Of a DNA stretch of 64,000 bases, positions 1 through 64,000 are shown one piece after another. Position 1 is the stretch's first letter; the number at the start of each line of letters is the position of its first letter. The translations under genes and the position numbers were made by a program. The stretch comes from Phycicoccus sp. M110.8 (GTDB taxonomy: Bacteria; Actinomycetota; Actinomycetes; Actinomycetales; Dermatophilaceae): assembly GCF_032464895.1 (NCBI RefSeq), contig NZ_JAWDIC010000003.1, positions 62,001-126,000 on the forward strand, read 5' to 3'. The notes under the pieces were generated by a model that saw nothing but the letters and a program-made list of their open reading frames with translations, ran no database searches and had not been told where the DNA came from.

Positions 1-2
1 TG

Positions 3-386
3 CTCATCCCCGAGGCCTGCCAGCTTGTCCTTGAGGCAGCATCGATCGGCTCGGACGGCGAGGTCATGGTCCTTGACATGGGCCAACAGGTGAGGATCGT
101 TGAGGTGGCCAAGACGCTCATCCGTATGAGCGGGCGTCGCGACATCGAGATCACCTACACCGGCCTGCGCCCTGGCGAGAAGCTGGGCGAAGAGCTTTTC
201 TCACCCGACGAAGGTCGTCGTCAAACGGCCCACCCCCTGGTCAGCAGCGTCGACGTCCCCGCCCTAGCCGCAGCCCACGTCTCGACGATCGTCCACCCTG
301 ACGCTCCAAGCGCGGTGGAGTGGATGCGCAAGGAAGCGTTCGTGTCGGTTCGTCCCCGTGGGGAAAGCGTCGGCGTCGACCGGTGA
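3..386 (+). CDS. CapD/WbpM-type NDP-sugar epimerase/dehydratase, C-terminal part
   Basis: Only the last 127 residues are inside the window; the gene begins to the left. The visible part starts LIPEACQLVLEA and carries the block GLRPGEKLGEELF, which is typical of the C-terminus of membrane-linked nucleotide-sugar 4,6-dehydratases/epimerases (CapD, WbpM, PglF). These make the first activated sugar of a surface glycan. Its TGA overlaps the GTG of the next glycosyltransferase (GTGA), so the two are probably translated together. The catalytic Rossmann part is outside the window, so dehydratase and epimerase cannot be told apart. Confidence 0.8.
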   Translation, partial: LIPEACQLVLEAASIGSDGEVMVLDMGQQVRIVEVAKTLIRMSGRRDIEITYTGLRPGEKLGEELFSPDEGRRQTAHPLVSSVDVPALAAAHVSTIVHPDAPSAVEWMRKEAFVSVRPRGESVGVDR

Positions 387-1465
387 GTTCGCTGGCGTCC
401 GAGGACGGGCCGCTCCTTTCGGTCATCGTCCCCGTATATAACGCGGAGACGCACCTTCTGGAGTGCCTGGAGAGTATTGCCGGCCAGACATTTGCCGACT
501 TCGAGGTCATCGTCGTCGATGACGGTTCGACTGACGGCTCGCGCGGCATCGCAGAAGCGTTTGCGAACGAGGACGAACGCTTCACCGTGATCAACATCCC
601 CAACGGGGGTGTCTCACGCGCTCGCAACTTGGGTCTCGACCACGCACAAGGCGAGTACGTGACCTTTGTGGACGCCGATGACTGGCTCGCTGACAACACT
701 TACTCGGACTTGATGCAGCCGACGCAGCACGGGACCTTTGATGCTGTGGCGGGCGACCTGACGGTTGAGTCGAGCTCAGGCAAGCACGCAGTAGAGCAGA
801 CGACACTGCCCGGGGGCCGCTACGACGCTGAAAAAGTCCGCTCCTTGATCCTCCCGATGCTCATCAGCACGGACGTTCTCACCCGCGAGTGGCCCTTCCG
901 CATTGTTACAAAGGTCTTTCGGCGGGCACACCTCCGTGAGCACGGGATCCTGTTCTCACCGGGCCTCCGGGCCGCTCAGGACTTCGTGTTTTCGGTTGCA
1001 GCTATGGAGCGCACGACCAGCTTTTACTACGCCAAGGGCTCTGCGGGCTACCACTACCGTTGGAATCCACAATCGCGCACCCGTTCGGCCTTAACGTCGG
1101 CGTGGGAGAACTACCGAGCGGTCGACCACGCACTCCGTGCGGCAGTCAACGATCGCCCGGAGTACGCAGGACAACTGGTGTTGGCCGAGCTCCACGGAGA
1201 CCTCTCGGCGATGACCTACCTGTACCGTGCCTGTCGCCTTCGCGACTCGAAAGCGCTCTATCGGGTCATGCGTCGCAATCTGTCCTCGGTCGACCGCACC
1301 CCGGCTTACCGACTGCTGAGGTGGGAGGCAGTGCCCATTGGCAAGAGGGTCGTGTGCCGCTTGATGCGCGCCCGTCAGTACCGCACCCTGCACTGCCTGC
1401 TCACGGCGCGTGGACTTGCTCAGAGACTCCAACAGCGTAGGTCGGTTAGGAGGCGCTCCAGATGA
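383..1465 (+). CDS. GT2 family glycosyltransferase
   Basis: A 360-residue GT-A enzyme. The N-terminal nucleotide-sugar binding block (LLSVIVPVYNAETHLLECL) is followed by VVDDGSTDGS and the metal-binding FVDADDW. I chose the GTG that overlaps the upstream stop (GTGA); an in-frame ATG 63 nt earlier would lie inside the previous gene. It probably adds one sugar to the lipid-linked glycan repeat unit at the cytoplasmic membrane face. Its stop overlaps the next ATG (ATGA). One TTA leucine codon occurs at 1091, unusual in such GC-rich DNA. Donor and acceptor cannot be predicted. Confidence 0.9.
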   Translation: MSSLASEDGPLLSVIVPVYNAETHLLECLESIAGQTFADFEVIVVDDGSTDGSRGIAEAFANEDERFTVINIPNGGVSRARNLGLDHAQGEYVTFVDADDWLADNTYSDLMQPTQHGTFDAVAGDLTVESSSGKHAVEQTTLPGGRYDAEKVRSLILPMLISTDVLTREWPFRIVTKVFRRAHLREHGILFSPGLRAAQDFVFSVAAMERTTSFYYAKGSAGYHYRWNPQSRTRSALTSAWENYRAVDHALRAAVNDRPEYAGQLVLAELHGDLSAMTYLYRACRLRDSKALYRVMRRNLSSVDRTPAYRLLRWEAVPIGKRVVCRLMRARQYRTLHCLLTARGLAQRLQQRRSVRRRSR

Positions 1466-2649
1466 GGCGCAAAGTGGCCTTCATTTGCAACAACCTCAAC
1501 ATTGGAGGCCCTCAAAAGGGACTGATAGGCCTATTGGACCGACTCGATCCTGAGCAGTTCTCGTGCACGGTCATCTCGCTACAGCCCGGGGGCGACTTGC
1601 GGCCTTACCTGGAAGAGCGATTTCGAGTGATCGACGTGGAGCCTTTGGCACGCAGCCTACAAGTGAACCGGGACCGAGTTGCCGCTGACGTGTGGTGCCT
1701 CGTCAGGCACCGGCTCTGGAAGTCGATACTGATGTACGCCTTCGCGATCCTCGCGGGTGCTGCTGGCCGCCCTGTTAATCCGTGGCGCCAACGGGTCTGG
1801 TTCTCTGGGCGCTCGGGGTTGCAACGGGTCGCCGAGCACTTCGACGCGGCGTTCGCTGTGTCGTCCGGCCCTTCGACGTACTTCTTGGTCGACTGCGTCG
1901 AATCGTCCCGCAGCTATCACTGGGTCATCGGCGACTACAGCCAGACCCCGATCGCACGGCGCGTGGACGTCCACTACCTCTCTCAACTTCGCGGTGGCCT
2001 GGCCGTGTCCGATGAGTGTGCGGATATCTTCACAAAGGTCTTTCCAGAGCTGAAGGCGCGTCGCCCGAAGCCTTACCAGTTCCAGACGCCGTGGCGGTTC
2101 TACGAGCACAATGAGGGCGGCATTCCGGAGTTCGAAACGGGCGCTGGCGCCAAGATCGTCACGGTCAGCCGTCTCGATCCCGGTAAGGGGCTGGGTCTCG
2201 CTCTGGAAGCAGCTGCCGAGCTGCGCGACGTGGGACTCGAGTTCCGGTGGCTCGTCCTAGGGGATGGTCCCGAGCGAACACGACTGACGGACCAGATCGA
2301 GCGTCTGGGACTCGAGGAGCTGGTCGTTCTGTGTGGCTTCAAGAACAACGTGTCGCAATACCTGCGGGCGGCGGATGTGTTCGTCCTACCATCGTCGTCG
2401 GAGGGCCGATCGACCGCGGTCGACGAGGCAATGGAACTGGGAGTGATACCTGTCATCACGGACTTCAAGACGGCCCGATCCCAGGTGACCGACGGTCGTA
2501 CCGGCGTCATCAGTTCGTTCAAACCGGGTGACCTGGCCCGTAGCATCGCGAGTGCGCTCGATCCTGCCGTCCGAGCCACGATCCTTCCCAACATCGGCAT
2601 CACCCGCGACGAGGACCCAACTCCCTTCTTTGTGAAGTTGTCGTCGTGA
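1462..2649 (+). CDS. GT4 family glycosyltransferase
   Basis: 395 residues with a GT-B fold. The N-terminus has the acceptor-domain loop NIGGPQKGL, and the C-terminal half has VSRLDPGKGLGLALEAA, LGDGPER and the nucleotide-sugar binding region PSSSEGRSTAVDEAMELG with its conserved acidic residue. This is the retaining GT4 pattern found in capsule and exopolysaccharide loci. It overlaps the preceding gene by ATGA and the next by GTGA, placing it inside one operon. It probably transfers a hexose or aminosugar to the growing repeat unit. The substrate is unknown. Confidence 0.9.
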   Translation: MRRKVAFICNNLNIGGPQKGLIGLLDRLDPEQFSCTVISLQPGGDLRPYLEERFRVIDVEPLARSLQVNRDRVAADVWCLVRHRLWKSILMYAFAILAGAAGRPVNPWRQRVWFSGRSGLQRVAEHFDAAFAVSSGPSTYFLVDCVESSRSYHWVIGDYSQTPIARRVDVHYLSQLRGGLAVSDECADIFTKVFPELKARRPKPYQFQTPWRFYEHNEGGIPEFETGAGAKIVTVSRLDPGKGLGLALEAAAELRDVGLEFRWLVLGDGPERTRLTDQIERLGLEELVVLCGFKNNVSQYLRAADVFVLPSSSEGRSTAVDEAMELGVIPVITDFKTARSQVTDGRTGVISSFKPGDLARSIASALDPAVRATILPNIGITRDEDPTPFFVKLSS

Positions 2650-4079
2650 CCCGCGCCCTGCGCTCTGTTGTGTTCGTGCTGCTCGCATGCGGCGTCGGCG
2701 CGACCATCCAGTTCGCTACGGTCGGAGCCCCGGACTACCCGAGCATCTGGATCCTGCCTGTCACCTTCGTGGCGGTCGCGTCCGCCGTCGTTGCCACCGG
2801 ACGATCGACCGATCGCTTTCGTCTGCTCGAGTACTCCCTCGTGGCGTTGTGGTTCGTGCGCCTCGTGGTGATCCCTTGGCTCATGGTCGGCGCGGGCGGC
2901 CTCTACCTCGCCATTGAGCCGGTGCCCACTCCCGGCGAGTACCGTCGGGGCATCCTCTACATGGCGTACGAAACGGTCATCACAGGAGCCGTGCTCGCAG
3001 CCGCGCGGGCGTACACCCGGCGCGCACGGACCGAGCAACGCGCAGCGATCTCGTTCCGGCAGGGGAGCTACGTGCCGCAGTTGGCCCTGGTGCTCGCGGG
3101 GGGTGCTGCGCTGACCCTCGGCAGCGTCCGCCAGAGGTTCTCCTTCTTCACCAGCAGCATCACTGCCACAGCCCGTGAGCTGGCGAGCAGCTACGACGCC
3201 AGCACGTCGACCCTGTCCAGCCTGGCAAACCTCGCGCGCTTGGCGGTTCCGGGCGTCTTGATCACCATCGCGGTGAGGCAATACCGGAAAAAGCCCTCGC
3301 TGCAGCACCCCTTGGTGGCAATGGCCGGCTGCATCGTGGTGAACCTGTTCTACATTTCAACAAGCCGGGCCTCGTTCTTTGTGCCTCTTGCTGCGGCGAT
3401 CATCGTGCTGGCCATCGCCTTCCCTGAAGCCCGCACCCTCATTCTCACCTGCGCAGGGTCGGCATTGGTACTCGCCACCGTGGTCGTCACCGTTCACAAA
3501 TCGTTCGCGGCGTCAGCACAGTCGACTCTGGGCGACACTGCCAACTACCTCTCGACCTACCTGATGGGGCCCAAGGAGTACGCCATGGGCATAAGGGCCG
3601 TCCACCAGTACGGCTCGGCGGTCGACGGGCGCACGCTTTTCGGCGACCTGGCAGGCAATGTGCCGTTCGTCAGCAGCCATATCGACCCACTCAACAGGAC
3701 GAGCCAGTACTACAACTGGACGTATCTAGGACGGAACGTCGGCGAAGGTGGTGGTTTCATAGCCCCCGCCTCCATCCAGAGCGCCTTCTACGTCGGCTGG
3801 GTGCTGGGCCCTTTTGCGACCGCGCTCGGCCTCGCGCCGGCCGTCTTCGGCATGAGGTACCTGCAAAGGCCAGACCAGGACCCTTCGGTCTCGTACGTCG
3901 CGGCGTTTGCCATCGTCATGGGCCTGCTGTTCCACACCAACAGCTTCTCCACCATCGCCGCGTTTCTGACCTTCCCAATCATCCCCCTGCTCCTGTTGGC
4001 CAGATTCGACCTCTGGATGACGCGAACCAAACGGGAGGGTGGTCCGACTCATGAGCGGCATTCGTATCGCGCGGCGTGA
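2646..4079 (+). CDS. Wzy-like O-antigen/capsule polymerase membrane protein
   Basis: A 477-residue, strongly hydrophobic protein with roughly ten to twelve predicted membrane segments, the first right at the N-terminus (SVVFVLLACGVGATIQF). A long extracytoplasmic loop in the second half (around HIDPLNRTSQYYNWTYLG) resembles the large loop of Wzy polymerases. Position between two glycosyltransferases and a Wzx-type flippase supports polymerisation of the lipid-linked repeat unit on the outer membrane face. The GTG start overlaps the upstream TGA. Wzy proteins share little sequence, so the call rests on topology and context. Confidence 0.65.
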   Translation: MTRALRSVVFVLLACGVGATIQFATVGAPDYPSIWILPVTFVAVASAVVATGRSTDRFRLLEYSLVALWFVRLVVIPWLMVGAGGLYLAIEPVPTPGEYRRGILYMAYETVITGAVLAAARAYTRRARTEQRAAISFRQGSYVPQLALVLAGGAALTLGSVRQRFSFFTSSITATARELASSYDASTSTLSSLANLARLAVPGVLITIAVRQYRKKPSLQHPLVAMAGCIVVNLFYISTSRASFFVPLAAAIIVLAIAFPEARTLILTCAGSALVLATVVVTVHKSFAASAQSTLGDTANYLSTYLMGPKEYAMGIRAVHQYGSAVDGRTLFGDLAGNVPFVSSHIDPLNRTSQYYNWTYLGRNVGEGGGFIAPASIQSAFYVGWVLGPFATALGLAPAVFGMRYLQRPDQDPSVSYVAAFAIVMGLLFHTNSFSTIAAFLTFPIIPLLLLARFDLWMTRTKREGGPTHERHSYRAA

Positions 4080-5472
4080 TGTCTTCTGGACCTATGCCAA
4101 CCTTGTCTTGTCCAGCGGGGTCAATCTCTTGCTCCTCCCCCTGATCCTGTGGGCCCTGACACCCGACGAAGTCGGTCAGTGGTATGTCTATTCCGCTCTC
4201 GGCGGACTCTCCCTGGTGCTGGACTTTGGGCTCTCCGCGACTTTATCCAGGCACGTCACATTTGCTTGGTGCGGTGTGTCAACGATTGAGAAGCAGGGGT
4301 ACACGGACCAGCAACTAGACGGCCAACCAAACTACCCGCTGCTGCGCTCGCTGGTTGCTGCGACGAAGTGGGCGTACCACCTCGTGGGAGCGACGGCGCT
4401 GCTGCTCGCTGCCACGGTCGGCACCCTGCATGTTCAGCATGCGGTGCATGCCGGCTCGATCGTCGACAAGCAGCTCACCAGTTGGTGGGTCTACGTGGCG
4501 GCCATCTGGATCAACACATCCATGGCCTACTGGAACCCGCTGCTGCGGGGCGTAGGAGCTGTCGCGGAGACCGGGCAGGCCAACGTGGCGGGCAAGATCG
4601 CCCAGCTGCTGTTTACCTCGGCTGCGCTAGTAGCAGGATTCGGCTTGTTGGGCGTCTCGGTCAGCTACTTGGCATCCACCTTCGTCTTCCGCTGGATGTC
4701 CAAGCGCTACTTCCGGCGCCGCTCCGGCCTCCTGCACGAATCGCGGGACGAGGAGGGGGCATACTCGCGCTCCGCCCTGCTCAGGACCATCTGGCCGAAC
4801 GCCGCCCGTCAGGGAGTGGTCAGCCTATCCCAGTACGTGATGACGTGGTCTCCCGTCCTCATTTCCTCGGGCTTTCTCGGTCTGCGCCAAGCGGCCACGG
4901 TGGGTCTGACAGTGCAGATCCTGGGAATCATCAAGGTCTTCGGCAACGCCCTCTTCAACGCCTTTCTCCCCCAGTTCAGCAGCCTAAGGCTCACTGGTGA
5001 TCTGGACCGCTTGCGGGCTCGGGTCGCCCTCGTCCTGGGAAGTGCGACGTACAGCATCTTGGGCCTCGGCACCCTGGCCCTCGTCGTAGGTCCGCCAGGG
5101 CTGCACCTCTTGGGCACGGACGTGCGCCTGATGCCCTTGGCGTACGGTCTGTGCTTTTTCCTGAGCGAGTGGGCCGTCAACCAATACGCGCTGGTCAGCG
5201 GCTACCTGGGCACCGCCAACCGGGTCCCGATGCACAAGGCCTACTTCATCACCGCCCTTGTCGGAACTGCCGGTCAATTCCTTGCCGTCTCACGCCTCGG
5301 CTGGGGTTTGTGGGGCGTCATCGTGCCGCCCCTCCTGGCGTCGTTGGTCTACAACGACTGGATCTGGTTCCGACGGGCAGCGACCGATCTCAGAACAACC
5401 AGCTTGGGCCTGTTGGGTCGTTCCCTGACCGAGCCCTACGTCTTCGTTGCGACCCGTATTGGAGTGAAATGA
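4051..5472 (+). CDS. Wzx-like polysaccharide flippase
   Basis: 473 residues with about twelve membrane segments, beginning RRDVFWTYANLVLSSGVNLL, the pattern of the polysaccharide-transport branch of the MOP/MATE superfamily. It should flip the undecaprenyl-linked repeat unit across the membrane for the Wzy-like polymerase upstream. I start at the ATG at 4051, which has GGGAGGG about 11 nt upstream; an in-frame GTG at 4039 is possible. The 29-nt overlap with the polymerase gene implies co-translation. A TTA codon is visible near residue 69. Confidence 0.8.
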   Translation: MSGIRIARRDVFWTYANLVLSSGVNLLLLPLILWALTPDEVGQWYVYSALGGLSLVLDFGLSATLSRHVTFAWCGVSTIEKQGYTDQQLDGQPNYPLLRSLVAATKWAYHLVGATALLLAATVGTLHVQHAVHAGSIVDKQLTSWWVYVAAIWINTSMAYWNPLLRGVGAVAETGQANVAGKIAQLLFTSAALVAGFGLLGVSVSYLASTFVFRWMSKRYFRRRSGLLHESRDEEGAYSRSALLRTIWPNAARQGVVSLSQYVMTWSPVLISSGFLGLRQAATVGLTVQILGIIKVFGNALFNAFLPQFSSLRLTGDLDRLRARVALVLGSATYSILGLGTLALVVGPPGLHLLGTDVRLMPLAYGLCFFLSEWAVNQYALVSGYLGTANRVPMHKAYFITALVGTAGQFLAVSRLGWGLWGVIVPPLLASLVYNDWIWFRRAATDLRTTSLGLLGRSLTEPYVFVATRIGVK

Positions 5473-5894
5473 TGCTGCTCCGGCTCATCCACCTCGCCGG
5501 CGGGCTTCGGCGCCGTGGCGTCCCCTTGGCCCCCTCCGTCGTGGGTCGTCTGATCCGCTTCATGTACGGCTGCGAGATCTCCTACCTCGCCGACATCGAC
5601 CGAACAGTGGTATTCCCGCACAAGGGATTGGGTGTCGTCGTCGGCGACGAGGCGGTCATCGGACCGGGATGCAGGATCTTGCAGAACGTGACTATCGGCG
5701 GCCGGTCGGGCATGCCCGGCGGTCCCGTCCTTGGACGCGACGTCCTAGTCGGTGCCGGCGCCTGCCTCTTGGGAGCCATCACCATCGGCGATGGCGCGAT
5801 CATCGGTGCGAATGCCGTGGTGCTCGCCGACGTGCCTGCGGGGCACACGGCCGTGGGCGTGCCTGCCAGACTCATCGCGCCGACCCACGCCTAG
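5469..5894 (+). CDS. Left-handed beta-helix (hexapeptide) acyltransferase, serine acetyltransferase-like
   Basis: 141 residues. The C-terminal two thirds are hexapeptide repeats (V-GDEAVIG-GCRILQN, VLVGAGACLLGAITIGDGAIIGANA) of the LbH acyltransferase fold, ending with the VPA--A cap typical of CysE relatives. Such short CysE-like enzymes in glycan loci usually O-acetylate a sugar, using acetyl-CoA. The start ATG overlaps the flippase stop (ATGA); a second ATG follows three bases later. It is the last gene of the rightward operon and faces the sugar transferase gene 23 nt away. It is too short to be the cysteine-pathway enzyme. Confidence 0.75.
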   Translation: MMLLRLIHLAGGLRRRGVPLAPSVVGRLIRFMYGCEISYLADIDRTVVFPHKGLGVVVGDEAVIGPGCRILQNVTIGGRSGMPGGPVLGRDVLVGAGACLLGAITIGDGAIIGANAVVLADVPAGHTAVGVPARLIAPTHA

Positions 5895-5917
5895 ACTCAG
5901 TCGTGGGGCCCGATGGC

Positions 5918-6544
5918 CTAATAAGAGTGGCTGCCCGTGAGAGCGACCTTGAGAGTCCTGACCAAGATCTTGAGGTCGAACGCGAGCGAGGCGTGATCCA
6001 CGTAGTAGAGGTCAGCCGCGATCTTGCGCCCGTGGTCGATGCCGGACCGGCCGTTCACCTGCGCCCAACCCGTGATTCCCGGACGAACCTCAAGGCGTCG
6101 GCGCTGATCGGCGGAGTAGCACTCCACGATCTCCAGCAGCTCCGGCCTCGGACCCACGAGGCTCATCTCACCCCGCCAGACATTGACCAGTTGTGGCAGC
6201 TCGTCCAAGCTCCAACGACGCAAGAGGCTCCCCGTCCTGGTCATTCGCTCTTCGTGGTCACCGGAGGACTTGAACACGAAATCGTCAGGCACTCCGTCGC
6301 TCCACGCATACGCCTCTGCCGAGGTCGCTGGAGCCGCCGCATTCATGGTGCGGAACTTGAGGATCTCGAAGGGCACACCGTCCTGACCGGCTCTCTGCTG
6401 GCGGAACAGCACCGGCCCCGGATCGGTCGCCTTGATGCTGACGGCCACAGCCATCAGGACCGGCGAAGCAGCGATCAGGACTGCCCCACTGGCACAGCGG
6501 TCAATGACCCGTTTGATCACCAGGTAGGTGCGCTTGGACAACAC
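5918..6544 (-). CDS. Initiating sugar-phosphate transferase (WbaP/PglC family)
   Basis: 208 residues. One hydrophobic N-terminal segment (VLIAASPVLMAVAVSIKA) precedes the conserved bacterial sugar transferase region: KFRTM, a SLDELPQLVNV block, MSLVGPRPE and PGITGWAQVNGR. These monotopic enzymes move a sugar-1-phosphate to undecaprenyl phosphate, the first committed step of the repeat unit. The start is GTG at 6544 with AAGGAGA 7 nt upstream; it lies 44 nt inside the preceding gene. Short form: it lacks the N-terminal multi-membrane domain of full WbaP proteins. Confidence 0.9.
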   Translation of the reverse strand: MLSKRTYLVIKRVIDRCASGAVLIAASPVLMAVAVSIKATDPGPVLFRQQRAGQDGVPFEILKFRTMNAAAPATSAEAYAWSDGVPDDFVFKSSGDHEERMTRTGSLLRRWSLDELPQLVNVWRGEMSLVGPRPELLEIVECYSADQRRRLEVRPGITGWAQVNGRSGIDHGRKIAADLYYVDHASLAFDLKILVRTLKVALTGSHSY

Positions 6545-7466
6545 CGACGCTCTCCTTCTCCTCGTCCGTGAGCTGGGCGAGTGGCACCAGACCTCCAACA
6601 CCATCAGCAAGTCCGAGCACGCGCGTCGGGCGGGCGAATGAGTCGACAACGACCATCCCACGACTGCCGATGATGCCCCCCGACACGACAGGAACTCCCG
6701 CCAGGAGGGCGCGTCCGAAGCGCTGCTCGAAGAAGTCGGGCGACCCCGTATTCAGCTGGCTGCCGGTAGCCGAAGTGTCGAGCCGCACCACATGCGCTGA
6801 ACGCTCCACTATGGCCGCAAGGAACTCCGTTGAGAGATTCCCGATCCCGACGTCCACCACGATTGCCTTGTCCGACAACCTGTCCAGCCACTCAGTGCCG
6901 ATCGCCCCCCGCGCGGAGATCGCAGTGATCATCAGATCCACCTTCTGGTCTGTCCAGACCTCGATCTGGGTGGATGAGTGACGGGGAAGGATAGCGTTGA
7001 TCGCGTCCACCGCTAGCTGCGCTGCGTCTGCCCGGCGGGCGTACAGAAACACTCGTGCACCCCGCTCGACCAAGAGCAGACCGGCCTTGAACCCGATGTT
7101 GCCTGACCCGACCACGCCCACCTTCAGCGCCCCGAGATCTGCTCCCATCAGGTGCGTCACCAAGACGTCCAAGGATCGCACCGTCGCGTCGTTGGGCTTG
7201 TGAGGATGCAGGGTCGAGTGCTGAATGCACTGTGTGGCGATGCCGAGGATGTCGACACCCTGCTTGCGCTCCACATCGATAAACAGCTCGCGCCCTGGCT
7301 CATCCAGCTCGCGCAGGATCTGCTCGGCGCCGATCGGGGTCTCGACCGAGAAGGCGGCGATGACCCCTTCGGCGTCAAGCCGGTCGGGGAGGCGGACCGT
7401 TCCATGACCGTGCAGAGTGGCTGTGCAGCACACCACGACTCGTCGAGGCAGTGCCTGCTTGCTCAC
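6501..7466 (-). CDS. Unassigned NAD(P)-binding Rossmann enzyme in glycan locus
   Basis: 321 residues. A clear dinucleotide-binding motif, VGVVGSGNIGFKAG, sits at about residue 131, followed by an acidic/basic loop (ARVFLYARR), in the style of shikimate- or alanine-dehydrogenase-like folds. The N-terminal 120 residues show no motif I recognise, and no catalytic residues can be assigned. The GTG start overlaps the stop of the glycosyltransferase before it (GTGA), so it belongs to the polysaccharide operon. It may reduce or oxidise a nucleotide sugar or precursor, but this rests only on context. Confidence 0.55.
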   Translation of the reverse strand: MSKQALPRRVVVCCTATLHGHGTVRLPDRLDAEGVIAAFSVETPIGAEQILRELDEPGRELFIDVERKQGVDILGIATQCIQHSTLHPHKPNDATVRSLDVLVTHLMGADLGALKVGVVGSGNIGFKAGLLLVERGARVFLYARRADAAQLAVDAINAILPRHSSTQIEVWTDQKVDLMITAISARGAIGTEWLDRLSDKAIVVDVGIGNLSTEFLAAIVERSAHVVRLDTSATGSQLNTGSPDFFEQRFGRALLAGVPVVSGGIIGSRGMVVVDSFARPTRVLGLADGVGGLVPLAQLTDEEKESVGVVQAHLPGDQTGH

Positions 7467-8464
7467 CACGACTCCACCGTAGGACGTTCCGTGAACAGGA
7501 ACGACAACGCGAGGACTCCTGCGTCGATCCTCCGGCGCCGGCACTTGGGAGCAACCGCCGCAAGGCGCAGACGCGCCCCCAGACCGCGCTGCTTCATCAG
7601 CCGTGCCGGCATCGCCTCCTGCGCACCGACCACCTCGATGACGGCAGCCGCTTGCTCCCACATCCACCCCCGCCGGAGTTGAGCCACTCGCCGCACCTTG
7701 GCGCCGAGACCCCGGTTGGCACCGATCTGGTTGGAGTCGTGTTGTCGATAAAGCATCTGCGGTTCGGTGTCGATATACCAGTCCCAGCCGTTCTCCCGGA
7801 CGAAGGCGTAGTCCAGCCAGTCGTGGTACTCAACCTCGGTTAGGACGCGTCTGTGTTCTAGCAATACCTGCTGCAACCTCATGAAGACGTCCGCCCTCAG
7901 GACGTGCGTACACCCTGGGCCCGGACTGGAGAAGAGGTGGTCCCACTCGCGTTGACGTCCGGCCTTGTCGACGAGTGAGACCGAACCATCCTCGCTCCAG
8001 GACCACACACTGCTCGAGTACCCGGCTGCGTCGTGGCGAGACAGGACGTCGACGGCCCGGTCGACCTTCCCGGGGAGCCAGATGTCGTCTTGGTCGGCCA
8101 GCGCGACGTAGTCGTACGAGTCGACGGAGACTTCGGACATCAACCGAAAGAAGTTCGCCGCCGCAGATCCGAGGCGCCCCGGCGAAGGCATCATCTGCAC
8201 CCGAGCGTCCCTCTGCACCAAGGCCTCGACCCACTCGCGGGTGCCGTCCGTGCTGTCGTCGACGCTGACGACGAGAGTGATTTCCACGCCAAATTGGCCA
8301 AGGATCGAGTCCACTTGAGGTGCGATGAAACGCATCCCGTTGTACGCCGCCATCAGGACCACCACGCGCGCTGGACCTGATGGCCGCGGCTCCGGCCGGT
8401 GTGCGACCGATGCTTGCTGTAGGACGTCCCGAGCAGTTGCTGGGGGGCGACTTCTGAGGGGCAA
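7463..8464 (-). CDS. GT2 family glycosyltransferase, rhamnosyltransferase-like
   Basis: About 333 residues. The core starts at VVVLMAAYNGMRFIAPQVDSI and includes VSVDDSTDGT and the metal site ALADQDDIWLPGKV, the ADQDDIW signature of rhamnosyltransferase-type GT2 enzymes. The only long start available is TTG at 8464, 10 nt after the dehydrogenase stop, without a convincing ribosome binding site; a start nearer the GT core cannot be excluded. It is co-transcribed with the dehydrogenase upstream and the Rossmann enzyme downstream (GTGA overlap). Confidence 0.85.
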   Translation of the reverse strand: MPLRSRPPATARDVLQQASVAHRPEPRPSGPARVVVLMAAYNGMRFIAPQVDSILGQFGVEITLVVSVDDSTDGTREWVEALVQRDARVQMMPSPGRLGSAAANFFRLMSEVSVDSYDYVALADQDDIWLPGKVDRAVDVLSRHDAAGYSSSVWSWSEDGSVSLVDKAGRQREWDHLFSSPGPGCTHVLRADVFMRLQQVLLEHRRVLTEVEYHDWLDYAFVRENGWDWYIDTEPQMLYRQHDSNQIGANRGLGAKVRRVAQLRRGWMWEQAAAVIEVVGAQEAMPARLMKQRGLGARLRLAAVAPKCRRRRIDAGVLALSFLFTERPTVESW

Positions 8465-8474
8465 GAGACTCTGC

Positions 8475-9746
8475 CTAGAGACGATTGACGCCGGGAACCG
8501 GGGGCAGGACGCCCCGCGTGTCCAGAATCACGGGCGCGTGCTCCGCGATGGAGGCTAGGTCGAACTTCGCGTGCGACTGCAGCAGTACGGCGACATCGCA
8601 GTCCTTGAGCGCCTTCTCGACGTCCTCGGCGGACGAGAAGACCGACTCCGAGCCGTGGGGAGCCCAGGACGGCACGAACGGATCTGCATAGCGAAGGTCT
8701 GCACCCCAAGAGAGCAGGGTCGCTGCGAGCGGATCCGCTGGGCTCTCTCGGCGGTCGGCGATGTCCGCCTTGTACGTGACGCCGAGGAGCAGGATCCTCG
8801 CCCCGCGCACGGCCAGCCCTCGGTCATTAAGCAGACGCCAGACCCGCGAGGCGACGTAAGTCGGTGCGGCGTCGTTGATCTCCTCGGCCATCTCCACCAT
8901 GCGAAACGCGTACCCGAGCTTCGCCTTGACGCGGTGCGACAGGTAGGACGGGTCGACGGGGATGCAGTGCCCCCCGACGCCCGGACCCGGCCTGAAGGCC
9001 ATGAAGCCGAAGGGCTTCGTCTCAGCACAGTTGATGGCGTCCCAAAGGTCGATCCCAAGGTCGTCGCTGAAGCGCACCATCTCGTTGACCAAGGCGATGT
9101 TCACATGACGGAACGTGTTCTCGATCAGCTTGGCCATCTCCGCCTCCTTCGCGCCCTTTGCCTCGACCACGGTGTCGATGAAGGTGCCGTAGAAATTCTT
9201 GGCCGCGACTGTGGCTGCCGGGGTGAGGCCGCCCACAACCTTCGGCGTGTTCTTGACGCCGTAGGTCGGGTTGCCGGGGTCGATCCGCTCGGGTGAGAAC
9301 GCGATGAGGACGTCATCCGCACCGAGGTCGCCTCGTGCCAGGACCCGAGGGGCAAAGACCTCCTCGGTCGTCCCGGGATAGGTGGTGGATTCCAAGATGA
9401 CCAGACAGCCTGCCTGCACGTGCTGGCCGATGGTCTCGGCGGCCGTCTCGACCATCGTCAGGTCTGGCCCACCTGCATCGGATAGTGGCGTTGGGACGCA
9501 GACGACTATGACGTCCGCCTCGGCCAGCACCGTTGGGTCCGAGGACGCCGAATAGCCGGCCCGCTTGGCGGCTCCCAGCTCCTCGTCCGAGATGTCGTCG
9601 ATGTGGGAGGTGCCAGCGTTGAGCGCCTCAACGGTCGCGGTGTTGGGCTCGTAGCCCGTCACCGCGAAGCCGGTTGCGGCAGCCCTGAGCGCTAGCGGAA
9701 GTCCGACGTACCCCTGTCCCATCACGACCAGGCGGCTGGATGACAT
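8475..9746 (-). CDS. UDP-sugar 6-dehydrogenase (UDP-Glc/ManNAc/GalNAc type)
   Basis: 423 residues: N-terminal Rossmann domain (VMGQGYVGLPLALRAA), central dimer domain with ESTTYPGTTEE and FSPERIDPGN, and the catalytic cysteine in GPGVGGHCIPVDPSYL, then the C-terminal UDP-binding domain (LGVTYKADIADRRESPA). These NAD-dependent enzymes oxidise C6 of a UDP-sugar to a uronic acid. The ATG at 9746 fits the family start and has GAGGAG about 12 nt upstream. It is the first gene of the leftward glycan operon. Sequence motifs alone do not separate WecC-, WbpA- and Ugd-type substrates. Confidence 0.88.
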   Translation of the reverse strand: MSSSRLVVMGQGYVGLPLALRAAATGFAVTGYEPNTATVEALNAGTSHIDDISDEELGAAKRAGYSASSDPTVLAEADVIVVCVPTPLSDAGGPDLTMVETAAETIGQHVQAGCLVILESTTYPGTTEEVFAPRVLARGDLGADDVLIAFSPERIDPGNPTYGVKNTPKVVGGLTPAATVAAKNFYGTFIDTVVEAKGAKEAEMAKLIENTFRHVNIALVNEMVRFSDDLGIDLWDAINCAETKPFGFMAFRPGPGVGGHCIPVDPSYLSHRVKAKLGYAFRMVEMAEEINDAAPTYVASRVWRLLNDRGLAVRGARILLLGVTYKADIADRRESPADPLAATLLSWGADLRYADPFVPSWAPHGSESVFSSAEDVEKALKDCDVAVLLQSHAKFDLASIAEHAPVILDTRGVLPPVPGVNRL

Positions 9747-9847
9747 GTGCGGATCAAGCTCCTCGTGGACGACCAACGTTGACAAACCCGACACAGCATA
9801 GTTGCAGCGCGGCCGGATCCCGTACGGCGCGCATGACATGCGGGCGA

Positions 9848-9879
9848 CGCCTCGGGCCGCAGGCAGGCGACCCGAGGCG
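9848..9879 (-). terminator. Stem-loop downstream of malic enzyme gene
   Basis: A 9-bp perfect stem (CGCCTCGGG with CCCGAGGCG) around a 14-nt loop, 16 nt past the stop of the leftward malic enzyme gene. There is no T-tract, as is common in high-GC actinomycetes. It probably isolates this gene from the leftward polysaccharide operon. Confidence 0.6.
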
Positions 9880-9895
9880 CGCTCGAGGAGACCCC

Positions 9896-11065
9896 TCAGG
9901 CTTGGGCGATTCGTCCCACCGCTGCGGCCACGGCGTCGGCGACCCCCAGCTCGAAGACGCTCGGGACGATCTGGTCGGACGTGGGCTCGGGCACCAGGTC
10001 GGCGATCGCGCTCGCCGCCGCCAGCTTCATCGCCTCCGTCACGCGTGGCGCGCCGGAGTCCAGGGCGCCCCGGAAGATGCCGGGGAAGGCGAGCACGTTG
10101 TTGATCTGGTTCGGGTAGTCCGACCGGCCAGTGGCGACCACCGCGGCATACCGGGCAGCCACCTCCGGGTGCACCTCGGGCGTGGGGTTCGCGAGCGCGA
10201 AGATGATGCAGTCGGGTGCCATCCGCGCCACCTCCGCCTCCGGCACCTGGCCGCCCGAGACGCCGACGTAGACGTCGGCACCGACGAGGGCGTCCCCCAG
10301 CGAGCCGCTCAGGGCTCGCGGGTTGGTGGTGACCGCCAGGCGTCGCTTGTGCGGCTGCTCGGCGAGGTCGGTGCGCGCTGGCGAGATGATGCCGCGCGAG
10401 TCGCAGACCACGATGTCCTCGACACCCGCCCGCGCCAGCAGGCGCGTCACCGCGACACCGGCCGCGCCGGCCCCCGACACCACCACGCGCAGGCCGGCCT
10501 GCTCGCGGCCCACGACCTTCGCGGCATTCAGCAGCCCGGCGAGCACCACGATCGCGGTGCCGTGCTGGTCGTCGTGGAAGACCGGGATGTCGAGCCGCTC
10601 CTGCAGGCGGCGCTCGATCTCGAAGCAGCGCGGCGCCGAGATGTCCTCCAGGTTGATGCCGCCGTAGGTGGGCGCGATCCGGGCGATCGCGTCGACGAGC
10701 TCGTCGACCGTGCCGGTCTCCATGCACACCGGGACGGCGTCGACACCGCCGAAGTGCTTGAACAGGACGGCCTTGCCCTCCATGACCGGCATCGCCGCCA
10801 GCGGGCCGATGTCGCCCAGGCCGAGCACCGCCGTCCCGTCGGAGACGACCGCCACGGTGTTGGACCGGGAGGTGTACCGCGCGGCGAGCGCCGGGTCGGC
10901 CGCGATGGCACGGGACACGTCGGCCACGCCGGGCGTGTACAGCAGGGACAGGTCGGCCCGGTCACGCAGCTGCTGCGTGGCGTGTACGCCGAGCTTGCCG
11001 CCCTCGTGCGCCCGGAAGACCGGGGAGGACGGGTCGAACAACGGGTACGACGGAGACGCGGACAC
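9896..11065 (-). CDS. NAD(P)-dependent malic enzyme
   Basis: 389 residues, the length of the short bacterial malic enzymes. It converts malate to pyruvate and CO2 with reduction of NAD(P). Visible landmarks are SLLYTPGVADVS, the substrate/metal block NLEDISAPRCFEIE, FHDDQHGTAIV, a Rossmann motif VVSGAGAAGVA, and NNVLAFPGIFRGAL near the C-terminus. The start is GTG at 11065, preceded by AGGTGACC. It is monocistronic, between the divergent amino-acid transporter and the glycan locus. Confidence 0.92.
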   Translation of the reverse strand: MSASPSYPLFDPSSPVFRAHEGGKLGVHATQQLRDRADLSLLYTPGVADVSRAIAADPALAARYTSRSNTVAVVSDGTAVLGLGDIGPLAAMPVMEGKAVLFKHFGGVDAVPVCMETGTVDELVDAIARIAPTYGGINLEDISAPRCFEIERRLQERLDIPVFHDDQHGTAIVVLAGLLNAAKVVGREQAGLRVVVSGAGAAGVAVTRLLARAGVEDIVVCDSRGIISPARTDLAEQPHKRRLAVTTNPRALSGSLGDALVGADVYVGVSGGQVPEAEVARMAPDCIIFALANPTPEVHPEVAARYAAVVATGRSDYPNQINNVLAFPGIFRGALDSGAPRVTEAMKLAAASAIADLVPEPTSDQIVPSVFELGVADAVAAAVGRIAQA

Positions 11066-11401
11066 GGAAGGTCACCTCAGACAAAGGAGGGGGGCGTTGG
11101 GGCACACCGCGCACGGATCGAACCGCGCGGTCTCGAGACGGAGCCGGGTGTGGCCACACAGAAACGCAGAGGCGGGGGTTACCCGCGAGTTCATCGTGGC
11201 ACAGGGGCACGGGCGCCGACCAGCCCCGTGACGAGAGTGTGACCCGCGTCGCGCGACAGGTTCTCGGATGCGAGACGGAAACGATCTGGTCGGGACTGGC
11301 GCCGTTCGCAGGCGGGGCTGGCAGGATGCCCCTATCCCCACAGCCGTGGTGGGGCGCACGTCCCAGCCACGCGGCATACCCCGAGGAAGGACCTCACCAG
11401 C
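11066..11401. other. Intergenic region between divergent malic enzyme and amino-acid ABC operon
   Basis: 336 nt without a credible gene. It must hold the promoters of both divergent units; purine-rich GAGGTGACC and AGGAAGGACC near the two ends are the ribosome binding sites. One copy of the CGGCATAC octamer lies at 11372. I saw no clear operator palindrome. Confidence 0.5.
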
Positions 11402-12331
11402 ATGACCTCACGCCTTCGCCCCGCCGCCGCCCTGGTCGCGGGCCTGGCCACGGCCGGACTCGCCCTGAGCGCGTGCGGCTCCAGCTCGCTCGACACCGGT
11501 TCGTCGTCGTCGAGCAGCTCGAGCTCCTCCTCGTCCTCGTCCTCCAGCTCCGGCGGGGGCGTGGACCAGGCCCTCGCCGCCAAGGTCCCGCAGAAGATCA
11601 AGGACAAGGGCACCATCATCGTCGGGTCCGACGCGTCCTACGCCCCCAACGAGTTCCTCGCCAGCGACGGCAAGACCGTGCAGGGCATGGACGTCGACCT
11701 CTTCAACGCGGTCGCCGCCAAGCTGGGGCTCAAGGCCGAGTTCAAGAACGCCGGCTTCGACACGATCATCCTCGGTGTCAGCAGCGGCAAGTACGACATC
11801 GGCGTCTCCTCCTTCACGATCAACGACCAGCGCAAGAAGCAGGTCAACATGGTCAGCTACTTCAACGCCGGCACCCAGTGGGCGGTCAAGAAGGGCAACC
11901 CGAAGAAGGTCGACCCGGCCAACGCCTGCGGCCTGTCCATCGGCGTCCAGAAGGGCACGGTGCAGGTCGACGACCTGACCGCCCGCTCCAAGAAGTGCAC
12001 CGCCGCCGGCAAGCCCGCCATCAAGCAGATCGTCGAGCAGGACCAGTCGAAGGTCACCGCCGACCTCGTCTCGGGCAAGGCCGACGCGATGCTCGCCGAC
12101 TCCCCCGTCTGCCTCTACGCGGTCAAGCAGACCAACGGGCAGCTCGAGGCCCTCGGTGACATCTACGACTCGGCTCCCTACGGCTTCGTCGTGCCCAAGG
12201 ACGAGACCGACTTCGCCCAGGCCATCGCCGACGCGCTGAAGGCGACCGCTGCGGACGGCAGCTACAAGGCAGCCCTGAGCAAGTGGGGCAACGACAGCGG
12301 GTCGATCACCGACTTCGCCGTCAACCCCTGA
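11402..12331 (+). CDS. Polar amino-acid ABC transporter substrate-binding lipoprotein
   Basis: 309 residues. A lipoprotein signal ends at the lipobox LSAC, so the mature protein is anchored by a lipid on the cell surface. It is followed by a run of about 20 serines, an extended tether encoded by mixed TCG/AGC/TCC codons. The remaining ~240 residues are a family-3 periplasmic-binding fold ([47 protein letters not shown]). It delivers a polar amino acid such as glutamate or glutamine to the permease and ATPase encoded next. The exact ligand is not visible. Confidence 0.9.
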
Positions 12332-12354
12332 CGAGCCGGACCGAGGCAGGCACC

Positions 12355-13332
12355 ATGACCGAGGCAACGCAGCAGCGACCCGGTTCGACCGGGGCGGGCG
12401 CCGACAGCGCCCGCCCTGGCGCCATCCACGCGCGACCGGTCCCCCATCCGTGGCGGTGGGTGGCGCTGGCCGTCATCGCCGTGCTGATCGCCATGATGAT
12501 CAGCTCGTGGGTGACCAACCCGAAGTGGGACTTCGGGTTCGCCCTCAAGGTGATGAACTACAACCCGGTCCTGAGCGGCCTGGTGCAGGGCACCATCCTC
12601 ACGACGATCTTCTCAATGATCCTCGGCGTCGTCGGCGGCGTGCTCATCGCCATCATGCGGCTGTCGAGCAACCCCATCCTGCGGGGCGTCTCGTTCGTCT
12701 ACACCTGGTTCTTCCGCGCCATCCCCCGGTACGTGCTGCTCGCCGTCCTCGGCGTCGGCGTCCTGTACCTCTACCCCACGCTCGACTTCGGCATCCCGTT
12801 CGGGAAGGAGATCGCCAAGGCGTTCGGCTTCGGCGACCCCACCTTCTGGACCCTGGACGTCCGCACGATCAGCAGCGGCATCATCGTGGGCATCATCGGC
12901 CTCGGGCTCTCCGAGGCGGCCTACATGGCCGAGATCGCCCGGGCCGGCATCCTGTCGGTCGACCGCGGGCAGACCGAGGCCGCCCAGGCCCTCGGCATGT
13001 CCGCGGGCAAGACGATGAGACGGATCGTGCTGCCGCAGGCGATGCGGGTCATCGTGCCCCCGACGGGCAACGAGACCATCGCCATGGTCAAGGACACCTC
13101 GCTGCTCGCCGCGGTCCCCGTCACGACCGAGCTCTTCTTCCAGACCCAGCAGGTCGCAAACCAGACCTACCGGATCATGGGGTCCTACGTCGCCGCGGTG
13201 GCCTGGTACCTCATCATCTGCTCGGTCCTCATGGTCGGGCAGTCGTGGCTGGAGAAGCGCTTCGGCCGCGGCTTCGGCCAGCCCAGCGCGACCAACCGGG
13301 CCCGCTTCCTCAAGATCGGGGCAGACCACTGA
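12355..13332 (+). CDS. Amino-acid ABC transporter permease (HisM/GlnP family)
   Basis: 325 residues with a polar, Pro-rich N-terminus (about 35 residues), then about six to eight membrane segments. The cytoplasmic EAA loop that contacts the ATPase is visible as [21 protein letters not shown] start at ATG 12355, 24 nt after the binding-protein stop, with GAGGCAGG upstream; an earlier in-frame codon would overlap the binding protein. The stop shares one base with the ATPase start (TGATG). A single permease gene suggests a homodimeric channel. Confidence 0.9.
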
Positions 13333-14225
13333 TGGCCACCGACACGACCAGCAACGCCGACACGACCAGCAACGCCGACACGTCACGGGGCGCCGCCGCC
13401 TCCCGGCGTGCCGCCGGCGCCGCCGACACCTCCGGCTCCCGCCGCGCCGACTTCCCGCTCGTCCACGCCGTCAACGTCACCAAGGCGTTCCACGGCAACG
13501 AGGTCCTCAAGGGCATCGACATGGACGTCCAGCAGCGCGAGGTCGTCTGCCTGCTCGGGCCGTCCGGCTCGGGCAAGACGACGTTCCTGCGTTGCATCAA
13601 CCAGCTGGAGTCCATCGACGGCGGCCGCATCTGGGTCGACGGCGAGCTCATGGGCTTCAGCGACCGCGGCGGCACGCTGCACCACCTCACGGACAAGGAG
13701 ATCGCCACCCAGCGCCGTGACATCGGCATGGTGTTCCAGCGGTTCAACCTCTTCCCGCACATGACGGCCCTCGAGAACATCATGGAGGCGCCGATCCAGG
13801 TCAAGGGCGAGAAGAAGAAGGACGTCCGCGACCGGGCCCTGGCCCTGCTCGAGCAGGTGGGCCTCGCCGACCGCCACGCGGCATACCCCTCCCAGCTCTC
13901 CGGTGGGCAGCAGCAGCGCATCGCCATCGCGCGGGCGCTGGCCATGCAGCCGAAGCTCATGCTCTTCGACGAGCCGACGTCCGCGCTCGACCCCGAGCTC
14001 GTCGGTGACGTGCTCCAGGTCATGCGCCAGCTGGCCCAGGACGGCATGACGATGATCGTCGTGACCCACGAGATGGGCTTCGCCCGCGACGTCGCCGACC
14101 GGGTCGTCTTCATGGACGGCGGGGTCGTCGTCGAGCAGGGCAAGCCGTCCGAGGTCATCAGCAACCCGCAGCACGACCGGACCCGCTCCTTCCTGCGCCG
14201 GATGCACCAGGAACGCGACGAGTAG
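13332..14225 (+). CDS. Amino-acid ABC transporter ATP-binding protein
   Basis: 297 residues. Walker [10 protein letters not shown] at residues 76-84, Q-loop near [10 protein letters not shown], signature [15 protein letters not shown] and Walker [15 protein letters not shown] place it in the GlnQ/GluA group that energises polar amino-acid uptake. The first ~40 residues are a polar extension that starts with a tandem repeat (TTSNAD twice, 18-bp units at 13341-13376) and is not part of the usual fold. The stop overlaps the GTG of the signal-peptidase-like gene by one base (TAGTG), tying sodX into this operon. Confidence 0.93.
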
Positions 14226-14593
14226 TGCTGAGCCTCTGCCTCGTCGTCGTCAAGGGCCGCTCGATGGAGCCCACGCTGCACACCGGCGACCGGATGGTGG
14301 TCCTGCGCGGCGCTCCCCCGAAGCTGGGTCGGCTCGCCATCGTCCGCCTGCCCCCGGACGAGTCGGGCACGCCCCGGCCGCTGGCGGTCAAACGGGTCAC
14401 CATGCGTGATCCGGAGGACCCCAGGCGGTACTGGGTGGAGAGTGACAACCAGGCCATGCCGGGCGTCGCCGACTCGTGGACCTACGGTGTGGGGTCGCTC
14501 GGGCGCGACCAGATCCGTGGACTGGTCCTGTTCCGGCTCCCCCACCGGGTGCGCCTGCCGCGGGTGCGCCGGCGACGGCGACGCCCCGACTGA
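14225..14593 (+). CDS. sodX: Nickel-type superoxide dismutase maturation protease (S26 family)
   Basis: 122 residues. It has the S26 signal-peptidase Ser/Lys dyad: Ser13 in GRSMEPTL and Lys56 in LAVKRV. There is little membrane anchor beyond the short hydrophobic start (SLCLVVV). This size and motif match the protease that removes the leader of Ni-SOD to expose the HCDLPCG nickel hook. The partner sodN lies 5.2 kb downstream in the same orientation, separated by two large exported proteins; in many actinomycetes the two genes are neighbours. The GTG start overlaps the ABC ATPase stop. Confidence 0.8.
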   Translation: MLSLCLVVVKGRSMEPTLHTGDRMVVLRGAPPKLGRLAIVRLPPDESGTPRPLAVKRVTMRDPEDPRRYWVESDNQAMPGVADSWTYGVGSLGRDQIRGLVLFRLPHRVRLPRVRRRRRRPD

Positions 14594-14813
14594 GACCGCC
14601 GGGGCGCATTGCAGGCGGCGGCATGCCGGACAGCCGGCGCCACGCAGGCCCGCTGCCCTCTAGGGGAAACAATGTCGTTCCTGACTGATTCGGCCGAAAT
14701 CGAGACAAGCAGGCGTCCGGGCGAAATCATGTGACCTCGGGGAGCCAGCCACTTCATCATCAATGGGAACGCACGCTGCCTCTCGCCTGGACGGCAACGC
14801 CTTAGGAGGCTCA

Positions 14814-17438
14814 GTGCGCAGTCGATCTGCAGTGCGCAGGTTGGTGTCGGCGCTGGCTGCAGGATGCCTCCTGCTCAGCGCGCTCGCCACGGGCGTGCCC
14901 ACGGCGCATGCGGATGCCCCCTATACGGGGGTCGGCAGCCCCACGGGCGGCAGCTTTGCCTCTTTGCCGCCGTCACGGCTGCTCGACACCCGCACCAACC
15001 TCGGTGGCGCGGGACCAGTGGCGGCCAAGGGAACAGTGCACCTGCAGGTCACCGGCCGCGGCGGGATCCCCACCACCGGCGTGTCAGCCGTGGTCCTCAA
15101 CGTCACCGTCACCAGCCCCACCGCACCAGGCTTCATCACCGCCTACCCGGACGGCGCCACCCGCCCCACCTCCTCCAACCTCAACTTCACCGCCGGCCAG
15201 AGCATCCCCAACCTCGTCGTGGCCAAGCTCAGCACCGACGGCAAGGTCGCCCTCTACAACGGGTCCCCCGGCACCACCCAGCTCATCGCCGACGTCGCCG
15301 GCTACTACCTCGCCGGCAGCGTGACCAGCCCCGGAGGTTTCCAAGCGCTCGACCCGGCACGCCTGCTCGACACCCGCACCAACCTCGGTGGCGCGGGACC
15401 AGTGGCGGCCAAGGGAACAGTGCACCTGCAGGTCACCGGCCGCGGCGGGATCCCCACCACCGGCGTGTCAGCCGTGGTCCTCAACGTCACCGTCACCAGC
15501 CCCACCGCACCAGGCTTCATCACCGCCTACCCGGACGGCGCCACCCGCCCCACCTCCTCCAACCTCAACTTCACCGCCGGCCAGAGCATCCCCAACCTCG
15601 TCGTGGCCAAGCTCAGCACCGACGGCAAGGTCGCCCTCTACAACGGGTCCTCCGGCACCACCCAGCTCATCGCCGATGTCGCCGGCTACTACCTCGGCGC
15701 GTCGGCTGCAGCACCGCAGCCTGCACCCGCCGTCACCGGCATCACCCCCAGCCACGGCCCCTCCGCTGGCGGGACGATGGTCATCGTGAGCGGGACCGAC
15801 CTGACGAACGCCAGTCAGGTGCTGTTCGGGAACGTTCCGGGCATCAACATCACCGTGTCGGCGGCGGGTCAGCTCTCCGTCAGCTCGCCTCCTGGTACGG
15901 GAACCGTGGATGTCAGGGTCACCACACCCGCCGGAACTTCGGCACCGGTCGCCGCAGCCCGTTTTACGTACGACACCCCGACGTGGTGCCAGGGCGCGTA
16001 CTCACCCGAGGTGCATGTTTCGGGCTCGTTGGCTGCAAGCACGACGTGGGGCACCGATTGTGCGGGCCAGTACGTTGTCGACAGTACTGTCACGGTGCCG
16101 ACCGGGGTCCTGTTGACGGTACTGCCGGGCACAGTCGTCAAGTTCAGCCCCTCGACCGGGCTGGTCGTCAACGGCACCCTCAACGCCGCCGGCACCGCCA
16201 CCAACCCGGTGATCCTGACCTCCGTCTGGGACACCACCACCGGCGCCGACACCACCACCATCGTCTCCAACCCCTCCACCCCCCAACCCGGCGACTGGAA
16301 AGGCATCAACGCTCCCAACAGCAGCGGCGCCACCATCACCGTGGCGCACACCACGATCGCCTACGCCTCCACCGGCGTCGCGATGCCCAACGGCGGCAGT
16401 CTGTCCCTCACCGCCAGCACCATCACCAAGACCGACGGCGGGGTCTACGCCAGCGCCCTGACCAACCCCGTCATCACCGGCAACACCTTCACCGCCATCA
16501 CCAACCTCGAGATCAACCTCACCTACTCAGGCATCACCCTGGCCAAGCTCGACGGCAACACCGCCACCAACTCCACCGGCGCCCCAGTCATCGAACTCAG
16601 CTCCTGCGCCCTGACCACCAGCGGCACCTTCCCCTGGACCTCCACCAACCTCAACCCCGTCATCTGGGGCGGACTGACCATCCCCACCGGCACCACCCTG
16701 ACCCTCAACCCCGGCACCATCCTCAAGCTCTACGGCTCGAGCGGGCTGGTCGTCAACGGCACCCTCAACGCCGCCGGCACCGCCACCAACCCGGTGATCC
16801 TGACCTCCGTCTGGGACACCACCACCGGCGCCGACACCACCACCATCGTCTCCAACCCCTCCACCCCCCAACCCGGCGACTGGAAAGGCATCAAACTCTC
16901 CGCCGTGAAGGGAGCCGTGTTCGACCACCTCGTGATTCGATATGCCGACACGGCGATCCAAGTTGGCCAACTGACGGACCTCACGGTCGACAACTCTCAA
17001 TTCGCGTACAACACCCGAGCGTTCTCGGTCGGTAACGCTGTGGGCGACGATCCCGTGACGCAGAGCTTGGTGACGGCAATTCAGAGCTCCGACAAGGTCG
17101 GCGTCTCAGCCTGCCTCCCGCCGTACACCTCGTTCGTGCACGGCAGCGGGAACTGGTACGGGCGTAACGGCTTCCCCGGAGTCGGCGGCGACTGGACCCA
17201 GTACCTGGGTCTGGCCGCTGGGGATGCGTCCACCCTGTACTCATGGGTCACGCCCTTCTACGACACCAACTTCGATCTGGGGACGAACACCATCCCGTGG
17301 ACTCTCTACAGTTGCCCCCCACTCGCGATTCCCCCATTCCCCGTCACACCAATCCTCACGAACGTCGAGAGCGCGGGAGGAACCACCGCATACGTGCGCC
17401 CGATGAGCCCCCCCTTTCCAGCTCTCGTCGAGCAGTAG
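14814..17438 (+). CDS. Large exported repeat protein with IPT/TIG domain and beta-helix region
   Basis: 874 residues from the GTG at 14814, which has AGGAGG just upstream (an ATG at 14763 is in frame but has no such site). A Sec signal with Arg residues and AHA-DAP ends near residue 34. Then come two almost identical ~115-residue exported modules (SRLLDTRTNLGG to DVAGYYL), an IPT/TIG Ig-like domain (VTGITPSHGPSAGG), and a region of beta-helix-like repeats (LVVNGTLNAAGTATNPVIL, twice). No membrane anchor or sorting signal is seen at the C-terminus. Probably a secreted or wall-bound adhesin or carbohydrate-binding protein; no catalytic site is recognised. Confidence 0.8.
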   Translation: MRSRSAVRRLVSALAAGCLLLSALATGVPTAHADAPYTGVGSPTGGSFASLPPSRLLDTRTNLGGAGPVAAKGTVHLQVTGRGGIPTTGVSAVVLNVTVTSPTAPGFITAYPDGATRPTSSNLNFTAGQSIPNLVVAKLSTDGKVALYNGSPGTTQLIADVAGYYLAGSVTSPGGFQALDPARLLDTRTNLGGAGPVAAKGTVHLQVTGRGGIPTTGVSAVVLNVTVTSPTAPGFITAYPDGATRPTSSNLNFTAGQSIPNLVVAKLSTDGKVALYNGSSGTTQLIADVAGYYLGASAAAPQPAPAVTGITPSHGPSAGGTMVIVSGTDLTNASQVLFGNVPGINITVSAAGQLSVSSPPGTGTVDVRVTTPAGTSAPVAAARFTYDTPTWCQGAYSPEVHVSGSLAASTTWGTDCAGQYVVDSTVTVPTGVLLTVLPGTVVKFSPSTGLVVNGTLNAAGTATNPVILTSVWDTTTGADTTTIVSNPSTPQPGDWKGINAPNSSGATITVAHTTIAYASTGVAMPNGGSLSLTASTITKTDGGVYASALTNPVITGNTFTAITNLEINLTYSGITLAKLDGNTATNSTGAPVIELSSCALTTSGTFPWTSTNLNPVIWGGLTIPTGTTLTLNPGTILKLYGSSGLVVNGTLNAAGTATNPVILTSVWDTTTGADTTTIVSNPSTPQPGDWKGIKLSAVKGAVFDHLVIRYADTAIQVGQLTDLTVDNSQFAYNTRAFSVGNAVGDDPVTQSLVTAIQSSDKVGVSACLPPYTSFVHGSGNWYGRNGFPGVGGDWTQYLGLAAGDASTLYSWVTPFYDTNFDLGTNTIPWTLYSCPPLAIPPFPVTPILTNVESAGGTTAYVRPMSPPFPALVEQ
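14979..15312 (+). repeat. Intragenic duplication A, copy 1 (334 bp)
   Basis: This block is repeated at 15363-15696, offset 384 bp (128 codons). Reading both copies I found only two differences (CCC/TCC and GAC/GAT), so the duplication is recent or kept uniform by gene conversion. It encodes one exported module. Confidence 0.95.
15363..15696 (+). repeat. Intragenic duplication A, copy 2 (334 bp)
   Basis: Second copy of the module at 14979-15312, in frame and in direct orientation. Identity this high could allow unequal recombination that changes module number. Confidence 0.95.
16157..16309 (+). repeat. Intragenic duplication B, copy 1 (153 bp)
   Basis: Identical, base for base as read, to 16742-16894 (offset 585 bp, in frame). 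It encodes a beta-helix-like segment ending PGDWKGI. Confidence 0.95.
16742..16894 (+). repeat. Intragenic duplication B, copy 2 (153 bp)
   Basis: Second identical copy of the segment at 16157-16309 in the same exported protein. Confidence 0.95.
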
Positions 17439-17598
17439 AACTGGCGGAGACCCGGGTGCTCTCGTGACCACGCAGACATGGCGCCTGGGTCCGGAGGAGA
17501 GGAACACACCTCTCTTGTGGAGCCTTAACATGTGCCGCCGGAATCGTGCCGGTAAGCAACGGCGGCTCGGGCCGGCCTAGGACGACAGGAAGAGGAAC

Positions 17599-19677
17599 TT
17601 GAGATCACGAAATGCGTTGCTGGCTGTCGTCACTTCCATCGCCTGCCTGTTCTCCGTCGGCACTTCAGCCGCGACCGCGACGCAGCCCGCCGTGGCCGCT
17701 CCCTCAGTCACCGCCTTCACGGTCAACCAGGAGCACGCCCGTCCCGTTGTCTACGACGCCTCCAGCACCGACTCGATCACCGCCTCCAACACGTGGGGAG
17801 ACGATGTCGCCGTGAGGGCCGTCCTGTCGGACGGCTCGTCCATGTCGGTGTCGGTGATGCCTCCCATGGGCCAGCGCTTCGCCCCAGGCACCTACGCCCT
17901 GGGCAACGGCATCGACACGACCCATGCAGCTGCTGCCGTGGACGGCGTCGGCTACACGTGCTCGACAGTGCGCGGCACCCTGACCGTGATCTCTGTCGAG
18001 CGCTCGTCCACGGGCTCCCTGACCGGGCTGGCCGCCGACTTCGACCAGACCTGCGACTACCAGATCGGCCACCAATCGGGTCAGGTCCGCTGGAACAGCA
18101 CGGTGGCCTATGCGGGTTTCCGGGCCGCCGGCGCCGAGTTCGCGCCGCAACCGATCCTCGAGCGCGGCGGGGCGCGGACCCTGACCCTCACGGCCGCGGG
18201 ATCGACCTCGCTGTCAGCCCAAGCCACCCGCGTCGTCGCCCACGCTGACTCGGCGACGGGGTCGTTCGCCATCGCGTCCGATGCCTGCTCCGGGCGCACC
18301 CTTCAGCCCGGGGACAGCTGCTCGGTCTCCGTCACCATGACACCGTTGGTCTTCGGAGCGGTCGAGGCGAGCGTGGAGCTGACCACGTCCGAGGGCGTCA
18401 TGACATACCTACCGCTCTACGGCACAGGCACGGCCTCCAGCAAGGGCACCTTCCACTCCGTTCCCAGCACCCGGGTGCTCGACACCCGCTCCGGCACCGG
18501 CGGCTGGCTCGGCGCCGTGGGCGCGGGGCAGACGGTCTCGCTACGCGTGGGTGGAGTCGCGGGCACACCCACGGCGGACGTCGCCGGGGTCGTCCTCAAC
18601 CTGACGGTCACGCAGCCCACCACCACCGGCTACGTCACCGTCTACCCCGCCGACCGTCCCAGGCCGACCGTGTCCAGCCTGAACTTCCACACGGGACAGA
18701 CACGGGCCAACCTCGTCACCGTGCCCGTCTCGCCGAACGGGACCATCAAGCTCACGAACGCGCTCGGCTACGCACACCTCATCGCGGACCTGGTCGGCTA
18801 CTACAGCGCCACGAGCAACCTCGAGACGACCGTCGGCGCGGGCAGCCAGTACCAGGTGCTGTCCCCGACCCGCGTGGTCGACACCCGGGACGGACAGCCC
18901 CTCCAGCCGGGGCAGGTACTGGAGGTCAAGGTCGACTTCTTCCACCCGGAGCGCAACGCTCCTGTGACTGGGGTCGCAGTGAACATCACCGCGGTGTCCC
19001 CGACCCGTCCGGGCTACCTCACCGTCTGGGACGGCGTGGGCAGAATCCCCGGCACGTCCTCGCTGAACTTCACAGCCGGCGAGAACGTGCCCAACCTCGC
19101 CGTCGTGGCCGTTGCGAAGGGCAGCGATGGAGTGCCGACGTTCGCCATTGCCAACTCCTCGGCGCCAGACACGAACGTGCTGGTCGACCTGGTGGGTCTC
19201 TACGAGGACTCCGGCGGCACTGGACTGCGGTTCAGGAGCGTCACGCCACAGCGCATCGTCGACACGCGCACTGGCCTGGCCGGCGTGCGTCCGTCCATCC
19301 CGGCAAACGCCACGCGCACGTTCGGCGCACCCGCGAGCACGGTCACCGACGACACGCGCGCCCTTGTCGGCAACCTCACCGCCGTCAAGCCGAGCTCGAG
19401 CACGTTCCTCACCGTGTGGCCCGGGACGGGCAACCGACCCGCGACCAGCTCGCTCAACGCCCCGGCCGGGGCCATCGTGGCCAACGCGCTCATGGCCCAG
19501 GTCGGCAGCGCCAACGGTTTCAGCATCTACAACAAGGCGGGTACCACGCCCACCTTGGTCGACGTGATGGGGACGATGGAGTCCTACCCGCCCCGTTCCG
19601 CCGGTGCGACGGCAGACTCCCAACAGCTCGTGACCCAGGACTGGACCCCTTGGCAGGTCACCACAGCGCGGCGATGA
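17599..19677 (+). CDS. Exported protein with three LDTR/DVAGYY-type modules
   Basis: 692 residues from a TTG start (AGGAAGAGGAAC upstream). The signal peptide runs to about ATATQPAVAAP. After a unique N-terminal region there is an Ig-like choice-of-anchor type stretch (CSGRTLQPGDSCSVSVTMTP), then three diverged copies of the ~120-residue module seen in the preceding gene: TRVLDTRSGTGG to DLVGYYS, TRVVDTRDG to DLVGLYE, and QRIVDTRTG to DVMGTME. No anchor or enzyme motif is visible. Paired with the preceding gene it suggests two cell-surface or secreted proteins built from one module family. Function unknown. Confidence 0.8.
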   Translation: MRSRNALLAVVTSIACLFSVGTSAATATQPAVAAPSVTAFTVNQEHARPVVYDASSTDSITASNTWGDDVAVRAVLSDGSSMSVSVMPPMGQRFAPGTYALGNGIDTTHAAAAVDGVGYTCSTVRGTLTVISVERSSTGSLTGLAADFDQTCDYQIGHQSGQVRWNSTVAYAGFRAAGAEFAPQPILERGGARTLTLTAAGSTSLSAQATRVVAHADSATGSFAIASDACSGRTLQPGDSCSVSVTMTPLVFGAVEASVELTTSEGVMTYLPLYGTGTASSKGTFHSVPSTRVLDTRSGTGGWLGAVGAGQTVSLRVGGVAGTPTADVAGVVLNLTVTQPTTTGYVTVYPADRPRPTVSSLNFHTGQTRANLVTVPVSPNGTIKLTNALGYAHLIADLVGYYSATSNLETTVGAGSQYQVLSPTRVVDTRDGQPLQPGQVLEVKVDFFHPERNAPVTGVAVNITAVSPTRPGYLTVWDGVGRIPGTSSLNFTAGENVPNLAVVAVAKGSDGVPTFAIANSSAPDTNVLVDLVGLYEDSGGTGLRFRSVTPQRIVDTRTGLAGVRPSIPANATRTFGAPASTVTDDTRALVGNLTAVKPSSSTFLTVWPGTGNRPATSSLNAPAGAIVANALMAQVGSANGFSIYNKAGTTPTLVDVMGTMESYPPRSAGATADSQQLVTQDWTPWQVTTARR

Positions 19678-19812
19678 CGGGCACAACCTGACCGCACAGC
19701 GCCGGCCGGCTCGGCACCTGGTCTCGCCACGGCATACCCGGCGTGTGCGGCGTAGGCACGCGGGGTAGGTTGGACGAGCACTGTGATCGTCCGTCTCGCA
19801 GAAGGGATTCGC

Positions 19813-20211
19813 ATGCTCTCCCGTTTCTTCCGCACCACTGAGGTCAGCGCCCACTGCGACCTGCCTTGTGGTGTCTACGACCCCGCCCAGGCCCGCATCG
19901 AGGCCGAGTCGATCAAGGCCATCATCGCCAAGGTCGCCGACAACAACGACCCCGACTTCCGCACCCGCGCGGTGGTCATCAAGGAGCAGCGCTCCGAGCT
20001 GGTCAAGCACCACCTGTGGGTGCTGTGGACCGACTACTTCAAGGCACCGCACTTCGAGAAGTACCCGCAGCTGCACACCCTCTTCAACGAGGCCACGAAG
20101 CTCGCGGGCGCGTCCGGCACCAAGGGCGAGTTCGACGCCGGCAAGGCCGACGAGCTGCTCGCCAAGATCGACGAGATCGACAAGATCTTCAAGGAGACCA
20201 AGGCCGCCTGA
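19813..20211 (+). CDS. sodN: Nickel superoxide dismutase precursor
   Basis: 132 residues. A 14-residue leader (MLSRFFRTTEVSA) precedes the nickel hook HCDLPCGVYD; cleavage before His by SodX exposes the N-terminal His and the two Cys that bind nickel. The mature four-helix protein removes superoxide as a hexamer. The start is ATG 19813 with AGAAGGG upstream; a GTG 30 nt earlier lacks support. It is followed by a strong terminator and so is transcribed alone. No Nur-like TTGC-N-GCAA operator was found upstream, though TAGGTT near 19766 could be a -10 element. Confidence 0.96.
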   Translation: MLSRFFRTTEVSAHCDLPCGVYDPAQARIEAESIKAIIAKVADNNDPDFRTRAVVIKEQRSELVKHHLWVLWTDYFKAPHFEKYPQLHTLFNEATKLAGASGTKGEFDAGKADELLAKIDEIDKIFKETKAA

Positions 20212-20230
20212 GGCGTCCCACCTCCCGACC

Positions 20231-20265
20231 CGAGGGCCGGTCCGCATCGAGCGGACCGGCCCTCG
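20231..20265 (+). terminator. Rho-independent-like terminator of sodN
   Basis: A perfect 15-bp stem (CGAGGGCCGGTCCGC and its complement) with a 5-nt loop, starting 19 nt after the sodN stop and followed by a weak T-rich GTCGTCT. Confidence 0.88.
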
Positions 20266-20425
20266 GTCGTCTACCGGCACCCCTGCTCGGCGTCCGCTCG
20301 GCGCAGGCGGAGAGCCGCTGGTCAGATGGTGTGCGCGGCATCCCACCACTGGGGTCCGGCGAGGAATACGGTGCGGGGCGGACTGCGAACGCAATCCGCC
20401 CTTTTCGCATGTGGAGGTACGAAAG

Positions 20426-20719
20426 GTGAGCACCGACGACGCTGTCGACCACGACACCGTTCCACCCGCCAACAAGGGGATGCTGGCTGCGGCCGCGGTC
20501 CTGCTGGCGATCCCGATCATCGCCCTGTTGTGGGTGAGCAGCTACGCCAAGGTCGAGCCCAAGCTGGGCGGGTTCCCCTTCTTCATCTGGTACCAGTTCC
20601 TGTGGGTCTTCCTGTGCTCGGGGATGACGTACACGGCATACCGGCTGGTCCTCAAGGCGAGGCCGCACCGTCCCATGACGCACGCGACCACCCGTGACGA
20701 CGAGGAGGGCGACCGATGA
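20426..20719 (+). CDS. DUF3311 small membrane protein, symporter accessory subunit
   Basis: 97 residues with two membrane segments (GMLAAAAVLLAIPIIALLW and FFIWYQFLWVFLCSGMTYTA) and charged ends, matching the DUF3311 family that sits directly before SSS-family solute symporters. GTG start with GGAGG 8 nt upstream. Its stop overlaps the symporter ATG (ATGA), so production is coupled. It is probably a subunit needed for stability or activity of the transporter, by analogy with small subunits of acetate- and monocarboxylate-type SSS systems. Confidence 0.85.
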   Translation: MSTDDAVDHDTVPPANKGMLAAAAVLLAIPIIALLWVSSYAKVEPKLGGFPFFIWYQFLWVFLCSGMTYTAYRLVLKARPHRPMTHATTRDDEEGDR

Positions 20720-22389
20720 GCGCGATGGTCCCCGCCGCCGCCAACACCGGCGTCAACACCACGGCCCTCGTGGTGCTCATCCTGCTGTTCCTGCTCGTCA
20801 CCGGCATGGGCTTCTGGGCCACCCGCTGGCGCAAGGCCGACAGCATGGAGTCCCTCGACGAGTGGGGCCTCGGTGGTCGCCGGTTCGGCACCTGGGTGAC
20901 CTGGTTCCTCCTCGGTGGCGACCTCTACACGGCATACACCTTCGTGGCGGTGCCGGCGGCGATGTTCGCCCTCGGTGCGGTCAGCGGCTTCTTCGCCGTC
21001 CCGTACACGATCGTGCTCTACCCGATCATCTTCATCTTCATGTCGCGCCTGTGGTCGGTGAGCCACCGGCACGGGTACGTCACGCCGGCCGACTTCGTGA
21101 AGGGCCGCTACGGCTCCCGCGGGCTGGCGCTGGCGATCTCGCTGACGGGCATCCTGGCGACAATGCCGTACATCGCGCTGCAGCTCGTCGGCATCCAGGC
21201 CGTGCTCGAGGTCGCCGGCCTCGGTGGCAGCAACGCCCTCGCCAAGGACCTGCCGCTGTTCATCGCGTTCGCGCTGCTCGCGGCCTACACCTACTCCAGC
21301 GGCCTCCGCGCCCCGGCGGTCATCGCGTTCGTCAAGGACGCGCTGATCTACCTGGTCATCATCGTCGCGGTCATCTACCTGCCGTCGAAGGTCGGCGGCT
21401 GGGACGCCGTGTTCGGTGCGGCCGAGGCCAAAATGGCCAAGCCCAACCCGGTGACGAACAAGCCCACGGGTGCGTTCATCCCCAGCAGCCAGCAGTACTG
21501 GGCCTACGCCTCGCTGGCACTCGGGTCGGCAATGGCGCTGTTCATGTACCCGCACTCGATCACGGCGACGCTGTCGAGCCAGAACCGCAACACCATCCGC
21601 CGCAACGCCTCGATCCTGCCGGCCTACAGCTTCGTGCTCGGTCTGCTGGCGCTGCTGGGCTGGGTCGCGATCAAGGCCGGCACCAAGCCGATCGGCCTCG
21701 ACGGCAAGCCCAACGCGCAGCTGGTCATCCCCCAGCTGTTCGAGGACATGTTCCCGAGCTGGTTCGCCGGCGTCGCCTTCGCCGCCGTCGCCATCGGTGC
21801 GCTCGTGCCGGCGGCGATCATGTCGATCGCGGCCGCGAACACCTTCACCCGCAACATCTACCGCGACTGGCTGAAGCCCAACGCGACGCACGCCCAGGAG
21901 GCCAAGGTCTCCAAGCTCGTCTCGCTGCTGGTCAAGGCGTTCGCGCTGGTGTTCGTGCTCACCCTCGACAAGCAGAACGCCATCAACTTCCAGCTCCTCG
22001 GTGGCATCTGGATCCTGCAGACGTTCCCCGCGATCGTCTTCGGGCTCTACACCCGCTGGTTCCACCGCTGGGCCCTGCTCGTCGGCTGGGCCGTCGGCAT
22101 GGTCTACGGCACCATCACCGCCTACAACGTGGTCAACCCCGCCACCAAGGCCCACTTCGGCGGCTCGCTGGCCATGATCCCCAGCATCGGCAAGATGGGC
22201 TACATCGCGATGACCGCGTTCGCGTTCAACCTGATCGTCGCCGCGGTCCTGACCCTGGTGCTCAACGCGCTCAAGGTCGACAGGGGCCACGACGAGACGA
22301 TCAAGGGTGACTACTTCGCCGACGCCGGCGACCCCCGCGTCGAGAAGCACCTCGAGACCGACGTCCACCTCACCACCGGGTCGCCGTGA
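20716..22389 (+). CDS. SSS-family sodium:solute symporter (monocarboxylate-type)
   Basis: 557 residues with about 13 membrane segments. The N-terminal MESLDEWGLGGRRFGTWVTW stretch and the conserved core FVKGRYGSRGLALAI and GALVPAAIMSIAAANTFTRN are typical of the MctP-like SSS branch, which takes up lactate, pyruvate or similar acids with sodium or protons. The DUF3311 partner directly upstream supports that branch. The gene ends in a strong terminator. Substrate is inferred only from family and partner. Confidence 0.88.
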   Translation: MSAMVPAAANTGVNTTALVVLILLFLLVTGMGFWATRWRKADSMESLDEWGLGGRRFGTWVTWFLLGGDLYTAYTFVAVPAAMFALGAVSGFFAVPYTIVLYPIIFIFMSRLWSVSHRHGYVTPADFVKGRYGSRGLALAISLTGILATMPYIALQLVGIQAVLEVAGLGGSNALAKDLPLFIAFALLAAYTYSSGLRAPAVIAFVKDALIYLVIIVAVIYLPSKVGGWDAVFGAAEAKMAKPNPVTNKPTGAFIPSSQQYWAYASLALGSAMALFMYPHSITATLSSQNRNTIRRNASILPAYSFVLGLLALLGWVAIKAGTKPIGLDGKPNAQLVIPQLFEDMFPSWFAGVAFAAVAIGALVPAAIMSIAAANTFTRNIYRDWLKPNATHAQEAKVSKLVSLLVKAFALVFVLTLDKQNAINFQLLGGIWILQTFPAIVFGLYTRWFHRWALLVGWAVGMVYGTITAYNVVNPATKAHFGGSLAMIPSIGKMGYIAMTAFAFNLIVAAVLTLVLNALKVDRGHDETIKGDYFADAGDPRVEKHLETDVHLTTGSP

Positions 22390-22407
22390 CCCGGCCGGTG
22401 GGCTGAC

Positions 22408-22444
22408 AAGGGGTGGTGCCGGACGCGGTCCGGCACCACCCCTT
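22408..22444 (+). terminator. Terminator of the DUF3311-symporter operon
   Basis: A perfect 16-bp stem (AAGGGGTGGTGCCGGA and its complement) around a 5-nt loop, 18 nt after the symporter stop. It faces the leftward HD genes and may act in both directions. Confidence 0.9.
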
Positions 22445-22494
22445 CGTCGTGTGCCCGGTCCAGAGCCCGCGTATGCCGTGGAGCCCGCTCGGCG

Positions 22495-22576
22495 CTCAGG
22501 CGCCGGTCGCGCCTCCAGGCGCCAATGGCGTGCTAGGCGCCAGGGCGTGCTCAGCCGCTAGTGGCGCTCAGGCGCC
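22495..22576. repeat. Short AGGCGCC repeat array between convergent genes
   Basis: Four AGGCGCC units preceded by pyrimidine-rich CTC/TCC/GCT, at 22495, 22514, 22532 and 22567 (spacings 19, 18 and 35 nt). The last runs into the 3' end of the HD gene. It could be a protein-binding array or a relic; nothing more can be said. Confidence 0.4.
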
Positions 22577-23863
22577 GGCGCGCTGCCGGCGGCGGGTGAG
22601 CACCCGCGAGAGGGAGTCGACCACCCGCGGGTCGTACTCGTAGCCGAGGCCGAGGTGGATGCGCTCCATCGCGTGCTCGTCCTGCGCCTCGTCCCGGCCG
22701 GCGAGGTCGACGTAGGCGTTGGCCACCTTGATGATCCGGCTCGACAGTGGGAGGTCCTGTCCGAACTCGCGGACCTGGCGGTAGGGCGTGGTCTGGGCCT
22801 GCAGGATGGTGGCCACCTGGTCCAGCACGCCAGTGGACCGGACGATCTCGGCCCCGTCCTGGGCGATCCGCTGCTGGTCGACGGGCGCCGCCATCACCGT
22901 CGCTCCGCGCGGGATGGGCTCACGCAGGGCTACCTGGCCGAGGTCGTGCAGCAGGGCGGCGTACTCGAGGTCGGTGAGCTCGCGGTGGCTCATGCCGAGG
23001 TCGCGCCCGACGGCGACCGCGAGGTCCGAGACGTGCTGGCCGTGGCCGGTGCCTGTGTAGCCGGCGAGGTCGGTGAGCGAGGACAGGGCGCCGATCGTCT
23101 GCCGGTAGGTGGTGCGGATGGAGGCGTACCGCTGCACGGCGAAGTACGTCAGCACCAGCGGGAAGAGGAAGAGCGGGACCGAGGCGACGCCGATGGCGAC
23201 CTCCGCCAGCGCGATGAGCGCCCCCGAGGTGACCAGGGCCGTGGCCAGCGCCCCCACCGACCGGTACTCGTCCAGCACCGCCGGCAGCAGCGGGGACTCC
23301 TGCACGTCGGCCCGGATGCAGGCCTCGAGGGTGAGGTCGACGACCATGGCGACACCACCCACGAGCAGCATGACGACCGCGACCAGCCACCGTCGGTGGT
23401 TCCACTCCGACTCCCAGTCCAGCAGGGTCCGGCCGGCGAAGTGGACCTGGCGGAACAGCACCGGCGCGACGGCTGCGCCGATCAGCCGGGCCGCCGTGTC
23501 GCCCCACTGCGGCACCGAACCGGTGACCCTGCGCAGCAGCTGCCCTACGAGCATGCCAGCGCTGATGACCGCGATCACCACGTCGGCGCCGATCGGCGCC
23601 CTGCCGTCGGCGGCGATGGTCGAGAAGGCCAGACCCAGGGCGGCAGCCGTCGACATCGGGGCCGTCTCGCGACCGGTCAGGATCGTCAGCCGCGCGGTCT
23701 CGCCCAGCGCGATTGCCACGAGGAACAGGACCAGCCGGCCCCACTCGTCGCTGACGAGGGACCCGAGTGAGGGAGCGGCCGACCACCACGCCGAGAGGAC
23801 GACGACAACGGCGAGGACGGCGATGGGGGCACCGAGCCGGACGGTGCGCCAGCTCGCGTTCAC
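22568..23863 (-). CDS. Membrane protein with degenerate HD-GYP-like domain
   Basis: 431 residues. The N-terminal ~250 residues form about eight membrane segments of a MASE-like sensor. The C-terminal part has HD landmarks GHGQHVSDLAVAVG and LEYAALLHDLGQVAL. The second half of an HD-GYP active site is missing: where HHExxDGxGYP should be, the sequence reads LQAQTTPYRQV. It keeps the HD pair but probably not c-di-GMP hydrolysis. The GTG start overlaps the stop of the intact HD-GYP gene (GTGA), so it may be a partner or regulator of that enzyme. Confidence 0.82.
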   Translation of the reverse strand: MNASWRTVRLGAPIAVLAVVVVLSAWWSAAPSLGSLVSDEWGRLVLFLVAIALGETARLTILTGRETAPMSTAAALGLAFSTIAADGRAPIGADVVIAVISAGMLVGQLLRRVTGSVPQWGDTAARLIGAAVAPVLFRQVHFAGRTLLDWESEWNHRRWLVAVVMLLVGGVAMVVDLTLEACIRADVQESPLLPAVLDEYRSVGALATALVTSGALIALAEVAIGVASVPLFLFPLVLTYFAVQRYASIRTTYRQTIGALSSLTDLAGYTGTGHGQHVSDLAVAVGRDLGMSHRELTDLEYAALLHDLGQVALREPIPRGATVMAAPVDQQRIAQDGAEIVRSTGVLDQVATILQAQTTPYRQVREFGQDLPLSSRIIKVANAYVDLAGRDEAQDEHAMERIHLGLGYEYDPRVVDSLSRVLTRRRQRAGA

Positions 23864-25305
23864 GAGGTGACCTGGGCGGGTCGGGAGCTGTCGGGGACGC
23901 CGTGGATGTGCTCACGGAGGTCCTGCCGCAGTGCGAGCCGGTCCGACACCTCGGGGTCGTCGTGGTCGAGCGCCAGCGAGGTGGCGACGGAGGCGTCCGG
24001 TCGCGGGGTCGGCTGCCACGGGTGCCGGACGAGCACCTTGCCGAGGGCTTCGACGACGACGGGGTCGAGGTGCGTTCCGGCGCGGCCGCGCATGACCTGC
24101 AGGGCGTCCTCGACGGCAAGGGCCGGACGGTAAGACCGCTCGGTCGTCAGGGCGTCGAAGACGTCGGCGACGGCGACGATGCGGGCCACCAGCGGGATGT
24201 CCTCGCCGGCGAGGCCGGCCGGGTAACCCAGGCCGTCGTAGCGCTCGTGGTGGTGGGCGATGCCGTCGAGCGAGCCGGACAGGAACTCGATGCCGCGGAC
24301 GAGCTCGACGCCGGCGCCGGCGTGCTCGGCGATGACGACGAAGTCCTCGTCATCGAGGGGTTTCCTCGCGCGCAGGTACCTGGCGGGGACACCCACCTTG
24401 CCGATGTCGTGCAGCATGCCGGCGGTGCGGACATCCTGGATCTCCTTGTGCCCCAAGCCCAGCGCCTCGGCGAGCCACTCGCTCAGCTGGGCCACCTTCT
24501 GGCTGTGGCCGGCGTTGGTCGGGTCCTTCTTCTCCTCGGCCGTGACGAGGGCGCGCAGCGTGCGGTCGTGGGCCCGCAGCTCCTCGCCGTACTGGCCGAA
24601 GGCCCACTGCGCGACGGCGAGCGGGGCCAGGACGAGGATGGCGCTGAACCAGCCGACGCCGGCGGGGATCCACAGGACGACGAAGAGGAAGCCGATCACG
24701 CCGTAGCCGATGTAGGCCAGGCCGGAGGTGCTGAGCAGCTTGAGGATCTGGGTCCGCACGCGGGTGCCGGAGGCCACCCGCAGGACGCCTGCGATGAGGA
24801 TCGCGTTGAGCAGGCACTGGGTGACGTCGGCGACGATCAGTGGGATGCCCACCGAGGTCAGGATGGTGACCGCTGACTCCGAGCCCCCGAACGCCTGGAT
24901 CCCGCCCACCTGGGCGTAGACCAGGCCACCGAGTGACCCCATCGCCGAGAACAGCGAGATGTTGAAGACGCGGACGATGAACTGCTGCTTGTCGAACTGA
25001 AGGACGGTGCCGACCGCTCCGACGATGGCAGCCCCTACGGGGCCCACGATCACCGCCGCGGCGAGCAGGACGATGCTGATGAACGAGAGCTGGACTCGGG
25101 ACCCGACATCGGTCTCCCGGAGCACCCAGCTGGTGATGCCGAGACTTGCCAGCACCGCTACCGCCAGCCAGTCGCGGGGAGGCCCGTCGAGCACGTACCC
25201 GACGAGGGCCAGGACCAGCGCGAGGGCGCCGACTCCTGCGACGAAGCTGACCGTGGCTCCGCTGCCCAGCCGTGACCTGGCTGGTTGGGCGGGCTCGGTG
25301 GTCAC
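23860..25305 (-). CDS. Membrane-bound HD-GYP domain phosphodiesterase
   Basis: 481 residues: seven or eight membrane segments to about residue 225, then a complete HD-GYP domain with GHSQKVAQLS, GMLHDIGKVGVP, EHAGAG and HHHERYDGLGYP. This matches active enzymes that degrade cyclic di-GMP, with the metal-binding His and Asp residues all present. The GTG start at 25305 is the only good one, since the nearby ATG reads into a stop. It follows the 53-codon small ORF by 41 nt and may share its leader. Its output would lower c-di-GMP in response to a membrane signal. Confidence 0.9.
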   Translation of the reverse strand: MTTEPAQPARSRLGSGATVSFVAGVGALALVLALVGYVLDGPPRDWLAVAVLASLGITSWVLRETDVGSRVQLSFISIVLLAAAVIVGPVGAAIVGAVGTVLQFDKQQFIVRVFNISLFSAMGSLGGLVYAQVGGIQAFGGSESAVTILTSVGIPLIVADVTQCLLNAILIAGVLRVASGTRVRTQILKLLSTSGLAYIGYGVIGFLFVVLWIPAGVGWFSAILVLAPLAVAQWAFGQYGEELRAHDRTLRALVTAEEKKDPTNAGHSQKVAQLSEWLAEALGLGHKEIQDVRTAGMLHDIGKVGVPARYLRARKPLDDEDFVVIAEHAGAGVELVRGIEFLSGSLDGIAHHHERYDGLGYPAGLAGEDIPLVARIVAVADVFDALTTERSYRPALAVEDALQVMRGRAGTHLDPVVVEALGKVLVRHPWQPTPRPDASVATSLALDHDDPEVSDRLALRQDLREHIHGVPDSSRPAQVTS

Positions 25306-25340
25306 GACATCAATCTACGACGCGGCCCGGTCGGGCCGCA

Positions 25341-25361
25341 GCAGACTCAGATCGAGTCTGC
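25341..25361 (-). other. Stem-loop spanning the stop codon of the small ORF
   Basis: An 8-bp perfect stem (GCAGACTC/GAGTCTGC) with a 5-nt loop, right at the end of the 53-residue ORF and just before the HD-GYP start. It could be an attenuator or an mRNA processing site. Confidence 0.45.
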
Positions 25362-25508
25362 GCCGCCCCAGCCCCAGCCACGTGCAGCGGCGTCCACGCC
25401 ACCCCAGCCCCAACCGCGCGAGTACTGCGTCGGGCCGTCGGCCGGCGCCCAGACGATCGACTCCTCGTTGGTGAGGATGGACTCGAAGAGGGTGGTGATA
25501 GCCTTCAT
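25347..25508 (-). CDS. Trp/Gly-rich 53-residue small protein, unknown
   Basis: Starts MKAITTLFESILTNEES and ends with two copies of RGWGWGG-D (RGWGWGGVDAA, then RGWGWGGADSI). GGAG lies 9 nt before the ATG. Nearly all third positions are G or C, as in true genes here, and the reading frame is open from a good start to a stop 41 nt before the HD-GYP gene. I do not recognise the family. The tail resembles the repeated aromatic/Gly cores of some ribosomal peptides, but no modifying enzyme is nearby. It could instead be a leader peptide or a small partner of the HD proteins. Confidence 0.6.
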   Translation of the reverse strand: MKAITTLFESILTNEESIVWAPADGPTQYSRGWGWGGVDAAARGWGWGGADSI

Positions 25509-25684
25509 GGCTGCTGCTCCTTCTGCCCGAGTACGGACTCATCCGTTTGGTTGGTTCGGGCCGGTACTTGTCGCCAACCGTCAGGGGTTCGCTTGGCCGA
25601 CGGGACTATGATGCCCGCCAACCGGTGGGTTTTGCCTGCCGTAGACCCCTTCTTTGCCAAGTCTTGAATCTCGGACTCCGCCAT
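25505..25684 (-). CDS. Possible 59-residue ORF upstream of the small protein (doubtful)
   Basis: An ATG at 25684 opens a frame (MAESEIQDLAKKGSTAG start, ending GQKEQQP) whose TGA overlaps the ATG of the 53-residue ORF in ATGA fashion, like translational coupling. Against it, there is no ribosome binding site and the third codon positions are only about half G/C, unlike every accepted gene around it. The same bases fold as a structured leader. I consider it less likely than a non-coding leader. Confidence 0.25.
   Translation of the reverse strand: MAESEIQDLAKKGSTAGKTHRLAGIIVPSAKRTPDGWRQVPARTNQTDESVLGQKEQQP
25549..25650 (-). ncRNA. Putative structured leader RNA before the small ORF and HD-GYP genes
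   Basis: In the leftward transcript a long-range stem AGGGGT/ACCCCT (25645-25650 with 25583-25588) encloses a hairpin made of TTGG-CGGG and CCCG-TCGG-CCAA (25593-25621). A third stem GGTTGG/CCAACC (25574-25579 with 25549-25554) stands 40 nt before the small ORF. Base composition is lower in GC than the neighbours. The layout suggests a riboswitch-like leader, but it does not match the c-di-GMP-I consensus (no GAAA tetraloop receptor, no GACGCAAAGC). By-eye folding only. Confidence 0.35.
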
Positions 25685-25816
25685 TCGGAGGAGAGTGCGC
25701 CCCGAAACAGCCCGGAACTCGCCAGTAGGGCAGGAGCACGCGGCGGCGTGTGAGAGACTGGACGGTGGCCCGGGTGTCACCTCGACACCACCACCCCCCG
25801 ACGGAAGCGATTTCCC

Positions 25817-25891
25817 ATGAGCAAGCGCGCCCGCAAGCGCCGCTCGCGCAAGGGCAACGCGGCCAACCACGGTCGCAAGCCCAACGCCTGA
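25817..25891 (+). CDS. Large-subunit ribosomal protein bL37-like, 24 residues
   Basis: A 24-residue, very basic peptide: MSKRARKRRSRKGN, then AANHGRKPNA. Length, Arg/Lys density and the NHGRxPN ending match the tiny actinobacterial protein bL37 known from mycobacterial ribosomes. GGAAG lies 11 nt upstream. It is followed by a long perfect stem-loop and stands beside rsrA-sigR in convergent orientation. It is too short for most automatic gene finders. Confidence 0.78.
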   Translation: MSKRARKRRSRKGNAANHGRKPNA

Positions 25892-25910
25892 GCACGCGCT
25901 ACAGACGCAG

Positions 25911-25953
25911 CACGAAGCGGGCGGTTCGACCTGGTCGAACCGCCCGCTTCGTG
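25911..25953. terminator. Bidirectional terminator between bL37 and rsrA
   Basis: A perfect 19-bp stem (25911-25929 with 25935-25953) and 5-nt loop, between the convergent bL37 gene and the 3' end of rsrA. This is the longest perfect stem seen among the terminators here and should work for both transcripts. Confidence 0.9.
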
Positions 25954-25981
25954 TATCCGGGTCAGCGCCCGGCCGCGACTG

Positions 25982-26275
25982 CTACTCGCTGATCTGGTAC
26001 CTCAGGGTGGTGATCCGCGCGACGATCTGCGAGCGGAGCTCCACCGGCGCCTCCTCGCTGTGGCACGAGCGCTTCACCAGGGCCTTGAGCGCCTGGTCGA
26101 GGTCGTACTCCTTCAGGCAGGGACCGCACTCGTCGAGGTGCTGCTTGATCTTCTCGGTGTCGTCGAGCGTCATCTCGCCGTCGAGGTACTCGTACACGCG
26201 GTGCAGGACCTCGGAGCAGTCGGTGCCCGACGCGGGGTCCTCGCCGGCCGTGCGGCCGCAGTCGCCGGCGCTCAT
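25982..26275 (-). CDS. rsrA: Anti-sigma-R factor of the mycothiol/thiol stress response
   Basis: 97 residues with the zinc-binding anti-sigma signature H46-x3-C50-x2-C53 (QHLDECGPC) plus Cys at 6, 20 and 70. In reduced form such proteins hold SigR inactive; disulfide stress forms a disulfide, releases zinc and frees the sigma factor. The ATG overlaps the sigR stop (ATGA), the usual arrangement that keeps the two proteins in balance. Confidence 0.93.
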
Positions 26276-26889
26276 CGGTCCGCGCCCTGGGCCGCGAAGC
26301 CGCGCTCGGCGGCATACTCGGTGAGAAGCTCACGCAGCTGGCGCCGGCCACGGTGCAGGCGTGACATGACGGTGCCGATCGGGGTGTCCATCATCTCCGC
26401 GATCTCCTTGTAGGCGAAGCCCTCGACGTCCGCGAGGTACACGGCCATCCGGAAGTCCTCCGGCAGCTCCTGCAGCGCACGCTTGACCTGCGTGTCGGGA
26501 AGGTGGTCGAGGGCCTCGACCTCGGCCGAGCGCAGTCCCGTGGACGTGTGCGACTCGGCGCGGGCGAGCTGGTAGTCCTCGATCTCCGCGGCGTCGGACT
26601 GCTGGGGCTCCCGCTGCTTCTTGCGGTAGCTGTTGATGTAGGTGTTGGTGAGGATGCGGTACATCCACGCCTTGAAGTTGGTGCCGGGCTTGTACTGGTG
26701 GAACGCCGCGAACGCCTTGGTGTAGGTCTCCTGGACCAGGTCCTCGGCGTCGGCGGGGTTGCGGGTCGTGCGCAGGGCCGCGGAGTACAGCTGGTCGAGC
26801 AGGGGCATCGCCTCGCGCTCGAAGCGGGCCTGCCGCTCAGCCGGTGACTCGGTGGCCACGTCGACCGTGGTGTCGGGTGTCTCGCTCAT
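26272..26889 (-). CDS. sigR: ECF sigma factor SigR/SigH (thiol-oxidative stress)
   Basis: 205 residues. Region 2 contains [13 protein letters not shown] and [21 protein letters not shown]; region 4 contains [29 protein letters not shown] and [14 protein letters not shown]. The partner rsrA follows with an ATGA overlap. The start is ATG 26889, with TGGAGG close upstream. It directs transcription of thioredoxin, mycothiol and proteolysis genes in relatives. A SigR-type promoter 160 nt upstream suggests positive autoregulation. Confidence 0.95.
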
Positions 26890-27208
26890 TGCCCTCCAGC
26901 CTAGCCCGTGTGCCGCACGGACAGGCTCGGCGATGGGGGCGGAGAAGCCCAGCGCTCCCGTCGGCGACAGGTCGACGCGTCGACGGCTCGGACGATCGGT
27001 CACAGTGGGCACAGGCACTCTCCGCAGGGGTTGGGGAACACCGTGGTCAACGACGGTCGCCGGTGGCTCATTCCCCGCGGCCACGCGATCCACAGGTCGC
27101 TCATGGACTTCTCCCACCGTGCGCGCAGCCGGCAGGAGCACGCTCCCCCCGTCATCAGATCCGAGCCGTGCGTTCCTGCGCCTCCGGCCGAGCACGGGAG
27201 GCATCCCC
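26890..27208. other. Intergenic region between sigR and the export operon
   Basis: 319 nt between divergent genes, without a credible ORF. It holds the SigR-type promoter on the minus strand (27049-27074). The rightward promoter of the export operon must also be here but no clear -35/-10 pair stands out. A GGGAGG at 27196 serves the first adaptor gene. Confidence 0.5.
27049..27074 (-). promoter_or_regulatory. SigR-type promoter of sigR-rsrA
   Basis: On the minus strand GGAAT (27074-27070), 18 nt, then GTT (27051-27049), an exact match to the SigR/SigH consensus GGAAT-N18-GTT. It lies 160 nt before the sigR start in the correct orientation, so SigR should activate its own operon after RsrA is oxidised. 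Confidence 0.85.
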
Positions 27209-28510
27209 ATGGCACGGCGCTCACCCCGGCGGTCCCGGCGCTGGCCGGTGCTGGCGGTGGCGGCGGTTGTGGTGGCCGCCCTCGCCGTCGGCGCGTGGCT
27301 GGTCCTGCGACCCGGCGCCAGTGCCGGCGCCGCGACCGGGACCTCGATCCTGGCCACGGCCACCGTCGGCCCGGTCGAGGAGTCGGTGTCGGGCACCGGG
27401 ACCCTCGCCGCGGCGCACCAGGCGGACCTCTCCTTCACCGTCGGCGGCACGGTGACCTCCGTCCGGGTCACGGTCGGGCAGCACGTCCGCCGGGGCGCAG
27501 TGCTCGCCACGGTCGACCCGTCGTCCCTGCGCGCCGCGGTGTCGGTCGCCGAGGCGAACCTCACCGCCGCGGAGGACGCCGCAACGGCCGCGGCGAGCGG
27601 CACCTCTGCGCAGCTGGCGTCCGCCGACGCCCAGCTGGCCGCTGCCCAGGGCACCCTCGCCCAAGCCAGGGCCAACCTGTCCGCAGCCACCCTCACGGCC
27701 CCGCTGGACGGCGTCGTGGCGGCCGTCTCGATCGCCCCCGGGGACTCGGTCGCGGCCGCCTCCGGGTCGTCCTCCTCCACCGGGGGCGGGTCCGGCGGGA
27801 GCGGGGGCTCCTCGGGAGGAGCGGGCGGTGGCTCGGGTGGGGGCGGCGGCGCGGCCGGCACCGGGAGCGGGAGCTCGGCCGCACCCGGCCAGGGCGCGAG
27901 CGCGTCCGCGTCGGCCGGTACCGGCCAGGTCGTGGTCATCTCCCCCACCTCCTGGGTCGTCGACGCCTCGGTGGCTGCCGCCGACCTCGGGAAGGTCAAG
28001 CGGGGGATGCAGGCGCAGGTCCTCACGACGGGGTCGACCCAGCCGGTGTTCGGCACCGTCGGCAGCGTCGGCGTCATGGCGACCTCGACGAGCGGCGGGG
28101 TCGCCACCTTCCCGGTCACCATCGACGTCACCGGCAACCCGCCAGGGCTCTACGCCGGGACCAGCGTCACGACGCGGATCATCTACAAGCAGGTCCAGGA
28201 CGTGCTGACCGTCCCGACCGCCGCCGTCTCGCAGTCCGGCGGACGGGCCACGGTGACCGTGCGGCAGGGCGGCAGGGACACCGCGGTCCCCGTGACGGTG
28301 GGCACCGTCTACGGGGCGCAGACCCAGGTCCTGTCCGGCCTCACCGCGGGAGAGCAGGTCGTCGTGCGCCGGCTCACCTTCTCCCCGACCACCGGCACGG
28401 GCACCACCGGGCGCGGGGGCGGCTTCGGCGGTGGCGCTGGCGGTGGCGGTGGCTTCGGTGGTGGCGGTGGCGGTGGCTTCGGTGGTGGCGGCCGTGGGAA
28501 CGGGGGCTGA
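27209..28510 (+). CDS. MacA/HlyD-type membrane-fusion adaptor of an ABC exporter
   Basis: 433 residues. One N-terminal membrane anchor ([20 protein letters not shown]), a biotinyl-lipoyl half ([20 protein letters not shown]), a short coiled-coil hairpin ([15 protein letters not shown]), and the second lipoyl half ([20 protein letters not shown]), then beta-barrel and membrane-proximal domains. A Gly/Ser linker of ~60 residues interrupts the middle and a Gly-rich FGGGxGG tail ends it. In Gram-positives such adaptors work with MacB-like ABC pumps. ATG 27209 has GGGAGG upstream. First gene of a five-gene operon. Confidence 0.85.
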
Positions 28511-28513
28511 CCG

Positions 28514-29238
28514 GTGCTCCCCGTACCTCCCTCGACGGACGCGCGTGAGGTCATGAGCCTGCGCGAGGTCACCAAGACCTACGCGACGGGCGCGATCGAG
28601 GCCGCGGCGCTGCGCGGGATCACCCTCGACGTGGCGAAGGGCGACTACGTCGCGATCATGGGCCCCTCGGGCTCGGGCAAGTCGACCCTCATGCACATCC
28701 TCGGGTGCCTGGACGTCGTCACCGGCGGCCAGTACCTGCTCGCCGGGCAGGACGTCGCCGCGATGACCGAGGCCGAGCTCGCGCGCGTGCGCAACGCGCG
28801 CATCGGCTTCGTGTTCCAGCAGTTCAACCTGCTGCCCACCCTGTCCGCGTGGCGCAACGTCGCCCTCCCCCTGTCGTATGCCGGTGTGCCGGGGGCCGAG
28901 CGTCGCCGCCGGGCCATCGCCACGCTCGAGCGCGTCGGCCTCGCCGACCGCGTCGACCACCGGCCCGGCGAGCTGTCCGGTGGCCAGCAGCAGCGCGTCG
29001 CCATCGCCCGCGCGCTCGTCACCGACCCGGCCGTGGTCCTCGCGGACGAGCCGACCGGGAACCTGGACTCGGTCGCCACCGCCGATGTGCTCTCGCTGCT
29101 GGACGAGCTCCACCGGGCCGGGCGCACGGTCGTGCTCATCACCCACGAGGCCGAGGTCGCGGCCCGCGCGGCCCGCGTGGTGCACATCCGGGACGGGCGG
29201 CTGGACCTCGGGGTGGGCGTGTCGGCAGGTGGTGCCGC

Positions 29239-29242
<4 letters not shown>
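28514..29242 (+). CDS. MacB/LolD-type ABC transporter ATP-binding protein
   Basis: 242 residues. Walker A GPSGSGKS (about residue 49), Q-loop VFQQFNLLP, signature [15 protein letters not shown], Walker B VVLADEPTGNLDS and the switch His in ITHE. The LADEPTGNLD form is diagnostic of the MacB/LolD group, which pairs with FtsX-like permeases. It starts 3 nt after the adaptor stop at a GTG; an ATG 39 nt later is an alternative. ATGA overlap with the permease. Confidence 0.93.
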
Positions 29243-30468
<1,226 letters not shown>

Positions 30469-30490
30469 GCCCTTCCCCCAGGAGCCGGAC

Positions 30491-31339
30491 ATGACCTCCA
30501 CCGCATCCCGCACCACCCTGCGTGCCACTGCCCTCGCCTGCGCGACGCTCCTGCTGGCGGCCTGCGGCAGCGCTGCCGGAGCAGGCTCGTCGGCCTCCGC
30601 CACCACGTCGGCGGCGCGGCCGACCGGCGGCGCCGGCGGCGGTCAGGGACAGTTCCCCGGGGCCAGCGGGCTGGTCGCGGCCGTCCAGGGACGGACCCTG
30701 CAGGTGCAGGGCGCCTCGAGCCAGACGGCTGTCACCTGGGCCGCGGGGACGACGTTCACCCGCGTCGTGCCGACGACGGCGGCCGCCGTCAGGGTGGGTG
30801 CGTGCGTCCAGGTCCGCAGCGGCCAGCAGCCGGGAGCCTCCGCCCCGGCGACCCAGCTCGTGGCCGCGTCGGTCATGGTCTCCACACCGGTCAAGGGCAC
30901 GTGCTCGGTCGCGGCAGCGTTCGGTGGCCGCGGCGCAGGGCCCGGCCAGGGCGGCCCGCGTCCGAGCGGCACGCGGACGGGCGTTCCCGGTCGCGGCTTC
31001 GGTGGCGCCTTCGGCGGCGTCTTCGGGTCGGTCGCCTCGGTGGGCGCCGGGAGCTTCGTGGTGACCGCGACCGTCCCGCAGCGTGGGGGCACCGACACGA
31101 CGACGGCGACCCCCGGCACCGCGCCCCGGACGGTGACGGTCACGACGACCGCGGCCACGACGTACACGACCACCGTGCCGGCCACGGCGGCCGCCGCGAA
31201 GGTGGGGACCTGCGTGACCGCGCGCGGCCGCGCCGACTCCACCGGCGCGATCGCGGCCACCGCCATCACGGTGCGCCCGGCGGTCGGTGGCCAGTGCACC
31301 GGCTTCGGACGCCCGGGCTCCGGAGTTGGACGTGGCTGA
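30491..31339 (+). CDS. Lipoprotein with two DUF5666-like repeats in export operon
   Basis: 282 residues; lipobox LLAACGS after a short signal. Two related ~75-residue beta-rich units are visible: VAAVQGRTLQVQG with VVPTTAAAVRVGACVQV, and VASVGAGSFVVTA with TVPATAAAAKVGTCVTA. They are joined by a Gly/Pro/Arg-rich linker and resemble DUF5666. The AGGAG before the ATG and its position between permease and second adaptor suggest an extracytoplasmic part of the same exporter, possibly replacing the outer component of Gram-negative tripartite pumps. The role is inference. Confidence 0.75.
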   Translation: MTSTASRTTLRATALACATLLLAACGSAAGAGSSASATTSAARPTGGAGGGQGQFPGASGLVAAVQGRTLQVQGASSQTAVTWAAGTTFTRVVPTTAAAVRVGACVQVRSGQQPGASAPATQLVAASVMVSTPVKGTCSVAAAFGGRGAGPGQGGPRPSGTRTGVPGRGFGGAFGGVFGSVASVGAGSFVVTATVPQRGGTDTTTATPGTAPRTVTVTTTAATTYTTTVPATAAAAKVGTCVTARGRADSTGAIAATAITVRPAVGGQCTGFGRPGSGVGRG

Positions 31340-33494
31340 CATCCGCACGACGCGGATCGCGCGACGGACGTCTGCCGCCGCCCTGGTGCTCGTCGTGGTC
31401 GGAGGCGGCACCGCCTTCGCCGTCACGAGGGCATCGGCGATCGGTCCCGGCCTGCGCACCGCCGTCGCCGGAACGGGCGACGTGCAGCAGCAGCTCGTGC
31501 TGTCGGGCTCCGTCGCACGGGCCACGCAGTCGACGGCCGCCTTCTCCACGCGGGGGACGGTGTCGTCGGTCGCGGTGACGGTCGGCCAGCGCGTCTCGGC
31601 CGGCCAGGTGCTGGCGCGCCTCGACCCCACCGACCTCGACGCGGCTGTGCTGCAGGGGCGCGCGCAGCTCGCCAGGGCCCAGGCCCAGCTCTCCTCCGAC
31701 GAGTCCGGCGCCGGCTCCGCCACGGCGGCGACGGGCGGCTCGGGCGGCAGCTCGGCCGGCTCGGGGTCGTCGGGCTCGGGCGGCAGCTCCGCCGGCTCGG
31801 GGTCGTCGGGCTCGGGCGCCGCGCTGTCCGGCGGCGGGTCCTCCCGCTCGACGGGCACCGCCGGTTCGGGCGGCTCGGCTGCTCCCGCCGGCACCAGCCC
31901 CTCCGGGGCCGGGTCGTCCGGGGCCGGGTCGTCCGGGGCCGGGTCGACCCGGAGCGGGACGGGCGCCGGCGCCCGGTCGGGGTCCGGGACACCGGGTGCC
32001 TCCGCCGGGTCCGGCCTGCCCTCGAGCCCCGCGACAGCCGCAGCGCAGGCCGTCGTCACCCGCGACCAGGCGGCGGCCCGTCGGGCGCAGGGCGACGCGT
32101 CCCGGGCGCTCGCGGCATCCACGGCGGCGCTGGCCAGCGCGACGGCGACGTGCGCCCCGGTGCTCGCCGCCACCGGGGCCGCGACCGGTCCCGGCGGCAC
32201 GCCCGCCCCCACGCCGAAGCCCACGACCTCCCCCACGGCAGCTCCCACGACGTCCCCCACCGGGACGCCGCGCGGCACCTCCACGACCACCGCGACCACG
32301 TCCGCCAGCCCCACGGCGACGTCCTCGCCCACCAGCACAGCCGGCGGGGGCTCACCGACCGCCGAGCAGCTGGCGGCGTGTGCCGGCACCCTGGCCGCCG
32401 CCCACACCGGCGAGCAGGCGGTCGCGACGGCGCAGGACGCCGTCGCCCAGGCACAGGCGACCGTCGACCAGGGCATCGCCGCCTGGGAGAAGGCGCTCCA
32501 GGGCGCAGCCTCCGCCGCGAGCGCTGCGGGTGGGGGCACGGGATCGGGTGGTTCCGCCGGCAGCTCCGGCTCCTCGCAGGCCGGCTCGTCCCGCGCCGGC
32601 TCGGGCTCCTCCCCCACCGCTGGCAGCGCGACCACCCGTTCCTCCGGCGCGTCGAGCAGTGCGGCCGGCTCCGCACGACCGGCCACGTCCGGGGCGACGG
32701 GCGCCTCGGGGGCGACCACCTCGGCCGCCTCCCTGGCGAGCCGGGAGGCCTCGGACCAGGCAGCGATCGCCTCGGCCCAGGTCGCCCTCACGCAGGCCCA
32801 GCAGGCCCGGGACGCAGCCACCCTCACGGCCCCACGGGCCGGCGTCGTCGGCGCGGTCGGCTACACGGTCGGCGCCTCGAGCACCTCGCGCAGCGTCACC
32901 ATCCTCGGCGACGGCGGCGCCACGGTGACCGTGAACGTGCCGGTGACACGCATCCCGGCCGTCCGCGTCGGGCAGCCCGCGACCGTGACCGCGGCGTCGG
33001 GCACGGCATACCCCGGACGCGTCGGCGCCATCGGCCTGCTGCCCAGCACCAGCGGGGGCGCGAGCGCCGCCGTGACGTACGCCGTCGTGGTCAGCGTCCC
33101 GGCCCCCGCGCCCGACCTCGACAGCGGGTCGGTCGCCACGGTCGCGGTGACGACCGCCTCGGCGCGGCACGTGCTCGTCGTGCCCAACTCGGCGCTGACG
33201 ATGACCGGCACGGCGTCCGCCACCGTCACCGTGGTCGCGGGCGCCGTCCAGACCCCGACCCGCGTGACCCTCGGCACCTCGGGGCCGACGACGACCCAGG
33301 TGCTGACCGGCCTGCGGGCCGGGCAGCGGGTGCTGCTGGCCGACCCGTCGGTGCCGCTGCCCACCAACACCCTGACCGGACTCGGCCGGCTCGGCGGGGG
33401 CGGCGGCTTCGGGGGCGGCGGGCTCGGCGGTGGCGGTGGTTTCGGCGGTGGCGGGACCGGAACGCGGAACCCCGGGGGCACCGGCCGCGGTTAG
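31332..33494 (+). CDS. Very large HlyD-like adaptor with low-complexity insertion
   Basis: 720 residues, nearly twice the usual size. It has an N-terminal membrane anchor (TSAAALVLVVVGGGTAFAV), a first lipoyl half (STRGTVSSVAVTVGQRVSAG), then ~330 residues rich in Ser, Gly, Thr, Pro and Ala that include predicted helical hairpin pieces. The second lipoyl half follows (ATLTAPRAGVVGAVGYTVG), with C-terminal barrel domains and a [10 protein letters not shown] tail like that of the first adaptor. The GTG at 31332 overlaps the lipoprotein gene by 8 nt with GGAG at good spacing. Probably a wall-spanning partner of the same pump. Confidence 0.78.
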   Translation: MADIRTTRIARRTSAAALVLVVVGGGTAFAVTRASAIGPGLRTAVAGTGDVQQQLVLSGSVARATQSTAAFSTRGTVSSVAVTVGQRVSAGQVLARLDPTDLDAAVLQGRAQLARAQAQLSSDESGAGSATAATGGSGGSSAGSGSSGSGGSSAGSGSSGSGAALSGGGSSRSTGTAGSGGSAAPAGTSPSGAGSSGAGSSGAGSTRSGTGAGARSGSGTPGASAGSGLPSSPATAAAQAVVTRDQAAARRAQGDASRALAASTAALASATATCAPVLAATGAATGPGGTPAPTPKPTTSPTAAPTTSPTGTPRGTSTTTATTSASPTATSSPTSTAGGGSPTAEQLAACAGTLAAAHTGEQAVATAQDAVAQAQATVDQGIAAWEKALQGAASAASAAGGGTGSGGSAGSSGSSQAGSSRAGSGSSPTAGSATTRSSGASSSAAGSARPATSGATGASGATTSAASLASREASDQAAIASAQVALTQAQQARDAATLTAPRAGVVGAVGYTVGASSTSRSVTILGDGGATVTVNVPVTRIPAVRVGQPATVTAASGTAYPGRVGAIGLLPSTSGGASAAVTYAVVVSVPAPAPDLDSGSVATVAVTTASARHVLVVPNSALTMTGTASATVTVVAGAVQTPTRVTLGTSGPTTTQVLTGLRAGQRVLLADPSVPLPTNTLTGLGRLGGGGGFGGGGLGGGGGFGGGGTGTRNPGGTGRG
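31746..31817 (+). repeat. 36-bp tandem repeat, two units
   Basis: Two 36-bp units (31746-31781 and 31782-31817) with one mismatch, coding twice for a Gly/Ser segment GSSAGSGSSGSG in the second adaptor. A likely slippage product. Confidence 0.9.
31902..31946 (+). repeat. 15-bp tandem repeat, three units
   Basis: TCCGGGGCCGGGTCG three times without a mismatch, coding for SGAGS repeats in the second adaptor's linker. Confidence 0.9.
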
Positions 33495-34135
33495 CTCCCC
33501 CAGCCGCGGGCGAGCCAGGACCGCACGTCGGCGACGACGTCGGCCGGGTTCCTCGGGAACGCGTGCCCGCCGGTCGCCTCGCTGACCAGACCGGGGTCCG
33601 GCAGCTCGGCGCGCACCTCCGCCGGCGTCCCGAACGGGTCGGTGCCCCCCTGGACGACGTGCAGCGGTATGCCGTGGGCCAGCGGGGTGCGCAGCTCCTC
33701 CGCCCGCGACACCTCCGGCCGCCCCGGCGGGTGGAGCGGGAAGGACAGGCAGAGCACGCCGTCGGCCCCCGACAGGTGGGCCGTGCGGCAGGCGACCCGC
33801 GCGCCGTTGCTCTTGCCGCCGACGACGAGGGCGCCACCCAGCCGGCGACGACCGGAGCGCAGCCACTGCACGACCGGCAGCCACGCCGGGTCCTGGGTCG
33901 GCGCCTGCGGCGGCATCTTCCGGCCGGCCAGGACCCACGCCTGCTCGACGAGCGCCACGGCCCAGCCGTCGGGCACGAGCGTCTCCCGCAGCGGCGCGAA
34001 CTCGGGCGCCCGCAGGCTGCCGCCCGCGCCGTGCGTCAGGACCAGCACCCCACGGACCTCGGCGGGGCGGGTCAGGTGGATCCGCGCGGGACCCATCGGG
34101 GTGTCGACCTCGGTGCGGGTCGTGCGGCCCGTCAT
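33491..34135 (-). CDS. Alpha/beta-hydrolase family protein (TEX30/KANL3-like)
   Basis: 214 residues. The oxyanion region LVLTHGAGGS, a nucleophile elbow-like VVGGKSNGARVA with Ser in G-K-S-N-G, and a late His in GGHAFPR fit the small dienelactone-hydrolase/TEX30 group. Substrate unknown. The ATG overlaps the stop of the SRAP gene (ATGA). Its TAA stop interlocks with the TAG of the convergent adaptor gene within the four bases TTAG, so there is no intergenic space. Confidence 0.8.
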   Translation of the reverse strand: MTGRTTRTEVDTPMGPARIHLTRPAEVRGVLVLTHGAGGSLRAPEFAPLRETLVPDGWAVALVEQAWVLAGRKMPPQAPTQDPAWLPVVQWLRSGRRRLGGALVVGGKSNGARVACRTAHLSGADGVLCLSFPLHPPGRPEVSRAEELRTPLAHGIPLHVVQGGTDPFGTPAEVRAELPDPGLVSEATGGHAFPRNPADVVADVRSWLARGWGS

Positions 34136-35028
34136 GCGGGGTTCCGACCGCCGTCGCCCGGGGCTCCGCGGCCGCCGGTGCCGATGATCTCGCCGGTCAT
34201 CGGGTCGACGACGCCGTCGAGCTCGTCGAGGCCCGCGGGCTCGATGAGCGAGGGGCCGTTGCTGCGGTTGGACGAGACGGCCGAGCCGACCGGGTACGCC
34301 TCGAACCGACCCGGCCGCTCGAACGCCAGGAGCCGACCGACCTCCGCGAGGTCGGTCATCGTCGGGTCCAGCCAGGTGGCCCAGTCCTCGCGCTCGAGCA
34401 CCAGGGGCTGCCGGTCGTGGATGCGGTCGAGCCCGGGCTCGGCGTCGGTCGTGAGGATGGTGAACGTCGTCAGCCACGCGTCGGGGTCGTCCTTGTCGGC
34501 GACGTCCTTGTCGCGCCAGAACTCGTACAGCCCCGCGAACGCGACGACGTCGCCGTCGGCGCGGCGGGTGAAGAACGGCTGCTTGCGCGGCTTGCCCTTG
34601 GCGTCGGTGGCCACCGGCGACTTCTGCCACTCGTACCAGCCCTGCGCCGGCACCAGGCACCGCCTCGCCGCGGCCGCCCGCGCGAACGACGGCTTCTCCA
34701 GGACCGTGTCGGCCCGGGCGTTGATCATCCGCATGCCGATCTTGGGGTCCTTGGCCCAGCTCGGCACGAGCCCCCACGTGAGCAGGCGGAGCTGGCGCAC
34801 GGGCGCCGGCTCCCCGGCATACCCCTCCTCCTTCTGCTCGCGCGGCACCCGGGTCAGGACGACCGGGGCCTGCTTGCTCGGCGCCATGTTCCAGTCGGGG
34901 GTGCCGGCCGGTGGGTTCTGCGGGTTCTTCAGGACGCTGCGGACCGGCTCGAGCGAGCGGTCCTCCTCGACCTCGAACTCCTCGACGAGCTCGTCCGGGT
35001 TCGCCGTCGCCGCGTATCTCCCGCACAT
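34132..35028 (-). CDS. SRAP/HMCES-like abasic-site processing protein (YedK family)
   Basis: 298 residues starting MCGRY; Cys2 becomes the catalytic N-terminus after Met removal and links covalently to abasic sites in single-stranded DNA. Further landmarks are the active-site Asn in MINARADTV, Glu in LVPAQGWYEWQK and the catalytic His in RIHDRQPLVL. It protects replication forks from abasic lesions. The ATG at 35028 is fixed by the family. It is divergent from the DoxX gene and co-transcribed with the hydrolase. Confidence 0.93.
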   Translation of the reverse strand: MCGRYAATANPDELVEEFEVEEDRSLEPVRSVLKNPQNPPAGTPDWNMAPSKQAPVVLTRVPREQKEEGYAGEPAPVRQLRLLTWGLVPSWAKDPKIGMRMINARADTVLEKPSFARAAAARRCLVPAQGWYEWQKSPVATDAKGKPRKQPFFTRRADGDVVAFAGLYEFWRDKDVADKDDPDAWLTTFTILTTDAEPGLDRIHDRQPLVLEREDWATWLDPTMTDLAEVGRLLAFERPGRFEAYPVGSAVSSNRSNGPSLIEPAGLDELDGVVDPMTGEIIGTGGRGAPGDGGRNPA

Positions 35029-35119
35029 GCTGGACAGGGTACGCAGGGCCGGTGACGGGCCCATACGGTAGGAAGGGAGACGACGTTCCCGTTCCCCGAC
35101 CGGCACCACAGGAGTGATC

Positions 35120-35659
35120 ATGACGCTCGTCCGCCGCGTGGCCCGACCCATGCTCGCCGCGATCTTCGTCGCGCAGGGCCTCGAGCAGCTGCGCCACCCC
35201 GCGGCGCTGCGCGAGAAGGTCGCCCCCTTCGCGCAGAAGGTGGCCCCGCTGGGGCTGCCCGACGACCCCGAGCTCCTCGTCCGCGCGAACGGCGCCACCA
35301 TGGTCGGCGGCGGCGCGCTGCTCGCCACCGGCCGCCTGCCGCGCGTCGCGGCACTGGCGCTCGCCGGCTCGCTGGCCCCGACCACCTACGTCGGCCACCC
35401 GTTCTGGGCCGAGAAGGACCAGACCACCCGGCGCACCCAGCGCATCCAGTTCCTCAAGAACGTCGGGCTCATCGGCGGCCTGCTCCTCGCAGCCGTCGAC
35501 ACCGAGGGCCGCCCCGGCCTCGCCTACCGCGCCGGTCTCGCGAGCGACTCGGCCCGCCGCTCGGCGAAGCGCGCCAAGCGTGAGGCGAAGCACGCCGCCC
35601 ACGCCGCCCGTCGCGAGGCCAAGCTCGCCGCGAGCCAGGCGCACGATGCCCTCACCTGA
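35120..35659 (+). CDS. DoxX family membrane protein
   Basis: 179 residues with four membrane segments ([16 protein letters not shown] first, then [18 protein letters not shown] and a later pair), followed by a basic, Ala-rich tail with [12 protein letters not shown]. DoxX-like proteins of actinomycetes are linked to thiol and oxidative stress in the membrane. ATG 35120 has GGAG 5 nt upstream; a GTG two codons earlier is possible. The tail overlaps aroA by 14 nt. Confidence 0.82.
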
Positions 35660-36977
35660 CCCTGCGCCGGCGGCCCGCCTCGACTGGGCCGCCCCCACTC
35701 CGCCCGGAGACGTCACCGGCACCGCCGTCCTCCCGGGCAGCAAGTCGCTCACCAACCGCTACCTCGTGCTCGCGGCGCTCGCGGGCACGCCCTCGCTCCT
35801 GCGGGCGCCGCTGCGCTCCCGCGACACCCTGCTCATGGCGCAGGCGCTGCGGTCGCTGGGTGCCACGGTCGAGGACCTGCCCGACGCCTCCGGCTCGCTG
35901 GACTGGCACGTGACGCCGGCGGCGGTCCGCGGCGGGAGCACCGTCGACTGCGGGCTCGCGGGCACGGTCATGCGCTTCGTGCCCCCGGTTGCCGCCCTCG
36001 CCGACGGGCCGGTCGCCTTCGACGGCGACGCCCAGGCGCGCGTGCGCCCGATGGGGCCGGTCCTGCACGCGCTGCGCGCCCTCGGCGCGACCATCGACGA
36101 CGGGGGCCGCGGCACCCTCCCGTTCACCGTGCTCGGGACGGGGCGTATGCCGGGCGGCCCGGTCACGCTGGACGCCTCCGCGTCCTCGCAGTTCATCTCG
36201 GCGCTGCTGCTGGCGGGCGCCCGCTACGACGACGGGGTCACCGTCCACCACGCCGGGGAGCCGGTGCCGTCCGAGCCGCACATCGAGATGACGGTCGAGA
36301 CCCTGCGCGACGCGGGCGCGATCGTCGACGACAGCGAGCCGAACACCTGGCGGGTCGAGCCGTCCGAGCTCGCCGGCCTCGACGTCCAGGTCGAGCCCGA
36401 CCTGTCCAACGCCGCGCCCTTCCTCGCCGCCGCCCTGGTGTGCGGCGGCCGGGTCACGGTGCCCGGCTGGCCGCAGCACACGACCCAGGCCGGGGACGCC
36501 ATCCGCGACATCCTCGACGCCATGGGCGCCGACGTGTCGCTCACCCGCGAAGGCCTGACCGTCGCCGGCACCGGCGAGGTCTCGGGCGTCGACCTCGACC
36601 TGCACGACGCGTCCGAGCTCACCCCGGTCGTCGCCGCGCTGGCCGCCCTCGCCGACTCGCCGTCGCAGATCCGCGGGGTCGGTCACATCCGCGGCCACGA
36701 GACCGACCGGCTGGCCGCCCTCGCCCGCGAGCTGCAGGCGCTCGGCGGCAACGTCAGCGAGACCGAGGACGGCCTGCGCATCTCACCGGCGCCGCTCTCC
36801 GGCGGCCTCTTCCACACGTATGCCGACCACCGCATGGTCATGGCCGGCGCCGTGCTCGGGCTGCGTGTCCCCGGTGTCACCGTCGAGGACGTCGGCACGG
36901 TCGGCAAGACCCTGCCGGAGTTCACGTCGCTGTGGGAGGGCCTGGTCGGCTCCAGCCGGGGTGCGGTCAGAGCATGA
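35646..36977 (+). CDS. aroA: 3-phosphoshikimate 1-carboxyvinyltransferase (EPSP synthase)
   Basis: 443 residues. Shikimate-3-phosphate and PEP binding blocks are intact: [44 protein letters not shown] and VKTLPEF-like [11 protein letters not shown] at the end, with [11 protein letters not shown] before it. It transfers the enolpyruvyl group of PEP in aromatic amino-acid synthesis. The ATG at 35646 lies inside the DoxX gene; no ribosome binding site is obvious. Its stop overlaps the rsgA start (ATGA). Confidence 0.95.
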
Positions 36978-38011
36978 GCCGTCGCACCTCCGACTACGAC
37001 GAGAGCGACGTCAGGATCCGGCCGAACCGGCGCGGGTCGCGCCCGCGCTCCAAGGACCGCCCCGCCCACGAGGACGCCCTCCCGGGTTTCGTGACCGCCG
37101 TCGACCGGGGCCGGTACACCGTCCTGATGGGGCGCGGCGTCGGCGGCAAGCGGATGCCCGAACGGGTCGTGACCGCGATGAAGGCACGGGAGCTGGGCCG
37201 CAAGGGCATCGTCGTCGGCGACAACGTCGACCTCGTCGGCGACACCGGCGGTGGCCCGGACGCGCTGGCGCGGATCGTGCGGGTCACCCCACGCGAGTCG
37301 GTGCTGCGGCGCACTGCCGACGACACCGACCCCGTCGAGCGCGTGATCGTCGCGAACGCCGACCAGCTGGTCGTCGTGTCCGCCCTGGCCAACCCCGAGC
37401 CCCGGCCCCGGTTGATCGACCGCTGCCTCGTCGCCGCCTACGACGCGCACCTCGATCCGCTGCTCGTCCTGACCAAGGCCGACCTCGCCGACCCCGCGGA
37501 CTTCCTGCAGCAGTACGCCCCGCTCGACGTCGCGCACGTCGTCACCTCGACCGGGGAGAGCGGCTTCGACGGCCTCGAGGCGCTGCACGAGCGGCTCGAG
37601 GGGCGGGTCAGCGTGCTCGTCGGCCACTCCGGCGTCGGCAAGTCCACGCTGGTCAACGCGCTGGTGCCCGACGCCGGCCGCGCGACCGGCGTCGTCAACG
37701 ACGTCACCGGACGCGGCCGGCACACCTCGACCTCCGCGGTCGCGCTGCGGTTGCCCGGTGGCGACGGCTGGGTCATCGACACCCCCGGCATCCGCTCCTT
37801 CGGCCTGGCGCACGTCGACCTCGGCCGGATCATCGAGCACTTCCCCGACCTCGAGCCCGGCACTGCCGGCTGCCCCCGCGGCTGCACCCACGACGAGGAG
37901 GAGTGCGCGCTCGACGCGTGGGTCGCGTCAGGTCAGGCCGGTCCCGCGGGCGCCGCGAGGTTGGACTCGCTGCGCCGGCTGCTGCGGGCGAGGTCCGGCG
38001 AGGCCGACTGA
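36974..38011 (+). CDS. rsgA: Ribosome small-subunit GTPase RsgA
   Basis: 345 residues. An N-terminal OB-fold, a circularly permuted GTPase domain with the G4 motif LTKADL before G1 [14 protein letters not shown] and G3 DTPGIRSF, and a C-terminal zinc site [13 protein letters not shown] complete the family layout. It assists 30S maturation. The first ~45 residues are basic and poorly structured. ATGA overlap with aroA gives the aroA-rsgA pair seen in many actinomycetes. The last 79 nt overlap the convergent membrane-protein gene. Confidence 0.95.
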
Positions 38012-38619
38012 GCCCACCGCCGACGGGCACTGCGCGGGGCGAACAGGTCCTGGCTCCACCAGGCGAGCGCGAGCCCCAGCACCGGCATCAGCACCAGCGT
38101 CGCGACCTGGGCGCGCAGCGGCGCGGAGAGCATCGTCACCTCGTCGAGCCGGTCGGCGCGCCAGAGCAGGAACGGCGTCACGAGGTTGGCGATGACCGCC
38201 GCCGGGACCGCGACCCACCCGCGGCCGCCATCGCGCCCACCGTGGCGGCGCGACAGCGCGAGCGCGCCCAGCAGGGCGCCCGGCAGGAACGGCGCCCCTT
38301 GTCCGGCGAAGAGGATGAGCGCGGGCAGCGCGAGCAGGCGCCACCACCCCCGCCTTCCCGCGCGCACCGCGCCCGCCGCCGCCCCCGTCCACGCCCCGAA
38401 CCACCCGGCGATGGCCAGGATGCCGAGCGTGCCGGCCCAGCTGAACTCGGGCGCGTCGGCGACCAGGCGCATGAACACCCGGGCGGCGACCCCCCACGCC
38501 ACCCCCAGGGCGAGGCCGGTCGCCGCGCCCCTCAGGGTGCCCGGGCCAGGGAACCCCGTCGGCGCCGGTGTCGCCGGAGCCCCTGTGGCCCGGTCGGGCG
38601 CGGTCATCGTGTGGTCCAT
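37933..38619 (-). CDS. Hypothetical membrane protein with six or so segments
   Basis: 228 residues. After a 35-residue polar N-terminus there are about six membrane segments (TLRGAATGLALGVAWGVAA, TLGILAIAGWFGAWTGAAAG and others). The C-terminal 30 residues are basic/polar. The start is ATG 38619 with GGAGG 3-8 nt upstream. No family is recognised. Its 3' end overlaps rsgA by 79 nt on the opposite strand, so the C-terminal residues are constrained by both genes. Confidence 0.7.
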   Translation of the reverse strand: MDHTMTAPDRATGAPATPAPTGFPGPGTLRGAATGLALGVAWGVAARVFMRLVADAPEFSWAGTLGILAIAGWFGAWTGAAAGAVRAGRRGWWRLLALPALILFAGQGAPFLPGALLGALALSRRHGGRDGGRGWVAVPAAVIANLVTPFLLWRADRLDEVTMLSAPLRAQVATLVLMPVLGLALAWWSQDLFAPRSARRRWAQSASPDLARSSRRSESNLAAPAGPA

Positions 38620-38760
38620 GGTTCCTCCGGGTGTCGTTCCCATTGCTGCTGACACCTCACCGACGCGCCGCGCTCCTCCGCCGGGTGACCTGCCGAAATA
38701 GGCAGAACTCCGCGACAATCCGTGTCACCCGCGACCGGTGGAGGAACGTCTGTCGAGGTG

Positions 38761-39303
38761 ATGGAGGCGGTGGGAGCACTGCAGGAGGGCGGGGTCGCGG
38801 CGGCCCCGGGGGTGGCCGCCGACGACCTCGTCGTCGTGCTGTTCCGCGCCGAGGCGCCCCGCCTCGTCTCGCTCGCACGGTTCTTCGTCGACGACCGCAC
38901 CGCGGCGGAGGACCTCGTGCAGGAGGCCTTCATCCGCCTGTCGCGCAGCTCCTCACGCATCCGCGACCGGGACCGCGCCGCGGCATACCTGCGCTCGATC
39001 GTCATCAACCTCGCCCGCGACCACAACCGCCGCGGCCTGGTCTCCCTGCGGCACCGCCCCCCGGCGCAGCCCGACGAGCCGTCCGCCGAGGAGACGGTGG
39101 CCGCCGCGCACGCGCGGCAGGAGGTCGTCGACGCCGTACGGGCCCTGCCCCGGCGACAGCGCGACTGCGTGGCCCTGCGCTACTACCTCGAGCTGCCGGT
39201 GGAGGAGATCGCCCGCACCCTGGGGGTGTCTCCGAACTCGGTCAAGACGCACCTGCAGCGCGGCCTGCGGGCACTCGCCACCACCTTGGAGGAGAAGCGA
39301 TGA
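38761..39303 (+). CDS. ECF-type RNA polymerase sigma factor
   Basis: About 180 residues. Region 2 is DRTAAEDLVQEAFIRLSRS and YLRSIVINLARDHNRR; region 4 is ALPRRQRDCVALRYYLEL and the helix-turn-helix SPNSVKTHLQRGLRAL. Start choice is uncertain: ATG 38761 and GTG 38758 share a GGAGG at 38741, and a GTG at 38722 is also open. The next gene overlaps by ATGA and encodes a membrane protein with a cytosolic N-terminus, the usual anti-sigma arrangement. Confidence 0.88.
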   Translation: MEAVGALQEGGVAAAPGVAADDLVVVLFRAEAPRLVSLARFFVDDRTAAEDLVQEAFIRLSRSSSRIRDRDRAAAYLRSIVINLARDHNRRGLVSLRHRPPAQPDEPSAEETVAAAHARQEVVDAVRALPRRQRDCVALRYYLELPVEEIARTLGVSPNSVKTHLQRGLRALATTLEEKR

Positions 39304-39914
39304 GCGCGCTGGAGGACCGCCTGCACGACGCCCTCACCGAGGTCGGGAACAGCCGCGCCCCGGCGCCGGACCTCTTCGAGCGGGTCGTCGACGGCATCGA
39401 GCACGACCGTCACCGGCGGCGCCGGGCACACCTGCTCGGCGCCTGCTGGGTCGTCGGCCTGGTGCTCGCGACGACCCTCGTCCTGACCCTGACACCCCGC
39501 GGAGAGAGAGGACTGGAGATGCCCTGGTGGGTCCTGGAGGTGGCGACGAACCTCGTCCTGCTCGGCATCGCGCTGTGGCTGGGCCCGTTCATCAAGAGGT
39601 TCGGGAGGGCGTACGCAGCCGACGTCTTCCACGACAACCCGCTGACGGGCAAGAGCTACATCGTGCTGACCGACATCGTCTACTACCTGATCTTCGCCGC
39701 CTTCATCCTGTTCAGCCTCCACGTGTCGCCACAGGCCGACTGGAAGAACGACATCACCGGCCACGTCACGGCGGAGCAGGTGACGTTCGAGCTGTCCCGC
39801 ATCGGCGGCATCCTGCTCATCATCGGCATCCTGCACGGGGTGAACATCGTGCTCATGCCCGTGCTCGGCCGGCTCTTCTCGCTCAACCGCAGGCTGCCCG
39901 ACCGCACGCACTGA
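39300..39914 (+). CDS. Membrane protein, probable anti-sigma partner
   Basis: 204 residues. The N-terminal 45 residues are soluble and charged (LEDRLHDALTEVG, FERVVDGIEHDRHRRRR), the size of a minimal sigma-binding domain. They are followed by four membrane segments. Overlap with the ECF sigma gene (ATGA) suggests it holds that sigma factor at the membrane. There is no zinc-binding HxxxCxxC motif. The membrane half (WYVLEV-like WWVLEVATNLVLLGIALW) resembles no family I can name, so the anti-sigma call is from context. Confidence 0.6.
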   Translation: MSALEDRLHDALTEVGNSRAPAPDLFERVVDGIEHDRHRRRRAHLLGACWVVGLVLATTLVLTLTPRGERGLEMPWWVLEVATNLVLLGIALWLGPFIKRFGRAYAADVFHDNPLTGKSYIVLTDIVYYLIFAAFILFSLHVSPQADWKNDITGHVTAEQVTFELSRIGGILLIIGILHGVNIVLMPVLGRLFSLNRRLPDRTH

Positions 39915-39917
39915 ACG

Positions 39918-39953
39918 CGACCGCGCCGCCCCCGGACGGGGACGGCGCGGTCG
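39918..39953. terminator. Stem-loop between convergent anti-sigma and opp genes
   Basis: An 11-bp outer stem (CGACCGCGCCG and its complement) with a G/C-rich inner part, starting 4 nt after the membrane-protein stop. It faces the end of the leftward opp operon and probably terminates in both directions. Confidence 0.75.
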
Positions 39954-39990
39954 GTGTGCGCTGGTGTGCGCGGCGGGGAGTCGGCCTCGG

Positions 39991-41100
39991 TCAGGAGTCC
40001 TGGGACCCGTCGCCCACGCGCTCGTACGGCTCGTCGAACGACGCCTGGTCGCGGACCTCGGCCCGGAAGACCGGCTGCTGGTCCGAGACGTCGATGGTCT
40101 CGATGATCTCCCGCGGTGCCGCGAAGTGGCAGGCCGACAGGTGCTCGCCCACGCCGTCCGGGCGCAGCTCGAGCAGCGGCTCCTCGGCCGAGCACTTCTC
40201 CTGCGCCTTGAAGCACCGGGTGTGGAACCGGCAGCCGCTCGGCGGGTTCGCCGGCGACGGGACGTCGCCCTTGAGGACGATCTGCTCCTTCTTGTCGCGC
40301 AGCGTCGGGTCCGGCACCGGCACCGCCGACAGCAGCGCCTGGGTGTACGGGTGGGTCGGACGCGCGTAGATGTCGTCCTCGTCACCGAGCTCGGCCATCT
40401 TGCCCAGGTACATCACCCCGACACGGTCGGAGATGTGCCGGACGACGGACAGGTCGTGCGCGATGAAGATGTAGGACAGGCCGAGCTCGTCCTGCAGCTT
40501 CTCCATCAGGTTGACGACCTGCGCCTGCACCGACACGTCCAGCGCCGAGACGGGCTCGTCGCAGATGAGGACCTTCGGGTTGAGCGCGATGCCGCGAGCG
40601 ATGCCGATGCGCTGGCGCTGGCCACCGGAGAACTGGTGCGGGTACCGGTTGATGTGCTCGGGGTTGAGGCCGACCATGTCGAGCAGGTCCTGCACCGCCT
40701 TGCGACGGCCCTTCTTCGGCACGGCGTCCGGGTGGATCTCGAACGGCTCACCGATGATGTCGCCGACCGTCTTGCGCGGGTTGAGCGAGGTGTACGGGTC
40801 CTGGAACACGATCTGGATGTCGCGACGCAGGCGCCGCATGGCGCGGCCCTTCTGGGCGTACATGTCGACGCCGTCGAACATCACCGTGCCGGACGTCGGC
40901 TCCTCGAGCCGCATGAGCAGCCGGCCGAGGGTGGACTTGCCACAGCCGGACTCGCCCACGATGCCGAGGGTCTCGCCCTTGAGCAGCTCGAAGCTGACGC
41001 CGTCGACGGCCTTGACGTGGCCGACGGTGCGGCGCAGCACGCCACCCTTGATCGGGTAGTGCTTGACCAGGTCGGTCGCGGTCAGGATGGGCTCAGCCAT
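39991..41100 (-). CDS. oppF: Oligopeptide ABC transporter ATP-binding protein OppF-like
   Basis: 369 residues. Walker [14 protein letters not shown]-loop [11 protein letters not shown], signature [16 protein letters not shown], Walker [12 protein letters not shown], then the C-terminal oligopeptide-transporter domain with the iron-sulfur-type cysteine spacing (CRFHTRC, KAQEKC, ACHF). It pairs with the OppD-like ATPase to drive peptide uptake. It overlaps oppD by 8 nt. The last ~30 residues are an acidic tail. It is the last gene of the opp operon. Confidence 0.93.
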
Positions 41101-42139
41101 GGAGGACCTCCTCGGCGAAGTGGCAGGCGCTCTCGCGACCGGGTGCCACGGTCAGCAGCTGGGGACGGTCCTCACGGCAGACGTCCTGGGCGTAGCGGCA
41201 GCGCGGGTTGAACGCGCAGCCCGGCGGGATCCGCATGAGGTTCGGCGGCAGGCCACCGATGGCGGCCAGCTGCTGGCCCTTCTGGTCCAGGCGCGGGATC
41301 GACTCCAGCAGGCCCTTGGTGTACGGGTGGGCCGGCTGCCGGTACAGGTCGTACACGTCCGCACGCTCGACGATGCGGCCGGCATACATGACCGCGATCT
41401 TGTCGGCGACGTCGGCGACGACGCCGAGGTCGTGCGTGATGAGGATGAGCCCCATCTGGCGCTCCTCCTGCAGCTCCTGCAGCAGCGCCATGATCTGCGC
41501 CTGGACGGTGACGTCCAGGGCGGTGGTCGGCTCGTCGGCGATGAGCACCGCCGGGTCGAGCGCGATCGCCATCGCGATCATGATGCGCTGGCGCATGCCG
41601 CCGGAGAACTGGTGCGGGTACGCCTTGACCCGCTCCTTGGCTGCCGGGATCTGCACGCGCTGCATGAGCTTGACGGCCCGCTCCAGGGAGTCGGACTTGT
41701 TCATGCCGCGGTGCTTGCGGAACATCTCCGCGATCTGCCAGCCCACCGGGAACACCGGGTTGAGCGAGGACAGCGCGTCCTGGAAGACCATCGAGATCTC
41801 CGGGCCGCGGGTCCGGCGCCGCTGGTCCTCCGGCATGGTGAGCAGGTCCTGCCCGCAGTACCGGATCTGCCCCTGCGGGATCTTCGCCGGCGGCATGTCG
41901 AGGATGCCCATGATCGCCTGGGCGGTCACGGACTTGCCCGACCCCGACTCGCCGAGGATCGCGAGCGTCTCGCCCTCGTGCAGGTCGAAGTTCACGCCGT
42001 TGATGGCCTTGGCCACGCCGTCGGGGGTGTGGAACTCGACGTAGAGGTCTTCCACCTCGAGCAGCAGGCCGTCCTGCGGGGTGTACACGGGCCCGTCGGT
42101 CTTGTGAGACCGGTGGGGCTTGGTGTCAGTGGTCGTCAT
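41093..42139 (-). CDS. oppD: Oligopeptide ABC transporter ATP-binding protein OppD-like
   Basis: 348 residues. Walker [18 protein letters not shown]-loop [13 protein letters not shown], signature [16 protein letters not shown], Walker [14 protein letters not shown], and a C-terminal Cys cluster ([14 protein letters not shown]). The FSGGMRQR form is characteristic of OppD/DppD rather than OppF. The start is ATG 42139, 20 nt after the oppC stop, with only a weak GGGAAAG site. Together with OppF it forms the heterodimeric motor. Confidence 0.93.
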
Positions 42140-42159
42140 GTGGTGTTCGTCTTTCCCGC

Positions 42160-43092
42160 TCAGCGCGACTTCGGGTCGAAGGCATCGCGCACCGCGTCGC
42201 CGAGCATGATGAAGGCCAGCACCGCCAGGGACAGGAACAGGCTGGGGAAGAACAGGATGTGCGGCGTGGTCCGGAAGGCCAGCAGCGCGTCCGAGATCGC
42301 CACACCCCAGGAGATGGCGGGCGGGGTCAGGCCGATGCCGAGGAAGCTCAGCGTCGCCTCGACCGAGATGAACACACCGAGGTTGATGGTGGCCACGACG
42401 ATCATCGGCGCGACGGCGTTCGGCAGGACGTGCGACTTCATGATCCGCCACGGGCTCGCGCCGAGGGCACGGGCCGCCTGGACGTAGTCGTTCGGCTTGA
42501 CCTGCAGCACGCTGGAGCGCATCAGGCGGGCCAGGCTCGGCCAGCCGAAGATCGCCAGCACGAGGACGACCTTGCCGACCACCACGAAGTACGGGGTGTT
42601 GGCGTCGTTCGGCTTGACCGACATGAACAGGATGCCGCCGAGCAGCAGCGGGATCGCGAAGAACATGTCCGTGATGCGCGAGACGACCGCGTCGAGCCAG
42701 CCGCCGTAGAAGCCGGACAGCATGCCGAGGGCGCCACCGATGATGACGGTCGCGACCGTGGTGAACACACCGACGAGGATCGAGGCGCGGGCGCCGTAGA
42801 TCGTGCGCGAGTAGATGTCGTAGCCCTGGATGTCGCGCCCGAACCACGCGTTGGCGTTCGGGGGGACGCGGGCGTCCTTGAGGACCGCGGCCGACGGGTC
42901 GACGTTGGTGAACAGCGACGGCCACGCGGCCATGAGCAGGAACAGCGCGATCAGCACGACCGAGACCCAGAAGATCGGGTTCTTCTTCAGCGACCGCCAG
43001 GCGTCGGAGGTCAGTGAGCGGGGCGCGTCGCTGACGTCCCCGCCAGCAGCGCCGGTCTCGGCCGAGACGGCAATGGTCGAAGCCTCAGTCAT
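42160..43092 (-). CDS. oppC: Oligopeptide ABC transporter permease OppC-like
   Basis: 310 residues. A polar N-terminus, the first membrane segment (PIFWVSVVLIALFLLMAAWP), a periplasmic loop with NAWFGRDIQGYDIYSRTIYG, then five more segments and the EAA loop AARALGASPWRIMKSHVLPN. This is the standard DppC/OppC topology. It overlaps oppB by 8 nt (43085-43092). Confidence 0.93.
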   Translation of the reverse strand: MTEASTIAVSAETGAAGGDVSDAPRSLTSDAWRSLKKNPIFWVSVVLIALFLLMAAWPSLFTNVDPSAAVLKDARVPPNANAWFGRDIQGYDIYSRTIYGARASILVGVFTTVATVIIGGALGMLSGFYGGWLDAVVSRITDMFFAIPLLLGGILFMSVKPNDANTPYFVVVGKVVLVLAIFGWPSLARLMRSSVLQVKPNDYVQAARALGASPWRIMKSHVLPNAVAPMIVVATINLGVFISVEATLSFLGIGLTPPAISWGVAISDALLAFRTTPHILFFPSLFLSLAVLAFIMLGDAVRDAFDPKSR

Positions 43093-44011
43093 GGCTGATC
43101 CTCGGGTCGAGCACGCCGTAGAGCAGGTCCACGACGAGGTTAACGAGCAGGAAGACGAGCACCAGGATCGTCACCGTGCCCACGACCGAGACACCGTCGC
43201 GGTTGTGGATGCCAGTGAAGAGGTACCCGCCGACTCCCTGGATGTTGAAGATGCGCTCGGTCACGATCGCGCCACCGAGCAGGGAGCCGAAGTCGGCGCC
43301 GACGAACGTCACGACGGGGATCAGAGAGTTGCGCAGGGCGTGCACGCCGATGGAGCGCTGACGGGTCAGGCCCTTGGCGATCGCGGTCCGCAGGTAGTCG
43401 GCCCGCAGGTTCTCCACGAGGTTGGTGCGGGTGAGGCGCGCGACGTAGGCGATCGACGCGCTGCCCAGCACGAAGGCGGGGAGCACGAGCGAGTAGAGCT
43501 CCCTGTCGGCCGAGTACGTCACCGGGAACAGCTGCCACTTCACACCCAGGTAGTACTGGAGCGTCGCGCCGATGACGAAGATCGGCACGGAGATCACGAA
43601 GAGGGTGCTCACCAGGACGAGGTTGTCTATGAACCTGCCCTTGCGTATGCCGGCCAGCACGCCCGCGATGATGCCGATCACCGCCTCGAAGATGATCGCC
43701 ATGCCGGCGAGCTTCGCGGTCGTCGGGTAGCGCTGCTCGAGCTCCGCGGACACCTGGACGCCACGGAACGTGGTGCCGAGGTCGCCCTGGACGGCCTGCC
43801 CGAGGTACTTGCCGTAGCGCACCATGAAGGGGTCGTCGAGGTTGTGCTCTGCACGGAACTTGGCGACGAAGGTCGGCGAGCAGGGGCGCTCGCCACACAT
43901 GCCCGCCGTGGGGTCACCCGGCAGGAACGAAACCATGGCAAAAATGATGAACGTGGCTCCAAGCAGCACCGGGATCATCTGGAGCAATCGCCGAAGGATG
44001 TACTTGTACAC
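43085..44011 (-). CDS. oppB: Oligopeptide ABC transporter permease OppB-like
   Basis: 308 residues with six membrane segments, starting YILRRLLQMIPVLLGATFI as in DppB/OppB. The EAA loop is IAKGLTRQRSIGVHALRNSL. The GTG at 44011 has a near-perfect AGGAGGTGAC immediately upstream. First gene after two hairpins that separate it from oppA, suggesting that the permease and ATPase genes are made at a lower level than the binding protein. Confidence 0.93.
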   Translation of the reverse strand: MYKYILRRLLQMIPVLLGATFIIFAMVSFLPGDPTAGMCGERPCSPTFVAKFRAEHNLDDPFMVRYGKYLGQAVQGDLGTTFRGVQVSAELEQRYPTTAKLAGMAIIFEAVIGIIAGVLAGIRKGRFIDNLVLVSTLFVISVPIFVIGATLQYYLGVKWQLFPVTYSADRELYSLVLPAFVLGSASIAYVARLTRTNLVENLRADYLRTAIAKGLTRQRSIGVHALRNSLIPVVTFVGADFGSLLGGAIVTERIFNIQGVGGYLFTGIHNRDGVSVVGTVTILVLVFLLVNLVVDLLYGVLDPRISHD

Positions 44012-44138
44012 GTCACCTCCTCACATCTGACGCCGCGGGAGGGGGGTGGTCCCGGTGGCGTGGCCGGTCGAGCCGGGTGGGTCCGCGGACCCAACCGCTC
44101 CTCGACACAACATAGTCGTATGGACGGTACATGGGGCA

Positions 44139-44161
44139 GGCCCCGGGGTTGTCCCGGGGCC
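44139..44161 (-). terminator. Hairpin 2 between oppA and oppB
   Basis: A 9-bp perfect stem (GGCCCCGGG/CCCGGGGCC) with a 5-nt loop, in the 246-nt gap after oppA. It could be a partial terminator or an mRNA stabiliser. Confidence 0.6.
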
Positions 44162-44174
44162 CTCCCCGGACAGG

Positions 44175-44211
44175 CCGTCGGCCTGCCGGCACGGGGCCGG
44201 CAGGCCGACGG
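44175..44211 (-). terminator. Hairpin 1 between oppA and oppB
   Basis: A perfect 15-bp stem (44175-44189 with 44197-44211) and a 7-nt loop, 46 nt after the oppA stop in the leftward transcript. Strong intercistronic hairpins after the binding-protein gene are a common way to make it in excess of the permease. Confidence 0.8.
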
Positions 44212-44257
44212 TCGCTGTTCGGTCGGCGCACCTCGTGGATGCGCCATCCGGGGTGAC

Positions 44258-45904
44258 TTACTTCAGCGAGAGGCTGGCGAAGTCGATGGTGCCGAAGGCG
44301 GTGATCTTCACACCGGTGACCTTGTCGGACCAGCCGAAGGTGGCGGTGGAGTACCACATCGGGATGGCCGGCATGTCGTTGGCGAGGAGCTTCTCCGCCT
44401 CCTGGTACTTGGCGTTCGCCGCAGCCGCGTCGGTCTGGGCAGCAGCCTCGTTGAGGAGCTTGTCGAACTCGGGGTTGCTGTAGTCACCGTCGTTCGAGGA
44501 CGCGCCGGTCTTGTAGATGGGGGCGAGGAAGTTCTCGATGGACGGGTAGTCCATCTGCCAACCCGTGCGGAACATGCCCTTCATCTTCTTGGCCGCGATC
44601 TGCGCGCGGAAGGTCGCGAAGTCCACGACCGGGGTGGCGACACAGTCGACACCGAGAGCGCCCTTGATCGAGTTGCAGGTGGCCTCGACCCACGCCTTGT
44701 GCGAGGCGTCGGCGTTGTAGGCGATGGTCATCTTGCCGCCCTTGAAGCCACCGGCCTCGTCGAGCTTGGCCTTCGCCTTGGCAGCGTCGAAGGTGCAGTA
44801 CTCACCGCACTGGCCGGCCTTGTAGCCGTCGACGACCGGGGACACCCAGCCGGTGGCCGGCTGACGGGTGTTGTTGAAGATCTGCTTGATGATCGTCGGG
44901 CGGTCGATCGCCATCGAGATCGCCTGGCGGATCTTCGGGTCGGCGTAGTTCGGGTCGACCTTGGCCGGCGCGAAGGTGATGGTCTGGATGACGCCGACGG
45001 CCTTCTGGGCGTTGCGGTCCGGGAGGTCCGTCTTGTACTTGTCGTCGATCATCGCCGAGGACGGGACCTCGTCGGTCACGTCGAGCTGGTTGGCGATCAC
45101 GTCGTTGTAGGCAGCGTCGCTGTCCTGGTAGATCTTGAACGTGATGCCGTCGAGCTTGCCACCGAACTTGCCCGAGTAGTCAGCGAACTTGCTGAGCTTG
45201 ATCTCGGTGTTCTTGGTCCAGGCGTCGAGCTTGAAGGGGCCCGCGCCGATCGGCTTCTCGCCGTAGGCCTTCGGGTCCTTGAAGAACGAGTCCGGGAGCG
45301 GCGCGAAGGCGGAGTAGCCCAGGCGCACCGGCATGTTCGAGACCTTCTCGGTGGTCTTGATGGTGAAGGTGTAGTCGTCCTTCACGGCAAGGCCGGTCAT
45401 CTTGTCGGCCTTGGGCTTGGTCTTGCAGTCGGCGTCGGCGCACTGCAGCGCGTCGAAGCCCTCGATGGGCTCCATGAAGTAGCCGGAGGACTGTGCGTTC
45501 GGACCGTAGGCGGCGTAGTTCCAGGCGTCGACGAAGTTCTTCGCCTTGACCTCGGTGCCGTCCTGGAACTTGTAACCCTTCTTGATGGTCACCGTGAAGT
45601 TCTGGTTGTCCGAGGTGTCGATCTTGTCGGCGATGTCGTTCTCGGGAGCACCGGTCTCCGCGTTGTAGTGAACGAGCTTCGCGGTGATCGCGTCGAGCAC
45701 GTTGCCACCGCAGGTCTCGGTGGTGTTGCTCGGGATCAGCGGGTTCTGGGGGTTGCACCCGCGGACCGTGACGGTGCCACCGGTCTTGCCGCCGGCGGTC
45801 GAGCTGGTGTTGTCCTTGCTGCTGCCCCCACCACACGCTGCAGCGAGCAGCGTGACAGCGGAGACACCGGCAACAACAGCCACCGTGCGAGCAGTTCCTC
45901 GCAT
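44258..45904 (-). CDS. oppA: Oligopeptide/dipeptide-binding lipoprotein (SBP family 5)
   Basis: 548 residues; lipobox LLAAACGGG, a polar linker, then the two-lobed family-5 binding fold with VLDAITAKLVHYNAETG, SDNQNFTVTIKKGYKFQDGT, RQAISMAIDRPTI and PSIENFLAPIY. Four or more cysteines occur in the mature part, possibly forming surface disulfides. AGGAGG 6 nt before the ATG fixes the start. First gene of the opp operon; the ligand could be peptides or a related solute. Confidence 0.9.
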   Translation of the reverse strand: MRGTARTVAVVAGVSAVTLLAAACGGGSSKDNTSSTAGGKTGGTVTVRGCNPQNPLIPSNTTETCGGNVLDAITAKLVHYNAETGAPENDIADKIDTSDNQNFTVTIKKGYKFQDGTEVKAKNFVDAWNYAAYGPNAQSSGYFMEPIEGFDALQCADADCKTKPKADKMTGLAVKDDYTFTIKTTEKVSNMPVRLGYSAFAPLPDSFFKDPKAYGEKPIGAGPFKLDAWTKNTEIKLSKFADYSGKFGGKLDGITFKIYQDSDAAYNDVIANQLDVTDEVPSSAMIDDKYKTDLPDRNAQKAVGVIQTITFAPAKVDPNYADPKIRQAISMAIDRPTIIKQIFNNTRQPATGWVSPVVDGYKAGQCGEYCTFDAAKAKAKLDEAGGFKGGKMTIAYNADASHKAWVEATCNSIKGALGVDCVATPVVDFATFRAQIAAKKMKGMFRTGWQMDYPSIENFLAPIYKTGASSNDGDYSNPEFDKLLNEAAAQTDAAAANAKYQEAEKLLANDMPAIPMWYSTATFGWSDKVTGVKITAFGTIDFASLSLK

Positions 45905-46212
45905 GGATGTCCTCCTACATAGGGATTCCCGACCGGTGTGGACGGGGTGGTCCGGGCGACGCACCGGTCGGCGCGCAGCCCTCCAACGCACAGTGCGTCG
46001 TCGTGTGGCACCCATGAAAGAGCAAGGAGACGGTAAAGGCGACGGTCTGGCACAACCCGAGACAAAAACGTGATCGTCCTGCAGCCGAGTTGAGAGCAGA
46101 TCTTGCGGCGGGGTGCCGATCCGGCCCGTCGCAGGGCATTCCGGCACATTCCGGGACCGGCGTGTCGTGGCTGGTCCCCGGGGCGGGAGGCGCCCTGGTC
46201 TAGCGTGACGGC
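45905..46212. other. Intergenic region between oppA and hisN
   Basis: 308 nt between divergent genes, with no credible ORF. A locally A-rich patch (ACAAAAACG near 46063) may mark the oppA promoter region. TCTAGCGT just before hisN could be a -10 for a nearly leaderless hisN mRNA. Neither is firm. Confidence 0.4.
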
Positions 46213-47004
46213 GTGGCCTACGACGACGACCTGCGGCTCGCCCACGTCCTGGCAGACGCCGTGGAGCGCATCACGATGGCTCGGTTCCGCGCCGAGGACC
46301 TCGTGGTGGAGTCCAAGCCGGACCTCACCCTGGTGAGCGACGCCGACCGCGACGCCGAGGAGCTCATCCGGGCCCAGCTCAAGCGCACCCGCCCCCGCGA
46401 CGCCGTGGAGGGCGAGGAGTTCGAGACCACGGGCCACGGCCCCCGCCGCTGGGTCGTCGACCCGATCGACGGCACCCACAACTTCGTGCGCGGGGTGCCC
46501 GTGTGGGCCACCCTCATCTCCCTGGTCGACAACGAGATGCCCGTCCTCGGGCTCGTCGCGGCTCCCGCCCTGGGCCGGCGCTGGTGGGCCGCCAACGGCT
46601 CGGGGGCGTGGTCCGGGCGCAGCCTCGCGGCGGCCAAGCGCATCTCGGTCTCCCGTGTCTCCCGGCTCGAGGACGCCTCACTGTCCTACTCCAGCCTCAA
46701 GGGGTGGCGCGCCGTCGACCGGTACGACGAGCTGCTCGACCTCACCGACACCTGCTGGCGGACCCGCGCGTACGGCGACTTCTGGTCGTACATGCTCGTC
46801 GCCGAGGGCGCGGCCGACATCGCCGCCGAGCCCGAGCTCGCCGTCCACGACATGGCCGCGCTCGTGCCCATCGTCACCGAGGCGGGCGGCCGCTTCACCT
46901 CCCTCGCCGGCAAGGACGGCCCGTGGGGCGGCAACGCCGTGGCGACCAACGGGCTGCTGCACGACGAGGTCCTCCGGCGCATCGGCACCGACGCCCGGGC
47001 CTGA
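46213..47004 (+). CDS. hisN: Histidinol-phosphatase, inositol-monophosphatase family
   Basis: 263 residues with the metal-site motifs of the IMPase fold: [20 protein letters not shown] and the late AVHDMAAL. In actinomycetes this branch is HisN, the histidinol-phosphate phosphatase; the SYSSLKGW region also fits. GTG start. It often lies near aroA and rsgA in relatives, but here an ECF pair and the opp operon separate them. An inositol-phosphate phosphatase role cannot be excluded. Confidence 0.85.
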
Positions 47005-47028
47005 CGGCCCCCGTTCGGTCTCCTCCCC

Positions 47029-48447
47029 TCAGGCGGGGACCACCGCCACCTCGCCGAGCCCCAGCCCGCGCAGCCCCTCGGCGCAGCGCTCCGCGTCGCC
47101 GACGACGACCACGGTCCACTCCCCCGTCACCCAGCGCCGCCAGGCCGCGAGCAGGGCACGGGGGTCCAGCGACCGCATCTGCTCGAGGTTGTCGGTGGTG
47201 AACTGTGTGGTCAGGCCCTCGAGGGACAGCGCTGCCGCCTCGTCGGCCACCGCGTCGGCCGTGGCGAAGCGGCCGGGTGCCGTCTTGCTGATGAAGTCCA
47301 CCCCGGCGCGCACCTCCTCCTCGGCCAGGCCGTCGCCGACCCGCCCGAGGATGTCGAGCAGCAGCTGGACCGACTCGACCGTAGCGTCCGCGCGGACCGA
47401 CCCCGACGTGAGGAAGAGGCCGCCGCGCCGCCGCGGCCGGAAGGCCGAGCGGATGCCGTAGGTGTAGCCCTTCTCCTCGCGCAGGACCGCGTCGACCCGC
47501 GCGTTGGGCGAGCCACCGACGACGAACCCGAGGACGGGGTATGCCGCCCAGCCGCCGTCCGCGCGCCGGTCGGGTCCGGGGCACCCCACGAGCAGCTCGG
47601 ACTGCACCGCACCGGGGCGGTCCACGAGGACGAGGCGCGCACGGTCGCCCGCGAACGCCGGCGCCGCCGGTGCAGGCAGCTCGCGCTGGTGCGGGTTGGA
47701 CCAGCTGCCCAGGCCGGCGGCCGCGAGCGCGGGCACGTCGAGGTCGGCGAGGTCCCCCGCGACGACGACGGTGGCACCGCGTGGGCCCACCTGGCCGCGG
47801 TGGAACTCGGCGACGGCCTCCCGCGTGATGGCGCGGACGGTGGCCGGGGAGCCGCCGGTCGGGCGGGAGGCCCGGTCGCCGGGGTCGAAGATGGTGGCCA
47901 CGAACTGTCGCGCCGCCCGCTGCGGCCCGAGGGCCCGCTCCTGCTCGATCTCGGCCAGCCGGGTCTTCAGGTGCCGGTCGAGCTCGGGCTGGGGGAACAC
48001 CGGGTCGGCGAGCAGTCGGCGCAGCAGGTCGAGCGCCTCGGCGAGACGCCCCTTGGGCACGTCGAGGTCGACCGACAGGCCGGCGTCGGTGACGCCCGCG
48101 CCTATTGCGATTCCCTTGCGCTCGAGGAGCTCGGCGAACTCCTCGGCGCTGTGCTCGGCCGTCCCCTCATCGAGCATCCGCGCCATGATCGTGGCCACGC
48201 CCTCCACCTCGGCAGGCTCCGCCGACAGGGGGAACGGGACGGCGGTGCGGACCGAGACGACGTACTGGCCGGGGATGTCGTAGAGCACGAGCTCGACGCC
48301 GTTGTCCAGGGTGGCCCGGGTGGGGACCGGGAACTGCCACGGCTCGGGCGGCAGGACCGGCGGACGGTCCGTGGTGCCGGCCACGCCGCTCGCCGCGGTC
48401 CCGTGCTCGATGCCGGCGTCGTGGTCGGTGGTGCGGGGGGTGCTCAC
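47029..48447 (-). CDS. M16-family peptidase homologue, non-catalytic subunit
   Basis: 472 residues with two M16 domains. Where active members have HxxEH, this one reads ATIMARMLDEGT, so the zinc site is absent; the R/Y substrate motif KGYTYGIRSAF is kept in the second half. It matches the non-catalytic partner of heterodimeric M16B peptidases. The first ~35 residues are polar. The GTG start overlaps the stop of the catalytic subunit (GTGA), supporting a complex. Confidence 0.88.
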   Translation of the reverse strand: MSTPRTTDHDAGIEHGTAASGVAGTTDRPPVLPPEPWQFPVPTRATLDNGVELVLYDIPGQYVVSVRTAVPFPLSAEPAEVEGVATIMARMLDEGTAEHSAEEFAELLERKGIAIGAGVTDAGLSVDLDVPKGRLAEALDLLRRLLADPVFPQPELDRHLKTRLAEIEQERALGPQRAARQFVATIFDPGDRASRPTGGSPATVRAITREAVAEFHRGQVGPRGATVVVAGDLADLDVPALAAAGLGSWSNPHQRELPAPAAPAFAGDRARLVLVDRPGAVQSELLVGCPGPDRRADGGWAAYPVLGFVVGGSPNARVDAVLREEKGYTYGIRSAFRPRRRGGLFLTSGSVRADATVESVQLLLDILGRVGDGLAEEEVRAGVDFISKTAPGRFATADAVADEAAALSLEGLTTQFTTDNLEQMRSLDPRALLAAWRRWVTGEWTVVVVGDAERCAEGLRGLGLGEVAVVPA

Positions 48448-49727
48448 GCGGCGTCCTCCTGGGCCTGGACGAGGTGTCGGACCACGGCCCGGTGCTCCGG
48501 GCGCAGCCAGGCGTCCGCGGCGGCCCGCACCTCGTCGGCGGTCACGGTGGCGAGTCGGTCGAGGAAGGTGTTCACGAACTGCGGGTCGCCGTGGAGCAGG
48601 ACGTGCTGGCTGATCAGGTCGGCCCGCTCCTCCTGCCCGGCGAGGGCCGACAGCCACGAGCGCTCGGACTGGGCCAGGGCGGACTCGAGCTCGACGTCGG
48701 TGGGCCCCTGCGCGGCGAAGCGCTCGAGCTCCTCGACCACGGCGGCCTCGATCTCCTCCGGGTCGTGGCCCTCGGCGACGTCGACGACCAGGAAGCCCAG
48801 CGACGCACCGTCGACGAACCCCATGGTGTGGGCCTGGACCGAGTTGGCGGCCTGCTCGCGCCGGACCAGGCGCTGCACCAGCCGCGAGGTCGTCAGGCCA
48901 CCGAGCGTGTCGACGGCCAGCGCGGCCGCGAAGAACTCGTGGGTGTTGTCGACCGGCAGCCGGAAGGCGACGTGCAGCCGGTCGTTCGGGACGGCGCCGG
49001 GGCGGTCGACGCGGACCGGGGCGTCGAGCGGCCGGAGCTGCGGGAGGTTGTCCCGGGGCGGGGAGGCGGACGCCGGGAGCGGGCCGAAGTAGCGCTCGGC
49101 CGCGGCGAACCCCTCCTCCGGCGTCAGGTCGCCGACCAGGGTGAGCACGGTGTTGTTGGGCCCGTAGTAGTGACGGAAGAAGGCGTGCACGTCCTGCAGG
49201 CTGGCGGCGTCGAGGTCCTCCATGGACCCGATCGTCGGGTGGTGGTACGGGTGGCCGGCAGGGAACGTCGCGGCATACACCTCGATGAGGGCGTTGCCGT
49301 AGGGGACGTTGTCGTACCGCTGGCGCTTCTCCTCCTTGACCACGTCACGCTGGTTGTCGAGGTTCTCCTGGGTCACGGCGTCCAGCAGGTGGCCGTGCCG
49401 GTCGGCCTCCATCCACAGGGCCAGCTCGTAGGCGCCCTTCGGCACCGTCTCGAAGTAGTTGGTGCGGTCGAACCACGTGGTGGCGTTGAGCCGGCCGCCC
49501 TCGGCCATGAGCCGGGCGAAGTGCTCGCCGCTGGCGACGTTGCGCGAGCCCTGGAACATGAGGTGCTCGAACAGGTGCGCCAGCCCGGTGCGGCCGGGCA
49601 CCTCGTGGCGCGACCCGACGTCGACCCACAGGTTGACGGTCACCATGGGCACGCTGCTGTCGGGCGAGACGACGACGCGCAGCCCGTTGTCGAGGGTGCG
49701 CTCGTGGATGGGGTACTCCAGCGGCAT
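48444..49727 (-). CDS. M16-family zinc peptidase, catalytic subunit
   Basis: 427 residues. The inverted zinc motif H51-L-F-E54-H55 (AHLFEHLMF) is intact, with a downstream Glu in the DVVKEEKRQR region as the third ligand. Two M16 domains follow. There is no signal peptide, so it is cytosolic; family members degrade peptides or process small secreted or pro-peptides. Coupled by GTGA overlap to the non-catalytic partner. Confidence 0.92.
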   Translation of the reverse strand: MPLEYPIHERTLDNGLRVVVSPDSSVPMVTVNLWVDVGSRHEVPGRTGLAHLFEHLMFQGSRNVASGEHFARLMAEGGRLNATTWFDRTNYFETVPKGAYELALWMEADRHGHLLDAVTQENLDNQRDVVKEEKRQRYDNVPYGNALIEVYAATFPAGHPYHHPTIGSMEDLDAASLQDVHAFFRHYYGPNNTVLTLVGDLTPEEGFAAAERYFGPLPASASPPRDNLPQLRPLDAPVRVDRPGAVPNDRLHVAFRLPVDNTHEFFAAALAVDTLGGLTTSRLVQRLVRREQAANSVQAHTMGFVDGASLGFLVVDVAEGHDPEEIEAAVVEELERFAAQGPTDVELESALAQSERSWLSALAGQEERADLISQHVLLHGDPQFVNTFLDRLATVTADEVRAAADAWLRPEHRAVVRHLVQAQEDAA

Positions 49728-49788
49728 GCCAGCACCCTACGTGCCGGGCACGGCCCGCGAGGGCCGGTCCGGCGGTTGCCGCCGGGCG

Positions 49789-51213
49789 TCAGAGCGTGCG
49801 GCTGGCCTCGTCGCGGGCCTGGGCCACCGACTGCACCGGGGGCCGCTTGTCCGCGGGGACGCGCGGCAGGGACGGGGCGTACGCCTCACCCAGCTGCTCG
49901 ATCGCGGTGCGGGCGAACACCTGCTGCTCGGTGACGGTGCGCTCCGAGCGGCCCCGGCCGAGGAAGCTGACCGCCCAGTGCAGCAGCGTGGTCAGCCGGT
50001 GCTTGAAGCCGATGATGTAGACGAGGTGGACCGCCAGCCACAGCACCCACGCGACGAAGCCGCCGAAGTGCAGCTTGCCGATCGAGGCGACCGCGCTGAA
50101 CCGCGAGATCGTCGCCATCGACCCCTTGTCCTTGTACTGGAACGGGCCCTGCGCGGGGCGTCCCGCGAGGCGGCGCTTGATCGACTCCGCGGCATACCGG
50201 GCGCCCTGGATGGCCACCTGGGCCACGCCCGGGTACCCCTTGAGCGAGGCCATGTCACCGACGACGTAGACTTCGGGGTGCCCCGGGAGGGTCAGGTCGT
50301 CGTTGACCTCGATGCGGCCGGCGCGGTCGAGGGCCGCACCGGACTGCTCGGCCAGCTGCGCCCCGAGCTCGGACGCCTGGACGCCGGCGGCCCACACCTT
50401 GGTGACCGACTCGATCCGCCGGGTCGTGCCGTCCTTGTCCTTGACCTCGATGCCGGTGGCGTCGACGTTGGTCACCATCGCGCCGAGCTGGACCTCGACG
50501 CCGATCTCCGCCAGCCGCTTCTGCGCCTTGGTGCCCAGCTGGTCACCGAAGGCGGGCAGCACCTGCGGCGCCGCGTCGAGCAGGATGATGCGCGCCGAGG
50601 CCGTGTCGATCCGGCGGAAGTCGTGCCGCAGGGTGCGCCGGGAGAGCTCGGCGATCTGGCCGGCCATCTCCACGCCTGTGGGGCCGGCGCCCACGACCAC
50701 GAAGGTCATGAGGCGCTCGATCTCCTTGGGGGTGCTGGCCAGCTCGGCGTACTCGAACGCCCCGAAGATCCGGCCGCGCAGCTCGAGGGCGTCGTCGATC
50801 GACTTCATGCCAGGGGCGTACGTCGCGAACTGGTCGTTGCCGAAGTAGGACTGGCCGGCTCCGGCCGCGACGATGAGGGAGTCGTACGGCGTCACGGTGT
50901 CGCGGTCCAGCACCCGCGAGGTGACGGTGCGGGCCTCGAGGTCGATGTGGGTGACGGTGCCCAGCACGACCCGGGCGTTGGCCTGGCGCGCCAGCACCTC
51001 TCGCGTCGACGGCGCGATCTCGCCCTCGGACAGGATGCCGGTGGCCACCTGGTAGAGCAGGGGCTGGAAGAGGTGGTGGGTGGTCTTGGCGACCAGCGTG
51101 ATGTCCACGTCGGCACGCTTGAGCGCCTGGGTGCCGAACAGGCCCCCGAAGCCCGACCCGATGACGACGACCCGGTGGCGCGGGGCGGTGGTCCCATCCT
51201 GCTGCGACGACAT
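49789..51213 (-). CDS. ndh: Type II NADH dehydrogenase
   Basis: 474 residues. FAD-binding GSGFGGLFGTQAL at the N-terminus, VVVGAGPTGVEMAGQIAEL for NADH, and YVVGDMASLKG for FAD in the C-terminal part. A hydrophobic segment (AWVLWLAVHLVYIIGF) near residue 390 attaches it to the inner membrane face. It passes electrons from NADH to menaquinone without pumping protons. Monocistronic. Confidence 0.93.
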   Translation of the reverse strand: MSSQQDGTTAPRHRVVVIGSGFGGLFGTQALKRADVDITLVAKTTHHLFQPLLYQVATGILSEGEIAPSTREVLARQANARVVLGTVTHIDLEARTVTSRVLDRDTVTPYDSLIVAAGAGQSYFGNDQFATYAPGMKSIDDALELRGRIFGAFEYAELASTPKEIERLMTFVVVGAGPTGVEMAGQIAELSRRTLRHDFRRIDTASARIILLDAAPQVLPAFGDQLGTKAQKRLAEIGVEVQLGAMVTNVDATGIEVKDKDGTTRRIESVTKVWAAGVQASELGAQLAEQSGAALDRAGRIEVNDDLTLPGHPEVYVVGDMASLKGYPGVAQVAIQGARYAAESIKRRLAGRPAQGPFQYKDKGSMATISRFSAVASIGKLHFGGFVAWVLWLAVHLVYIIGFKHRLTTLLHWAVSFLGRGRSERTVTEQQVFARTAIEQLGEAYAPSLPRVPADKRPPVQSVAQARDEASRTL

Positions 51214-51238
51214 ACCAACACTCTCCTGTCAAAGACGA

Positions 51239-51276
51239 AGGACGGCCACCCGGGTTGTCCCCCCGGGCGCCGTCCT
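51239..51276 (-). terminator. Stem-loop between ogt and ndh
   Basis: An 8-bp outer stem (AGGACGGC/GCCGTCCT) plus a CCCGGG inner pair. On the minus strand it lies 120 nt after the ogt stop and 26 nt before the ndh start. It could end the upstream operon or sit in the ndh leader. Confidence 0.5.
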
Positions 51277-51395
51277 CGATGACGCCTTGCACTCGTGTCA
51301 ACCACGCTAGTGGCCGCGGTATGCCGGGTCACGACACCCCCCGTGCCGGGTGCGACGGGGATCACGTCCGGCGCCCCTGGCGTCTCGCGGGCTGG

Positions 51396-51893
51396 TCAGA
51401 AGAGCCGCTGGGCGCGGGTCTCCTCGGACTCCTCGAGGGCGAGGAGGAACCGCTTGCGGTCCAGTCCCCCGGCGTAGCCGACCAGGCTGCCGTCGGCGCC
51501 GATCACCCGGTGGCAGGGCACGACGATGGCGATCGGGTTGCGGCCGTTGGCGAAGCCGACCGCCTGGCTGAGGTTGACGTCGCCCAGCGCGCGGGCGAGG
51601 TCGCCGTAGGAGCGGGTCTGGCCGTAGGGGATCTCGCGCAGCAGGGCCCACACGCGCTGCTTGAACTCGTCCCCGCGCGGGGCCAGCGGCAGGTCGAAGT
51701 CGGTGCGCTCGCGGGCGAAGTACTCGGTGAGCTGGCGGACCGCCTCGGCCCCGGCCGCGTCGTCGCGCTCCCCCAGCTCAGCGGGGTCCGGCGCGTGCTT
51801 CTGGCTGTAGGTCATGACCCGGGTGACCGCGCCGTCCTGCGACACGATCGTCACGTCGCCGATCGGCGACGGCATGACGGTGTGGGTGGGCAC
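51396..51893 (-). CDS. ogt: Methylated-DNA--protein-cysteine methyltransferase
   Basis: About 165 residues. The acceptor cysteine is in IVVPCHRVIG; GYAGGLDRKRFLL and the helix-turn-helix region EFKQRVWALLREIPYGQTRSY are all present. It removes alkyl groups from O6-guanine by a suicide reaction. Starts at GTG 51893 or 51911 are both open and neither has a good ribosome site. It follows the HIT gene by about 50 nt and may be the end of the lipid/light operon. Confidence 0.92.
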   Translation of the reverse strand: MPTHTVMPSPIGDVTIVSQDGAVTRVMTYSQKHAPDPAELGERDDAAGAEAVRQLTEYFARERTDFDLPLAPRGDEFKQRVWALLREIPYGQTRSYGDLARALGDVNLSQAVGFANGRNPIAIVVPCHRVIGADGSLVGYAGGLDRKRFLLALEESEETRAQRLF

Positions 51894-51950
51894 GAGCCGA
51901 TTGTGTCGCACGGCACCGACAGCGCGGGACTGCCCGACGCCGGTCCCGGT

Positions 51951-52379
51951 CTACCCGGCAGGCGGCTCGATCGCGGCTGCCAGCCGGGCGGCATACTCCT
52001 GCGCCTCCTCGTCGGAGGCGTAGCGGGTGCGCGGCCAGAAGAACCCGCGCAGGCCGTCCCCCTTCGTCCGGGGCACGACGTGCCAGTGCAGGTGCGGCAC
52101 CGACTGGGAGACGACGTTGTTGGCAGCGACGAACGACCCCTGGGAGCCGAGGCCCACCGGCATCGCCGCGGCCGTGCGCTGCACCGCCCCCATCAGCGTG
52201 GGCAGCAGCTCGCGCGGCAGGTCGGGGAGGGTGTCGACGTGGACCCTCGGCACGAGCAGGACGTGGCCCTTGAACAGGGGCCGCGTGTCCAGGAAGCCGA
52301 GCACCAGCGGCTCGTCGAGCACCGTGAAGGACGGCACCGCGCCGTCGACGATCCGGCAGAAGAGGCAGTCGTCGGGCAC
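51951..52379 (-). CDS. HIT family nucleotide hydrolase
   Basis: 142 residues. The histidine triad is PHLHWHVVPR, with an N-terminal CLFCRIVDG zinc-type pair. Such proteins hydrolyse AMP-linked nucleotides. The GTG at 52379 gives the usual family start (VPDDCLFCRI). It begins 10 nt after the DUF1295 stop, so it is probably on the same transcript. The connection to lipid chemistry is unknown. Confidence 0.9.
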   Translation of the reverse strand: MPDDCLFCRIVDGAVPSFTVLDEPLVLGFLDTRPLFKGHVLLVPRVHVDTLPDLPRELLPTLMGAVQRTAAAMPVGLGSQGSFVAANNVVSQSVPHLHWHVVPRTKGDGLRGFFWPRTRYASDEEAQEYAARLAAAIEPPAG

Positions 52380-52389
52380 GCGAGCGACC

Positions 52390-53208
52390 CTATCCCCGCT
52401 CGGCTCCCGGAGCCCGGCGCGGCGGCCGGGGCAGGAAGTAGCTCGTCCGTTGCTGGTACTCGCGGTAGCCGGGGCGCTCGGCCATGTGCCGCTCGAGCAG
52501 CTTGGCACCGGTGCCGTAGACGAGGAAGTAGGTCATGACGACGGGCGAGAGCACCGTCAGCACCCCCGGCCACGCGCTGGCCGCAACGAGGAACAGGCCC
52601 CACCAGACGCTGGAGTCGCCGAAGTAGTTCGGGTGGCGCGTCCAGGACCACAGGCCGCGGTCCATGACCTTGCCCTTGTTCGCGGGGTCGGCCTTGAAGC
52701 GCGCGAGCTGGGCGTCGCCGACCGCCTCGAAGCTGACGCCGAGGAGCCAGAGCAGGACACCGACGACCGCGACCCACACCACTCCGTCGCCGGCCGCCGC
52801 ACTGACTTGCAGCGGCAGGGAGACGAACCACAGCGCGGCGCCCTGCACGGCGTAGACCTTGCGGATCGCGACGAGGGTCGGGTTGCCGCTCTCCTTCTCG
52901 AGCATCTCGGCGTAGCGGGGGTCCTCCCCCTTGCCGGCGTTGCGGCGGGTGACGTGCCAGGCGAGCCGCAGCCCCCACACAGCGACCAGCACGAGCACCA
53001 GCACCCGGCGCCAGCCGGCGCCGTCGCCGACGAGCGCCGAGACCAGGGCGACCAGGACGAACCCCAGCCCCCAGGTCGTGTCGACGACGCTCACCCGGCC
53101 CTGCCGGTGCCCCACGACCGCGGTGACGGCCATCAGCAGGACGAGGGCGAGCAGCGACGAGCCGGTGACCGCCCAGAAGCTCCCGAGGTCGAAGCCCATC
53201 CCGCTCAC
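52390..53208 (-). CDS. DUF1295 membrane protein (steroid-reductase-like fold)
   Basis: 272 residues with about six or seven membrane segments and the conserved C-terminal block LWSWTRHPNYFGDSSVWWG, also found in isoprenylcysteine methyltransferases and 5-alpha-reductase-like proteins. The GTG at 53208 overlaps the preceding stop (GTGA); an ATG three codons later is possible. Last of the five tightly overlapping genes. It may reduce a double bond in a modified fatty acid, which is an inference from the fold and the neighbours. Confidence 0.85.
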   Translation of the reverse strand: MSGMGFDLGSFWAVTGSSLLALVLLMAVTAVVGHRQGRVSVVDTTWGLGFVLVALVSALVGDGAGWRRVLVLVLVAVWGLRLAWHVTRRNAGKGEDPRYAEMLEKESGNPTLVAIRKVYAVQGAALWFVSLPLQVSAAAGDGVVWVAVVGVLLWLLGVSFEAVGDAQLARFKADPANKGKVMDRGLWSWTRHPNYFGDSSVWWGLFLVAASAWPGVLTVLSPVVMTYFLVYGTGAKLLERHMAERPGYREYQQRTSYFLPRPPRRAPGAERG

Positions 53209-54530
53209 GACCACCCGCCGGGGCGGACCGGCTCGACGTCGGACCGGCCGGCCGCTCCGGGACGCACGGCGAGGATCTGGTCGACCCCCATGCGTCCGTC
53301 GCGGAACGCCATCGACCCACCCACGAGGTAGAGCCGCCAGACGCGGGCGATCTCCTCGCCGACGAGGGCCACGGCACGGTCCCAGTTGGCCTCGAACGTG
53401 TCGTGCCACGCGTCGACCGTGCGGACGTAGTGCTCGCGCAGGGCGTGCACGTCGCGCACCTCGAGGCCGGACTCCTCGATCAGCGCGACCGTGTCGCCCA
53501 CCGGCCGCATGTGCATGTCGGGCGCGATGAACTGCTCGATGAACGGTCCCCCGCCCGGGTGGCGCCCCCGGCGCGACATCTGCTGGACGAGGACCCGGCC
53601 GCCGGGCCGGACGGCGTCGTGCAGGACCCTGGCGTAGGTCGGGTAGTTCCGCTGGCCGACGTGCTCGCCCATCTCGAGCGAGACGACGGCGTCGAAGCCG
53701 GTGTCCGGGACGTCGCGGTAGTCCTGCAGCCGGATCTCGACCCGGTCCTGCAGGCCCCGCTCGCGGATGCGGGCGTCGATGAATCGCTTCTGCTCGGCGG
53801 CGATGGTGACGCCGGTGACCTGCGCGCCGAAGTGCTCGGCGGCATACAGGCTCATCGATCCCCAGCCGCACCCGACGTCGAGCAGCCGCGAGCCCTCGCG
53901 CAGGCCGAGCTTGTGGCCCACGAGCTCGAACTTGTCGCGCTGGGCGTCCTCGACGGTGTAGTCCGGGTCGTCGGAGCGCCAGTAGCCGCACGAGTACGCC
54001 AGGTGCGGGTCGAGGATCAGCTGGTAGAAGTCGTTGGACAGGTCGTAGTGGTGCGAGATCGCGGCCCGGTCGCGGCGCAGGCTGTGCAGCCGGCCCTTGA
54101 CGACCGCCTGGCTCGCGGGCGGGGGCAGCGGGCGCCCGAGGACGCCGGCGTTGCGGGCGAGCCGCACCACCCCGGCCGCCACCGACGGAGTCGGCCGTAT
54201 GCCGCTGAGCCCGCGCTCCTGCGCCACCGACCACACGTGCGTGAGGGCATGGTCGAGGTCGCCCTCGACGTCGAGCTCCCCCGTGACGTACGCCTGCGCG
54301 GCGCCCAGCTCGCCGGGGTGCCGCAGCAGCCGGCGCAGGGCGCGCGGTGACCGGACGACGACCCGGGGCGCGTCGACCGGGCCGGCGCTGCTGCCGTCCC
54401 AGAGGGTGAGGTGGACCGGGAGCTCCCCGCCCACGACCGGGGCGAGCGCCTCCGCGAACTGGCCTGCGAGGCCCGAACCTCTTGCGGCAGAACGCGACTC
54501 GGGTGCGCGGGGGGAGTCGAGCGTGGTCAC
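53205..54530 (-). CDS. Cyclopropane-fatty-acyl-phospholipid synthase family methyltransferase B
   Basis: 441 residues. SAM site LDVGCGWGSMSLYAAEHF, the phospholipid-binding HHYDLSNDFYQLIL and HMRPVGDTVALIEESGLEV fit the CFA synthase/mycolic methyltransferase family that methylates double bonds of membrane lipids. An N-terminal ~110-residue domain precedes the catalytic core, as in classical Cfa proteins. GTG start overlapping the first CFA gene (GTGA). It differs clearly from its neighbour and so may add methyl groups at a different stage or position. Confidence 0.9.
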   Translation of the reverse strand: MTTLDSPRAPESRSAARGSGLAGQFAEALAPVVGGELPVHLTLWDGSSAGPVDAPRVVVRSPRALRRLLRHPGELGAAQAYVTGELDVEGDLDHALTHVWSVAQERGLSGIRPTPSVAAGVVRLARNAGVLGRPLPPPASQAVVKGRLHSLRRDRAAISHHYDLSNDFYQLILDPHLAYSCGYWRSDDPDYTVEDAQRDKFELVGHKLGLREGSRLLDVGCGWGSMSLYAAEHFGAQVTGVTIAAEQKRFIDARIRERGLQDRVEIRLQDYRDVPDTGFDAVVSLEMGEHVGQRNYPTYARVLHDAVRPGGRVLVQQMSRRGRHPGGGPFIEQFIAPDMHMRPVGDTVALIEESGLEVRDVHALREHYVRTVDAWHDTFEANWDRAVALVGEEIARVWRLYLVGGSMAFRDGRMGVDQILAVRPGAAGRSDVEPVRPGGWS

Positions 54531-55861
54531 GCGGTCACCTCCCGGCGGAAGACGAGCTGCTGGACGTCGAGGTAGCCGGAACGGAACCCAGCCTCGGAGT
54601 ACTGCAGGTAGAAGTGCCACATCCGGTCGAACACCTCGTCGAAGCCGAGCCGGTGGACAGCGTCGAGGGCGCCGAGGTAGCGCTCGTCCCACAGCCGCAG
54701 GGTCTCGGCGTAGTGGCGGCCGAACGACAGGCGCTCGGTGAGCCGGAGCCGCGTGTGCTCGCGGGTCACGTCGGCGAGCGCCTCGGTGGAGGGCAGGAAC
54801 CCGCCCGGGAAGATGTACTTGTTGATCCAGGTGTAGGTGTTGCGGGTCACCAGCATCCGGTCGTGGGGCATGGTGATCGCCTGGATCGCGACCGACCCAC
54901 CGGGGGCGAGGACCCGGTCGATGGTGCGGAAGTAGTCCTTCCAGTACTGGTGGCCGACGGCCTCGATCATCTCGACCGAGACGACGGCGTCGAACTCGCC
55001 CTGGACGGCGCGGTAGTCGAGCAGCTCGACGTCGACGCGGTCGGAGTAGCCCGCCGCCGCGACCCGCGCGCGCGCCAGCTCCTGCTGCTCGCTGGACAGG
55101 GTGACGGTCAGGACCGTGGCACCGCGTGCTGCCGCCCGGATGGCGAGCTCCCCCCAGCCCGAGCCGATCTCCAGCACCCTCGTGCCGTCGCCGACCCGCG
55201 CCGCGTCGAGGATGCGGTCGATCTTGCGCTCCTGCGCCACGCGCAGGTCCGGCCAGGTGGGGGCGGTCGGCGCGGGGCTGACGAGGGCCGTCTCCCCCGA
55301 CACCGACGCGACCCGCTGGGCCGGCGCGTCGAACAGCGCGGACGAGTAGGAGAGCGTGTCGTCGAGGAACGTCGCGAACAGGTCGTTCGAGAGGTCGTAG
55401 TGCCGGGCGATGTTGCTGCGCGTGTTGCGGGTGGTGTTGCGCTCGCTCGAGGGGTGCCGCGCGACGTAGAGGGCGCGCAGGCGCTGCAGCGGCGCCGGGA
55501 TGAGGGTCGCCATCTGTGCCGCGAACACCTCGAGCAGGCCGGCGAGGTCGGGCGAGTCCCAGTCGCCGGCCATGTACGACTCACCGAACCCGATCAGCGC
55601 CTTGGAGCCGACGGCTGCGTAGAAGGCCTCGGGGCGGACGAGGCGCATGACGGGTGCACCCGGGTCGTGGGCGCCGCCGCCGAAGACCTGGTCGCCGGCC
55701 TCCACCCGGACGGCCAGCCGCTTCACGGCTGAACGGAACAGCTGCCGGGCCACTGCCGACTCCACGCCCCTGCGCACCTTGGCGCGGGAGGCGGCGAGGT
55801 CCGGCCAGCGGACCGGGTCGATGGTCGGGCGGGACGCGAGGACGGGGTCTGCGGTGGTCAC
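54527..55861 (-). CDS. Cyclopropane-fatty-acyl-phospholipid synthase family methyltransferase A
   Basis: 444 residues. SAM motif LEIGSGWGELAIRAAARG, substrate region ARHYDLSNDLFATFLDDTL, the catalytic-type VSVEMIEAVGHQYW and the C-terminal FFYLQYSE-like HFYLQYSEAGFRSGYLDV match the CFA synthases that lie beside amine-oxidase and DUF1365 genes. Insert VASVSGETALVSPAP precedes the SAM site. GTG start overlaps the DUF1365 stop. In proteobacterial relatives of this gene set the enzyme methylates unsaturated fatty acids under singlet-oxygen or light control. Confidence 0.92.
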   Translation of the reverse strand: MTTADPVLASRPTIDPVRWPDLAASRAKVRRGVESAVARQLFRSAVKRLAVRVEAGDQVFGGGAHDPGAPVMRLVRPEAFYAAVGSKALIGFGESYMAGDWDSPDLAGLLEVFAAQMATLIPAPLQRLRALYVARHPSSERNTTRNTRSNIARHYDLSNDLFATFLDDTLSYSSALFDAPAQRVASVSGETALVSPAPTAPTWPDLRVAQERKIDRILDAARVGDGTRVLEIGSGWGELAIRAAARGATVLTVTLSSEQQELARARVAAAGYSDRVDVELLDYRAVQGEFDAVVSVEMIEAVGHQYWKDYFRTIDRVLAPGGSVAIQAITMPHDRMLVTRNTYTWINKYIFPGGFLPSTEALADVTREHTRLRLTERLSFGRHYAETLRLWDERYLGALDAVHRLGFDEVFDRMWHFYLQYSEAGFRSGYLDVQQLVFRREVTA

Positions 55862-56589
55862 TGGACGGCCTCCTGGTGGTGCGGGGGTCGGGGTTGGACG
55901 GGCAGCCGGCGCAGCCAGAGCCGGATGCCGTGCAGGCGGATCCGGGCCATGACGGCCAGCGGTTCGAGCGGTTGGGTGAGGGCGAGGCGGAGCACCGAGC
56001 GGGTGGTCACAGGCACCGCGACACCGGTCATGCTGGCCACGAACGGGTCGTGGCCCCGGCGGTGCAGCACGACCTGGACGTGCAACCGGTCGTCCGGCTC
56101 GGGGACGGTCAGGGAGTAGCGCCCGGAGACGTCGTTGAAGGGCGAGACGTAGAGCGCCTTGTCGACCTCGGCGCGGCCGCGCTCGTCGGGCCGGACCAGG
56201 TACGCGTGCCGGTCGCCGTACGTGTTGTGCACCTCCACGACGGTGGCGACGTGGCGGTCGTCCCGGTCGTGGCACCAGTGGATGCTGATGGGGTTGAAGA
56301 CGGTGCCGAGCACCCGGGGCATGGCGAGCATCCGGATCCGGCCGCCCTGCAGGTCGATCCCCTGCGTCGCCAGGAAGGTGTCGAGGTTCTGCCGCAGGCT
56401 GCGGTGCGGGTCGCCGAGGTGGTCCCGGGACTCGAACCGCGCCAGGGGCGCGAGGACCCCGAGCTGCGGCAGGTCGTCCAGGTCCACGAGCCAGGTGTGG
56501 CTGCGGTGGGCGAACCGGTGCCGCAGCGGCGAGGTGCGGGCGTGGCGGATGCTGGTGCGGTAGATCCGGGTGCCCCGACCCGGCCTCAC
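55858..56589 (-). CDS. DUF1365 protein
   Basis: 243 residues. Landmarks are IYRTSIRHARTSPLRHRFAH, the highly conserved VLGTVFNPISIHWCHD and VHNTYGDRHAYLV, and PFNDVSGRY. The family has no proven activity but nearly always stands between an FAD amine-oxidase-like gene and a CFA synthase gene, as here. GTG start, overlapping both neighbours by GTGA. Probably binds or modifies an acyl chain in the same pathway; this is context inference. Confidence 0.88.
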   Translation of the reverse strand: MRPGRGTRIYRTSIRHARTSPLRHRFAHRSHTWLVDLDDLPQLGVLAPLARFESRDHLGDPHRSLRQNLDTFLATQGIDLQGGRIRMLAMPRVLGTVFNPISIHWCHDRDDRHVATVVEVHNTYGDRHAYLVRPDERGRAEVDKALYVSPFNDVSGRYSLTVPEPDDRLHVQVVLHRRGHDPFVASMTGVAVPVTTRSVLRLALTQPLEPLAVMARIRLHGIRLWLRRLPVQPRPPHHQEAVQ

Positions 56590-57929
56590 GAACCCACCGC
56601 CGCCGGCACGACATCGCCGTCCGGGTCGGCGTGCCGCCTGCGGGCGTCGCTCGGAGTCGCGGACCACTCGGCGCCCAGCACGCGGGCCGCCTCGACGCCG
56701 GAGCGCGCTCCGTCCTCGTGGAAGCCCCACCCGTGGTAGGCCCCGGCGAACGCGATGCGCGAGGAGTTGATGTGGGGCAGCTTGCGTTGCGCGGCAACGG
56801 ATTCCGGCGTGTAGAGCGGGTGCTCGTAGTGCATGGTGTCGATGACGAGTGCGGGGTCGACACAGTCCACGCCGTTCAGCGTGACGAGGAACCGCGGGCC
56901 GGGCACGTCGATGCGCTGCAGCCGGGTGAGGTCGTAGGTCACGAGGACACCCGCTCCGTCGCGCTCGGGCCGCCGCCAGTAGTTCCACGAGGCCCGGGCG
57001 CCGGCACTGCGCGGCAGCACCGACTCGTCGGTGTGCAGCTGGGCGACGTTGGAGGAGTAGGGGATCGCGCTCAGGACCTCGCGCTGGAGGTCGGTCGGCT
57101 CGCCGAGCAGCGACAGCGCCTGGTGGGGGTGCGTCGCGACGACCACGCGGTCGTAGACCTCACGCCCACCCGTGGCGTCGTCGACCACGACACCGTCCTC
57201 GCGCTCCACGACAGAGGTCACAGGGGTTCCCACGCGGACGTCGTCGAGCCGGGCGGCGAGGGCCTGCACGTAGCGCGCCGACCCACCGACGACCGTGCGC
57301 CAGGTCGGGGACCCGAAGACGGTCAGCATCCCGTGGTGGTCGAGGAACTCGAACAGGTACCGGGCCGGGTACCGCAGCGACACGGTGGGGTCGCAGGACC
57401 ACACCGCGGCGACGACCGGCTCGAGGAAGTGGCGGGCGAAGTAGTCGCTGAACCGCACGCGGGCGACGAACTCGCCCAGGGTCTCGTCGCGCCTGGCGTC
57501 GTCGTCTCCCCGTGCCAGGACGGCACGGGCGGCGCGGTGGAACCGCTTCACCTCGACGAGCATGCGCAGGTATGCCGGGTCGGTGGCGTTGCGCGCCGTG
57601 GGGAACAGGCCACGGGCACCCTTGGCCCCGGCATACTCCAGCCGCGCAGCGTCGTCACGGATGGACATGCTCATGTCCGAGTCCTGCGTCTGGACCCCGA
57701 GCTCGGCGAACAGCCGCAGCAGCGTCGGGTACGTGCGGTCGTTGTGGACGATGAAGCCGGTGTCGACGCCGACGACCCGGTCGCCGACGGTGACGTCGTG
57801 GGTGTCGGCGTGACCGCCGAGCCGGGGGTCGGCCTCGTACAGGGTCACCGGCCCGCTCTGGGCGAGGACGTGCGCGGCGGCGAGGCCGGCGATGCCGCTG
57901 CCGACCACCGCGCTGCGTGCTCCGGACAT
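56586..57929 (-). CDS. FAD-dependent amine-oxidase-like oxidoreductase
   Basis: 447 residues. N-terminal FAD motif AVVGSGIAGLAAAHVLAQ with YEADPRLGGHADTH, and late FAVA-type contact IAFAGAYHGWGFHEDGARSG. This NAD(P)/FAD amine-oxidase subgroup (GFIVHNDRTYP motif) accompanies DUF1365 and CFA synthase in many bacteria and probably oxidises an acyl chain rather than an amine. The ATG at 57929 is the first of the operon. Divergent from the B12 regulator 512 nt away. Confidence 0.9.
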   Translation of the reverse strand: MSGARSAVVGSGIAGLAAAHVLAQSGPVTLYEADPRLGGHADTHDVTVGDRVVGVDTGFIVHNDRTYPTLLRLFAELGVQTQDSDMSMSIRDDAARLEYAGAKGARGLFPTARNATDPAYLRMLVEVKRFHRAARAVLARGDDDARRDETLGEFVARVRFSDYFARHFLEPVVAAVWSCDPTVSLRYPARYLFEFLDHHGMLTVFGSPTWRTVVGGSARYVQALAARLDDVRVGTPVTSVVEREDGVVVDDATGGREVYDRVVVATHPHQALSLLGEPTDLQREVLSAIPYSSNVAQLHTDESVLPRSAGARASWNYWRRPERDGAGVLVTYDLTRLQRIDVPGPRFLVTLNGVDCVDPALVIDTMHYEHPLYTPESVAAQRKLPHINSSRIAFAGAYHGWGFHEDGARSGVEAARVLGAEWSATPSDARRRHADPDGDVVPAAVGS

Positions 57930-58348
57930 CAGGGGGCCTTTCGTAGGGGGCGTCGCCGGGAGTTCGGCGTGCGCACCGCCCCGGATTGGGTCCGGGAGGC
58001 CGCCGAGCACGAGCCCCTCTCACCGGCAGTCGCCAGGACGGCGACCGACGAGGGGGCGGGACACGAGGAGACGGGACACGAGGAGGGGCGGCACGGACGG
58101 GCGGCGCAGGAGCGGGCCGCGCGTCGCGGCACCGTCGCAGGGCGGACGGGCGCGGCCATGGGCGTCATCCTGTCAGCCGGGAGCCCATCCGGCAGAGCGA
58201 CGCCGCCGTCTGCCCCCTGCGCACGCAGACGGTCGGCGACGCCGCGGCGCCTGGCCGGGGCTGCGGCCCGGCTCCGGGATCCCGTTGAGGGATGGACGGG
58301 ACAGGACCCCGGAGCCGGACACGACCTTCGGTGGAACTCGAACCCCGG

Positions 58349-58366
58349 TGTACAACCCCTGTCCAA
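58349..58366. promoter_or_regulatory. Putative CarH/LitR operator, site 1
   Basis: TGTACAA at 58349 and TGTCCAA at 58360, start to start exactly 11 bp. As I recall, CarH-type tetramers bind 11-bp direct repeats through their MerR domains. The site lies 76-93 nt before the regulator start, on the side of the lipid operon. Confidence 0.55.
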
Positions 58367-58402
58367 GGTTCGCCCTTGAAGCATGCGCTTCCTTCCCCGT
58401 GA

Positions 58403-58420
58403 TGTCCAGACTTTGTCCAA
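58403..58420. promoter_or_regulatory. Putative CarH/LitR operator, site 2
   Basis: TGTCCAG at 58403 and TGTCCAA at 58414, again exactly 11 bp apart, ending 21 nt before the regulator start. It would fit autorepression. TTGTCC at 58413 may itself be a -35 element. Confidence 0.55.
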
Positions 58421-58441
58421 TCCTGAGGGTAACCTCCGATC

Positions 58442-59368
58442 GTGCACACCATCGGCCACACGGCCTGGCTCACCGGCGTCCCGGTCGCCACGCTCCGGGC
58501 GTGGGAGCGCCGCTATGCCGTGGTGTCGCCCGCCCGGACGCCGGCCGGCTACCGGCTCTACGACGACCACGCCGTGCGGACGCTCACCGCGATGGCGGCG
58601 CTCGTGGCGGCGGGCTGGTCTCCCCGTGACGCCGCCGACCACGTCGTCGGCTCCGTCGGCGACTCCGTGGTCGGGCCGGACGCGCCGCACCGAAGAGTGG
58701 AGGAGCACACGGTCACCACCGGGCGCCCCGGCCCCGAGCTGCCGGGGATGGACACCTCAGCCCTGTCGAGGGCCGCCGCGGCCCTGGACCCGCGGATGGC
58801 CGAGTCGGCCCTCGACGAGGCGTTCGCCGTCGCCGGCCCGGAGCAGGCCGTCGACGGGTGGCTGCTGCCCGCCCTGCGGGTCCTGGGCGAGGACTGGAGG
58901 GCCGGCCGCGTGGACGTGGCCGGCGAGCACCTCGTGAGCGCTGCCGTGCAGCGCCGGCTCGGAGCCGCCCTCGACGCCACCGGCCCGCAGGGCGGCAGTC
59001 CGCAGGTGGCGGTCGGCCTCCCCCGCGGCGTCCGGCACGAGCTGGGCGTCACGGCATTCGCCCTCCTGCTGCGGCGGGCCGGCCTCGAGGTGGCCTATCT
59101 CGGGGCGGACGTGCCCCCGGAGTCGTGGGCGGTGGTGCTGCGGCACCACGCCCCCTCCGCCGTGGTGCTGGGGGTCCCGGCCACGGACGACGTGGCGGCT
59201 GCCCGCGAGGCGGTCGCGGTCCTGGGCGCTGCCGACCCGTCGCCGGCCGTGTACGTCGGGGGGTCGGCGCAGGACGCCGTGGGCGCCGGGACCATCCCGC
59301 TCGGGCACCACGTGCGGTCCGCGGTCGCGCGCCTCGTCCGGGACGTCGAGGGCGCAGCGAACGCCTGA
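58442..59368 (+). CDS. CarH/LitR-type B12-dependent photoreceptor regulator (MerR family)
   Basis: 308 residues. The N-terminal MerR helix-turn-helix is HTAWLTGVPVATLRAWERRY with the wing RTPAGYRLYDDHAV. The C-terminal half is a methionine-synthase-type cobalamin-binding pair: a four-helix cap with W152-x9-E162-H163 (DWRAGRVDVAGEH), the motif of light-sensing CarH, and a Rossmann part with RHELGVTAFALLLRRAGLEV, whose His199 would be the lower ligand of cobalt. The usual acidic residue of the DxHxxG motif is Val197 here. In the dark, adenosylcobalamin favours the DNA-binding tetramer; light breaks it. It probably represses itself and the divergent lipid operon. Confidence 0.88.
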   Translation: MHTIGHTAWLTGVPVATLRAWERRYAVVSPARTPAGYRLYDDHAVRTLTAMAALVAAGWSPRDAADHVVGSVGDSVVGPDAPHRRVEEHTVTTGRPGPELPGMDTSALSRAAAALDPRMAESALDEAFAVAGPEQAVDGWLLPALRVLGEDWRAGRVDVAGEHLVSAAVQRRLGAALDATGPQGGSPQVAVGLPRGVRHELGVTAFALLLRRAGLEVAYLGADVPPESWAVVLRHHAPSAVVLGVPATDDVAAAREAVAVLGAADPSPAVYVGGSAQDAVGAGTIPLGHHVRSAVARLVRDVEGAANA

Positions 59369-59434
59369 GCGCTGCCTGGCCCCTCGGCATACCGCCCTGC
59401 GCTCCCCCACCTCCCACTCCCGTGCCCGCTCGTC

Positions 59435-59481
59435 TGCGCACGGACCAGCGCACCACTGCGCGGTGATCGGATCCGTGCGCA
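59435..59481. repeat. Nested inverted repeats next to the long palindrome
   Basis: TGCGCACGGA at 59435 pairs with TCCGTGCGCA at 59472. The element CTCGTCTGCGC recurs at 59429 and 59489 and once inverted. Possibly part of a REP-like element. Confidence 0.5.
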
Positions 59482-59518
59482 CCGACACGCTCGTCTGCGC
59501 GCAGACGAGCGTGTCGGT
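59481..59518. terminator. 38-bp perfect palindrome between convergent genes
   Basis: A perfect, loop-free palindrome with 19-bp arms (59481-59499 and 59500-59518), between the ends of the B12 regulator and the MFS gene. It can form a strong hairpin in either transcript and probably works as a bidirectional terminator, though a protein site is also possible. Confidence 0.75.
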
Positions 59519-59553
59519 TGGGGCTGGCCGCCCTCCGCGTGGAGGGTGGTCGG

Positions 59554-61038
59554 TCAGGCCGCGGGCTCGAGCACCGCCTCGGCCGGCACCGGGGTCTCCG
59601 GCGAGGCCTCCGCGGGGCGCGGCGTCCGCCGCCGCCCGGACAGGCTGACGAGGAGGGCCACCGCGACGGCGATGAGCCCAGCCGCCACCCCGAAGCCGCG
59701 GTCGGCGCCCAGCACGAAGAGGTCCTTCGCGGCCGCGGTCGCGCCCGGTCCGGACGCAGCACCCGGTCCGGCCGTCGCGAACACCGTCACGAGGACGGCC
59801 AGCCCGACCGCCCCGCCGAGCTGCTGGGTGACGTTGACCAGACCCGAGGCGACCCCGGCCTCGTGCGGGGCGACACGCACCATGCCCGCCTCGGTGAGCG
59901 GCACGAACGCCGTGCCGTTGCCGAGCGCGAACACCACCATCGAGGCGGCGAGCTGCGGGTAGGTGGTGTCCACGCCGACCCGGGTGAGGAGCACGAGGCC
60001 CACGAGGGACATCGTCATCCCGACGAGCATGACGGCCCGGCCGCCGAAGCGGGGGACGAGCACCCGCGTGGCCAGCTGCGAGCTGAGGAAGACCGACACG
60101 GGGAAGGGCACGAACGCCATGCCCGCGCGGACCGCCGACCAGCCGAGGACGAGCTGGAAGTACTGGCTCAGGAAGAAGAAGGCGCCCATGCTCCCGGCCA
60201 CGAGGAGCAGCCGCGCGGTGTAGGCGACCACCCGCTCGCGGTCGGCGAAGAGGTGCAGCGGCACGACCGGCTGGGCGACGCGGCGCTCGACCGCCACGAA
60301 GGCCGCCAGCAGCACCACGGAGGTGACGAACGAGCCGACCGCGGACCCACTCCCCCAGCCGTGCGCGGCGGCGGAGATGAAGCCGTAGACGAGCGCCGTC
60401 ATGCCCGCCGTCGACAGCAGGCTGCCCACGACGTCGATGCGGCCGTGCTGGGACCGGCTCGCCGGCAGCGCGACACGGGACAGCACCAGCACCGCCAGGC
60501 CGATCGGCACGTTGACGAACATCACCCAGCGCCAGGAGGCGTACGAGGTGAGCAGCCCACCAGCGATGAGGCCGATCGCCGCGCCACTGGCGGACACGAT
60601 CGTGTAGTAGCCGATGGCCCGGGTCCGGTCGCGAGGCTGCGGGTACAGGCCCATGAGGATGGCCAGGGCCGACGGGGCCACGAGGGCGGCGCCGACGCCC
60701 TGGGCGGCACGGGCGAGGAAGAGGTGGCTGCCGGCGTCGGCGAAGCCGCCGAGCAGGGACGCCACGGTGAACAGGGTCATGCCGACGGCGAAGACGGTGC
60801 GCCGGCCGAAGAGGTCACCCGCGCGGGCGCCGAGCAGCAGCAGCCCGCCGAAGGCGAGGGTGTAGGCGTTGACGACCCACGACAGGTCGGCCGGCTCGAT
60901 GTGCAGGGCCTGCTGCATGTCGGGCAGCGCGATGTTCACGATGGCCGAGTCCAGCACGATCATCATCTGGGTGGTGAGGACGACGGCGAGGGGTAGCCAG
61001 GTCCGGGTGGGCGTGGCCGGGGTGGTGGTGGAGCTCAT
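59554..61038 (-). CDS. DHA2-family MFS drug exporter
   Basis: 494 residues with 14 membrane segments. Motif A GARAGDLFGRRTVF, the DHA2 start LDSAIVNIALPDMQ, and motif C region ASGAAIGLIAGGLL are present. These proton antiporters expel drugs or toxic metabolites. It is divergent from a TetR regulator with three operators between them, so it is probably induced by its own substrate. The C-terminal 30 residues are a polar cytosolic tail. Confidence 0.92.
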   Translation of the reverse strand: MSSTTTPATPTRTWLPLAVVLTTQMMIVLDSAIVNIALPDMQQALHIEPADLSWVVNAYTLAFGGLLLLGARAGDLFGRRTVFAVGMTLFTVASLLGGFADAGSHLFLARAAQGVGAALVAPSALAILMGLYPQPRDRTRAIGYYTIVSASGAAIGLIAGGLLTSYASWRWVMFVNVPIGLAVLVLSRVALPASRSQHGRIDVVGSLLSTAGMTALVYGFISAAAHGWGSGSAVGSFVTSVVLLAAFVAVERRVAQPVVPLHLFADRERVVAYTARLLLVAGSMGAFFFLSQYFQLVLGWSAVRAGMAFVPFPVSVFLSSQLATRVLVPRFGGRAVMLVGMTMSLVGLVLLTRVGVDTTYPQLAASMVVFALGNGTAFVPLTEAGMVRVAPHEAGVASGLVNVTQQLGGAVGLAVLVTVFATAGPGAASGPGATAAAKDLFVLGADRGFGVAAGLIAVAVALLVSLSGRRRTPRPAEASPETPVPAEAVLEPAA

Positions 61039-61081
61039 GGATGGGGAGGTCCTTCCCGACAGGGCGTATCATGGGAGAGAA

Positions 61082-61098
61082 GCGGAGGCCTCCTCCGC
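61082..61098. promoter_or_regulatory. TetR operator copy 1 (GCGGAG-N5-CTCCGC)
   Basis: A 17-bp palindrome 44 nt before the MFS start. It overlaps the predicted -35 position if GATACG near 61068 is the -10 of the exporter. It shares the CGGAG-N5-CTCCG core with the two other copies. Confidence 0.75.
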
Positions 61099-61136
61099 GT
61101 CGTTGCGAAGCGAGACGGCGGTCGAGGTGACCGCGG

Positions 61137-61157
61137 AAGCGGAGAGATCCTCCGCTT
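61137..61157. promoter_or_regulatory. TetR operator copy 2 (AAGCGGAG-N5-CTCCGCTT)
   Basis: The longest copy, with 8-bp arms. It lies 57 bp from copy 1 and 30 bp from copy 3, core to core. Confidence 0.8.
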
Positions 61158-61168
61158 TCAGCTACTAT

Positions 61169-61185
61169 ACGGAGACAGCCTCCGT
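61169..61185. promoter_or_regulatory. TetR operator copy 3 (ACGGAG-N5-CTCCGT)
   Basis: It overlaps TATACG, a likely -10 of the tetR gene, 22 nt before its ATG, which fits autorepression. Confidence 0.75.
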
Positions 61186-61206
61186 TTACGCAAGGTGGAA
61201 TGCCAT

Positions 61207-61803
61207 ATGGGTGCCGACGACGCCAAGCCGCTGCGCGCGGACGCCGCCCGCAACCGCGCCCGCCTACTCGAGTGCGCCACCGCCCTGTTCGCCGAGCGCG
61301 GCGTCGACACCTCGCTCGACGACGTGGCCAAGGCCGCCGGCGTGGGCATCGGCACCCTGTACCGCCACTTCCCCACCCGCGACGACCTCGTGCTCGCCGT
61401 CTACGGCGCCCAGATCGACGCGCTCGACCAGCGTTCGCGCGAGCTGTCCACGAGCGAGGACCCGGGCGCCGCGCTGCGCGAGTGGATGCGCGGCTTCGTC
61501 GCCTTCTACGCGGTGAAGCAGGGCATGGTGACGCTGCTGCGCGCGATGATGAACGGCAGCCGGTCCGAGCACTTCCAGCACACGCGGGAGACGCTGCGAC
61601 TGGCCGCCGAGCGCATGCTCGCCCCGGCCATCGAGGCCGGCGTCATCCGCGACGACGTCGCCGCCGCGGAGCTGCTGCGGGCCCTGGGCGGCATCTGCCT
61701 GACCAGCGAGCCGCGGAGCGTCAGCCCCGAGTCCACCCTCGCCCTCGTCGACCTGGTCTACGACGGCCTGCGCTTCGGCGCGAAGGCTCCCGCCACGGCC
61801 TGA
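61207..61803 (+). CDS. TetR-family transcriptional repressor
   Basis: 198 residues. The helix-turn-helix is in TALFAERGVDTSLDDVAKAA and GVGIGTLYRHFPTRDDLV, the standard TetR N-terminus. The C-terminal ligand domain has SEHFQHTRETLRLAAERML. The ATG at 61207 is chosen over an in-frame GTG 12 nt earlier, which has poorer context. It should bind the three CGGAG-N5-CTCCG sites and repress both itself and the MFS exporter until a ligand binds. Confidence 0.92.
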   Translation: MGADDAKPLRADAARNRARLLECATALFAERGVDTSLDDVAKAAGVGIGTLYRHFPTRDDLVLAVYGAQIDALDQRSRELSTSEDPGAALREWMRGFVAFYAVKQGMVTLLRAMMNGSRSEHFQHTRETLRLAAERMLAPAIEAGVIRDDVAAAELLRALGGICLTSEPRSVSPESTLALVDLVYDGLRFGAKAPATA

Positions 61804-61806
61804 AGG

Positions 61807-62451
61807 TCAGCCGCCCTCGGCCGCGGCTTCCGCGATGAGGTCCCGCAGCTCGGCGATGGCGCGGTCGATGTCGCCCATCACCTCCCACAGGGGCCCGGAG
61901 TCGCTGGTCGCCCCCTGCGAGAGCGCGCCCGACAGCTTGAGGGTGGCCCCGAACAGCTGCCGGGTCACGATGTCGGTCGTGACGTCCGCGACCCGCCGGC
62001 GCTCACGCTCGACGGCACGGGCCTCCGCCCGGTGTCGCAGCAGCGCCTCGGCGTCGATCCGAGCGGTGATGTCGATGACGTGCTGCAGCACCCCCGTCAC
62101 CTCGCCGTCGACGACGAACGGCGAGCACGAGACCTGCACCTGTCGCACCTGTCCGGCAGCGTCCTCGACGGTGCGGGCGTACTGCCGCTCGGCTCCGGCC
62201 AGAGCCGCCTCGAGGAAGGGGCGGATGCTCTGCCACACCTGCTCCGGCACCAGGGCGCTGACGTGACTGCCACGCACCTCGGCGAGCCGTTCGCGCCCCG
62301 ACTCGCGCAGCGCGAACGCATTGGCGAAGTCGCACCGCAGCTCGCGGTCCCACACCGTCACGCCCGCCGGCAGCAGGTCGAGGACTGCGGCCACCTCCGG
62401 CCCGACCAGTGATTCGGGAGCCTGCGACGCGACCGACCCGGGCTGCCCCAT
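61807..62451 (-). CDS. PAS-domain protein with relic kinase dimerisation helix
   Basis: 214 residues. A PAS fold spans about residues 20-130 (LLPAGVTVWDRELRCDFANA, VLQHVIDITARIDAE). After a charged helix comes ERRRVADVTTDIVTRQLFGA, which aligns with the HisKA_3 phosphoacceptor helix of actinobacterial kinases, but the usual LHD has Thr in place of His. No ATPase domain follows. It may be a sensor that binds partner kinases or acts by dimerisation only. The ATG has a perfect AAAGGAGG. It ends 3 nt from the convergent tetR gene. Confidence 0.75.
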   Translation of the reverse strand: MGQPGSVASQAPESLVGPEVAAVLDLLPAGVTVWDRELRCDFANAFALRESGRERLAEVRGSHVSALVPEQVWQSIRPFLEAALAGAERQYARTVEDAAGQVRQVQVSCSPFVVDGEVTGVLQHVIDITARIDAEALLRHRAEARAVERERRRVADVTTDIVTRQLFGATLKLSGALSQGATSDSGPLWEVMGDIDRAIAELRDLIAEAAAEGG

Positions 62452-62853
62452 GTGGACCTCCTTTGGCGGCGGAACGACCCCGCGACCCCGCTGGACCGCC
62501 CGCCCCAGCCCTGACGTGGCATCGGCCTCGCACCACCCACGCTACCGGCGCCAGCTGCACCCCGGATCCGCCACGAGAGCGATCTCACCCCGGGAAGCGC
62601 CGGGCATGACGGGCCGCGCACGACGGGTGCTGCACGGCGCGCCCTGACCTCGGGCTCACCCCTTTGCCGGTGTCCCGGGCTCGGGCCCGGTGGCAGCCTC
62701 GAGCCACACGAGAAACCCGGTCGGCGCTGCAGGGGAGCCCGGGGAACGCCTCCCACGGCCCGGGACCGACGTGGGCGCACCGGTGCGCACGGCCGGGCAC
62801 CACCGTGCCGCTGCCACCCTCCACCGCACGAGCACCCGTCCACGGGAGGGCAC
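62452..62853. other. Intergenic region between PAS and cupin genes
   Basis: 402 nt between divergent genes, with no convincing ORF. It contains a 14-bp perfect palindrome GCGCACCGGTGCGC at 62775-62788, 66 nt before the cupin start, that could be an operator. Several G/C-rich inverted repeats lie to its left. Confidence 0.45.
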
Positions 62854-63207
62854 ATGACCGCCAAGCAGAACATCGACACACCCCACGAGCGCCGAACCTT
62901 CAAGGACCACGGCCACATGGACGTCGTCACCCTCGGGGACTTCACGCTGGGCCGCGGCGTCTTCGAGCCGGGGTGGCGCTGGTCGCAGGACGTCCAGCCG
63001 ATCGCCGGGACCGACTCCTGCCAGACGCACCACACCGGGTTCTGCCTGTCCGGGCGCATGACGGTGTGGTTCGACGACGGCAGCGAGCTCGCCGTCGCTC
63101 CCGGCGACGTGGTGGACATCTCTCCCGGCCACGACGCCTGGACCGACGGGGACGAGGCGTGCGTCCTGCTCGACACGGGCGTCGCGGCATACGCCCGCCC
63201 CAGCTGA
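62854..63207 (+). CDS. Small cupin-domain protein
   Basis: 117 residues. A single cupin barrel: RGVFEPGWRWSQDVQPIAG, CQTHHTGFCLSGRMTVWFDD (first metal motif with the HH pair) and VAPGDVVDISPGHDAWTDGD (second motif with its His). No other domain. Such proteins are dioxygenase-like or ligand-binding; the substrate cannot be guessed. The GGGAGGGCAC before the ATG is a good start signal. Followed by the triplicated repeat and terminator. Confidence 0.82.
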   Translation: MTAKQNIDTPHERRTFKDHGHMDVVTLGDFTLGRGVFEPGWRWSQDVQPIAGTDSCQTHHTGFCLSGRMTVWFDDGSELAVAPGDVVDISPGHDAWTDGDEACVLLDTGVAAYARPS

Positions 63208-63214
63208 AGCCCTT

Positions 63215-63265
63215 CACGACGAAGGCCCGTGCACGACGAAGGCCCGTGCACGACGAAGGCCCGGA
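63215..63265 (+). repeat. 17-bp tandem repeat, three units, next to terminator
   Basis: CACGACGAAGGCCCGTG at 63215 and 63232, then CACGACGAAGGCCCGGA at 63249. The third unit contains the left arm of the cupin gene terminator, so the first two units are extra copies of that arm. Confidence 0.92.
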
Positions 63266-63287
63266 CCGTGTCGTCCGGGCCTTCGTC
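63252..63287 (+). terminator. Terminator of the cupin gene
   Basis: A perfect 14-bp stem (GACGAAGGCCCGGA and its complement) with an 8-nt loop. It also ends near the 3' end of the opposing tRNA gene, so it may serve both. Confidence 0.85.
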
Positions 63288-63300
63288 TCGCCGATGCGAT

Positions 63301-63377
63301 TGGTAGCGGGGGCAGGATTTGAACCTGCGACCTCCGGGTTATGAGCCCGGCGAGCTACCGAGCTGCTCCACCCCGCG
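63301..63377 (-). tRNA. tRNA-fMet (CAT), initiator
   Basis: 77 nt including an encoded CCA. On the minus strand it begins CGCGGGGTGGAGCAGCTCGG; the anticodon loop CTCATAA is flanked by GGG/CCC pairs, the mark of initiator tRNA. The T loop GGTTCAAATCC is standard. The first base C does not pair with the T at position 72, as expected for an initiator. Confidence 0.95.
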
Positions 63378-63461
63378 TCGGTAGCCCCAACTGTACGGGA
63401 CTCCGTGCGGCTGGGCCAAATCGGGCACCCGCACTGCCGGCCGTCGCCTGCCCCAGAGCCC

Positions 63462-64000
63462 CTACTTCGTGGTCGTGGGGCTCGGCGACGGCGTCGTTGT
63501 GGCGGTGCCCGATGGGGTCGGCGTCACGGTCGTGCTGCCGCCCTTGGGCGAGGCTGCGACCGCGCGCTTGATCGCGTCGTCGAGCTTCTTCTGCGCCTCG
63601 CCGTATGCCGCGAAGTCGCCCGCCTTGAGCGCCTTCTGGCCGTCGTCGTACGCCGACTGGATGTCGGTGAGCGCCTGGGCCAGCGCCGCGTTCCCGGTCG
63701 ACGGCGTCGTCGGCGTGGTGGGCGTCGTCGGCGTCGAGCCGGTGCCCGAGCCCGTCCCCGAGTCGCCCGCCGTGGCGCCTGACCGGCCGCCGAACAGCCC
63801 GTCGAGCGCCCCGTCGAGCGTGTCGGACCACGCCAGCTTGTTGCCGAACGCCACGACCGTCGCCCGCGACAGCGGGAACGAGGAGGTGCTGTTGGCGCTG
63901 ACGTAGATCGGCTGCACGTAGAGCAGCCCGCCACCGACGGGCAGCGTCAGCAGGTTGCCCAGCGTGACCCGGGAACCCTGCTGGCGTGCGTTGTTGAGGA
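63462..64000 (-). CDS. UPF0182 family large membrane protein, C-terminal part
   Basis: About 179 C-terminal residues; the rest lies to the right of the window. It contains TLGNLLTLPVGGGLLYVQPIYV, typical of the UPF0182/COG1615 proteins, which have seven N-terminal membrane segments and a large exported domain. The tail is a Thr/Pro/Ser linker (TPTTPTTPTTPSTG), a short helical piece (LTDIQSAYDDGQKALKAGDF) and a second Thr/Pro-rich end. Function unknown in the family. Confidence 0.85.
   Translation of the reverse strand, partial: LNNARQQGSRVTLGNLLTLPVGGGLLYVQPIYVSANSTSSFPLSRATVVAFGNKLAWSDTLDGALDGLFGGRSGATAGDSGTGSGTGSTPTTPTTPTTPSTGNAALAQALTDIQSAYDDGQKALKAGDFAAYGEAQKKLDDAIKRAVAASPKGGSTTVTPTPSGTATTTPSPSPTTTK

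Follow-up and report, generated by a model that had tools for sequence, protein, structure and literature searches.

The five-gene set FAD-DUF1365-CFA1-CFA2-DUF1295 of Phycicoccus sp. M110.8, from which a CarH/LitR-like regulator gene is divergent, is probably a light-responsive furan fatty acid operon. It lies in a 64,000-nucleotide stretch of DNA, here called the window. Gene positions given in an earlier note on this stretch are correct, with Pfam in agreement with every label, and the GTGA overlap that the note described is present at all four junctions of the set (FAD/DUF1365, DUF1365/CFA1, CFA1/CFA2 and CFA2/DUF1295). The next two genes do not overlap: HIT starts 10 nt past DUF1295, and ogt lies 57 nt past HIT if its start is at 51893. 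The features are as follows.

58442..59368, plus strand: CarH/LitR-like regulator, 308 aa, GTG start (Pfam MerR_1, B12-binding_2, B12-binding)
58403..58419, minus strand: putative CarH operator, proximal tandem pair of 11-bp repeats, 39 nt before the regulator start codon
58349..58365, minus strand: putative CarH operator, distal tandem pair of 11-bp repeats with the TnnACA core on the minus strand, 93 nt before the regulator start codon
56586..57929, minus strand: FAD, UfaD-like FAD amine-oxidase-family protein, 447 aa, predicted methylated-acyl desaturase (Pfam PF01593)
55858..56589, minus strand: UfaO-like DUF1365 protein, 243 aa, predicted O2-dependent furan-forming enzyme (Pfam PF07103)
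54527..55861, minus strand: CFA1, UfaM-like SAM methyltransferase, 444 aa (PF02353 and clade)
53205..54530, minus strand: CFA2, BfaB-like SAM methyltransferase, 441 aa (PF02353; groups with the host BfaB-like protein)
52390..53208, minus strand: DUF1295 membrane protein, steroid-reductase-like, 272 aa (PF06966, 253 bits; PF02544, 32 bits)
51951..52379, minus strand: HIT-domain protein (Pfam), a neighbour of the core within the genus only, among 60 family loci
51396..51893, minus strand: ogt-type O6-alkylguanine-DNA alkyltransferase (Pfam), a genus-level neighbour

Conservation of the gene row and its neighbours

FAD, DUF1365 and CFA1 directly follow one another, all on the same strand, in 59 of 60 loci from the family (the 60th begins at a contig edge). 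The same holds for 78 of 80 named actinobacterial loci, for which the counts come from a tblastn recount, a simple gene caller having missed DUF1365 in many. Of the 119 family genomes with DUF1365, at least 66 have a CarH-like gene no more than 5 kb from it, and 72 have one within 10.4 kb. Because the three genes stand in a row in nearly all of these loci and the CarH-like gene is so often close by, the grouping is more than chance. The same locus is also present in Pedococcus bigeumensis S9.3A and Phycicoccus sp. Soil802. That regulator and operon are chance neighbours with no functional link is very improbable: the regulator does also occur without DUF1365, and in 16 of the 88 listed genomes with both it does not fall within 15 kb (some assemblies are fragmented), but the distances within 10.4 kb, and the fact that the pair stays together through different arrangements, argue against it.

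Retention of the regulator beside the operon in relatives, which the earlier note had made a point on which its proposal would turn, holds for only part of the family. A CarH-like gene accompanies the core in 29 of the 60 family loci, an RskA-type anti-sigma gene takes its place in 10, and neither is found in 21; even among ten other loci of the same genus, two (L063, L071) have no CarH-like gene within the stretch. Beyond the family retention largely fails: a CarH-like gene is near nine of the 80 named loci and carries the Wx9EH motif in three, all three from the window's own family, and no Wx9EH-type regulator was found beside the operon in the 75 named loci not recognised as family records. 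A photolyase gene is near 19 of the 60 family loci, with CarH present in 15 of those 19, and a CbiJ/CobK-family gene lies directly 3' of the regulator in five loci. A role for the two downstream genes, of which ogt had been tentatively linked to light damage, is unsupported, both being genus-level neighbours: HIT is near the core in 10/10 same-genus loci, 0/50 other family loci and 3/80 named loci, and ogt in 10/10, 1/50 and 4/80, respectively. Both were dropped from the module as repair partners.

The furan core and the second module

The enzyme types of the core are already known from proteobacteria. The FAD protein is 34-59% identical to DUF1365-adjacent FAD genes of 11 plasmid records, and its best NCBIfam model is the hydroxysqualene dehydroxylase HpnE, far under the cut-off. 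The second protein belongs to the DUF1365 family, as does UfaO (PF07103, 234.7 bits, cut-off 25), and is 28-57% identical to the DUF1365 proteins of nine plasmid records, with 28-36% for the proteobacterial ones. Its AlphaFold2 model has a mean pLDDT of 91; Foldseek returned no match at E<=0.001 for this model, with weak lipocalin/fatty-acid-binding-like matches only (3bdr, E 0.012), and a PDB profile search gave immune-receptor matches only, at E 0.25 or worse.

At the E. coli Cfa sites 139/239/266/268/317, CFA1 has S/E/Q/I/Y. In a methyltransferase tree that took in 19 of 42 CFA1 and no characterised UfaM, CFA1-type proteins and 11 DUF1365-linked plasmid methyltransferases form one clade of uncharacterised relatives (support 99/98), apart from four Cfa. 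Gln replaces Cfa His266 in all 11 plasmid proteins and in all 42 family CFA1, the window's included, and C139/H266 is kept in 4/4 true Cfa; canonical cyclopropane synthesis by CFA1 is unlikely, given S139/Q266 and the clade. The window order matches the gene row UfaD-UfaO-UfaM, for R. palustris as read from the locus numbers RPA2571-2570-2569 in a passage of PMC7380195. By family, order and the tree of uncharacterised relatives, the FAD oxidase, DUF1365 and CFA1 most likely correspond to UfaD, UfaO and UfaM. The suggestion that the operon makes an undescribed lipid is thereby narrowed, since the first three enzymes fit the furan fatty acid pathway and only the product of CFA2-DUF1295 is still a candidate.

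Such a pathway would draw on unsaturated acyl chains. The host genome encodes two PF00487 proteins, one of which comes closest to the DesA model without reaching its cut-off, and on an Acinetobacter plasmid an acyl-CoA desaturase gene directly precedes the FAD-DUF1365-CFA set. None of the 15 DUF1365-bearing genomes of one genus (g42) has a match to PF00487, PF03405 or the host-type desaturase, and all four of its loci that were examined (L033, L038, L052, L054) have FAD-DUF1365-CFA1 in a row. These genomes favour a reading in which the core carries out methyl transfer, desaturation and oxygenation as before, but on an unsaturated lipid that is not a straight-chain monoene, for instance an isoprenoid or a branched monoene, and yields a new oxidised lipid, as do the low identity to proteobacterial DUF1365 and the HpnE match of the FAD protein. 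We regard this as unlikely, in view of the two host desaturase-family proteins, the Acinetobacter gene row, and the position of CFA1, whose clade of DUF1365-linked methyltransferases has alphaproteobacterial members.

CFA2 and DUF1295 make up a proposed second module. CFA2 (C/E/Q/M/Y at the same five Cfa sites) shares 41% identity with a BfaB-like protein of the host, and the two group at 100/100, though the BfaB-like row is long and the placement unsure; unlike that protein, CFA2 has Q/M for H/I at Cfa 266/268. Its partner, which has a Pfam match to the steroid 5-alpha-reductase family, aligns with nine DUF1295 proteins of plasmid loci at 31-64% identity. Two methyltransferases with DUF1295 had been put forward as an actinobacterial version, but they are not special to that group: on some plasmids of proteobacteria this core is likewise accompanied by DUF1295, together with a second methyltransferase of a different kind. 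These DUF1295-linked methyltransferases form a clade separate from the BfaB-like CFA2, in a comparison without FufM. Because DUF1295 there adjoins the core with a different methyltransferase, its role appears to be tied to the core's product.

That plasmid arrangement counts against a mid-chain methyl-branched fatty acid made independently of the furan branch, with no dimethyl-furan, in which CFA2 would form a methylene that DUF1295 then reduces. This variant, which is compatible with the preferred reading and to which we give somewhat less than an even chance, draws on the grouping of CFA2 with the BfaB-like protein, on the reductase-family match of DUF1295, and on four loci (L036, L045, L053, L055) where CFA2-DUF1295 is set apart from the core, on the opposite strand. 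The unsure tree position and the Q/M substitution weigh against it, as does a bfaA-bfaB-like pair elsewhere in the host genome (L193), where a PF01565 oxidase has its own methyltransferase. Given that separate pair, tuberculostearate (10-methyl) synthesis is unlikely as the main activity.

The CarH-like regulator and its putative operators

The regulator scores 98 bits against T. thermophilus CarH (5c8d) and 120.8 bits against the NCBIfam CarH equivalog NF052513, under the cut-off of 400. The residues W152, E162, H163 and H199 had been assigned correctly: the first three form the Wx9EH motif, kept in 29/29 CarH-like family neighbours, and the axial His is kept in 28/28 CarH-like regulators examined. 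The recognition-helix motif RxWERRY is present as RAWERRY. The classic B12 motif, D/ExHx2G-x41-SxV/T-x22-27-GG in passages of PMC8156234 and PMC9304148, is incomplete: H199, G202 and GG are kept, but the D/E position two residues ahead of H199 is V, and G-V-P stands in place of S-x-V/T. Judged on its residues, the protein is CarH-like rather than CarH proper, and is so named because two positions of the classic motif differ. Arg153 follows Trp152 where Thermus CarH has the upper photo-ligand His, a residue found after the Trp in none of the 28 regulators examined and in many, not all, CarH. In Thermus CarH this His was needed for tetramer dissociation (PMC10442372), a result that differs from an earlier study. 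A cobalamin adenosyltransferase-family gene (PF01923) is present in the host genome.

CarH operators are tandem 11-bp repeats with a TnnACA core, as given in parts of PMC8156234 and PMC9304148. A sequence match revealed two tandem pairs of nnnnTnnACAn repeats in the regulator-FAD gap, at 58349-58365 and 58403-58419, which the earlier note had missed; a promoter scan of that gap showed no sigma-70-like promoter. Of 25 divergent CarH-FAD intervals, 17 contain the published core (22 sense matches, 1 antisense), against a mean of 0.07 and a maximum of 1 match in 200 shuffles, and the other 8 lack the exact pair. Operator sites elsewhere in the genome are not claimed, the pattern giving 13 matches and its reversed control 8. 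One operator-like site outside the gap immediately precedes a gene of the amine-oxidase family (L191) that we interpret as protoporphyrinogen oxidase.

The window's pairs may serve the regulator alone, because they are 420 nt from the FAD start and at most 93 nt from the regulator start. A regulator that controls only its own gene, or that no longer senses light, would leave the operon constitutive or otherwise controlled; the degenerate B12 motif, the photo-ligand His missing in 28/28, and the 31 of 60 loci without a CarH neighbour are consistent with this. We nevertheless think it improbable, given the retention of Wx9EH and of the axial His. The repeats, moreover, are kept in the divergent interval across loci, at times near FAD (about 12 nt away in L056 and about 150 nt in L031), and one locus (L030) has three overlapping tandem pairs before FAD with no CarH gene found in its stretch.

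Proposed function and comparison with known systems

From the gene content, order and coupling, their conservation, the CFA1 clade, the operator repeats and the host's genes of the desaturase and cobalamin adenosyltransferase families, we infer substrates, products, repression and light response as follows. CFA1 would methylate a cis-unsaturated acyl chain in a phospholipid, a second double bond would come from the FAD protein, and DUF1365 would insert O2-derived oxygen, leading to closure of a methyl-furan ring that could serve as a membrane scavenger of light-made reactive oxygen. CFA2 and DUF1295 may add a further methyl. It could go on the furan ring, in which case an enzyme not orthologous to FufM would do FufM-like work, or it could form a separate branch in mid-chain, reduced by DUF1295. 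In the dark the regulator with adenosylcobalamin, on the tandem repeats, would repress its own gene and probably the operon; light would cleave the cobalamin and the regulator would leave the DNA. The earlier proposal of a light-linked membrane-lipid module gains from proteobacterial kin that are under ChrR or LitR control according to portions of PMC7380195 and PMC9758184, the latter giving a 25-33-fold rise of P. mendocina ufaM in blue light.

More tentative, and rather doubtful as a whole, is an actinobacterial system that makes furan fatty acids when a B12 light sensor gives the signal. Its compact operon would yield either a furan with two methyl groups or a furan accompanied by a methyl branch, by means of a DUF1295 reductase and a methyltransferase derived from BfaB; the sensor would belong to a CarH-like clade that functions without the bis-histidine photo-ligand, and in relatives the operon would be under SigK/RskA-type control. 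Among the matches listed in open PMC text, none described CarH next to genes for furan fatty acids in actinobacteria. If the light-responsive operon inferred above is right, actinobacteria would have a light-inducible membrane antioxidant, B12-type light control would reach beyond carotenoid genes in this phylum, and DUF1365, DUF1295 and the BfaB-like CFA2 would be enzymes with testable steps, no longer orphan labels. It would also provide a naturally occurring group of CarH-like proteins that lack the photo-ligand histidine of Thermus, the point of the differing result in PMC10442372, and would suggest one shared response under CarH-, ChrR- and SigK/RskA-type regulators.

A close biochemical parallel is UfaM/UfaD/UfaO (with FufM) of Rhodobacter sphaeroides and Rhodopseudomonas palustris, with DUF1365 as UfaO, a SAM acyl methylase as UfaM and the gene order in common, as set out in sections of PMC7380195, a comparison made by protein family and gene order. 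The window differs in being actinobacterial, in its single GTGA-coupled five-gene operon, in its added BfaB-like second methyltransferase and DUF1295, and in a CarH-like regulator that replaces the sigma factor with ChrR. For bfaA-bfaB of actinobacterial 10-methyl fatty acid synthesis, the likeness is the grouping of CFA2; its partner, however, is DUF1295 and not a FAD-binding oxidase, and the host has its separate pair.

With CarH of Thermus thermophilus, Bacillus megaterium and Myxococcus, as described in excerpts of PMC8156234 and PMC9304148, the regulator shares MerR and B12 domains, RxWERRY, Wx9EH, the axial His and the tandem 11-bp TnnACA operator, but it adjoins a lipid operon rather than carotenoid genes, and lacks two classic B12-motif positions and the upper photo-ligand His. 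The pmlR1/pplR region of Pseudomonas (class II LitR and LOV proteins, phrB, a FAD oxidoreductase and ufaM) likewise has a LitR/CarH-family regulator near FAD and UfaM genes, and blue-light induction was seen there (PMC9758184, in part). Its LitR belongs to class II and works together with a LOV protein, whereas the window regulator has the Wx9EH of B12-type CarH. A PAS_4 protein at 61807-62394, the one protein so searched, had no match to the LOV-like pattern applied.

Finally, the same FAD-DUF1365-CFA core stands beside an RskA-type anti-sigma gene in SigK/RskA-linked actinobacterial operons, mycobacteria included (10 of the 60 family and 17 of the 80 named loci), some of which also have ECF sigma, fasciclin and molybdo-oxidoreductase genes. 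The gene row of M. tuberculosis is one that we take to be SigK/RskA-linked. The Rv0449c promoter and sigK autoregulation are named in part of PMC7509140. The window has a CarH-like gene instead, and CarH-like and RskA-type genes never occur together in the 60 family or 80 named loci.

Operon layout and conservation of the core

Three of the operon's genes, encoding the FAD oxidase (UfaD-like), the DUF1365 protein (UfaO-like) and the first methyltransferase (CFA1, UfaM-like), form what is termed here the core, with CFA2 and DUF1295 as a second module. The window sequence bears out the arrangement described in the earlier note, with the five genes joined by GTGA at each junction and a CarH/LitR-like gene divergent from the set, and every gene label proposed there is backed by Pfam.

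Genes of the operon and its regulator in the window (Pfam assignments)
56586-57929, minus strand, FAD oxidase
55858-56589, minus strand, DUF1365
54527-55861, minus strand, CFA1
53205-54530, minus strand, CFA2
52390-53208, minus strand, DUF1295
58442-59368, divergent from the FAD oxidase across a 512-nt gap, CarH/LitR-like gene

HIT and ogt come next after DUF1295, without overlap, and a 195-residue PAS_4 protein (61807-62394) is encoded 2.4 kb away from the regulator.

Of the family's 186 genomes, 119 encode DUF1365, spread over 37 of its 53 genera. From the 118 other than the host, 60 loci (L numbers) were fetched, comprising all 10 of the same genus and a hand-picked spread. FAD-DUF1365-CFA1 is consecutive in 59 of these, the 60th being cut by a contig edge, with the complete five-gene row in 21 and CFA2 anywhere in the stretch in 29. 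Among loci from named actinobacterial genomes (the best 80 of 588 confirmed), the core stands in a row in 78 and all five genes in 38. Core and second module are distinct, since CFA2-DUF1295 forms a separate unit on the opposite strand in family loci L036, L045, L053 and L055. On a Rhodococcus erythropolis plasmid (L084:11000-12311), the CFA2 gene of the operon is unannotated and apparently disrupted.

Other genes recur nearby: an NmrA-like dehydrogenase-TspO/MBR domain fusion (L034:3952-5376 and relatives; 20 of 60 family loci), a CAAX-protease-like protein, and a small SRPBCC protein often placed between CarH and FAD. A gene for a 405-residue HGSNAT-like membrane protein (L070:4664-5881 and relatives), absent from the window, directly precedes FAD in 7 of the 10 other same-genus loci, standing between CarH and FAD in 6 of them.

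The CarH-like regulator and its putative operator

The earlier note made its proposal depend on relatives keeping the regulator beside the operon, and this holds in part. A CarH-like gene is kept in 29 of the 60 family stretches, which extend to at most 16 kb, and missing in 31; an RskA-type anti-sigma gene occurs in 10, both together in none and neither in 21 (Fisher p 0.0009, with related genomes that are not independent). The 10 same-genus loci other than the window carry the CarH-like gene in 8 cases and lack it in 2. Its distance to DUF1365 is no more than 5 kb in at least 66 of 119 family genomes, and no more than 10.4 kb in at least 72. Genome-wide co-occurrence at 90 bits gave 81 family genomes with both, 38 with DUF1365 only, 24 with CarH only and 43 with neither (p 3e-5); at 140 bits the counts were 62, 57, 20 and 47 (p 0.004). 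The named loci (best 80 of 588) give a weaker picture than the family, with CarH-like genes in 9, anti-sigma genes in 17, both in none and neither in 54.

The Wx9EH signature of B12-type CarH (W152-x9-E162-H163 in the window regulator) is kept in all 29 CarH-like neighbours of the family loci, and in three of the nine CarH-like named loci (best 80 of 588), L101, L103 and L170, all from the window's family. In L115, L144, L148, L159 and L176 (Nocardia and Antrihabitans) a MerR-B12 regulator without it stands beside the operon, and no Wx9EH was found in the ninth, L124. Within the actinobacteria sampled, the Wx9EH-type CarH link is a trait of the window's family. A photolyase gene also lies near the operon in L144, L148, L159 and L176.

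Two observations count against the CarH reading. The window regulator departs from the classic B12 motif at two positions, and a His after the Trp, needed for tetramer dissociation according to a paper that also cites an earlier contrary report (PMC10442372), occurred in 0 of 28 CarH-like proteins examined. A CbiJ/CobK-family gene lies directly 3' of the regulator in five family loci (Pfam on one representative), and the host encodes a cobalamin adenosyltransferase-family gene. A second CarH/LitR-like gene of the host (G000:C4:488213-488995, L194) is 29% identical.

The CarH proteins known from Thermus and Bacillus recognise an operator made of 11-bp repeats in tandem, nnnnTnnACAn (PMC8156234, PMC9304148). 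Repeats noticed by eye in the window, and next in relatives, before comparison with this published core proved to be its reverse complement. Of the 25 divergent CarH-FAD intervals, that of the window among them, 17 contain the exact tandem pair, and none of the 3 non-divergent ones does (28 examined in all); pairs in divergent intervals number 22 in regulator sense versus 1 antisense, and 200 dinucleotide shuffles averaged 0.07 matches, never more than one. Allowing one mismatch, 6 of the 9 CarH-bearing loci of the genus have two putative sites, some 39 and 95 nt ahead of the regulator's start; two of the others have one site and one has none. The 4.1-Mb host genome holds 13 exact pairs versus 8 for a reversed control pattern; two of the 13, 54 nt apart, are both in the window's CarH-FAD gap (58349-58365 and 58403-58419). 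They stand 420 nt away from the start of FAD, and sites lie far nearer FAD in some other loci.

At L030:10029-10067 three overlapping tandem operator-like pairs precede FAD in a stretch where no CarH gene was found, and control in trans is conceivable. On host contig 4 (L191:3042-5269), such a pair immediately precedes a gene of the amine-oxidase family; a chlorite-dismutase-family (HemQ-like) gene comes next, for which reason these genes perhaps serve haem synthesis. With 13 pairs in the genome and 8 for the control pattern, this one could be chance.

Methyltransferases and plasmid relatives

Furan fatty acids of Rhodobacter sphaeroides and Rhodopseudomonas palustris are made with UfaM, which methylates 18:1, the desaturase UfaD, and UfaO, which belongs to DUF1365 and closes the furan with O2 (PMC7380195). 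A tree of 51 rows was built from uncharacterised relatives (19 of 42 CFA1, 10 of 19 CFA2, all 11 DUF1365-linked plasmid methyltransferases (M1), 6 DUF1295-linked ones (M2), 4 Cfa and one BfaB-like protein), with no characterised UfaM. CFA1 and the DUF1365-linked methyltransferases form one clade (support 99/98), CFA2 groups with the host's BfaB-like protein, a long row (100/100), and proteobacterial M2 (100/100) and Cfa (99/98) stand apart. Among 53 aligned CFA1-type proteins, Q replaces Cfa H266 in all and S replaces C139 in 45.

The kinship of CFA2 with BfaB favours a role for CFA2-DUF1295 in making a methyl branch, and the recurrence of DUF1295 as a partner in more than one phylum speaks for a step that acts on what the core makes. 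Apart from the window operon, a bfaA-bfaB-like pair on host contig 4 (L193:2775-5494; PF01565 FAD-binding oxidase and CfaB-like methyltransferase) probably makes 10-methyl fatty acids. Two proteins of the desaturase family are encoded by the host. As a result against the furan reading, 15 genomes with DUF1365 in one family genus (g42) gave no PF00487, PF03405 or host-type desaturase match, the last of these searches having no positive control; four g42 loci (L033, L038, L052, L054) carry the UfaD-UfaO-UfaM-like core.

Sixteen of 95 plasmid records with DUF1365 were opened, and 15 of these were annotated. In 11 of the 15, the annotation places FAD, DUF1365 and CFA one after another; Ensifer, Aminobacter and Phyllobacterium records show no CFA gene adjoining DUF1365, and Azospirillum thermophilum has just a short methyltransferase there. 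An ECF sigma and anti-sigma factor occur in 10 of 15 stretches (ChrR-named in 8), DUF1295 in 9, photolyase in 5 and MerR in 3. Of the MerR proteins, those of Salinivibrio and Streptomyces lack Wx9EH and that of Azoarcus has it; because the Azoarcus gene (L098:4651-5553) is divergent from FAD-DUF1365-CFA, pairing of the CarH type also occurs outside the actinobacteria. An Acinetobacter plasmid has an acyl-CoA desaturase upstream of the same gene set. M2, a compact proteobacterial family (L092:3612-4640 and five similar) beside DUF1295, is a candidate FufM family; five of the six M2 loci, all on plasmids, also contain a furan-type core.

Comparison with known systems

Among the papers listed in searches of open PMC text, none reported a CarH-like, operator-bearing actinobacterial version that alternates with RskA-type regulators and has a BfaB-like second methyltransferase. 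Judged from their sequences, the window's enzymes are of a kind already known, and ufaM has been shown to be light-controlled in Pseudomonas (PMC9758184).
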